This document shows positions 1 to 32,188 of a stretch of DNA of 32,188 bases, piece after piece. The notes under the pieces were generated by a model. The model worked only from the letters and a program-made list of their open reading frames with translations. It was not told where the DNA came from and made no database searches. The DNA is from Acidobacteriaceae bacterium (GTDB lineage Bacteria; Acidobacteriota; Terriglobia; Terriglobales; Acidobacteriaceae). The DNA lies in the NCBI GenBank assembly GCA_003131635.1, contig PKVZ01000141.1, positions 1 to 32,188 of the forward strand, given 5' to 3'. Position 1 is the first letter of the stretch. The number at the start of each line of letters is the position of its first letter. Position numbers and translations under genes: made by a program.

Positions 1-1124
1 TCGGCCAACTCCTCATCGTCGGCTTGGACGCCACAGAGATGACGCCGCGTCTCACTTCCCTGCTCACTCGCCTCCAGCCCGCCGGCGTAATCCTCTTCGC
101 GCGCAACATAAAAACCCCCGAGCAGACCTGGCGCTTGCTGCACGATTGCCAGAAATGCGTTTCCACTCCGCTGTTTACCTGCGTCGATCTAGAAGGCGGC
201 CGCGTGGACCGCTTTCGCGACGTGCTCGGCCCCTCGCCATCCCCCGCCGATGTCTTCGCCACCGGCGATCGCAAACTTTTCCGCAAGCACGGCCAACTGC
301 TGGGAGAAAACTGCCGCACCCTCGGATTCAACCTCGACTTCGCGCCCGTTCTCGATCTCGCGTTCGAATCCTCACGCAGCGTAATGAGTTCGCGAACCGT
401 CTCGGCCAAGCCTCGCGAAACAGTTTCCTATGCCCGCGAATTCCTCGCAGGCCTGCGTACCGCCAGCGTTCTGGGATGCGGCAAACACTTCCCCGGCCTC
501 GGCGAAGGCAAGCTCGACAGCCATCACGAACTCCCGGTAATTGAGAAGCCGCTGAAAAATCTCCTGGCTGAGGATCTGCTGCCCTACCGCCTGCTCCGCG
601 CTTCCCTGCCGCTCGTCATGATCTCCCATGCGGCCTATCCCCAAGTCACTCACGATCGCGCCCCTGCATCGCTCTCAAAAGTCTGGATCACCGACATCCT
701 GCGCAAGCGTATCGGCTACCGCAAGCTGGTCGTATCAGATGATCTGGAAATGGGAGGAGTGCTGTCGGCAGCTCCGGTGGGCGAAGCCGCCGTCGCACAC
801 ATTCGCGCTGGTGGAGATCTTTGTTTGATCTGCCACCGTGAAGATTACATCACTCAGGCCTACGAAACGCTGGTGCACACGGTTGAGAGTAATCCGAAGT
901 TCGCCAAGCAAGTCGCCGAATCGGTGCGGCGCGTTCTCACCTTCAAAAAGAAGTCGGCGAAGATTTTGCGCATCACGAAACCGCCCTCTGAACCAACCGT
1001 CGAAAAACTTTCGCGCAAGCTGTGGGAATTCGGCGAGCAGGTGCGCCTGGAAGCTCTAGCCCGCGCGGAAACGGATCGAAACAAAAATAATCGACATAAA
1101 AATGTGCGGCGCCAGCGACCATGA
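1..1124 (+). CDS. nagZ: Beta-N-acetylhexosaminidase, GH3 family (NagZ), 5' partial
   Basis: Glycoside hydrolase family 3 enzyme that removes N-acetylglucosamine from muropeptides during peptidoglycan recycling. The frame is open from base 3, and the residues before the TTG at 24 (GQLLIVGLDATEM) already match the family, so the true start lies outside the window and the TTG is not the start. Visible motifs are VDLEGGRVDRFR near 182-220, KHFPGLGEGKLDSH near 482-523 (the Asp-Ser-His holds the general acid/base dyad of NagZ enzymes), and VVSDDLEMGG near 732-760, where the second Asp region carries the nucleophile. The C-terminus is Lys/Arg/Asn-rich. The stop overlaps the anmK start by ATGA, indicating translational coupling in one operon. 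Family assignment is firm; cytoplasmic location and exact substrate are inferred from the family. Confidence 0.93.
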   Translation, partial: GQLLIVGLDATEMTPRLTSLLTRLQPAGVILFARNIKTPEQTWRLLHDCQKCVSTPLFTCVDLEGGRVDRFRDVLGPSPSPADVFATGDRKLFRKHGQLLGENCRTLGFNLDFAPVLDLAFESSRSVMSSRTVSAKPRETVSYAREFLAGLRTASVLGCGKHFPGLGEGKLDSHHELPVIEKPLKNLLAEDLLPYRLLRASLPLVMISHAAYPQVTHDRAPASLSKVWITDILRKRIGYRKLVVSDDLEMGGVLSAAPVGEAAVAHIRAGGDLCLICHREDYITQAYETLVHTVESNPKFAKQVAESVRRVLTFKKKSAKILRITKPPSEPTVEKLSRKLWEFGEQVRLEALARAETDRNKNNRHKNVRRQRP

Positions 1125-2359
1125 CCGTGAGCATGAAAAAGAAAGGCATGATCGTCGCCGGAGTGATGAGTGGAACCTCCGCCGACGGCATAAATGTGGC
1201 CGTGCTGTGCATGCGCCCGCAAGGCTCACCCCGAGACTCTGAGGCTTCCGACTCGCCCGGAGGAGTCGCCCGCGCGAGCCTTGTTCATACTACCCTCGAG
1301 TTAATCGGCCACGCGGAATACTCCTACCCGAAAAAAGTTCGAGCAGCCGTGCTCGCCGCCATGAACGCTTCCCGAGCCAGCGTAGCCGGCTTGGCACGCC
1401 TGAATTTTCTCCTTGGCGAGCTGTATTCCGATGCCGTTCTGGCTACGGAGCGGCAGTTCCGCGTGAAGGCTGATCTCGTCGGCTGCCACGGGCAAACCCT
1501 CTATCACCAAGGCGAGCCGGCGCGTTTTCTCGGCCGCAAAATCGCAGCCACGTGGCAGACCGGCGAAGCTGCGATCATCGCGGCCAGAGTCGCCGCGCCT
1601 GTGGTTTCAGATTTCCGCCCCGCAGACATGGCGGCCGGCGGCAAGGGCGCGCCCCTGGTTCCGTTTCTCGACTACATGCTTTTCCGCGATTCGCATGTAG
1701 GAAGAATCGTGCAAAACATCGGCGGCATCGCAAATCTCACCGCAATCCCCGCGGGCGCGACTCCGCGCGAACTGGTAGCCTTCGATACCGGCCCCGGCAA
1801 CATGGTGATCGATGCTGTCACCGACAAGCTATTCCGCCAGCCGTTCGATCGCGGAGGCAGGATCGCCGCCTCCGGGAAAGTGCTGGAGAAAGTCATCCAC
1901 CAAATGTTGCATCGCGACTTTTTTCGCAAAGCTCCTCCCAAGACGGCGGGCCGCGAAGAATTCGGCCGAGAGTTTGTTCGCGAATTCTTGCGAAGCTGCG
2001 GACGCTGCCGCAAACAAGATGCTGTCGCCACTGCCACAGCACTAACGGCAAAGGCGATCGCCGAGGCGATTCAGCGCTATACCATCAAAAACTCCGCACG
2101 AAAGCGCCACTTTCAGGAGATGATTCTTTCCGGAGGAGGCGCGAAAAACTCTACCCTGGTAACGATGTTGACCGACGAGCTCGCCCCCATCGGATTGCAG
2201 CTTCGATTCTCCGACGAATTCGGCCTGCCCTCGGCGGCGAAAGAAGCTGTGGCGTTCGCCATCCTGGCGCACGAAACCTGGCATCGGCACGCCTCCAACG
2301 TGCCTTCGGCAACGGGCGCAAAACGCTCAGCAGTCCTCGGTAAAATCTCGTATCCTTAA
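1121..2359 (+). CDS. anmK: 1,6-anhydro-N-acetylmuramic acid kinase (AnmK)
   Basis: Phosphorylates and opens 1,6-anhydroMurNAc to MurNAc-6-phosphate, the step after NagZ in murein recycling. The start ATG overlaps the nagZ stop (ATGA); ATGs at 1133 and 1148 are alternatives. Family motifs are GVMSGTSADGI (residues about 14-24, ATP-binding loop), CHGQTLYHQ, FRPADMAAGGKGAPLVP with the likely catalytic Asp at residue 169, NIGGIANLT, FDTGPGNMVID and LSGGGAKN near the C-terminus. At 412 residues it is longer than the usual roughly 370. Much of the excess is a Pro/Ser/Gly-rich insert at residues 31-53, directly after the first strand and outside the catalytic motifs. Its DNA is palindromic (separate entry). 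Placement next to nagZ supports the recycling role strongly. Confidence 0.95.
   Translation: MTVSMKKKGMIVAGVMSGTSADGINVAVLCMRPQGSPRDSEASDSPGGVARASLVHTTLELIGHAEYSYPKKVRAAVLAAMNASRASVAGLARLNFLLGELYSDAVLATERQFRVKADLVGCHGQTLYHQGEPARFLGRKIAATWQTGEAAIIAARVAAPVVSDFRPADMAAGGKGAPLVPFLDYMLFRDSHVGRIVQNIGGIANLTAIPAGATPRELVAFDTGPGNMVIDAVTDKLFRQPFDRGGRIAASGKVLEKVIHQMLHRDFFRKAPPKTAGREEFGREFVREFLRSCGRCRKQDAVATATALTAKAIAEAIQRYTIKNSARKRHFQEMILSGGGAKNSTLVTMLTDELAPIGLQLRFSDEFGLPSAAKEAVAFAILAHETWHRHASNVPSATGAKRSAVLGKISYP
1220..1283. repeat. Palindromic segment inside anmK
   Basis: An outer perfect 8-bp inverted repeat (CAAGGCTC at 1220-1227, GAGCCTTG at 1276-1283) encloses an inner 6-bp inverted repeat (CGACTC 1249-1254, GAGTCG 1263-1268). 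The segment coincides with the extra residues 31-53 of AnmK and keeps the frame. It may be a small structured element inserted into the gene, or chance structure in a GC-rich loop. I do not recognise a named repeat family. Confidence 0.5.
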
Positions 2360-2378
2360 ATAGCCGACTATCGAATTT

Positions 2379-2927
2379 ATGCCGATTTACGTAGCCATGC
2401 TCCGCGGAATTAACGTAGGCGGAAACAAACAAATAAAGATGGACAAGCTCCGCTCTTCCTTCGAAGCCCTTGGACTGGAACAGGTGAAAACCTACATCCA
2501 AAGCGGAAACGTGGTCTTCAAGACCGCCAAAATTTCCCTTGTCGCGCTCTCCAGGAAAATTGAAAATTGTATTCTTGGAGATTTCGGCTTTTCCGCTTCC
2601 GTCATTTCGCGAACTGCTGACGAGATCGGAAACACGATCGCCAACAATCCCTTCTTGAACCAGCCTGGCATCGATCTCGACAAGCTGCATGTCGCCTTTC
2701 TGTCTGAGGCCCCCACCCCGGCAGCTCTAAAAAAGTTGGCCGAACTAACGCTTGCACCCGACCGTTCCTGCTGTCCTGGCAAAGAAGTTTATTTCTACTT
2801 TCCGAACGGAGTATCCGGCAGCAGCCTGTGGAAGCACCCTCTGGACCGTGTGTTATCGGTCGAGGCCACCATGCGCAACTGGAAAACCGTCAACGCCCTG
2901 CACCAAATGTGTGTGGACTGCCACTGA
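2379..2927 (+). CDS. DUF1697 family protein
   Basis: Protein of 182 residues recognisable as DUF1697 from its N-terminus: MPIYVAMLRGINVGG, then KMDKLRSSFEALG and the TYIQSGNVVF motif, followed by the usual KIE...FG and VISRTADEI segments and a C-terminal RNWKTVNAL motif. The family is about 180 residues, so the gene is complete. No biochemical function is established for the family. It has no signal peptide or membrane segment and is probably cytoplasmic. It begins 19 bases after anmK, and its TGA overlaps the ATG of the next gene (TGATG), so it likely shares a transcript with both neighbours. No clear Shine-Dalgarno precedes the ATG. Confidence 0.88.
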   Translation: MPIYVAMLRGINVGGNKQIKMDKLRSSFEALGLEQVKTYIQSGNVVFKTAKISLVALSRKIENCILGDFGFSASVISRTADEIGNTIANNPFLNQPGIDLDKLHVAFLSEAPTPAALKKLAELTLAPDRSCCPGKEVYFYFPNGVSGSSLWKHPLDRVLSVEATMRNWKTVNALHQMCVDCH

Positions 2928-4459
2928 TGCGCCGCCGTTCATCTTTCGCAGCCGCAACCGCGTTTGCTCTGTCGCTTTCTGTCCTCTCCTGTTCCAGCAA
3001 GCCCGATCCCAATACGCTAGTAATGCTAATCGAATCGAGCCCCGCAAATCTTGACCCGCGAGTCGGAGTCGACGCGCAGTCGGAGCGCATCGACGATCTA
3101 ATCTTTGACGACCTGCTCTCCCGGGGCGACAATCTCGACGTTGCACCTGGCCTCGCCGAACGCTGGGAAATTCCCGATCCGCTGACTTACATTTTTCATC
3201 TGCACCACGGCGTCAAGTTCCATGACGGCCGGCCGCTCACTTCGCGCGATGTGAAGTGGACTTTCGATTCCCTGCTTACCGGAAAAATTCGCAGCGCCAA
3301 AACCTCAACATATCGCTTTGTCGATCGCATCGATGCGCCGGATGACTTCACCGTCGTTTTTTACATGAAAGAGCCAGACGCCGCCCTGCTGTGGAATATC
3401 TCCGACGGCGCTATCGGCATCGTGCCGTTCGACAGCGGGAGTGAAATGGCCAGCCACCCCGTCGGTTCCGGGCCGTTTAAGTTTGTCAGCTCAGAAACGG
3501 ACAAAGAAGTCATCATCGAACGCAATGACGATTACTGGGGCGGGAAGGCCAGACTCGCTCGCGTGCGTTTCGCGGTTGTGCCGGATGCGACCACGGCGGC
3601 GCTCGAACTCCGCAAAGGCACTGGCGACTTAAGCATCAACTTTCTGACGCCCGACACCGTGCACACCCTGGAGCGCGAACCCTTTCTCGCCGTCGAACAC
3701 GCCCCCGGCACCGAAATACAATATCTCGGCTTCAACCTGCGCGATCCGATATTGAAGGATGTGCGTGTCCGCCAAGCCATCGCCTACGCCATCGACCGCC
3801 GCCCCATGATCCAATATCTCTGGGGAGGGTGGGCGGCACCGGCGCGCAGCATACTCCCTCCGCAAAGCTGGGCCTACAACGGAAACGTTCCCGCTTACGA
3901 TCACGATCCCGAAAAAGCCCGAACCCTGCTCGACGCGGCTGGCTACCCAGCATCCAACGGCGTGCGCTTCCACATCACCATGAAGACTTCCACCACCGAA
4001 AGCACCCGTTTGATGGTCGCCGTAATACAGCAACAGTTGCGCGAAGTGGGCATCGTACTCGATATCCGCAGCTTTGAGTCAGCAACCTTTCTTGCCGACG
4101 TGATCCACGGAGCCTTCCAGATGTACGGCTTGCGCTGGGTCGGAGGCAACCAGGATCCGGACATCTTCTATGTTTTTCACTCCTCGCGCTTTCCCCCAAA
4201 TGGCGCAAACCGCGGCCGCTATTCGAATCCCAAAGTCGACGCATTAATCGATCAGGCTCGCCGCGAAGTCGACCGGAACTCGCGCAAGAAAACTTACGCC
4301 GACTTGCAACTCATACTCGCCAACGAACTCCCCTACATCGATCTCTGGTATCTCGACAATGTTCTCGTCCACAACAAACGCGTGCATAATCTGCAATTGA
4401 ATCCCGCAGGCAACTACGACTTTCTGCGCACCGCAGAGATCGCTCCAAGCACCGAATAA
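2927..4459 (+). CDS. ABC transporter substrate-binding lipoprotein, SBP_bac_5 (peptide/oligopeptide type)
   Basis: Family 5 extracytoplasmic solute-binding protein of 510 residues. The frame is open to 2828, but the ATG at 2927 is preferred. It overlaps the upstream TGA and gives a lipoprotein signal: a basic start MRRR, a hydrophobic stretch, then the lipobox VLSC with Cys22. Typical family segments follow: LDPRVGVDAQ, an F-DDL-R motif, LAERWEIPDPLTYIFHL, VKFHDGRPLTSRDVKWTFDS (the diagnostic SBP_bac_5 signature), IVERNDDYWGG-like spacing and VRQAIAYAIDR. The protein would be membrane-anchored and bind peptides or related ligands. No permease or ATPase gene is adjacent, so the partner transporter is elsewhere. 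Beside nagZ/anmK, murein peptides are a possible ligand (MppA-like role), which is inference only. Confidence 0.9.
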   Translation: MRRRSSFAAATAFALSLSVLSCSSKPDPNTLVMLIESSPANLDPRVGVDAQSERIDDLIFDDLLSRGDNLDVAPGLAERWEIPDPLTYIFHLHHGVKFHDGRPLTSRDVKWTFDSLLTGKIRSAKTSTYRFVDRIDAPDDFTVVFYMKEPDAALLWNISDGAIGIVPFDSGSEMASHPVGSGPFKFVSSETDKEVIIERNDDYWGGKARLARVRFAVVPDATTAALELRKGTGDLSINFLTPDTVHTLEREPFLAVEHAPGTEIQYLGFNLRDPILKDVRVRQAIAYAIDRRPMIQYLWGGWAAPARSILPPQSWAYNGNVPAYDHDPEKARTLLDAAGYPASNGVRFHITMKTSTTESTRLMVAVIQQQLREVGIVLDIRSFESATFLADVIHGAFQMYGLRWVGGNQDPDIFYVFHSSRFPPNGANRGRYSNPKVDALIDQARREVDRNSRKKTYADLQLILANELPYIDLWYLDNVLVHNKRVHNLQLNPAGNYDFLRTAEIAPSTE

Positions 4460-4520
4460 CTAGCCCTTCGCAAGGTCTCGGCGCAATCTCCGCGTGTTAC
4501 CATCGGACTCTGTCTTTCCC

Positions 4521-5312
4521 ATGCGAATTCTCTTCATCGGCGACATTTTCGGACGCCCCGGCCGCACCATCGTAAAAGACCGTCTGCCCGGCATCGTCCG
4601 CGATCAAGCCATCGACCTCATCATCGCCAACGGCGAAAATTCTGCCGCCGGTTTCGGAATCACTCCCGCGCTCGCCGAAGAACTCTTCGAGTTGAATATC
4701 GACGTCATCACCACCGGCAATCACGTCTGGGACAAACGTGAGATCGTCGATTTTTTTCAGATGGTCGAGGGCAATGGCCACAGTCCGGCGCGCCGTGTCC
4801 TTCGCCCGGCAAACTACCCCGCGGATATGCCCGGCTGGGGCGTGTATCAAGGCCAAAAGGGAAAGATCCCGTACGCCGTGATCAACCTGCAGGGGCGCGT
4901 CTTCATGGCTTCGAACGACGATCCTTTTCGCACCGCCGACCAACTCTTGCAAAAAGTCGAAGCCAAAATAATCTTCGTGGATTTCCATGCCGAAGCCACT
5001 TCCGAAAAGATTTCTCTCGGCTGGTATCTCGATGGCCGGGTCACCGCCGTAGTTGGCACGCACACCCACGTTCCCACCGCAGACGAACGCGTTCTCCCTA
5101 AAGGAACTGCCTACGTCACCGACGTCGGCATGACTGGTCCTTACGACGGCGTCATCGGCGTGAAAAAAGAACTGGTCGTCAACAAGTTCCTGAACGGCAT
5201 GCCCGTCCGCTTCGAGCCCGCCACGGGCGATGTCCGGCTCTGCGCCGTGGTCGTTGATTGCGACGAGAATACGGGCAAGGCCCGTGGCATTGAGCGGCTG
5301 ATGCTAAGTTGA
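4521..5312 (+). CDS. YmdB-family metallophosphoesterase (TIGR00282)
   Basis: Calcineurin-like phosphoesterase of 263 residues, nearly the same length as Bacillus subtilis YmdB (264). An upstream GTG at 4494 exists, but ATG 4521 gives the canonical N-terminus MRILFIGDIFG. Metal-ligand positions of the family are intact: Asp8, Glu39-Asn40 in NGEN, Asn67-His68 in TGNHVWD, the His in VDFHAEATSEK, and two His in VGTHTHVPTAD. YmdB hydrolyses 2',3'-cyclic nucleotides and influences RNA turnover and multicellular behaviour in Bacillus; the substrate here is unknown. It lies 61 bases after the binding-protein gene, on the same strand. In many genomes this family sits beside the RNase Y gene, which is not seen here. 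Confidence 0.92.
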   Translation: MRILFIGDIFGRPGRTIVKDRLPGIVRDQAIDLIIANGENSAAGFGITPALAEELFELNIDVITTGNHVWDKREIVDFFQMVEGNGHSPARRVLRPANYPADMPGWGVYQGQKGKIPYAVINLQGRVFMASNDDPFRTADQLLQKVEAKIIFVDFHAEATSEKISLGWYLDGRVTAVVGTHTHVPTADERVLPKGTAYVTDVGMTGPYDGVIGVKKELVVNKFLNGMPVRFEPATGDVRLCAVVVDCDENTGKARGIERLMLS

Positions 5313-5435
5313 TCGCCCCGGCGCAAGAAAGCTCCGGGATCCCGTTCTAACCTCGCCCGTTCCAACCGCTTCCGCCCCGGTGAAACCAAAGGTACCCGGC
5401 ACTACTGGCGTTCTCCGGGAAGCTGCGCGGCAAGG

Positions 5436-5441
5436 TAAAAT
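5436..5441 (+). promoter_or_regulatory. Candidate -10 element, leaderless start of the secretin-like gene
   Basis: TAAAAT matches TATAAT at 5 of 6 positions and ends 7 bases before the ATG at 5449, so transcription would begin at about the start codon. No Shine-Dalgarno sequence precedes this ATG, which is consistent. No convincing -35 hexamer is visible. Confidence 0.35.
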
Positions 5442-5448
5442 CATTCGA

Positions 5449-7308
5449 ATGCGTTGTCTGAAATTCAGCCTTGCGATCGGCCTCGTCGCTGCACTCGCGG
5501 CGCTCCCCTCGTTCGCCGGCAGCGAGGAAGCCGTCGACACCCCAATCATCTCCTGCGGCAACGGTGTGCCCGGCGGCATCAGTTGCATCCCCACCAGGAG
5601 GGATCTGAAACAAGCGCGCAACGCCTACTCTCGCGGACTCAAATTGGAGGACCGCAGAAATTTTGACCAGGCCTTCCTGGAGTTCGATGAAGCATCGCGC
5701 CTGGTTCCGCGGGATACGCAATTCTTTTCGGCACGCGAAGTGGCCAAGTCGCAGTTAGTGTTTCAGCACACCGAGCGCGGCGACGCCTGGTTAGCCGACG
5801 GCCATCGCGACCCCGCTGCAGCCGAGTTCCGCGCCGCCCTTAAACTCGATCCCGACAATGACTATATACAGGGTCGCCTAGCGGATGCGCTGCAGAATGA
5901 GACCGCCGCAAACTCCAGCGCCCTCCCAGCCATCCTCTCCGGTTCCGCTGAAATCCATCTCCTGCCCAAAACCGATCGGGCAACATTTCACTATCGTGGC
6001 GACGTTCGCGGCCTCTTCACCGAACTGGCTTCAGCCTACGGCGTTGCCGCTCAGTTTGACGATTCAGTCCAGGCCAAAACCGTTCGCTTCTACGTGGATG
6101 ACGTTGACTTCTTCACTGCCCTCAACCTGGCATGCCGCGTCAGCAAAACCATGTGGACAGCCCTCGACACCCACCAACTCTTGGTCGCGGCAAACACTCC
6201 TGAAAATCACAAGCAGTTCGATCGCATGTCGCTGTTGACCTTCGCCGTGCCCGGAGCCAGCACTCCCCAAGAGGCCACCGAACTGGTCACCTCGCTCCGC
6301 AACATCTGCGATTTCCAGAAAATAAGTCCTGGCCAAAGTGGAACCGTGGAAGTCCGCGCGCCCCAAGCCACGCTGCGCGCCTGCACCACGCTTTTGCAGC
6401 AGTTGACCGGCGAGCGCCCGCAAGTCTCGCTCGAAATCGAGGTCTACCAGATCAGCCACGACCTGACTCGAAACATTGGCGTTCACATTCCCGACACTTT
6501 CAATCTTTACAACATCCCGGTAGCCGCGCTCGCTGCCTTAGGCGGACAGAGCATTCAGTCGCTGGTCAACCAACTGATTTCTTCCGGCGGCATCAACGCG
6601 GCCGGGAGTTCGGGACTTTCCGGCCTGCTCGCGCAGCTGCAAAGCCAGCCGAATTCCATATTCAGCCAGCCCCTTGCGACCTTTGGGAACGGACTCACCT
6701 TCTCCGGATTGAGCCTCGATCAACTGGCCGCCGCGCTCTCTCTGAACGAATCTTGGTCGCGCGCCTTAAGCCGCGTTACTCTTCGCGCCGGTCAAGGCAA
6801 AGAAGCCACTTTCCACGTCGGAGAACGTTACCCCATCCTGAACGCTTCTTACGCTCCCATTTACAATTCGCCGCAGATTTCCCAGGTACTCGGCAATCAA
6901 AGCTATGTTCCGCCGTTCCCTTCAGTCAGCTATGAAGATTTGGGATTGAATCTCAAGGCAACAACCGTGATCAACGGCAACTCCGAGGTCAGCCTGAAAC
7001 TGGAACTGCAAGTCCGCTCGCTCACTGGAGACAGCTCGAACGGAGTACCCGTAATCGCCAACCGCGAATACCAAGGCAGCATTCGCCTGCAAGATGGCGA
7101 GCCTGCCGTTGTGGCCGGAGAAATCACCAGCAGCGATACACGCTCGATGAGCGGCATCCCCGGCCTGGGCGCAATTCCCGGCCTCAATCAAGCCATGGTC
7201 AGCAATTCCCTCACCACCGAGAATGACGAGTTGCTCATCGTAATTACCCCGCGGGTAGTGGCCAATCGCAATCGAATCACCGATGAGATTTGGGTGACGG
7301 AAAACTAG
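5449..7308 (+). CDS. Secretin-domain protein with N-terminal TPR-like region (GspD/PilQ superfamily)
   Basis: The open frame reaches 5380, but ATG 5449 gives a clean signal peptide (MRCLKFSLAIGL... ending SFAG), so the 619-residue form is preferred. Residues about 45-130 contain TPR-like helices (ARNAYSRGLKLEDRRNFDQA; AAAEFRAALKLDPDN). A short N-domain follows (VRFYVDDVDFFTALNLACR), then NHKQF and a QVSLEIEVYQIS segment that opens the secretin core. The core ends with VPVIANREYQGSIRLQDGE, AVVAGEI, GLGAIPGLN and the closing LLIVITPRVV, all characteristic of type II/III secretins. It should form or join an outer-membrane ring. No other secretion or pilus gene is nearby, so its machine is unknown. 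Similar TPR-secretin proteins occur as single genes in Acidobacteriota. Confidence 0.85.
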   Translation: MRCLKFSLAIGLVAALAALPSFAGSEEAVDTPIISCGNGVPGGISCIPTRRDLKQARNAYSRGLKLEDRRNFDQAFLEFDEASRLVPRDTQFFSAREVAKSQLVFQHTERGDAWLADGHRDPAAAEFRAALKLDPDNDYIQGRLADALQNETAANSSALPAILSGSAEIHLLPKTDRATFHYRGDVRGLFTELASAYGVAAQFDDSVQAKTVRFYVDDVDFFTALNLACRVSKTMWTALDTHQLLVAANTPENHKQFDRMSLLTFAVPGASTPQEATELVTSLRNICDFQKISPGQSGTVEVRAPQATLRACTTLLQQLTGERPQVSLEIEVYQISHDLTRNIGVHIPDTFNLYNIPVAALAALGGQSIQSLVNQLISSGGINAAGSSGLSGLLAQLQSQPNSIFSQPLATFGNGLTFSGLSLDQLAAALSLNESWSRALSRVTLRAGQGKEATFHVGERYPILNASYAPIYNSPQISQVLGNQSYVPPFPSVSYEDLGLNLKATTVINGNSEVSLKLELQVRSLTGDSSNGVPVIANREYQGSIRLQDGEPAVVAGEITSSDTRSMSGIPGLGAIPGLNQAMVSNSLTTENDELLIVITPRVVANRNRITDEIWVTEN

Positions 7309-7329
7309 CGGCTTCGGCCCCGAGGCCGC
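7308..7329. terminator. GC-rich hairpin between convergent genes
   Basis: GCGGCTTCGG (7308-7317) pairs with CCGAGGCCGC (7320-7329) over 10 positions with one G-U pair; the innermost pairs must open to make a loop. It starts in the stop codon of the secretin gene and lies between that gene and the convergent DsbA-like gene. There is no U-tract, so it is either a weak intrinsic terminator or a Rho-assisted or 3'-protective hairpin. Confidence 0.4.
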
Positions 7330-7399
7330 GCCTGCCTTCGCGGAGCGAAATTCTTAGTTAAGATTTACAGCCAAAGCCCGAGAGCCGAAGCCCGCCCTC

Positions 7400-8290
7400 T
7401 CACTTCCCTTGCTTCGCCGCAAAATCCACCAACCCCTTGAGCGACTCCGCCGGAACCTGACTTACATTTCCAATACTCCGGCCATTAATAAACAACGTCG
7501 GCGTTCCGGTCACATTCACCGAGTGGCCCAGCGCAATCGAAGCGTCTACATGAGCTTTCGTCACCGGCGTAGTGGCGCAACCTGCAATGTCCGCGCCTTT
7601 CAGTCCCACTCCATCGGCGATCACGGTCAGCTTTTCATCGGCGTTTTCGGCCGTGATGTCGGCCTGAGTTTCGTAGGTCTTCGCAATGAATTTCCAGAAC
7701 GCATCACTGGAGGCCTGAGCCACGCAGTCGGCATAGGCTGCGCCCTTCGCCGCCCAGTTGTGCATCTCGAGAGGAAAGTTCTGAAAAACAAACCGCGCAT
7801 TCGGCTCCGCCGCGATGAGGCCCTCAATCGCCGGCTGCGCCGCCTTGCACGCCGGACATTGCAGATCGCCGAACTCCACAATGGTGACCGGTGCATCTTT
7901 CGGTCCGCGCGCGGGTCCGGTGATTCCCTTTTCCAATGTCTTCCTCGCCGGATCGTACGGCTTGGCGCCGAACGGAATAATGTCGCCGATCACGGCATGT
8001 TCGCCATCCGCCGTGACGTATAGCCGGCTGATTTGCTGGCCCTGCGGGCTCGCCAGAACCACGTCCACCTGCGCCAGTCCCGGCACCGGAGCCGGCTTAA
8101 TGCTGGAAATTTTCCAGGTCAGGTTCGGCTGATAGCCAAATGTCTGTTGCATAAAAGAATTCACGGTTGCCTCCGAGGGAAGATATACCCCCGCCGCAGA
8201 TTTATCGCCGGCCTTCGCGTCTGCCGATTGCGCGGCCGCCACACCACACGTGAACAATAGAATAAGAATCGCGTTGATAGAACTGCGCAT
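7400..8290 (-). CDS. DsbA-family thioredoxin-fold disulfide oxidoreductase (secreted)
   Basis: The ATG at 8290 is chosen over upstream starts because it follows AAGGAAATC (good Shine-Dalgarno) and begins a signal peptide, MRSSINAILILLFTCGVAAA, giving 296 residues. Residues about 35-115 form an N-terminal domain resembling the dimerisation or linker domain of periplasmic Dsb proteins. The thioredoxin_4/DsbA domain begins near GPKDAPVTIVEFGD, with active site Cys145-Pro-Ala-Cys148 and the cis-Pro motif TGTPTLFINGR near the C-terminus. It probably makes or repairs disulfides in exported proteins. It lies 70 bases downstream of nadE on the same strand but has its own RBS. No DsbB or VKOR partner is visible. 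Confidence 0.88.
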   Translation of the reverse strand: MRSSINAILILLFTCGVAAAQSADAKAGDKSAAGVYLPSEATVNSFMQQTFGYQPNLTWKISSIKPAPVPGLAQVDVVLASPQGQQISRLYVTADGEHAVIGDIIPFGAKPYDPARKTLEKGITGPARGPKDAPVTIVEFGDLQCPACKAAQPAIEGLIAAEPNARFVFQNFPLEMHNWAAKGAAYADCVAQASSDAFWKFIAKTYETQADITAENADEKLTVIADGVGLKGADIAGCATTPVTKAHVDASIALGHSVNVTGTPTLFINGRSIGNVSQVPAESLKGLVDFAAKQGK

Positions 8291-8360
8291 GATTTCCTTT
8301 CGATTCAAAGTAAGAAATAATTTTTTTGCAGCAGGCACACCGTACTGTTCGTCGGATACG

Positions 8361-10001
8361 TCAAGCCTCACTCTTCGCAGCGATGGGGAACCGGCGTCCG
8401 TACCCGAAAGCCTTGGGAGAAATCTTGATGCCCGGCGCCGCCTGCTGACGCTTATATTCCGCCCGGTCCACCATTCGCACCACGCGCCGCACCACCTCAA
8501 TATCAAAGCCGCGATCCGCCGCAATCCGTTCCACCGATCGCGCATCTTCCACATAGTCTTCGAGCACCGCGTCCAGAATCTCGTAAGGCGGCAGCGAGTC
8601 ACTGTCTTTCTGATCGGGCCGCAACTCCGCCGACGGCGGCTTCTCCAGCGTATCCCGCGGAATTACCGGCATCCGCGAATTCACGTAATAGCTCAACCTG
8701 TATACCAAAGTTTTCGGCACGTCGGAGATGACCGCCAGTCCCCCCACCATGTCCCCGTAAAGTGTACAGTAGCCCACGCCCAGTTCGCTCTTGTTGCCGG
8801 TGGAGAGCACAATCGCGCCGAATTTATTGGAGAGCGCCATCAGCAGCGTCCCGCGCGCTCGCGATTGAATATTCTCCTCGGTCACGTCCTCCTTCTGATT
8901 CGCAAACACTTCCTTCAAAGTCTTGCGATACGCTTCAACGGCGCAATTGATCGAGAGCAGCTCGAAACGAATCCCAAGATTGCTCGCCAGTGCACGCGCG
9001 TCATCGATCGATCCCGGCGAAGAATACGGTCCCGGCATCCCTACGCCGATCACATTCTCCGCCCCCACCGCGTCGGCGGCGATGACCGCCGTCAGCGCCG
9101 AATCGATCCCGCCGCTGAGTCCGATGATGGCCTTGCGGAATCCACACTTCTGGATATAATCTCGCGTGCCCAGCACCAGCGCGCCGTACACGCTGGCTTC
9201 TTCGCCCTCGAGCTGCTCGTGAAGATCGCCCGTAAGTTTCGTTGAGTCGAAGTAGATGAGATCTTCTTCGAAGGAACGTCCCTGGGCGATGATGTTCCCT
9301 TCCGCATTGAGAACGATACTCGAGCCGTCGAAAAGCAAGCTGTCATTGCCTCCAACCTGGTTGACCATCGCAACCGGAACCTTATGCTGCCGGGCGATTG
9401 AGGCCAGCATGTCGCGGCGCACTTCGCGCTTGCCAATCCAGAATGGCGACGCCGAAATATTCAGAACAAGATCGCCCCCGGCTCGAATCAGCGCGTCGAT
9501 GGGATCAATCGTGTACAGCCGCTTCGGCCAGAATAGCTTGTCGTTCCAGGCGTCTTCGCAAATCGTAAGCGCCATGCGATTGCCGCAAAGCGGAAATAGT
9601 TGCTGACTTTTCGCCGGAGCGAAGTTGCGCATCTCGTCGAAAACGTCGTAGGTCGGCAACAGCATCTTCGACTGCAGAAAGGCAATTTTGCCCTCCTGCA
9701 ACAGCGCGGCCGAATTCATCGCAGACTTGCCGGTTTCAGATTCCGCCGGAGTGACTAGCCCACAGATCACGGCAATGCCGCGGGTCGCAACTGCAATCTC
9801 CTCGGCGGTCTCGCGATTGCGCGCAGCGAACGATGGCCGCTCGACTAAGTCGCGCGGCGGATATCCACACACGGATAATTCGGGAAACAGAATCAGGCCC
9901 GCGCCCCCGGCTTGCGCGCGCCGCGAAAACTCAATGATCTTCGCCGCATTGCCGGAGAAATCTCCAACCGTAGGATTAATTTGTCCCAGCGCAATCTTCA
10001 C
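8361..10001 (-). CDS. nadE: Glutamine-dependent NAD+ synthetase
   Basis: Two-domain enzyme of 546 residues making NAD+ from deamido-NAD+ with glutamine as nitrogen donor. The N-terminal nitrilase-type glutaminase domain carries the triad Glu41 (FPELSVCGYPP), Lys112 (SKMLLPTYDVFDE) and Cys148 (TICEDAWND). The C-terminal synthetase domain has the P-loop-like GLSGGIDSALTAVIAADA, GMPGPYSSPGSIDDA, ALSNKFGAIVLSTGNKSELGVGY-type and YGDMVGG motifs. Its length matches short bacterial two-domain NadE. The start is GTG at 10001, with no Shine-Dalgarno but a TACACT hexamer six bases upstream, suggesting a leaderless message. A strong inverted repeat lies between it and the upstream PilZ gene. Confidence 0.96.
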   Translation of the reverse strand: MKIALGQINPTVGDFSGNAAKIIEFSRRAQAGGAGLILFPELSVCGYPPRDLVERPSFAARNRETAEEIAVATRGIAVICGLVTPAESETGKSAMNSAALLQEGKIAFLQSKMLLPTYDVFDEMRNFAPAKSQQLFPLCGNRMALTICEDAWNDKLFWPKRLYTIDPIDALIRAGGDLVLNISASPFWIGKREVRRDMLASIARQHKVPVAMVNQVGGNDSLLFDGSSIVLNAEGNIIAQGRSFEEDLIYFDSTKLTGDLHEQLEGEEASVYGALVLGTRDYIQKCGFRKAIIGLSGGIDSALTAVIAADAVGAENVIGVGMPGPYSSPGSIDDARALASNLGIRFELLSINCAVEAYRKTLKEVFANQKEDVTEENIQSRARGTLLMALSNKFGAIVLSTGNKSELGVGYCTLYGDMVGGLAVISDVPKTLVYRLSYYVNSRMPVIPRDTLEKPPSAELRPDQKDSDSLPPYEILDAVLEDYVEDARSVERIAADRGFDIEVVRRVVRMVDRAEYKRQQAAPGIKISPKAFGYGRRFPIAAKSEA

Positions 10002-10007
10002 ACTATT

Positions 10008-10036
10008 AGTGTAAAGCCGGGCCTAGCGCAGGCCAA
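10008..10036 (-). promoter_or_regulatory. Candidate nadE promoter (leaderless)
   Basis: On the minus strand TTGGCC (10031-10036) and TACACT (10008-10013) are separated by 17 bases, and TACACT ends six bases before the GTG start of nadE. This would place the transcript start at the start codon, which fits the absence of a ribosome binding site. The -35 match is weak. The promoter overlaps the inverted repeat at 10011-10055. Confidence 0.35.
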
Positions 10037-10055
10037 GTTCGGCTTCGGGCTTTAC
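10011..10055 (-). promoter_or_regulatory. Structured inverted repeat just upstream of nadE
   Basis: A perfect 8-bp inverted repeat (GTAAAGCC 10011-10018, GGCTTTAC 10048-10055) encloses an internal hairpin with arms GGCCT 10020-10024 and AGGCC 10030-10034 and a 5-base loop. As minus-strand RNA this is an outer stem, a one-sided 13-base bulge and an inner stem. It sits 12 bases after the PilZ stop and 9 bases before nadE. It could terminate the PilZ transcript, form a cis-regulatory leader for nadE, or be a dispersed repeat. No U-tract follows. Confidence 0.45.
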
Positions 10056-10067
10056 TCTCGCACGCAA

Positions 10068-11459
10068 CTAAACCTTGGGCGGTGCAGATCCTGACTGTGC
10101 AGATCCCGGTGACGCAGATCCCAGTGACGCAGATACTGGCTCCCCAGCGCCCGCCACCGCAGCCTTTGCCAGCAGAGCGCTCACCGGCCGCACGGCCTCC
10201 GGTTTCGAACACAAGTCCACCACTTCCGCTATCTTCTCAATCTCTTGCTGCTTCACCGCCATCCAACTCTCAAAAGTAGCTTTCTCCCTCGCCATTCCGT
10301 CCAGGTTGCGAGTGATGCGCACCATGTACTGCGCCTTAACCCTCTCCAGCTCTTCCTGAATCTGAACATTTTCGTCCGCCTTCCGCGCCCACGCCGCCTC
10401 AACCTGCTTCTTCTGTTCTGCTTCGTAAGCTTCCAGAACTCCCTGACGGGCCTTGGCGTCTTCCTGTACTCGCTCGATCGACATGCCCGCAGCCTCAAGA
10501 GCCATCAGTACGGCGGCGCGCCTCATCTCTTTTGACAGCCCCCGCAGGTGCTCGCTATTGATCATCTCGGACACTTTGGGAATGCTATATCCCTTTTGCG
10601 GACTCATGATCCCGGCAGCGCGGTAAATCTCTTCCATCGGCAACAGCTCCGCCTGCAAGCCGGCAGTGCCCACCGGTTCGTCCTCCCCCGCAGCCTTGTT
10701 CGCAGATGCTGTTTCTTCCGGCATGAGATCCTCCTTTGCGCTCTTTCCGTCCCCGCCTCCGTTGTTTCCGGCGCCTGTAATCGGGCCCTCTCGCCTCTTT
10801 TGCCAGGGTGCCAGTTCGAGCCATTTGCGTGCCATAGATTTCCTCTCCTTCGGGACTTCCCTAGCCTTCGCTCGCGATGTGGTTCGGCTCCGCGCTCGCC
10901 GAGCCCTCCGCGACTCTTCGCCCTGCGAAGGGCCCAGCCGCTCGCGATGAACCGTTTCGCGGCCAGCTATCCCAATTCCACCGTCCCCTTCGCGATGAAT
11001 CTCGCGGCGAAACATGGCCGCAGCCGGGTTCGCCGCGGGCACCAACGGCTCCACTTCCACCAGCTTTATGGCGGGCACTTTCATTACCGTATCCTCGTGC
11101 GCCTGCGACACGCTTTGCACCTTAGTCTGCGCCCCATCGGAAGCCGCAGCCTCAGCACCTTTCACCTGGACATCTGTGCCTGCTGGCGGGCTGGTCAACT
11201 GACTATCCGTCTTTTCTCGCTGAACCCCCACCACATAATCCCAGTTCTCACGCCGGCAGTACCGCACCACGCCCGAGAATTGTTCGAAACGCGACTGAAT
11301 CCTCAGCTTCGCTCCCAAGTCGATTGGCGTTTTCACTCGAAGACAGGCCCCACTCAGCGACTTGTCTTCCATCCGCGCGGAAATACTCCGCCCTTTTCCC
11401 CCAGGATCTTCCCACGATACGTCCACCACGATCATCACGGCGGTCCGCGCCTCTCGCAC
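10068..11459 (-). CDS. PilZ-domain protein with coiled-coil C-terminal half (possible in-frame fusion of two genes)
   Basis: Residues about 10-75 form a PilZ-like domain: the DKSLSG segment matches the DxSxxG motif, followed by GAKLRIQSRF, GVVRYCRRE and YVVGVQ. PilZ domains often bind cyclic di-GMP; the paired RxxxR motif is not clear here, so binding is uncertain. The middle (roughly 150-205) is Arg/Ser/Glu-rich and of poor quality. From Met at 10835 the sequence becomes orderly again: MARKWLELAPWQ, an acidic linker, then long charged helices (EAYEAEQKKQVEAAWARKADEN) predicted coiled coil, and a Ser/Gly/Pro repeat tail. The GTG at 11459 is preferred because AGGAG lies 7 bases upstream; a TTG at 11519 in the same frame has no RBS. 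A perfect RBS also precedes the internal ATG. Confidence 0.7.
   Translation of the reverse strand: MREARTAVMIVVDVSWEDPGGKGRSISARMEDKSLSGACLRVKTPIDLGAKLRIQSRFEQFSGVVRYCRRENWDYVVGVQREKTDSQLTSPPAGTDVQVKGAEAAASDGAQTKVQSVSQAHEDTVMKVPAIKLVEVEPLVPAANPAAAMFRREIHREGDGGIGIAGRETVHRERLGPSQGEESRRARRARSRTTSRAKAREVPKERKSMARKWLELAPWQKRREGPITGAGNNGGGDGKSAKEDLMPEETASANKAAGEDEPVGTAGLQAELLPMEEIYRAAGIMSPQKGYSIPKVSEMINSEHLRGLSKEMRRAAVLMALEAAGMSIERVQEDAKARQGVLEAYEAEQKKQVEAAWARKADENVQIQEELERVKAQYMVRITRNLDGMAREKATFESWMAVKQQEIEKIAEVVDLCSKPEAVRPVSALLAKAAVAGAGEPVSASLGSASPGSAQSGSAPPKV
10084..10143 (-). repeat. Four 15-bp tandem repeats at the 3' end of the PilZ/coiled-coil gene
   Basis: GCAGATC recurs at 10084, 10099, 10114 and 10129, exactly every 15 bases, with near-identical spacers. 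It encodes a five-residue Ser-Ala-x-x-Gly repeat at the extreme C-terminus. Copy number probably varies between strains by slippage. Confidence 0.8.
10841..10849 (-). promoter_or_regulatory. Internal ribosome binding site in the PilZ/coiled-coil gene
   Basis: On the minus strand AGGAGAGGA precedes an in-frame ATG at 10835 by five bases (ATCT and one more). This is the strongest Shine-Dalgarno in this part of the window, and it would start a 255-residue protein, MARKWLELAPWQ..., containing only the coiled-coil half. It implies either a second product or a formerly separate gene. Confidence 0.6.
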
Positions 11460-11576
11460 AGGAGTGCTCCTGCGGAATCTATCGGCAATAAATAGAATCG
11501 GTTCACAAACCGGGCGCAATCCCGATTCGATTATTTTAGGTTAGGATTTTCCCATTCTGGATTGCATGCCTGCCCG

Positions 11577-14396
11577 CTACTCATCGCCTCCCGCCGGAAA
11601 CACGGTGTGCCTCGCCGCAGGCGCGGGTGCATCTCCTCTTTGATCGCGCCACAGAACGTTATTCAGACGCTCCGCTCCCGCCGCGTCGGGCCGCGAGAAA
11701 TCCATCTTCGACGATTCACTTGCTCCCGGCGCATCCCGCTTGTTCGTCTCGTAGATCAGACCATTCTTCAGATTGCGGTAGTCCGCCTCGAATGCGGCCT
11801 GCTTGCCTTCGCCGGAGAACATCGGCCCCATCGCCGGTGCATACGCGTCGTTTTGATTCATCGGCGGTAACCCCAGCAGCATCTCCATCGTGTGAATCAG
11901 GTTGACCGTGGTGTAGAAGCGGTGGTCAACGAAGGTCCCGGCTGCCGTGCCCGGCGAATATTTGCTCACCACGAAGGCTATCGAGCGGTGCGCGTCCACA
12001 TGGTCTGCTCCATTTTGCGCATCGTCCTCAAGAATAAATATCGCCGTGTCATCCCAGTAAGGACTGTGCGAGACCGCGTCCACCACGCGCCCCAGCGCTA
12101 GATCATTGTCGGCCACCGAAGCCGCCGGCCGCGGCTTGGCGGGACGCGTACCTCCAGTGTGATCGTCCGGCAAATAAAGCAAAACAAACGCCGGCAACTG
12201 AAAATCCGCGCTTTCATCGGCCGCTCGGGCGCGCGCGTAAGCGCCGAATTCATTCAGAAATTCATCCGCCCGCAGCTGGTCTGGATAATCCGTGTTGAAA
12301 TCCGGATACAGCGGATCGAAATGATCCCGCAGCACCGCCTTCGTAGGCTTCACACCCTTGAACAGCGGTACCGCCCATGGCCACGGACTCGGCGCGCCAT
12401 GTGGATCTCCCACATTGGACGCCAAAGCGTCTCCCTTTTGCACGTCCGTCTGTGGACACTCAGATTCCTGCCCCGACGGAGTTCCCTGCTTGGGTGACGC
12501 AACCTTGCGGAGTTTATTGCACCACTCCGCATTCACATACTCGCCATAATCGCGATAACTTAGTCCGTGCCGCGCCACGTTATCCCAGAGAAATCCGGTA
12601 GAAGGATCGTCGATATCCGCCTCATTATGCTCAAGCGGATACTCATCAGCCACCGTGCCCTGGAAATCATATGTCCGCTCCTTGCCGCGGTAAGCAATCT
12701 GCCACGTCTTTTCGTTGTAATCGCTGGTGATGGCCGCAGTCGACCACAGATGTCCATCGCCCGAAACTTCTCCGCTATCGTAAAAATTGTCGAGCACACC
12801 GAACTGCAACGCCAGCTTGTGCTCGTTCGGCGTGAAGTCGGCGCCATACATGGTCAATGACGGGTCGCCGTCACCCGGTTTCAGGTCGCCAAGAATCTGG
12901 TCGTACGTGCGATTCTCTTTTATGACGTAGATCACATGCTTGATCGGATTCTTGCCCCCTGCGAACTGAATCGTCCCGGGATCGTTATGCAGCAGGTTAT
13001 CGTTCTCGACCGTTCGTGTAAGTTCATCGAGCTTGTCGAGAGTCGAGGGAATGTTCAACCGCGCGATTGATCCCCGCAGCAGCGTCGGAATATAAGGATG
13101 CGCCTGATGTTTGAGCTCGTATGCAGTCTTGCCCATTCCCTTGTTCGGTCCGGTGCCTTCGCCCTTGGCAGTAGCGATGAGGAGATCGTCGCCGTGAAAG
13201 GCAACTGCGCTCGGGTACCAGTCGGTAGGAATGAAGCCCAGAGCGGCCAAGGTGGTGGGCTCACCCGTCGCATCCGGATTCAGGGTCGAGATATCAAATA
13301 CTGCGACCGCATTGGCGGACGCGTCGGCCACGAAGAGACGCTTCCCGTCCGCAGAGTGCGCCAACGCGCTGGGATAAGTCCCGGCAAACTCCTGATGGCG
13401 AACCGTGCTGTTAAGAAAGGCAACGATCTGCCCGCTCGCTGTCGAAACCGCCGCGACCGCATCAACGTTCGACAGGGCTACATAAAGAAGCTTTTCGTCC
13501 GGACTCAACAGCATCGCCGTCGGATGCGATCCCGGCGCTATCGGATCATCCGGCTCCTTCACCTTGATCCAGCGAACAACCTTCCCGTTAGTCAGATCCA
13601 GTTCCGCCACCTGCGACGCGTTCCACAAACTGCACCACGCGCGCCGTCCATCGCGCAAGGCCACGCAGGTGTAAGGAAATGACGACGGCACCAGGTCATT
13701 GGTGCTCAGGTCGAAGCGCTGAAGTATCTTGCCGCTCGCCACATCCAGCAGCACGGCATTGTCAGAGAGATTATTCGCAACCAGAAGCCGATCATGGCCA
13801 CCACTGGAAATCAGCGCCAGCCCCGCCGGATAAGAAATCGCGGTCCCGGCCGGAGTCTTCTGCAAAGCGATCGCGACCTTTTTCTCCGCGGCGAGCGCCT
13901 GTGGTTCGATTGCAATAAATCGCTCCGCCACCACCTTGCCACGGGCAAAACCGTAAACTGCAATTCCGTTGCCCGTATCTCCAGCTTTCTGTCCCGTCGG
14001 ATCTGTAATCGAACCCACCGAAGCGTAAAGATGTTTTCCATCCGACCCAAAGACCAGTCCCAGGAAGTAACTCTGATGCACGTCCTCGCCGAATCGCTTG
14101 TCGGGATAATCGGCCAGCCGATTCGTCTTCAGGTCGAGTACCGCAATCGACTGCGTCGCCAGTGTCTCCTGCGTTCCATACCCGTCATTCAGCAGCGCTG
14201 CGTAGCGTCCATCCGGACTGACGGCGATGCTGGCGGGAAAGCTGTTGGTGCTGCCGATACGCCCTGGTACGGGAGCCGTCAATGTCTTACTGGTAGAAAG
14301 CGAGATCGATGAGTTGCCAGTCCTTCGCTCCTGCGCGGCGGCAATCTGAAGAACGAGAAATGCGATCACGAAAATGATACGTGAGAATCGAATCAC
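11577..14396 (-). CDS. Bifunctional YncE-like beta-propeller / phosphoesterase (PF04185-type) secreted protein
   Basis: Exported protein of 939 residues. It starts with GTG at 14396, preceded by GGGGAGG (good RBS), and a signal peptide MIRFSRIIFVIAFLVLQIAAAQ. Residues about 45-440 contain YVTN/YncE propeller repeats (FPASIAVSPDGRYAALLNDG; HPTAMLLSPDEKLLYVALSN; YPSALAHSADGKRLFVADA). From about residue 480 a phosphoesterase/alkaline-phosphatase-like domain begins with IKHVIYVIKENRTYDQILGD, followed by FGVLDNFYDSGEVSGDGH, LLYLPDDHTGG, and ILEDDAQNGADHVDAHRS, which carries Asp/His metal ligands. This architecture is known in Acidobacteriota and relatives; the substrate is unknown, with phosphate mono- or diesters likely. 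It is convergent with nothing and monocistronic in appearance. A phosphate-scavenging role beside the pst genes is inferred. Confidence 0.88.
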   Translation of the reverse strand: MIRFSRIIFVIAFLVLQIAAAQERRTGNSSISLSTSKTLTAPVPGRIGSTNSFPASIAVSPDGRYAALLNDGYGTQETLATQSIAVLDLKTNRLADYPDKRFGEDVHQSYFLGLVFGSDGKHLYASVGSITDPTGQKAGDTGNGIAVYGFARGKVVAERFIAIEPQALAAEKKVAIALQKTPAGTAISYPAGLALISSGGHDRLLVANNLSDNAVLLDVASGKILQRFDLSTNDLVPSSFPYTCVALRDGRRAWCSLWNASQVAELDLTNGKVVRWIKVKEPDDPIAPGSHPTAMLLSPDEKLLYVALSNVDAVAAVSTASGQIVAFLNSTVRHQEFAGTYPSALAHSADGKRLFVADASANAVAVFDISTLNPDATGEPTTLAALGFIPTDWYPSAVAFHGDDLLIATAKGEGTGPNKGMGKTAYELKHQAHPYIPTLLRGSIARLNIPSTLDKLDELTRTVENDNLLHNDPGTIQFAGGKNPIKHVIYVIKENRTYDQILGDLKPGDGDPSLTMYGADFTPNEHKLALQFGVLDNFYDSGEVSGDGHLWSTAAITSDYNEKTWQIAYRGKERTYDFQGTVADEYPLEHNEADIDDPSTGFLWDNVARHGLSYRDYGEYVNAEWCNKLRKVASPKQGTPSGQESECPQTDVQKGDALASNVGDPHGAPSPWPWAVPLFKGVKPTKAVLRDHFDPLYPDFNTDYPDQLRADEFLNEFGAYARARAADESADFQLPAFVLLYLPDDHTGGTRPAKPRPAASVADNDLALGRVVDAVSHSPYWDDTAIFILEDDAQNGADHVDAHRSIAFVVSKYSPGTAAGTFVDHRFYTTVNLIHTMEMLLGLPPMNQNDAYAPAMGPMFSGEGKQAAFEADYRNLKNGLIYETNKRDAPGASESSKMDFSRPDAAGAERLNNVLWRDQRGDAPAPAARHTVFPAGGDE

Positions 14397-14482
14397 AGAG
14401 GCCTCCCCAAGCTGCTACAGCAAATAGAAAGATGAGCGTAATTCAGGCGGGAACCCGCGGTCAAAAGCACATAAGCACTTGC

Positions 14483-14517
14483 CGGCGTCCCGCAGATAAA
14501 TCTGCAGCGGGACGCCG
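14483..14517 (-). terminator. Long hairpin after the racemase-like gene
   Basis: CGGCGTCCC (14483-14491) pairs with GGGACGCCG (14509-14517), and inside it GCAGAT (14492-14497) pairs with ATCTGC (14500-14505), giving about 15 base pairs with a three-base bulge. It lies six bases beyond the racemase-like stop, where the pst operon would end. There is no U-tract on either strand, so termination is plausible but not certain. Confidence 0.5.
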
Positions 14518-14523
14518 CTGCCT

Positions 14524-15216
14524 TCAAGGCAGCACTCTTTTCACGATCGCGTCGATGTGCAGCTGCGCGCAGTCAATAAACGGAAACGTCGTATTCGATG
14601 GATTGAAAAGCAGAGCCAGATCCGTTCCCGCAAACACGATCGCTTCCAGACCTTCACGTTGAATCATGGTATGCGCCAGAAAAGCTAAGGTCTTACGTTC
14701 TTCTTTCGCGCCTTCGCCCCGCAGGGCGGTTCGCACATACGCCTCGTGGATTTGATCCACTTCCTCGGCTCGCGGCCGGACAGTATTTTGTCCTTGCAGC
14801 GTACCGAACAAGTCCGTTTCGATGACAAACCGGGTTCCAAACAGAGCGATGCGCTTCCCGAGAATCGATTCGCGGACTACCTGCAGAAGATTTACCATCG
14901 GCAGCGCCGATTTCGTAACCAGCTCTTCGATACATAAATGCGGTGTTACTGCGCTCACCGCCGCCAAATCAGCCCCGCCATCCTTCAACTGGCCAATGAG
15001 CGCGACGAAATACTCCGTCAGATCTGCCAGTCGTTTGGCCTGCACATGGCCCAGGACTTTCTGCATATCCGCGTGCACCATCAAAAGGCGAAGCGGTTTT
15101 TGGAGTTGCGCGTGGGCCTTGGCCAGAGCCTGGTAATAATGAATGGTCGCTCCGACCCCGAGGCCTCCGATCAATCCCAGGCAGAGGCTTTCAGCCGTGC
15201 TCAGTGCCAGATCCAT
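14524..15216 (-). CDS. Aspartate/glutamate racemase-family protein lacking both catalytic cysteines
   Basis: Protein of 230 residues with the Asp/Glu/hydantoin racemase fold signature: LGLIGGLGVGATIHYYQAL at residues 13-31 (family GGMGPxAT...YY), ADLAAVSAVTPH at 82-93, LPMVNLL, and a C-terminal GLEAIVFAGTDLALLF (189-204) and FPFIDCAQLHIDAIV. In active racemases the two central motifs read CNTxH and GCTE, each with the catalytic Cys. Here they read S-Ala89-VTPH and A-Gly197-TD, so both Cys are absent. ATG 15216 follows GGAGAGATCG. It begins 39 bases after the phoU stop and is probably the last gene of the pst operon. It may be a non-racemising member of the family; its function is unknown. Confidence 0.85.
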   Translation of the reverse strand: MDLALSTAESLCLGLIGGLGVGATIHYYQALAKAHAQLQKPLRLLMVHADMQKVLGHVQAKRLADLTEYFVALIGQLKDGGADLAAVSAVTPHLCIEELVTKSALPMVNLLQVVRESILGKRIALFGTRFVIETDLFGTLQGQNTVRPRAEEVDQIHEAYVRTALRGEGAKEERKTLAFLAHTMIQREGLEAIVFAGTDLALLFNPSNTTFPFIDCAQLHIDAIVKRVLP

Positions 15217-15255
15217 CGATCTCTCCGGGTCGCACGCCTTGTGCTGTTTAGTGGA

Positions 15256-15972
15256 TTAAACTCCCGACGCGCGCGAGGTGCCCTCGTGCCCGGATGGGTG
15301 CTCGCCATGCTCCTCGGCACCAACATTGTGCCGCACATCGGCACCTTGCACCCAGAAGATGACGTCCTCCGCAATGTTCGTAGCGTGGTCAGCTACGCGC
15401 TCCAGATTGCGCGCCACCAGCAGCGCATCCAGCGCCTGCCGCACCACCTCAGGACGCTGGTTCATCGTCTTCACCAGTTGGATGAACGCATCGTCCTTCA
15501 TGCGGTCCACCACGTTGTCCATTTCCAGCACCGCCTGAGCCAGTTCCACTTTGCCTTCGATGAATGACTCGAGTGCCCGCCGCACCATGGCGCTCACGGC
15601 CGCGCCCATGCGCGCAATGTCCACCGGCAAGTCAACTGCCGGAAGATCCATCATGTCCATCACCCGCTCGGCGATATTCACCGCTTGATCGCCCACGCGT
15701 TCAAGATCGGAATTGATCTTGGTCACCGCCAGGATAAACCGCAGATCCACGGCCATGGGTTGCTGCATCGCCAGCAAGTCGAAGGCGGCTTCGTCGATCT
15801 CCCGTTCCGACGTGTTGATCAGGCTTTCGCCCTCGAGAACCATCTGGCAACGCGTAAGATCGCGGTCAATGTAGGCCTGGCGCGCGCGATCCACCGCCTG
15901 CTCCGCCAGCCCACCCATGCGGAGCAACTTCTGCCGTAGATCGTCGAGCCCTTGCTGAAAGCGCGTGCGCAT
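15256..15972 (-). CDS. phoU: Phosphate-specific transport system accessory protein PhoU
   Basis: Protein of 238 residues with two PhoU helical repeats. The first has EREIDEAAFDLLAMQQPMA, then DLRFILAVTKINSDLERVGDQA; the second has VRQALDALLVARNLERVADHA followed by TNIAEDVIFW. The D/ExxxD-type metal-binding motifs (E-R-V-G-D and E-R-V-A-D-H) are intact. PhoU damps Pho signalling and gates PstSCAB activity. It starts 14 bases after pstB with AAAGG upstream, in the order pstC-pstA-pstB-phoU. The C-terminal roughly 20 residues are His/Glu/Gly-rich and variable (AEEHGEHPSGHEG), possibly able to bind metal. Confidence 0.97.
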   Translation of the reverse strand: MRTRFQQGLDDLRQKLLRMGGLAEQAVDRARQAYIDRDLTRCQMVLEGESLINTSEREIDEAAFDLLAMQQPMAVDLRFILAVTKINSDLERVGDQAVNIAERVMDMMDLPAVDLPVDIARMGAAVSAMVRRALESFIEGKVELAQAVLEMDNVVDRMKDDAFIQLVKTMNQRPEVVRQALDALLVARNLERVADHATNIAEDVIFWVQGADVRHNVGAEEHGEHPSGHEGTSRASGV

Positions 15973-15986
15973 GATCCGAACCTTTC

Positions 15987-16745
15987 TTATCCAAATCTGC
16001 CCGTGATGTAGTCTTCCGTCCGCTTGTGTGACGGTTTGGTAAAGATTTTTTCCGTCTTATCGAACTCGATCATCTTGCCCAGCAGAAAGAAGCCGGTGAA
16101 TTCCGCAACCCGCGCCGCCTGCTGCATGTTATGGGTCACAATTACGATGGTATACCGCTCTTTGAGCTGAAAGATCAACTCTTCAATCTTCCCGGTGGAA
16201 ATCGGATCCAGCGCCGAGCAAGGCTCGTCCATCAGCAGAACCTCCGGCTCCACCGCCAAAGCCCGCGCAATGCAGAGCCGCTGCTGCTGCCCCCCCGAAA
16301 GACTAGCGCCTGATTTCTTGTGGAGCTGATCCTTTACCTCATCCCAGAGCGCTGCGGCGTCCAGCGACCCATGCACGATCTCGTCCAGCTTTCGCCGGTC
16401 GTTAAATCCATTCAGCTTCAATCCGGAAGCGACGTTATCGTAAATCGACATCGTGGGAAACGGATTCGCCTTTTGAAAAACCATCCCCACTCGCCGCCGC
16501 AACTGCGTGGCCGAGGTTCCGTTGTAAGCATCAATCTCTCCGATGCGCACGCTCCCCGTGACCCGCGCCTCGGGAATCGTTTCATGCATGCGGTTCAGGC
16601 AACGAATGAATGTAGACTTGCCGCAGCCCGAGGGTCCAATCAATGCCGTGGCGTGGTTGGCCGCCACTGCCAACTGAATGTCATACAGCGCCTGCGTCTT
16701 GCCATACCAGGCGTTCAAGTTCTCGACTTGGATGCCAACGCCCAT
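15987..16745 (-). CDS. pstB: Phosphate ABC transporter ATP-binding protein PstB
   Basis: ATPase of the high-affinity phosphate importer, 252 residues. Walker [10 protein letters not shown] lies near residue 37, the family phrase [16 protein letters not shown] follows, then the Q-loop [12 protein letters not shown], signature [16 protein letters not shown], Walker [14 protein letters not shown] and switch [10 protein letters not shown]. Length and motifs match PstB rather than other ABC ATPases. It starts three bases after the pstA stop, so its ribosome binding site lies inside pstA and translation is coupled. Confidence 0.98.
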
Positions 16746-16748
16746 AAA

Positions 16749-17633
16749 CTATGCGGCTCCGAAGGTACCACGGCGAACCGCGAAGCGCACCGCGGCGACC
16801 GCACTAACAATGAGAACAATCAGCACCAGCGCTCCCGCCCACGCCTGCCGGTGCCACTCGTCATAGGGGGAAATGGCGTAGTTGAATATCTGCAACGGCA
16901 ATGCGGCCGTGGGTTGGTCTACACGCAGATTCCAGAACTGATTTCCAAACGCGGTAAACAACAGCGGCGCGGTTTCTCCCGCCACGCGGGCAAAGGCCAG
17001 CATGATTCCCGTAATCACTCCCGAGGTTGCGGTGCGCAGTGTGATCGAGAGCGTGGTCCGCCAGCGCGGAATGCCCAACCCATAAGCCGCCTCCCGCAAT
17101 GCCCGCGGCACCAGCAGCAGCATTTCTTCCGTGGTGCGCGTAATCGTGGGAATCATCATGATGGCCAGCGCCACTCCGCCAGCCAGCGCGGAAAAATGTT
17201 TCTGATAAAGAACAACAATGGAGTACGCCACAATCCCAATAACAATCGAAGGCACGCCGTTCAGCACGTCGGCCGTAAAGCGAATCACATCACCCAGGCG
17301 GTTCCGGCCATACTCCGCCAGATAAATACCGGCTCCCACCCCCACCGGAACTCCCAGAACACTCGCCAGAGCCAGAATGAATCCGGAGCCCACAATCGCA
17401 TTCGCCATCCCTCCGCCCGCTTCACCCACAGGTTTGGGCGTTTGCGTCAAAAAAGCCCAGTTGATCGACCCGACTCCCCGGTAAACAAGATAGGCAAATA
17501 TCGCGAACAAAGGCACCAACACCAGGATGACCGTCAACACGGCCACGCCGGTCATCACATGGTCAGTGATCCGTCGCCGCAAAGCGATCACCGGCACAGG
17601 ATTCCGAGTGGAAGTCTTTTCGCTTTCAGGCAT
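16749..17633 (-). CDS. pstA: Phosphate ABC transporter permease PstA
   Basis: Inner-membrane permease of 294 residues with about six hydrophobic helices (for example HVMTGVAVLTVILVLVPLFA near residue 25 and GSGFILALASVLGVPVGVGA). The permease motif around LREAAYGLGIPRWRTTLSI is the EAA loop contacting PstB. The longer frame to 17726 is rejected because ATG 17633 (MPESEKTS) follows GAGGGCGA and overlaps the pstC stop by eight bases (ATGCCTGA), a typical coupled arrangement. Confidence 0.96.
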   Translation of the reverse strand: MPESEKTSTRNPVPVIALRRRITDHVMTGVAVLTVILVLVPLFAIFAYLVYRGVGSINWAFLTQTPKPVGEAGGGMANAIVGSGFILALASVLGVPVGVGAGIYLAEYGRNRLGDVIRFTADVLNGVPSIVIGIVAYSIVVLYQKHFSALAGGVALAIMMIPTITRTTEEMLLLVPRALREAAYGLGIPRWRTTLSITLRTATSGVITGIMLAFARVAGETAPLLFTAFGNQFWNLRVDQPTAALPLQIFNYAISPYDEWHRQAWAGALVLIVLIVSAVAAVRFAVRRGTFGAA

Positions 17634-18663
17634 TCGCCCTCGCAGGCTGCCCGCGCGTAACCGTCCACACCAGCAATCGCGCCAGCGCGTTAACCACAAT
17701 TGTGACCAGAAACAGGGCCAACCCAATCTCGATGAGAGCCGCCAGATTCAAGTCCCCGGTAGCTTCACTGAACTCATTGGCCAGCACGCTCGCCATGGTG
17801 TATCCCGGCGCAAACAGCGACTTCGCAATCTCCGGCCGGTTTCCAATCACCATGGTTACGGCCATCGTTTCTCCTAGAGCGCGTCCCAGTCCCAGGATGA
17901 TGCCGCCCATAATTCCCGCCCGCGCATTGCGCAGCACACTGATCCGGATCATCTCCCACCGTGTCGCGCCCAGCGCCAGTGCCGCCTCCCGCTGATGCTG
18001 TGGCACCACCATCAGCACTTCCCGCGTGATCGAAGAAATAATAGGGATAATCATGATCGCGAGAATAATTCCCGCCGCCAGCATACTGATCCCATAAGGC
18101 GGCCCCGTGAAAAACCCGGTCCAGCCTAACGTGCGCGACAGGAAAGGTTCGACATAGTTGCTCAGAATTGGCACCAGCACAAAAATCGCCCACAATCCGT
18201 AAACCACGCTTGGAATGGCCGCCAGCAATTCCACAAAAAACGAGAGCGGCCTGCGCAGCACCTTGGGACACATTTCAGTAGTGAATACTGCCACTCCAAC
18301 CGCCAGTGGTACCGCAATAATCAGAGCCAACAGCGATGAAACCAGGGTTCCGTAAATGAATGGCAGCGCGCCGAATTGTTCATTCACCGGATCCCAATCG
18401 CGTCCGGCAAAAAACTTAAATCCAAACGCGTGCCAGGAAGGCCCGGAACGCAACACCAGTTCATAGACGATCAGCGCCAGCGTTCCCAGCACCGCCAGAC
18501 CGCACGCCAGCATGCCGAATTGGAAGATTTTGTCGCCAGTTTCTCCACTTGCCCAGGAAGAATGCGCCGACCGCCTCCCCGTCGAAGGGATCTCGCTAAC
18601 TTTCTTCGTTTCAATGGGTTGCGAGGATGGCATATCAGGCCGAGGTGGGGCGGGCAAAGCCAT
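17626..18663 (-). CDS. pstC: Phosphate ABC transporter permease PstC
   Basis: First gene of the pst operon, 345 residues. A 45-residue cytoplasmic N-terminus rich in Pro and Ser precedes six or so transmembrane helices (FQFGMLACGLAVLGTLALIV; YGTLVSSLLALIIAVPLAVG; MLAAGIILAIMIIPIISS). The PstC phrases FFAGRDWDPVNEQFGALPFI, AAIPSVVYGLWA and the EAA loop REAALALGATRWEMIRISVL are intact. The ATG at 18663 follows GGAGGGG. pstS is not adjacent and lies about 8 kb away at 26447-27451. A TTAACA repeat lies 24-40 bases upstream. Confidence 0.97.
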   Translation of the reverse strand: MALPAPPRPDMPSSQPIETKKVSEIPSTGRRSAHSSWASGETGDKIFQFGMLACGLAVLGTLALIVYELVLRSGPSWHAFGFKFFAGRDWDPVNEQFGALPFIYGTLVSSLLALIIAVPLAVGVAVFTTEMCPKVLRRPLSFFVELLAAIPSVVYGLWAIFVLVPILSNYVEPFLSRTLGWTGFFTGPPYGISMLAAGIILAIMIIPIISSITREVLMVVPQHQREAALALGATRWEMIRISVLRNARAGIMGGIILGLGRALGETMAVTMVIGNRPEIAKSLFAPGYTMASVLANEFSEATGDLNLAALIEIGLALFLVTIVVNALARLLVWTVTRGQPARANA

Positions 18664-18682
18664 TCCCCTCCACCCTAGCAGA

Positions 18683-18703
18683 ATCCTGTTAACAGGATGT
18701 TAA
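18683..18703 (-). promoter_or_regulatory. Candidate Pho box upstream of pstC (also a 16-bp palindrome)
   Basis: Read on the minus strand, TTAACA occurs twice with five bases between (18698-18703 and 18687-18692), an 11-bp period. This matches the direct-repeat form of PhoP/PhoB boxes (TT-A-CA repeats in Bacillus, 11-bp repeats in E. coli). The same bases include the perfect palindrome ATCCTGTTAACAGGAT (18683-18698). It sits between divergent pstC and the CHAD gene and could serve either. An alternative is the operator of an unrelated dimeric repressor. Confidence 0.5.
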
Positions 18704-18779
18704 AATAACCCAGCTTTTCGGGATTGCCTTTTCGCAGATAAGCCTGTATTTTTCTTCTTCCAATTCGCTCTATCTCCAT

Positions 18780-19625
18780 ATGTCGATCGATCCAAAGCGC
18801 AGCCGCGAGGTTTTTCGGAAGCTTGAACGGGACCTGATCAAGCTCTCTTCGAAGCCTCCGGCGGAAAGTGTGCACCGCTTCCGCACCGGCACGCGCCGTC
18901 TTCAGATACTGCTCGGTGAACTTTCTTCCAAGCTCGACCGCAATGAGAAAAAGCTTCTCAAACTATTGAGCCGTATTCGCAAACGCGCTGGGAAAGTGCG
19001 CGATCTCGATGTTCAATCCGCGGCGCTGCGCAGCTTGAAAGTTCCCCGCGAGCCACGGCGCAAGACCCAACTGGTCAATCAATTGATCGAACTTCGCGGC
19101 CAGCAGGAAAAGAAACTCCGCAAGGCGGTCGATGAAACCACCGTCCGCGAAATTCGCAAGCGCCTGAAGCGCGCCGCCAGGCGCTTTAATCCGGAAGCCT
19201 GCCGCGATCCTTTGGCTGTCGCCCGGCGAATGCTGCAACGCCTTGACTCCGCCGCCGAACCGCTCACCGAAGCCGTGCTCCACCAATACCGCATCCTCAG
19301 CAAGCGCGCTCGCTACGCGGCCGAATTTGCAACTCCGTCCCAAGAAGCCGAGCAGTTCATTGCCGAACTCAAGCGCATACAGGACGCCTCCGGCGACTGG
19401 CATGACTGGCTCACCCTCACCCAAACCGCCAACCAGAATCTCGGCGACGTCCGCGAGTCGCCCCTCGTCGCCGAACTCCACAATGTCACCGGAGCAAAAT
19501 ATCGGCATGCCGTCGCCGTCCTCTCTCAGATGCGAAGCAAACGAGAGACTGACTCCCATCGCCCTGTCAGGCCTTCGGTTCCGGCGCCTGTGGAAACAAG
19601 CCGCAAGACGGCATCCGCAGCCTGA
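18780..19625 (+). CDS. CHAD-domain protein (polyphosphate-binding type)
   Basis: All-helical CHAD protein of 281 residues. The domain starts with a VHRFRTGTRRLQILL segment (His and Arg of the family's VHxxRVxxRRLR motif), continues with IRKRAGKVRDLDVQ and IRKRLKRAARRF, and a second HQYRILSKRARYAAEF motif, then DASGDWHDWLTL. CHAD domains are rich in conserved His/Lys/Arg, bind inorganic polyphosphate, and target proteins to polyP granules in bacteria. No CYTH domain is fused. Gene neighbours ppx and ppk1 strongly support a polyphosphate role. The ATG has no clear RBS. It is divergent from pstC across 116 bases containing the Pho-box candidate. Confidence 0.9.
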   Translation: MSIDPKRSREVFRKLERDLIKLSSKPPAESVHRFRTGTRRLQILLGELSSKLDRNEKKLLKLLSRIRKRAGKVRDLDVQSAALRSLKVPREPRRKTQLVNQLIELRGQQEKKLRKAVDETTVREIRKRLKRAARRFNPEACRDPLAVARRMLQRLDSAAEPLTEAVLHQYRILSKRARYAAEFATPSQEAEQFIAELKRIQDASGDWHDWLTLTQTANQNLGDVRESPLVAELHNVTGAKYRHAVAVLSQMRSKRETDSHRPVRPSVPAPVETSRKTASAA

Positions 19626-19683
19626 TCGCCTGGAGTTTCGTCGCTCTTATTTGCCGATCCTCACTTTGCCAGTCCTTCCTTCA

Positions 19684-19701
19684 GCGTGATTGTAATCACG
19701 C
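19684..19701. promoter_or_regulatory. 18-bp inverted repeat between CHAD and small-protein genes
   Basis: GCGTGATT (19684-19691) and AATCACGC (19694-19701) are perfect complements separated by GT. It lies 59 bases after the CHAD stop and 66 before the next start. With only a two-base gap and no T-tract it looks more like an operator for a dimeric regulator than a terminator. The target is unknown. Confidence 0.4.
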
Positions 19702-19766
19702 AAATCCGTACCGCCGGTCACGGCGTCCCACTGTCACTCCCGGCTACATTGATCATGGGGGTGAAC

Positions 19767-20009
19767 ATGCGGGACTCAATGACTTTCCGCTCCCTAACCA
19801 GTCAAGGCCAGTGCCAGCTATGTTCGGCCAACCCAGCGGTACTGGAATTTGAAATTCTCACTGACCAGGAACATTCACGACAGCAAGGGTCGTGTTGTGA
19901 GAGATGCGCCAGCAACGTTCTGCAAGCCCTCGCCGGCGTTAATCCACAATATTCTAAAGAAAAGACCGCAAAAGAAATTACCCGTCGAAGTCAACCGCCA
20001 ACCGAATAA
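19767..20009 (+). CDS. Small hypothetical protein with two CxxC pairs
   Basis: I do not recognise this protein. The frame opens at 19686, but ATG 19767 follows GGGGGTG with a suitable spacing and gives 80 residues; ATG 19755 is an alternative. The sequence has CQLC at residues about 16-19 and CCERC at about 41-45, a spacing suggesting a four-cysteine zinc ribbon, then a helical stretch (ASNVLQALAG) and a polar basic tail. It has no signal peptide. It lies between the CHAD and exopolyphosphatase genes on the same strand, 111 bases before ppx, so a link to polyphosphate is possible but unproven. It might be a nucleic-acid-binding or regulatory subunit. Confidence 0.6.
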   Translation: MRDSMTFRSLTSQGQCQLCSANPAVLEFEILTDQEHSRQQGSCCERCASNVLQALAGVNPQYSKEKTAKEITRRSQPPTE

Positions 20010-20120
20010 GGTTCTTTCCGTGTACTCTGGCTTCCCCTTGGTCAAAGATTTTAAGTTTTTCTCGCCTTCATCTCCTGATGACTGACCGCCGTTCGGCATG
20101 TAAACTGTTTTCCTTGCCTC

Positions 20121-21650
20121 ATGCCGACCTTTGCCGCGGTTGATATCGGTTCCAACTCCGTTCGCCTGAAGATCGCGCGCCTCACGCGGGGTCATCTTCG
20201 CCAGGTTCACGAGGACCGCGAAGTCACTCGTCTCGGAGAAGGCGTCTTCCGCTCCGGCTTTCTCACCCCGGAGTCGATGGCCGAAACCGTCAAGGTCCTG
20301 CGCCGCTTTCACCGCGCCACACAACAGGTCGTCACCGACCCCGTCCGAGTCGTCGCCACCAGCGCCCTCCGCGATGCCCGCAATTCCCAGGCCTTTCTGG
20401 AGTGGGTGCGCTCCGCTACCGGCTGGACGGTCGAAATTATCTCCGGCTTGGAAGAAGCCCGCCTGATTCACCTGGGCCTCGTCTCTAACCTTCGCGCCGA
20501 CAGTTCTCCTACCTTAATGATGGATCTCGGAGGCGGAAGTTGTGAACTCACCGTCTCCGCCCGCGGTCAAATCCGTGAGACCGTAAGTCTTCCTCTAGGC
20601 GCCGTCCGTCTCACCGACGAATTCCTCCGCCACGATCCACCGCGCAAGGGCGAACTCAAACGGCTGCAGGGATTCATCGCCCGCGAAGTCAACCGCATCG
20701 CTTCGCGCGTCATCGCAGCAAAAGTGAAAAATGTAATCGCCACCTCCGGAACTGCCGACGCGTTGGCCGCCGCCGCCAGCAACCTGCGCAAAAACGGCAG
20801 CCGCCAGCGCCTGGTCGTCTCCCGCGCGGAGATCACGCGACTCGCCAAGCGCCTGGCTCGCCTGCCCGTGGACGAGCGCAGGAAGATCGAAGGCATCGGT
20901 CTGCGGCGCGCCGAAATCGTCGTCGCCGGCGCCATGGTCTATCACGAACTGCTCGACCGCCTTCATCTGAAAGGCTTCCGCTATTCTCCGCTGGGCTTGC
21001 GCGACGGCCTTTTGGCGCAGATGGCTGCCGAGCGTGACCGCAGCACGCGCTCCGGACGGCAAATCGAATCGGAACGCTGGGACTCCATCACCAAAGCCGT
21101 GGCCCACTATCGCGTGGATATGAAGCATGCCCTCGACGTGCGCGAGTCCGCCATGTTCTTGTTCTCGGCGCTCCGCTCAGTGCATGGCCTGGCGCCGGAA
21201 TTCCGCGAGTGGCTCTCCGCCGCCGCGATGCTTTACGAGGTGGGAGACTACGTCAACCGCAACGGCCATCACCGCCATACCTATTACATCATTTCGAACT
21301 CGGAGATCCTCGGCTACACCCCGCAGCAGCGCCGTTTAATCGCAGCCATCGCCCGCTATTTAGGAAAGTCGCGCCCCGCCCTGGACGAAGCTGCGATCAA
21401 AGCCCTCGATCCCGCCGATCGCCTCGGAGTGCAGAAAGCGATCATGCTTCTTCGACTCGCCCGGGCTTTAAATCTTGGCCGCAGCCGCGCCGTCCAAAGA
21501 GTTCGGGTAAGCCACCGCGCCGCGCAGGTACACCTCGCGCTGGTGCCTCGCCGCCGTATGGGAGTGGATTTAGAACTCTGGGCGATCGAGAAAGACGCCC
21601 CTTATTTTCGCGAAGTGTTCGGCCGCGAACTCTCCACTGCCGCCGTGTAG
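20121..21650 (+). CDS. ppx: Exopolyphosphatase / GppA-family phosphatase
   Basis: Protein of 509 residues of the Ppx/GppA family, releasing terminal phosphate from polyphosphate or from pppGpp. The actin-like ATPase-fold N-terminal part shows AAVDIGSNSVRLKIARL (phosphate 1 loop), ATSALRDARNSQ, the catalytic-Glu region VEIISGLEEARLIHLGL and DLGGGSCELTV (phosphate 2). The C-terminal helical domain resembles the HD-like region (WLSAAAMLYEVGDYVNRNGHHRHTYYII). Its HD dyad is replaced by Tyr372-Glu373, so hydrolysis there is unlikely. Ppx and GppA cannot be told apart by eye; adjacency to CHAD and ppk1 favours polyphosphatase. The last 49 bases overlap the convergent sixA. Confidence 0.92.
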   Translation: MPTFAAVDIGSNSVRLKIARLTRGHLRQVHEDREVTRLGEGVFRSGFLTPESMAETVKVLRRFHRATQQVVTDPVRVVATSALRDARNSQAFLEWVRSATGWTVEIISGLEEARLIHLGLVSNLRADSSPTLMMDLGGGSCELTVSARGQIRETVSLPLGAVRLTDEFLRHDPPRKGELKRLQGFIAREVNRIASRVIAAKVKNVIATSGTADALAAAASNLRKNGSRQRLVVSRAEITRLAKRLARLPVDERRKIEGIGLRRAEIVVAGAMVYHELLDRLHLKGFRYSPLGLRDGLLAQMAAERDRSTRSGRQIESERWDSITKAVAHYRVDMKHALDVRESAMFLFSALRSVHGLAPEFREWLSAAAMLYEVGDYVNRNGHHRHTYYIISNSEILGYTPQQRRLIAAIARYLGKSRPALDEAAIKALDPADRLGVQKAIMLLRLARALNLGRSRAVQRVRVSHRAAQVHLALVPRRRMGVDLELWAIEKDAPYFREVFGRELSTAAV

Positions 21651-22132
21651 AGCGTGCGCAGCGCCTTCGGCGTCAAACACCATTGCAGTGTCCCTGAACT
21701 GCGGCGCATGTCCACCCGCGCCACCGCACCCTTCTTCAGTTCGATCGAAGCTTCGCATCCCGACTCGCTGATCACCGTTCCCAGAAACTGGCTGAGATTG
21801 GGATTATGTCCCACCACCATGATGGATTCCTGCTGCGCATACTTTTCCAGCAGCTTGCGGAAATCGGCAAAACTCGCCCCCGGACGCAGTCCGGCATCGA
21901 TCTGCAGCTTGCCTTCATAACTCATTTCGTTACCCACCAGCGAGGCCGTCTGCGTGCAGCGTTTCAGCGGGCTGGAAATAATCACATCCACCTGCGCCTC
22001 GATCGCAGCCAGGGCCCGCCCCACATACCCGCACTGCTCAATGCCTTCCTTATCGAGTGCGCGCTTCTCGTCCTTCTTCGGATTTACCAGGGGCTCGCCG
22101 GCGCTGGCATGACGCAGAAAATAAATAATCAT
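21602..22132 (-). CDS. sixA: Phosphohistidine phosphatase SixA
   Basis: Histidine phosphatase superfamily protein of 176 residues. The RHG-type motif reads FLRHASAGE with the nucleophile His8; SSPLKRCTQTA carries the second Arg, and VVGHNPNLSQF the second catalytic His. SixA removes phosphate from phosphohistidine, in E. coli on phosphotransferase proteins. It starts six bases after the ppk1 stop, so the two are co-transcribed and translation is coupled. Because Ppk1 works through a phosphohistidine intermediate, SixA acting on it is an attractive but untested idea. Its 3' end overlaps ppx by 49 bases on the opposite strand. Confidence 0.93.
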   Translation of the reverse strand: MIIYFLRHASAGEPLVNPKKDEKRALDKEGIEQCGYVGRALAAIEAQVDVIISSPLKRCTQTASLVGNEMSYEGKLQIDAGLRPGASFADFRKLLEKYAQQESIMVVGHNPNLSQFLGTVISESGCEASIELKKGAVARVDMRRSSGTLQWCLTPKALRTLYTAAVESSRPNTSRK

Positions 22133-22138
22133 TGCGAA

Positions 22139-24292
22139 TTATCTTTCCCTTCCCACCGGAACCCTGCGCTTCCTCGCCGGAGCCGGCACCGGGGGCGCAT
22201 TCGACTGCTTTCCCTCCGCCACACTGATCAGATAATCCTGCGCGCTGAAAGCCGCCGCGCCCGTCGGCGCCTTACGATTCCGTTTGCCGTGCATCGGCTG
22301 CCACGCCCGGATGTACGTCGCGTCCCGCAACAAAATGCGCGCCTTCCGATTATCCGCCAATAAAGAATCGAGAATTTCGTGACGCACCCGCTCGCGCATG
22401 AATTCATCGCGCAACGGCACCAGAACTTCCACTCGCTCGTAAAGGTTGCGCGGCATCCAGTCGGCGCTGCCAATGTAAATTTCTTCCTCGCCCGCATTGC
22501 CAAAGTAATAAATCCGGCTGTGCTCCAAGAACCGTCCCACAATACTCCGCACTTTGATTCGGTCGCTCAGCCCGCGCACCCCCGGCCGCAAAGCGCAGAT
22601 GCCGCGCACAATCAAATCCGTTTCCACTCCCGCCTGCGAAGCCCGGTACAGCGCGTGGATCACGTTCTTATCGAGCAGCGCATTCATTTTGGCGATGATC
22701 CGTCCCGGCCGCCCCTGCCGCGCGTGCTCCGCCTCGCGATCAATCAGCGCAATCGTCTTCTCCGCCAGATCGAGCGGCGCCACCAGCAGCGGCTCATAGC
22801 TGGGATTCTCCGCGTACGCCGTCAGAAAACTGAAAACGTCATGCACCGCCCGCGTAATTTCCGGATTCGCCGTGAACAAACTCAAGTCCGTATAGATCCG
22901 CGCCGTGGTGGCGTTGTAATTTCCCGTCCCGATATGCGCGTAGCTGCGCACCCCATCCGGATCGCGCCGCACCAGCAGCGACAATTTGCAGTGCGTCTTC
23001 AACCCCACCAACCCATGAAACACCTGCACTCCCGCATCTTCCAGATCGCGCGCCCAGCGGATGTTATGCGCTTCGTCGAATCGCGCCTTCAACTCCACGA
23101 CCGCGGTCACTTCCTTCCGCGGTGCCGCGTCGATCAGCGAAGGCACGATCAGCGAGTGCTCGTTGGTGCGGTAAAGCGTTTGCTTGATCGAGAGCACGTG
23201 CTCATCTTCCGCCGCCGATTCAATAAACGAAACCACCGCGTCATAAGAGTCGTAGGGATGGTGCAACAGAATATCGTGACGCCGCAGATCCTCGAACAAA
23301 TTCCGAGATTTCGCCGTCAGCCGCAGCTCCCGCGGAGCGAAGGGACGATATTTCAAATCCGGCCGCGGCGTCTGCTCGTATACATTAAACAGCCGCGACA
23401 AATTCACCGGACCATTCACCGGAAATACCTGCCACGAATCAAGCTCAAAAACGCTTCGCAGGCGCTCGATCATTTCCGGATCGGCATCGGCTTCGATTTC
23501 CATGCGCACCGCGTCGCCCTTGCGCCGGTTGTGCAGCTCCGTGCGCACCGATTCCAGCAGATTCCGCGCCTCTTCTTCCTGCAGATACAGATTGCTGTTT
23601 CGCGTCACACGGAAGGGCGCCGCTGCCACAATGTCGTACCCGTGATACATGTTCTGCGCATGATGCGCCACCAGGTCCGCGAGAAAAATAAAATCCGTCG
23701 TGTTCTCCGATGGCAGCCTCACCAGGCGTGGCAAACTGCGCGGCACCGAGACCACTCCCGTATAAGTCAGCGCCGAGCGCCGCCGCCGTCGCAACAGCAA
23801 TCCCAGACACAGGGCTTTATTGATTACCCGGGGAAAAGGATGCGCGGGATCGACCGTAACCGGCGTTAGCAGCGGGTCCAGTTCCTTTTCGCAATACTCA
23901 TCCACAAACCGCCGCGACTCGGCGTCCAATTCGTGCATGCCGAGCACCCGAATCCCATGCTCCGCCAGCGCCGGACGCAGCGCATTCCAGCAGTTATATT
24001 GCTCATCCACGAACTTGTGCGTAAGCCGCGCCAGAACCTCGCGCTTGTCAGTGAGGGTGAGACCGTCAGGGCCAGCTTCGTTGTAGCCATCCTCGATCTG
24101 TTGCACCATGGCCGCAATGCGAATCTCGAAAAATTCGTCCAGATTACTCGCCGAAATCGCCAGGAACTTCAGCCGTTCCAGCAGCGGATTGCCCGCATCC
24201 TCGGCTTCCTCGAGCACACGCCCGTTAAACGCCAGCCACGAGGTATCGCGGTTCAGATAGTACTCAGGATTTTCCAGCGAAATGCGAGCCAT
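22139..24292 (-). CDS. ppk1: Polyphosphate kinase 1
   Basis: Makes polyphosphate from ATP, reversibly, at the membrane or granule. The 717-residue length is typical. The N-terminal domain shows YLNRDTSWLAFNGRVLEEA and FLAISASNLDEFFEIR; the head domain HPFPRVINKALC; the first catalytic domain VSFIESAAEDEHVLSIKQTLYR and YAHIGTGNYN with His453 (the autophosphorylated His of the family); the second domain GICALRPGVRGLSDRI and FLEHSRIYYF with His591, then YIGSADWMPRNLYERVE. The C-terminal 35 residues are Pro/Arg/Lys-rich. The ATG has no Shine-Dalgarno. It is the first gene of a ppk1-sixA pair. Confidence 0.97.
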   Translation of the reverse strand: MARISLENPEYYLNRDTSWLAFNGRVLEEAEDAGNPLLERLKFLAISASNLDEFFEIRIAAMVQQIEDGYNEAGPDGLTLTDKREVLARLTHKFVDEQYNCWNALRPALAEHGIRVLGMHELDAESRRFVDEYCEKELDPLLTPVTVDPAHPFPRVINKALCLGLLLRRRRRSALTYTGVVSVPRSLPRLVRLPSENTTDFIFLADLVAHHAQNMYHGYDIVAAAPFRVTRNSNLYLQEEEARNLLESVRTELHNRRKGDAVRMEIEADADPEMIERLRSVFELDSWQVFPVNGPVNLSRLFNVYEQTPRPDLKYRPFAPRELRLTAKSRNLFEDLRRHDILLHHPYDSYDAVVSFIESAAEDEHVLSIKQTLYRTNEHSLIVPSLIDAAPRKEVTAVVELKARFDEAHNIRWARDLEDAGVQVFHGLVGLKTHCKLSLLVRRDPDGVRSYAHIGTGNYNATTARIYTDLSLFTANPEITRAVHDVFSFLTAYAENPSYEPLLVAPLDLAEKTIALIDREAEHARQGRPGRIIAKMNALLDKNVIHALYRASQAGVETDLIVRGICALRPGVRGLSDRIKVRSIVGRFLEHSRIYYFGNAGEEEIYIGSADWMPRNLYERVEVLVPLRDEFMRERVRHEILDSLLADNRKARILLRDATYIRAWQPMHGKRNRKAPTGAAAFSAQDYLISVAEGKQSNAPPVPAPARKRRVPVGRER

Positions 24293-24299
24293 GGGACGA

Positions 24300-24329
24300 G
24301 TATTAGGATTTCTGCGATTTTTCTTTTAA
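24300..24329 (-). promoter_or_regulatory. Possible ppk1 promoter
   Basis: On the minus strand TTAAAA (24324-24329) and TAATAC (24300-24305) are 18 bases apart, and TAATAC ends seven bases before the ATG of ppk1. The gene lacks an RBS, so a leaderless message is plausible. Both hexamers are imperfect. Confidence 0.3.
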
Positions 24330-24468
24330 CTGGGTTCTGCAGCCGATTCAAGCCGGGCCATTGACACTAGTCAGTATAAAACATCCCGTCCACAGGCGCA
24401 GTATGGTGAATCAAGGCAAGCAAGAGGAATCTCGACTTTCCCCCGGGAAAGAACTTGATGGCAAGAAA

Positions 24469-24513
24469 TTCCGGCGCATCGCGCGGCAGAGTTCGCCGAC
24501 CGATGCGCCGGAA
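24469..24513 (-). terminator. Intrinsic-type terminator after the porin gene
   Basis: A perfect 13-bp inverted repeat: TTCCGGCGCATCG at 24469-24481 and CGATGCGCCGGAA at 24501-24513, with a 19-base loop that can itself pair (CGGC/GCCG). On the minus strand it starts 17 bases after the porin stop and is followed by TTTCTTG. It would close the pstS-porin transcript. The rest of the 238-base gap 24293-24530 holds the ppk1 promoter region and no convincing gene. Confidence 0.6.
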
Positions 24514-24530
24514 AAGCTAACGGTTAAAAT

Positions 24531-26405
24531 CTACGGCAGGTAGTAACGGAACGACGTAAACACCATGTTGTCCAGTCCGCTCGGCGAGACGCTCATTCCC
24601 TTGGTAAAGCCCGTTCCATCCCAAGTATCGCGCGCCACGTAGGAGTACTGAATGCCGTACTGGAACCGCCCCTTCGGCCCGGTATACAAACGGTACCAGT
24701 AACCGATCGTGCCCTCCATCACCACCCGCGTGTCGCCCGTGCAACCGCCAAGACTTCCAGGAATAAACCCGCTGCCAACGATCGGCGCAGTTTCCGTATA
24801 GCAACCCTTGTTCGAAAGATTGGGATTACCGTAACCGATGAACTTGTTTTCAATCGGATCGTAGCCTGCCGCTCTCCCCGCATATTCCCCGCCCGCATCC
24901 AAATAGACATCAAGCTTTTTGCCGTGCCATTCCGCTGTGGCCAAGCCCTGATAGGACCGGATCAGATCCAGCCCTCCGTTGGCATAGACCGCTGCGTCCG
25001 GCAGTCCGCCGGAACCGTAGCGGCCAATGCCGCGCCCCGTCAACCCATGCAGACCGAAAACCATATGCTTATCCATGAACGTCCAGCGTGCGTTGGCGCC
25101 CACGCCGCCTCCGTTATTCGACACGTTGGTCGCTCCCAAAGCGTTCGGACCCGCAGTCGTGCTGCCCCCGCAAAGCGTCGTCGCCGAAGCTACTTCGCCG
25201 CAAGGAAATACCCGGTCGCGGAACCGGCTGTAAATACCGAACACTTCATAGTGTCCGAATCCCGGCTCGAACACCGCCTTGGCGATAATGTCAGGGGACG
25301 GGTTGAAGGAATAGCTCGCAATCGGGCTGCACGTCGTAACCGGCGCACCCGAGGAATTCAAGCTCGTACTGCAAGTGGAGATCGCAGCATTGTAGAGACC
25401 GCCAGCGGCTCCAGCCGAACCTACAAGAAAGTTATCAGCGTTGTTGTGGCTCGAAACCGTCGCCTGCGCATTTTCCATCGACGCCGCTAGCCACACTTTG
25501 TTCCCGAAGTTCTTCGCCACCCGCAGTCCGTACTGCCGCGCCCAACTGAACCCCACCGAGTACTGAGGATCGATGGTCAAAGGCACAGCCTCGGTCCGGT
25601 TATCCACCCCGTGCAGGGTCTCGGTCGCCAGGCTCCACATCTGCCCGCCCGTGAACGAAAACCCGTTATCGAACGCCGCCTGACCCCACGCTTGCCGTTG
25701 GCGCAGCCCATAGCTGTTGCTCTCGTTATTGTTCGAGGTCACAGCCGCCGACAGGAAGTCCGTCTCCACATAGCCTGATAACTTGGCGCTCGCCAATCGC
25801 CCTTCGGCCAGTGCCGAAATTCGCGACTGACGTCCGGATCCAAAGAACTCCGACATCGCATTTTGGCTCGCTCCCGGTAGCGTCAGCGAGTTGAAAGGCG
25901 TGTTGATGTCGGACCCCAGCGCCCGCGACCGCCGCACAGATTCGGCCGCCGCGAAGCCGCCCGGCGTAATCGTGATTCCCTTGTAGTGCAACGCGACCGG
26001 GCTCTCGATCTCCGCTTTTACATTCTTCTGCACCTCCTGCAGAGTCACCGTCGTGCTCAGCGCGTTGGTCCTGAGGTCGGAGACATCGGCTTTCAACCCA
26101 ATCACTGCCTCCTGTTGCTGGCTGGCCTGCGCCTGCGCAGCAGCCGCTTTGCTGGCCGCATCGCTGGCCGCCGCCTGGGCCTGGTCCACGGCTTGATCCT
26201 TGTGATGCAATTCGTCGCGCAGTTGCTGAATTTCCTGCTGCTGCGCGGCCAGCGCTGCCTGCTGTGCGGCGATTGCGTCCTTCAATGCCTGCATCTCCGC
26301 CGCGGTCGAAGTCGCGGGCTTCCTGGTTTTCGGTGGCGTACTGGTTTGCGCCACCACGCTTGTAGCGAGCAACAATATCGCACACCACTTCCCTGCAGAA
26401 TTCAT
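24531..26405 (-). CDS. Outer-membrane porin with N-terminal coiled coil (possible phosphate porin)
   Basis: Exported protein of 624 residues. The ATG at 26405 follows AAGGAG with six bases between and is preferred over the GTG just before it. The signal peptide runs MNSAGKWCAILLLATSVVAQ. Residues about 35-120 are a Gln/Ala-rich coiled coil (ALKDAIAAQQAALAAQQQEI), as in trimeric DcaP-like and other porins where it forms a periplasmic stalk. The remainder is rich in alternating polar/aromatic strands, Gly and Asn loops (LSGYVETDFLSAA; FSFTGGQMWSLATETL; GRFQYGIQYSYVARDTW) and ends in FRYYLP, consistent with a beta barrel. It lies 41 bases downstream of pstS, so phosphate or an organophosphate is a likely solute by context only. 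Confidence 0.78.
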   Translation of the reverse strand: MNSAGKWCAILLLATSVVAQTSTPPKTRKPATSTAAEMQALKDAIAAQQAALAAQQQEIQQLRDELHHKDQAVDQAQAAASDAASKAAAAQAQASQQQEAVIGLKADVSDLRTNALSTTVTLQEVQKNVKAEIESPVALHYKGITITPGGFAAAESVRRSRALGSDINTPFNSLTLPGASQNAMSEFFGSGRQSRISALAEGRLASAKLSGYVETDFLSAAVTSNNNESNSYGLRQRQAWGQAAFDNGFSFTGGQMWSLATETLHGVDNRTEAVPLTIDPQYSVGFSWARQYGLRVAKNFGNKVWLAASMENAQATVSSHNNADNFLVGSAGAAGGLYNAAISTCSTSLNSSGAPVTTCSPIASYSFNPSPDIIAKAVFEPGFGHYEVFGIYSRFRDRVFPCGEVASATTLCGGSTTAGPNALGATNVSNNGGGVGANARWTFMDKHMVFGLHGLTGRGIGRYGSGGLPDAAVYANGGLDLIRSYQGLATAEWHGKKLDVYLDAGGEYAGRAAGYDPIENKFIGYGNPNLSNKGCYTETAPIVGSGFIPGSLGGCTGDTRVVMEGTIGYWYRLYTGPKGRFQYGIQYSYVARDTWDGTGFTKGMSVSPSGLDNMVFTSFRYYLP

Positions 26406-26446
26406 CACACTCTCCTTTTTCAGTAGTTATAGGTATATCGACAGAA

Positions 26447-27451
26447 CTATCGAACCTGCTTAATCGCTTCTTTCTCTTTCTGGACAACGCCTTCCGGCAG
26501 CGGCGCGTAGGAAAGAGCCGCCGTCATCTTTTGTCCATCCGTCACCATCCAGTTAAGAAAATCGGCGAGAATTTTCCCGTGGGCCGCATCTTTCGATTGC
26601 GCCGGAATCAGCAGCCAGGTAAAACTCGAGATGGGATATGCATCCTTACCCGGCGCATTCGTAATCGAAACCCGAAAGTCCGCCGGCATCTTGGGCGCGG
26701 ACGCAGCCGCCGCCGTCACGCTCTCCAGCGACGCCTTCACAAAATTTCCCGCTGCATTCTTCACGCTGCCGTAGGTAATACTGTTTTGCACGGCATAGAT
26801 CAATTCCACGTATCCAATCGACCCCTGCAACTGCCGGATCGATCCCGCCACGCCTTCGTTCCCTTTTCCACCCAACCCCCTCGGCCACTTCACCGACGTT
26901 CCTGTTCCCGCTTCGCTTTGCCACTCCGGGCTGATCTTTGAAAGGTAGTCCGTCCAGATGTACGTCGTCCCGCTTCCGTCGGAGCGATGCACCACGATGA
27001 TGTCTTTGTCAGGCAGATTCACTCCAGGGTTCGCGCCCGTAATGGCCTTGTCGTTCCATTTTGTGATCTTCCCCAGGAAAATTCCCGCCAACGCCTCGGG
27101 AGTAAATTTCAACTCCGCGCTCACTCCCGGAATGTTGTAGGCAGGCACGTCCGCGCCCAGAACCGTCGGCATGTGAAGAATCTTCGTCTTCGCTTCCTTC
27201 AGCATGTCGTCCGTCATTGGCCCATCGCTGGCGCCAAAATCCACTGTTCCGTTGATCACCTGGCGGATCCCACCGCCGCTGCCGATGGACTGGTAATTGA
27301 TTTGAATGTCAGGATGCAGCTTGTGATATTCGCTGAACCACTTCGAGTACATGGGATACGGAAACGTCGCTCCCGCTCCATTCAGCGTGGTCTGGGCCAG
27401 CGTCGGCATAGCTAGCAGCGCGCACACCAATGTCAGCGCAATTCTTCGCAT
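26447..27451 (-). CDS. pstS: Phosphate-binding protein PstS
   Basis: Periplasmic phosphate-binding component of the Pst importer, 334 residues. The signal peptide is MRRIALTLVCALLAMPTLAQ. Phosphate-contacting segments of the family are intact: LNGAGATFPYPMYSKWF, YQSIGSGGGIRQVINGTVDFG-type followed by ASDGPM, VHRSDGSGTTYIWTDYL, and the GNEGVAGSIRQLQGSIGYVE loop. The ATG follows GAGGAG at nine bases. Unlike most genomes it is separated from pstCAB-phoU (17-18 kb) by about 8 kb, and is instead followed by a porin. A candidate Pho box and promoter lie upstream. Confidence 0.97.
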   Translation of the reverse strand: MRRIALTLVCALLAMPTLAQTTLNGAGATFPYPMYSKWFSEYHKLHPDIQINYQSIGSGGGIRQVINGTVDFGASDGPMTDDMLKEAKTKILHMPTVLGADVPAYNIPGVSAELKFTPEALAGIFLGKITKWNDKAITGANPGVNLPDKDIIVVHRSDGSGTTYIWTDYLSKISPEWQSEAGTGTSVKWPRGLGGKGNEGVAGSIRQLQGSIGYVELIYAVQNSITYGSVKNAAGNFVKASLESVTAAAASAPKMPADFRVSITNAPGKDAYPISSFTWLLIPAQSKDAAHGKILADFLNWMVTDGQKMTAALSYAPLPEGVVQKEKEAIKQVR

Positions 27452-27496
27452 CGATGATTTCTCCTCGGATATATATTCTTTGGTTCTAACGGCGCT

Positions 27497-27537
27497 ATAT
27501 TAAAGGACCGTTACAAACGAGTGAATTTCTGATGAAT
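27497..27537 (-). promoter_or_regulatory. Candidate Pho box and promoter upstream of pstS
   Basis: On the minus strand ATTCATC (27531-27537), ATTCACT (27520-27526) and TGTAACG (27509-27515) follow one another at an exact 11-bp period with four-base spacers, the geometry of PhoB-type boxes. TTCACT (27520-27525) and TAATAT (27497-27502), 17 bases apart, form a sigma70-like promoter overlapping the box, 45 bases before the ATG. The repeat match is loose. Confidence 0.42.
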
Positions 27538-27701
27538 GAGCATCTGTTGCAGATCGAGGAAATGCTGCGGAGGTCTCGAAGGGTTACTTCGGCAGGTCGC
27601 GGCACGCGGCGATGCATAGCTAATTCCACTCGTATCAACGCCATCACTTCGCCGGACCGGCCGGTGAAGCGATTGAGCCTGCGATCCGTTCTAACAAATG
27701 T
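27538..27701. other. Intergenic stretch with one hairpin
   Basis: No gene is supported here. An inverted repeat CTTCGCCGG (27647-27655) and CCGGTGAAG (27661-27669) pairs over nine positions with one G-U on the plus-strand RNA, but with an A-C mismatch on the minus-strand RNA. It could mark the 3' end of the secreted phosphoesterase transcript. No T-tract is present. Confidence 0.3.
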
Positions 27702-28736
27702 CTACTTCCAGATGTCCGTGATCGGCGCCGCATCGCGATCTCCCGCAGCCAGTGGCTCCAGGCCGAAGTTGTCTTCGATCGTGCGCAGGACGTTGTCATG
27801 CGTATAGTAGCGGCCGAGCGCCTTGGGATCCTGCTGGCTACCGTCCTTCACCATGTCCCCGAGAAATAATGTGAAGATCCGGTTGTCGGCGTTGTGCTCG
27901 GACTCATCGAACGTGACCACTACCAGCGTTCCCTTACGTAGCTTCTCCGTAAAAGTCTTGTCGAGAAACTTGTGCAGCCACTCCGCCGCCACCTGCACGT
28001 TCGTGTTGTGGCCGTCGTTATTCATATTCGGCGAGTAGAACGAATATGCCACCAGCCCCGCATTAGCATCCTTCACAAAATAGTTATCGTCTTTCCCGGA
28101 ATCGACCCGCACCACCCGGTCGCACCATTTTTCCTGCACCTCCACAAAACTTAGGAACGGCACGTGTTTCCGGGCATAATCGCCTTTCTTGCTCTTGGCG
28201 ACGTGCTGGCTGTCGATTCGATAGGGACAATTCCCTTCCGGCAATTCTTCCGCATAGTTCTTGAAGTCCAGACCCTTGGCGATCAGGCGGTCGGCTATCG
28301 TTTTATGAGCCGCATCATTGGGAAAGTTCACCTGCCGGTCCGCCAGATATCGCCCGCGCCGATGAACCCCGAAGTCCGTGCCCGCAACCATCGCCAGATA
28401 ATTCGGATACGACGGGTGGAACAGCGCGTGAAAATTTGAAAAACTCGCGCCATGCGCGGCCAGATCCGAAAGATTCTTGTCCTTCACCGCGGCTTCGTAA
28501 TCGCCATTCTCTAGCACGATAATTACCACCCGATCGAAGTGATGGGCGTCGGATTTCGCCGCAGCCGGCGCAACATCGCCTTTCTTCTGCTCGGGAGGCT
28601 CTGTTTTATTCGTTTGCACGGAAGCCGTCGCCTGCCCCAATGCCGAGTTCGTCCCCGTAAACAGCATGCCTATCGCCGCGCAAACCGCCAAAACTAAATT
28701 TCGCGACGATTCGGCCCGGCCGGTAACTCTTCTCAT
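27702..28736 (-). CDS. Secreted phosphoesterase-family (acid phosphatase-like) protein
   Basis: The frame runs up to 28925 inside uvrC, but ATG 28736 gives a signal peptide (MRRVTGRAESSRNLVLAVCA... GQA) and 344 residues. The phosphoesterase (PF04185-type) core shows FDRVVIIVLENGDYEAAV at about residues 68-85 (Glu-Asn metal/nucleophile region), ASFSNFHALFHPSYPNYLAM, VAYSFYSPNMNNDGHNTN, LVVVTFDESEHNADNR (Asp/Glu/His ligands) and YTHDNVLRTIEDNFGLEPL. It is likely a periplasmic phosphatase releasing phosphate for PstS; family members also include phospholipases C. No RBS is evident. It is divergent from uvrC (57 bases apart) and 250 bases upstream of pstS on the same strand. Confidence 0.88.
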   Translation of the reverse strand: MRRVTGRAESSRNLVLAVCAAIGMLFTGTNSALGQATASVQTNKTEPPEQKKGDVAPAAAKSDAHHFDRVVIIVLENGDYEAAVKDKNLSDLAAHGASFSNFHALFHPSYPNYLAMVAGTDFGVHRRGRYLADRQVNFPNDAAHKTIADRLIAKGLDFKNYAEELPEGNCPYRIDSQHVAKSKKGDYARKHVPFLSFVEVQEKWCDRVVRVDSGKDDNYFVKDANAGLVAYSFYSPNMNNDGHNTNVQVAAEWLHKFLDKTFTEKLRKGTLVVVTFDESEHNADNRIFTLFLGDMVKDGSQQDPKALGRYYTHDNVLRTIEDNFGLEPLAAGDRDAAPITDIWK

Positions 28737-28793
28737 ATGAACTTGTAACAGATTCGCACATCCGCTCATCGAATAGAATACAAAGATCTCCTG

Positions 28794-30761
28794 ATGGATC
28801 TTCTCCAGAAAATCCGCACCATTCCCACCGAGCCCGGCGTGTATCTCTACAAGAATGCCGAAGGCGAAGTCATCTACGTGGGCAAGGCTAAAAACCTTCG
28901 CAGCCGCGTCGCCAGCTACTTCCACGAAGGCCGCCGGGAGGATTCGAAGACCGGCACTCTGATGCGCGAGGCCGTCGATGTCGATTACATCGTCGTCCGC
29001 AACAACAAAGAAGCGCTGGCTCTGGAGAACAATCTCATCAAGCAGCGCAAGCCGCGTTTCAACATCCTGCTGCGCGACGATAAGACTTACCCTTATGTGA
29101 AGCTCACCCTAAGCGAGCGCTGGCCGCGCATCTACGTCACGCGCCGCCTGCGCAAGGACGGCAGCGCTTATTACGGTCCTTATTTCCCGGCCAATCTCGC
29201 CTACCGCATCGTCGATCTGATTCACCGCAACTTTCTGATTCCGTCGTGCAAAGTCGATCTCACCCGTTTTCATCCCCGCCCTTGCCTGCAGTACTACATC
29301 AAGCGCTGCCTGGGCCCGTGCGTGCAGGACTTGACCACGCCCGAAGCCTATCAGGAGGCGGTCCGCGACGTGAAACTGTTTCTCGAAGGCCGCCCCACGG
29401 ACCTCAGCAAGTCGCTCCAGCAGCGCATGGAGCAGGCTGCGGCGGCACAAGAGTATGAGCGTGCCGCCCGCTATCGCGATCTGATTTCCACCGTCGAGCA
29501 GTTGCAGGAGCGTCAGCGCATCGCGGCCGCCGAAGGCGATGACGCCGACGTTTTCGGCTATCACTATGAAAATGGCATGCTCGCCGTCAATCTGTTTCAC
29601 ATGCGCGGCGGCCGCGTCGTCGACCGCCGCGAATTCTTCTGGGAAGATCTGCCGGAAGATGTGTGGGTGCGGGTCTCTGACCCGGACGCGCGTCAAAGCC
29701 CCGCTTTGGAACCGTCCGCGGGCCCTTCGGGGACGGACACGGAACATGTGGGGACGGGCGCCTTCGCCCGTCCAGGCGAGCGCAGCGAGCCCGTTTCTTC
29801 CGCCACAGACTTCAATCCCGGTGAATTCTTCTCAGCTCTGCTCAAGCAGCTCTACATCGGCCAGCCCTACGTTCCGCGCAATCTCTATGTCCCAGTCGAT
29901 TTCGAGGATCGCTCTACGCTGGAAGACTTGCTCTCGGAGCAGGCGGCAGGCTCGGATCCACGCGCCGCTAGAGTTCACATCTTAGTTCCGCAGCGCGGCG
30001 ACAAGCGCGCCCTCATCGACCTGGCCGGCACCAACGCCAAACAATCCTACGACCAGCGTTTTCGCGTGCTCAAGCCCAATGCCAAAGCCATTCAGGAAGA
30101 ATTGCGGGAGGTTCTCAGTCTGCCCGAATTGCCCAGGCGCATCGAGTGTTTCGATATTTCTCACATTCAAGGCGCGGAGACCGTAGCCTCCATGGTCGTC
30201 TGGGAAGACGGCAAGATGAAGAAATCGGACTATCGCAAATTCATCATCCGCACCGTCGCGGGCGTCGACGATTTTGCTTCCATGCGCGAGGTGGTCACGC
30301 GCCGCTACAAGCGCCTGCAGCAGGAAGAAAAAACCATGCCCAGCCTGGTTCTGATCGATGGCGGCCTCGGCCAGTTACACGCCGCCGCCGAGGCCCTGGA
30401 AGCGCTGGAGATCATCAACCAGCCGCTCGCCGCCATTGCCAAACGCGAGGAGATTCTTTACATCTACGGCCAGGAAAAAGATCCGCTCGCGCTCGATCAC
30501 CACTCACCCGTGCTGCATCTGATTCAACTCATTCGTGACGAAGCCCACCGCTTCGCCGTCACCTTCCATCGCAAACGCCGGCAAATGCGCGACCGCTCCA
30601 CCGAACTCATGGAAATCCCCGGCGTCGGCGAAAGCACCACTCGCCGCCTTCTCGAGCACTTCGGCAGCCTGCAAGCTGTCCGGCAAGCGGATGCATCGGC
30701 GCTGTCAGCAGTCGTCACCCGCGTTCAGGCAGAAGCCATCAGCAATCATTTCAGAAAGTAA
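28794..30761 (+). CDS. uvrC: Excinuclease ABC subunit C
   Basis: Nucleotide-excision-repair endonuclease making both incisions with UvrAB, 655 residues. Domains in order: GIY-YIG nuclease (PGVYLYKNAEGEVIYVGKAK, residues about 14-33), a cysteine patch (CLQYYIKRCLGPC), UVR motif binding UvrB (LQQRMEQAAAAQEYERAARY), the RNase H-like nuclease (RIECFDISHIQGAETVASMV, then VLIDGGLGQLHAA), and C-terminal helix-hairpin-helix (LMEIPGVGESTTRRLLEHFG). It is longer than the usual 600-620 because of a low-complexity insert at residues about 288-339, between FFWEDLPED and FNPGEFFSALL, whose DNA is palindromic. A TAGAAT hexamer at 28774-28779 may be its -10. Confidence 0.97.
   Translation: MDLLQKIRTIPTEPGVYLYKNAEGEVIYVGKAKNLRSRVASYFHEGRREDSKTGTLMREAVDVDYIVVRNNKEALALENNLIKQRKPRFNILLRDDKTYPYVKLTLSERWPRIYVTRRLRKDGSAYYGPYFPANLAYRIVDLIHRNFLIPSCKVDLTRFHPRPCLQYYIKRCLGPCVQDLTTPEAYQEAVRDVKLFLEGRPTDLSKSLQQRMEQAAAAQEYERAARYRDLISTVEQLQERQRIAAAEGDDADVFGYHYENGMLAVNLFHMRGGRVVDRREFFWEDLPEDVWVRVSDPDARQSPALEPSAGPSGTDTEHVGTGAFARPGERSEPVSSATDFNPGEFFSALLKQLYIGQPYVPRNLYVPVDFEDRSTLEDLLSEQAAGSDPRAARVHILVPQRGDKRALIDLAGTNAKQSYDQRFRVLKPNAKAIQEELREVLSLPELPRRIECFDISHIQGAETVASMVVWEDGKMKKSDYRKFIIRTVAGVDDFASMREVVTRRYKRLQQEEKTMPSLVLIDGGLGQLHAAAEALEALEIINQPLAAIAKREEILYIYGQEKDPLALDHHSPVLHLIQLIRDEAHRFAVTFHRKRRQMRDRSTELMEIPGVGESTTRRLLEHFGSLQAVRQADASALSAVVTRVQAEAISNHFRK
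29670..29773 (+). repeat. Palindromic in-frame insert within uvrC
   Basis: Three hairpins follow in about 100 bases: CGGGT/ACCCG (29670-29684), CCGTCC/GGACGG (29712-29736), and the strongest, GGACGGGCG/CGCCCGTCC with a CCTT loop (29752-29773). They code for part of the extra Pro/Ser/Gly-rich residues of UvrC. The last unit resembles a GGGGACGGGCG...CGCCCGTCC palindrome that I recall as frequent in Acidobacteriota genomes, which is memory and not a search result. Confidence 0.65.
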
Positions 30762-30774
30762 TCAGTTTTTTCTT

Positions 30775-30796
30775 AGCGGCCTTCGCGGCCGTTCTT
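30775..30796 (+). terminator. Intrinsic terminator of uvrC
   Basis: CGGCC (30777-30781) pairs with GGCCG (30787-30791) around a TTCGC loop, extended by one G-U and one A-U pair, and is followed by TTCTTC. It lies 14 bases after the uvrC stop. A TTTTTT run precedes the stem, which would not serve the convergent vapC on the other strand. Confidence 0.55.
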
Positions 30797-30856
30797 CACG
30801 ATCTTTGCGGTTAAAAGATTTTCCTACGGCGCCCTGGAATTCTACATTTCGCTTCC

Positions 30857-31258
30857 CTACACGCGCGGCAACTGCGGCAGCACGTCAAAATGCACACCGC
30901 GGGCACACAGAACCAACGAATATTGCAGCACGAGAGCCGCGATCCACATACCGTTGGTCGGCATCGGAGTGCCTTGCTTCCGCAGTTGCCGGTAGGCAGC
31001 GCCGTAATGATGCGTGGTCTGTTCGTCGGCGTAGAGCACACCGACACCGGACTTCAACAAAAAGCGGCGCAGGACAGCTTCGTTGCGCGGACCTTGACCG
31101 CCCAAACGAAGACTGCCTACGGCAAATCCGGCACGCAATTCTCCCAGAACGACGAAGGGCAACCAGACTTCATCGGCGAGTTCGAGCCTTTCGACAACGG
31201 AGGCGTTGCCGCGGCAAAGGTCGGTATAGCGATTGGTGTCGAGCAGCCTCACTGTCAC
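30857..31258 (-). CDS. PIN-domain toxin, VapC-type, with degenerate active site
   Basis: PIN-domain protein of 133 residues, toxin component of a VapBC/FitAB-like pair. VapC toxins are Mg-dependent RNases with four acidic residues. Asp7 (VRLLDTNRYTDL) and Glu40 (LGELRAGF) are present. The third motif, normally TNDxWIAA, reads TNGMWIAA (Gly103), and the fourth, normally RDxHFD, reads RGVHFD (Gly121). Both are GGT codons, one base from the Asp codon GAT. The start is GTG 31258, overlapping the antitoxin stop within ATGTGA. The fold looks intact and the frame open, so it is probably an inactive or weakened toxin, not a frameshifted pseudogene. Confidence 0.88.
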   Translation of the reverse strand: MTVRLLDTNRYTDLCRGNASVVERLELADEVWLPFVVLGELRAGFAVGSLRLGGQGPRNEAVLRRFLLKSGVGVLYADEQTTHHYGAAYRQLRKQGTPMPTNGMWIAALVLQYSLVLCARGVHFDVLPQLPRV

Positions 31259-31491
31259 ATCTCTTCGTCGATGGTGTGCTGCGCGGCTAGGGCGCTATCG
31301 AATGCGGGATCTTTGCGCCATGTGCCCGCGATGTCGGCGAGATCGCGCTGCCGGCTGCGTTCCTCGGCAACGCCAGCCCCCCGGGCGAGAGCTTCAATCG
31401 TTACCTCATTCAGGCTTTTTCCGCGTTCACGGGCGGCCCTGCGGAGGGCTTCATCCAGATTGCGAGGCACCTGACGGATGGTGTATTGCAT
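31255..31491 (-). CDS. Ribbon-helix-helix antitoxin, VapB/FitA-like
   Basis: Antitoxin of 78 residues. The N-terminal MQYTIRQVPRNLDEALRRAA followed by RERGKSLNEVTIEAL is the ribbon-helix-helix DNA-binding fold (strand, helix, helix). The acidic/hydrophobic C-terminal tail (DLADIAGTWRKDPAFDSAL, then QHTIDEEM) is the typical toxin-blocking segment. Its stop overlaps the toxin start. It likely represses its own promoter. Two -GCATGCA- bases form the palindrome TGCATGCA over the start codon (31487-31494), a possible operator. No strong RBS precedes the ATG. Confidence 0.9.
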   Translation of the reverse strand: MQYTIRQVPRNLDEALRRAARERGKSLNEVTIEALARGAGVAEERSRQRDLADIAGTWRKDPAFDSALAAQHTIDEEM

Positions 31492-31497
31492 GCACTC

Positions 31498-31525
31498 ATT
31501 GTAGGCGTGCAGGCAAACGATGCAA
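31498..31525 (-). promoter_or_regulatory. Toxin-antitoxin promoter, probably leaderless
   Basis: On the minus strand TTGCAT (31520-31525), 16 bases, then TACAAT (31498-31503). TACAAT ends six bases before the antitoxin ATG at 31491, so the transcript would start at or near the start codon. Matches to both sigma70 hexamers are good. Confidence 0.5.
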
Positions 31526-31638
31526 GCCCAACTTTCCGGTGCAAAATAAAACGCGAGTCCATGAACTCAGGGTTGCATCCCAGCGGCAGACAAACGATTT
31601 CTTGTTACATTGTTCTTAGCAACCTTCGATTGCATGAC

Positions 31639-32188
31639 ATGCAAGTCAGCCACAACACGCTAATCGTAACCGGCGCCAGTCGCGGCATCGGTGCGGCAAT
31701 CGCCACGCTGGCTGGCGAGCGCGGATTTTCCATCGCAGTTAACTTTTCAACCGGCGAGTCCGAAGCTCGCGCAATCGTAGAAAAGATTATTTCCGCCGGC
31801 GGGAGCGCCTGTGCGATTCATGCCGATGTTTCCCGCGAAGAAGATATCGTTCGCCTCTTCGAGACCGCCGAGCGCAATCTGGGCCCGATCAAAGCTCTGG
31901 TCAACAACGCAGCCATCACCGGAGGATTTTCGCGCGTCGACTCGGTCAGCGCAAAAACTCTAACGCGAGTGATGGCTGTCAACGTAGCCGGGGCGTTCTT
32001 GTGCGCGCGCGAAGCCGTGCGCCGTATGTCAACCCAGCGCGGCGGAACCGGTGGCGCCATCGTGAATATTTCTTCCCGCGCCGCCCGCACCGGTTCCGCC
32101 GGCGAGTGGGTACACTACGCCGCGTCCAAGGGTGCGATTGATAGCTTCACCATTGGACTGGCGCGTGAAGTTGCCACCGAAGGAATCC
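31639..32188 (+). CDS. Short-chain dehydrogenase/reductase (SDR), 3' partial
   Basis: Runs off the window after 183 codons with no stop. The classical SDR pattern is clear: nucleotide-binding TGASRGIGAAIA at residues about 11-22, ADVSREEDI for cofactor, LVNNAA near 87, the catalytic Ser in IVNISSRAA, and YAASKG with the catalytic Tyr-x-x-x-Lys near 163-167. The order and spacing resemble FabG-type 3-oxoacyl-ACP reductases or glucose/other alcohol dehydrogenases; the substrate cannot be told. The cofactor loop VNFSTGESEA lacks the usual Arg after the second strand, so NADPH preference is uncertain. The start ATG 31639 has only a weak upstream purine stretch. Confidence 0.9.
   Translation, partial: MQVSHNTLIVTGASRGIGAAIATLAGERGFSIAVNFSTGESEARAIVEKIISAGGSACAIHADVSREEDIVRLFETAERNLGPIKALVNNAAITGGFSRVDSVSAKTLTRVMAVNVAGAFLCAREAVRRMSTQRGGTGGAIVNISSRAARTGSAGEWVHYAASKGAIDSFTIGLAREVATEGI

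Follow-up and report, generated by a model that had tools for sequence, protein, structure and literature searches.

An Asp/Glu-racemase-fold protein of Acidobacteriota without cysteine at either catalytic position, encoded behind phoU in one small lineage

What does a protein with the fold of aspartate/glutamate racemases do when neither catalytic position holds a cysteine, and is its function revealed by a place next to the phosphate transport genes? These questions are raised by a gene at positions 14524..15216 (minus strand, stop codon included) of the window, i.e., the whole 32,188-nucleotide stretch of contig PKVZ01000141.1 (Acidobacteriaceae bacterium, assembly GCA_003131635.1) that was analyzed. 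The gene starts with ATG and encodes 230 amino acids, and the plus-strand reading of the same interval is interrupted by stops. On the same strand lie pstC (17626..18663) and pstA (16749..17726), both with BPD_transp_1 matches, pstB (15987..16745; ABC_tran), and phoU (15256..15972; PF01895). Pfam matches also identified a CHAD protein (18780-19625, plus strand), Ppx/GppA (20121-21650, plus), a histidine-phosphatase family protein that is SixA-like by reading (21602-22132, minus; PF00300), Ppk (22139-24292, minus), and a PstS-like binding protein (26447-27451, minus); the names pstS, pstC, pstA, and pstB are readings of general transporter matches beside phoU. The gene that follows (11577..14396, minus) encodes a beta-propeller/phosphoesterase-like protein (PF10282, with PF04185 barely above its cut-off at 23.6 versus 23) and is what most often follows phoU in this genus.

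The preliminary description of this locus stated that the Asp/Glu racemase fold was intact, and this was borne out by profile, sequence, and structure comparisons. The Pfam family PF01177 matched residues 16 to 223 (E value, 3e-18; score, 66.8 bits with a cut-off of 31; profile positions 1 to 210 of 211), which places the protein in the superfamily. The nearest solved structures by phmmer were PH1733 of Pyrococcus horikoshii (2zsk; E value, 2.7e-12) and the E. coli L-Asp/Glu racemase. An AlphaFold2 model built from six sequences was weak (mean pLDDT, 66.9; pTM, 0.66); with this weak model, Foldseek returned 2zsk (E value, 1.4e-8), and VIA-align ranked 2zsk first (Z, 15.0; 171 residues; rmsd, 3.4). 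The ten best solved matches of the weak model in VIA-align were aspartate-racemase entries (Z, 15.0 to 12.0), consistent with a two-domain racemase fold. The fold is shared with the aspartate racemase PhAspR (1jfl and 2dx7; Z, 12.0 and 13.3 with the weak model), whose second catalytic cysteine is Cys194, and with arylmalonate decarboxylase (2vlb; Z, 7.5 with the same model). The predicted model thus supports a racemase fold for the window protein and nothing beyond the fold.

The two motifs that would carry the catalytic cysteines read S88-A89-V90-T91-P92-H93 and A196-G197-T198-D199. Ala89 (codon 14950..14952, minus strand, counted manually from the ATG) occupies the first catalytic position, and Gly197 (codon 14626..14628, minus) occupies the second. 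The earlier observation that a racemase-fold protein has lost both catalytic cysteines is confirmed. The accompanying term "cysteine-less" is apt for the catalytic positions and wrong for the protein as a whole, which contains C12, C95 (codon 14932..14934, minus), and C216. PMC12661438 describes the cysteine pair as conserved across the superfamily. The window protein does not show the arrangement of the two-cysteine racemases, with Cys in both the CNT and the GCT motifs; unlike it, PhAspR has two catalytic cysteines, one of which is Cys82 (PMC12838360). E. coli YgeA/EcL-DER (5ell, 5elm, and 5hra) and RacX belong to the same superfamily branch, and the first Cys is replaced there too (Thr83 and Ala79, respectively); unlike the window protein, they keep the second (Cys197 and Cys193) and are active racemases. 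Their one-cysteine arrangement is also absent from the window protein and from all 65 Cys-less rows, which have Gly197. PH1733, the best match by both sequence and fold, likewise has Ala at the first position and is reported in PMC12838360, citing Kita 2009, not to racemize Asp or Glu, but it keeps the NT pair and the second cysteine (GCTEL). Arylmalonate decarboxylase resembles the window protein in having Gly at one catalytic Cys position; there, however, Gly74 is at the first position and the proton donor Cys188 is at the second (PMC4996985), whereas the window protein has Ala at the first, Gly at the second, and Cys at neither.

These comparisons bear on the earlier claim that normal racemization looks impossible. 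According to PMC12838360, RacX, with its Ala79/Cys193 pair, racemizes with broad specificity, and its activity is lost when the NT residues are mutated; the C197S variant of EcL-DER is reported as inactive. Because RacX is active with Ala at the first position, Ala89 alone proves little. Gly197 is the telling change, and it is on this residue that the claim rests.

Judged from the alignments, both catalytic cysteines were lost long ago, and their loss is conserved. Among 93 aligned rows (two of them duplicates), residues 89/197 were A/G in 48, S/G in 13, and X/C in 32, so that A/G or S/G was found in 61 of the 93; in a wider set, both catalytic cysteines were absent from 65 sequences. These fall into three groups. 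Group A (23 loci, including the window) shows PA[VIF]xP[HQL] or near variants together with AGTD, and its sampled members are all from the family of the window; group A' (10 loci from two families) shows SIAGH or SMGAH with GGTD; and group B (32 loci across the phylum) shows mostly ANTPH with G/A-GTE. Gly197 was present in 23/23, 10/10, and 32/32 members, respectively, and A89/G197 was conserved in all 23 aligned members of the window's clade (window included). Close homologues with the cysteines, which would have indicated a local mutation, were not found. Position 89 is variable (T, V, D, A, S, G, or C) in Cys197 sequences. The motif counts cover part of the homologue matches, with sampling drawn from Acidobacteriota genomes and from plasmid and viral records; the residue-column counts leave aside two duplicates, L089 (Tyr160/Gly197), and L017 (Ile160/Cys197). 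With the window protein as the query, 16 plasmid records were found, and all 7 examined keep the second Cys; the group B query gave 249 plasmid records, to which no motif class was assigned. No viral relatives were found in the IMG/VR scans.

Two side observations concern Cys197-containing relatives. In a separate acidobacterial racemase group (L013-L030), the first catalytic residue is Asp or Val (PDNTIH or PVNTVH), the second is Cys197, and the first loop is altered (A[CS]SxEGA). On an Azospirillum plasmid (L101), a Cys-containing racemase-family gene adjoins a polyphosphate kinase gene, probably by chance.

By profile, the window protein scored 63 bits against TIGR00035, the NCBIfam amino-acid racemase model (cut-off, 93.1), and thus lies outside that family; it reached the cut-off of none of the NCBIfam racemase models. 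Among its relatives, two members of group B scored 158.7 and 169.7 bits and three members of A/A' scored 67.1 to 88.4 bits. No description of a subfamily lacking both cysteines was found in searches of the open-access literature. The suggestion that the protein might belong to an undescribed subfamily therefore appears to be correct; it is apparently a Cys-less, seemingly undescribed branch of a known superfamily.

To place the loss on a phylogeny, a careful tree was built with the motif columns and position 160 removed, without five long branches (L089, L099, L128, L129, and L102), the partial L017, and the duplicates L106 and L107. Groups A and A' together formed a clade (100/100), as did group B (86/94). 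This tree implied two changes to Cys loss, with a single change in 20% of the bootstrap trees; a quick tree implied a single change (support, 78), and an AU test did not reject one Cys-less clade (p = 0.495).

Loss of both catalytic cysteines might also be expected of a decaying relic of a racemase, and the gene does evolve faster than phoU. In 10 pairwise comparisons of the five pst-linked orthologues (see below), dN/dS of the racemase-like gene ranged from 0.125 to 0.240, compared with 0.022 to 0.096 for phoU and 0.071 to 0.144 for the phosphoesterase-like gene. These values are nevertheless far below 1, no internal stop occurs in any of the five species, and loop residues are fixed throughout the clade. 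The purifying selection indicates that the gene is functional and somewhat less constrained than its neighbors; dN/dS largely refutes the relic explanation, which we regard as very improbable, and together with the clade-wide A89/G197 it also disposes of a local mutation or pseudogene.

In group A, the cleft loops, defined from the general structure of the superfamily, had a mean entropy of 0.75 bits versus 1.56 bits for the rest of the protein (circular-shift p = 0.009), and they were the better-conserved part in all four groups. T198, D199, Y160, D215, and H220 were each present in 23/23 members of group A; His48 was present in 22/23, and Ser occupied that position in 32/32 members of group B. 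The NT pair is altered in group A, with Asn replaced by V/F/I in 23/23 members and Thr replaced by A/S in 10/23. The lost thiol, the partly lost carboxylate-binding pair in group A, and the conserved loops together best fit a protein that binds a ligand rather than racemizing it. We therefore favor, with a probability of roughly 0.55, a former racemase that has kept its ligand cleft and most likely binds a small acid without racemizing it, with no phosphate-specific role. As judged from A89/G197, thiol-based 1,1-proton-transfer catalysis would have been lost, and the protein would thus be inactive as a racemase. The predicted two-domain fold around the cleft, taken from the weak model, is kept, and a small carboxylate or amino-acid-like ligand would most likely be bound in the interdomain cleft. 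The space formerly taken by Cys197 is perhaps filled by a coincident tyrosine, Tyr160.

This tyrosine is also central to a serious rival, according to which the protein would be an enzyme whose chemistry has changed. Tyr160 (codon 14737..14739, minus strand) accompanies Gly197 without exception in the samples: it was present in 23/23 members of group A, 10/10 of A', and 32/32 of B (65/65 Gly197 sequences) and in 0/31 Cys197 sequences, in which position 160 was Ile, Leu, or Val (31/31). The column is anchored by E163-L164 just after it (97 to 100% in B and in the Cys197 proteins), and neither of the omitted rows L089 and L017 breaks the rule. Unlike the window protein, the E. coli racemase and PH1733 have Ile at this position in the phmmer alignments. 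A later sample of 40 further loci, which played no part in finding the rule and was drawn as 43 of 65 match places without a locus (22 were left out), yielded 43 frames, of which 42 had Cys197 with Ile/Leu/Val160 and 1 had Gly197 with Tyr160; it mainly tests the Cys197 side, and related sequences are not independent. The rule may rest on one or two evolutionary events.

In the rival reading, the acid/base role of the Cys197 thiol would have passed to Tyr160, together with Asp199/His220 or, in group A, with the conserved Cys95, and the protein would act as a racemase, isomerase, lyase, or decarboxylase on another substrate. The exclusive pairing of Tyr160 with Gly197 is what such an enzyme would lead one to expect, as is the distribution of C95, which is near-fixed in A (20/23) and A' (10/10) and absent from B (0/32) and the Cys197 proteins (0/31). 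The strict conservation of T198, D199, Y160, D215, and H220 is equally expected of an enzyme and so weighs against a pure binder. So does RacX, which is active with Ala at the first position and whose C193S variant is markedly reduced rather than dead, although a raised kcat with weaker binding is also stated (PMC12838360); the second Cys is perhaps not strictly needed in every relative. Against changed chemistry, the loss of Cys and the gain of Tyr may go back to one or two events in history, which keeps their association from being independent evidence of chemistry, and the Asn of the NT pair is also gone in group A. We consider the changed-chemistry explanation possible but tentative. A stronger version, in which the Cys197 thiol disappeared in step with the arrival of Tyr160 and this coupled change founded a tyrosine-instead-of-cysteine enzyme class in the racemase superfamily, spread across Acidobacteriota, seems rather doubtful.

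The genomic context provides a further hint of metabolism. In three group A loci (L075, L077, and L083), the gene lies 48 to 59 nt behind a zinc-type dehydrogenase gene, called by Pfam in L075 and by blastp cluster in L077 and L083. This context points to metabolism rather than phosphate, favoring an enzyme over a pure binder. An AraC-type gene is divergent from the dehydrogenase gene in L075 and L083, and members of the AraC-type cluster lie downstream in L077. For the genes upstream in L070, L081, and L064, Pfam gave no match. Shared neighbors were also considered as a pointer to the substrate, but the flanking ORFs of the remaining loci formed only small clusters by blastp. One genome (G111) contains four homologues, which fits a gene family whose surroundings change. 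A genome carrying the racemase-like gene also has another PF01177 match with an intact CNT motif, so that D-glutamate supply is probably separate.

The binder reading, like the changed-chemistry one, leaves the place behind phoU to be explained. The preliminary description had read it as the end of the pst operon and proposed a role in phosphate homeostasis; a dedicated part of the phosphate regulon, such as a ligand sensor modulating PstSCAB-PhoU signaling, would account for it. The gap of 39 nt between phoU and the gene was as described, the surroundings in the window form a large phosphate/polyphosphate locus (pstS, ppk, ppx, CHAD, and phosphoesterase-like genes), and the gene is kept behind phoU in all five species of its sublineage. 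However, pstC, pstA, pstB, and phoU adjoin the gene in only 5 of 41 homologue loci (the window and 40 others, some on short contigs, such as L076 with 3.4 kb). These five (the window and L058-L061) belong to one clade within one genus and encode proteins 70 to 90% identical to the window protein; the remaining 36 loci all lie away from pst. A close PhoU was found in 42 of the 45 genomes of the genus, at 43 places, 30 of which had a locus. In these 30 loci, whose phoU spacers were scanned with the window's own proteins, the racemase-like gene came next in 5, the phosphoesterase-like gene came next without it in 24, and neither came next in 1 (L148). Four genomes of the genus (G005, G238, G379, and G023) carry a group A gene elsewhere and lack it behind phoU.

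There is thus no conserved pst-phoU-racemase unit of the kind expected of a Pst/Pho component, and in the window, the gene does not end the series, as the phosphoesterase-like gene follows on the same strand. Because the linkage is confined to five sister species and the gene is absent at phoU in 24 of the 30 loci of the genus, we consider a dedicated phosphate sensor improbable. As a trait of the subfamily, this role is rejected by the phoU surroundings of the 30 loci and the neighborhoods of the 41; missing pst linkage elsewhere was the outcome that the preliminary description itself had named as refuting.

A promoter-like element, TTTGACC ... TTACGCT (14435..14465, counted by hand; minus strand), precedes the phosphoesterase-like gene in loci of the genus whether or not they contain the racemase-like gene, which therefore sits between phoU and an apparently older promoter of the next gene. 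Of the 28 loci in which the phosphoesterase-like gene was seen, 25 have TTTGAC in front of it (24 of them TTTGACC), and TTACGCT was visible after this hexamer in 17 of the 25 within the 110 nt viewed, the site lying outside that stretch in 2 of the 25. A sigma-70 scan gave one promoter-like site against 2.3 expected by chance, and the conserved TTTGACC element was not among its sites. In L058, an opposite-strand ORF (6952-7458) with a P-loop-like stretch by eye lies between the racemase-like and phosphoesterase-like genes, so the spot takes insertions; no such ORF was seen in the window or in L059-L061, where the spacers are short. The short gap makes cotranscription of the racemase-like gene with phoU likely. 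Under the binder reading, a stand-alone gene found in varied contexts in Acidobacteriota would, in this one small lineage, lie behind phoU and ahead of the next promoter and would probably be carried on the pst transcript, with no phosphate-specific role.

The start of the gene differs among these orthologues. By eye, L059 (9885-10090), L060 (9790-9920), and L061 (5650-5750) have no ATG, GTG, or TTG at the expected start; an AAGGAG-like ribosome site 6 nt before a CTG is common to all three, and an ATG is nearby in the window. This suggests a CTG start codon in the three orthologues. In L059, an in-frame GTG lies upstream of the shared CTG.

Proteins of this kind are likely to be named racemases, even though the residue needed in characterized relatives is gone, and the Gly197/Tyr160 signature provides a simple rule to separate them from racemases. 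The pair is a new, testable element, and through it one can ask directly by experiment if members of the superfamily are able to function with no thiol. Should the two Cys-less clades have separate origins, as the tree allows, the swap from Cys to Gly/Tyr would have happened twice. The locus also illustrates that operon position can mislead: adjacency to phoU in a single lineage resembles a functional link, an impression that comparison across the genus removes.
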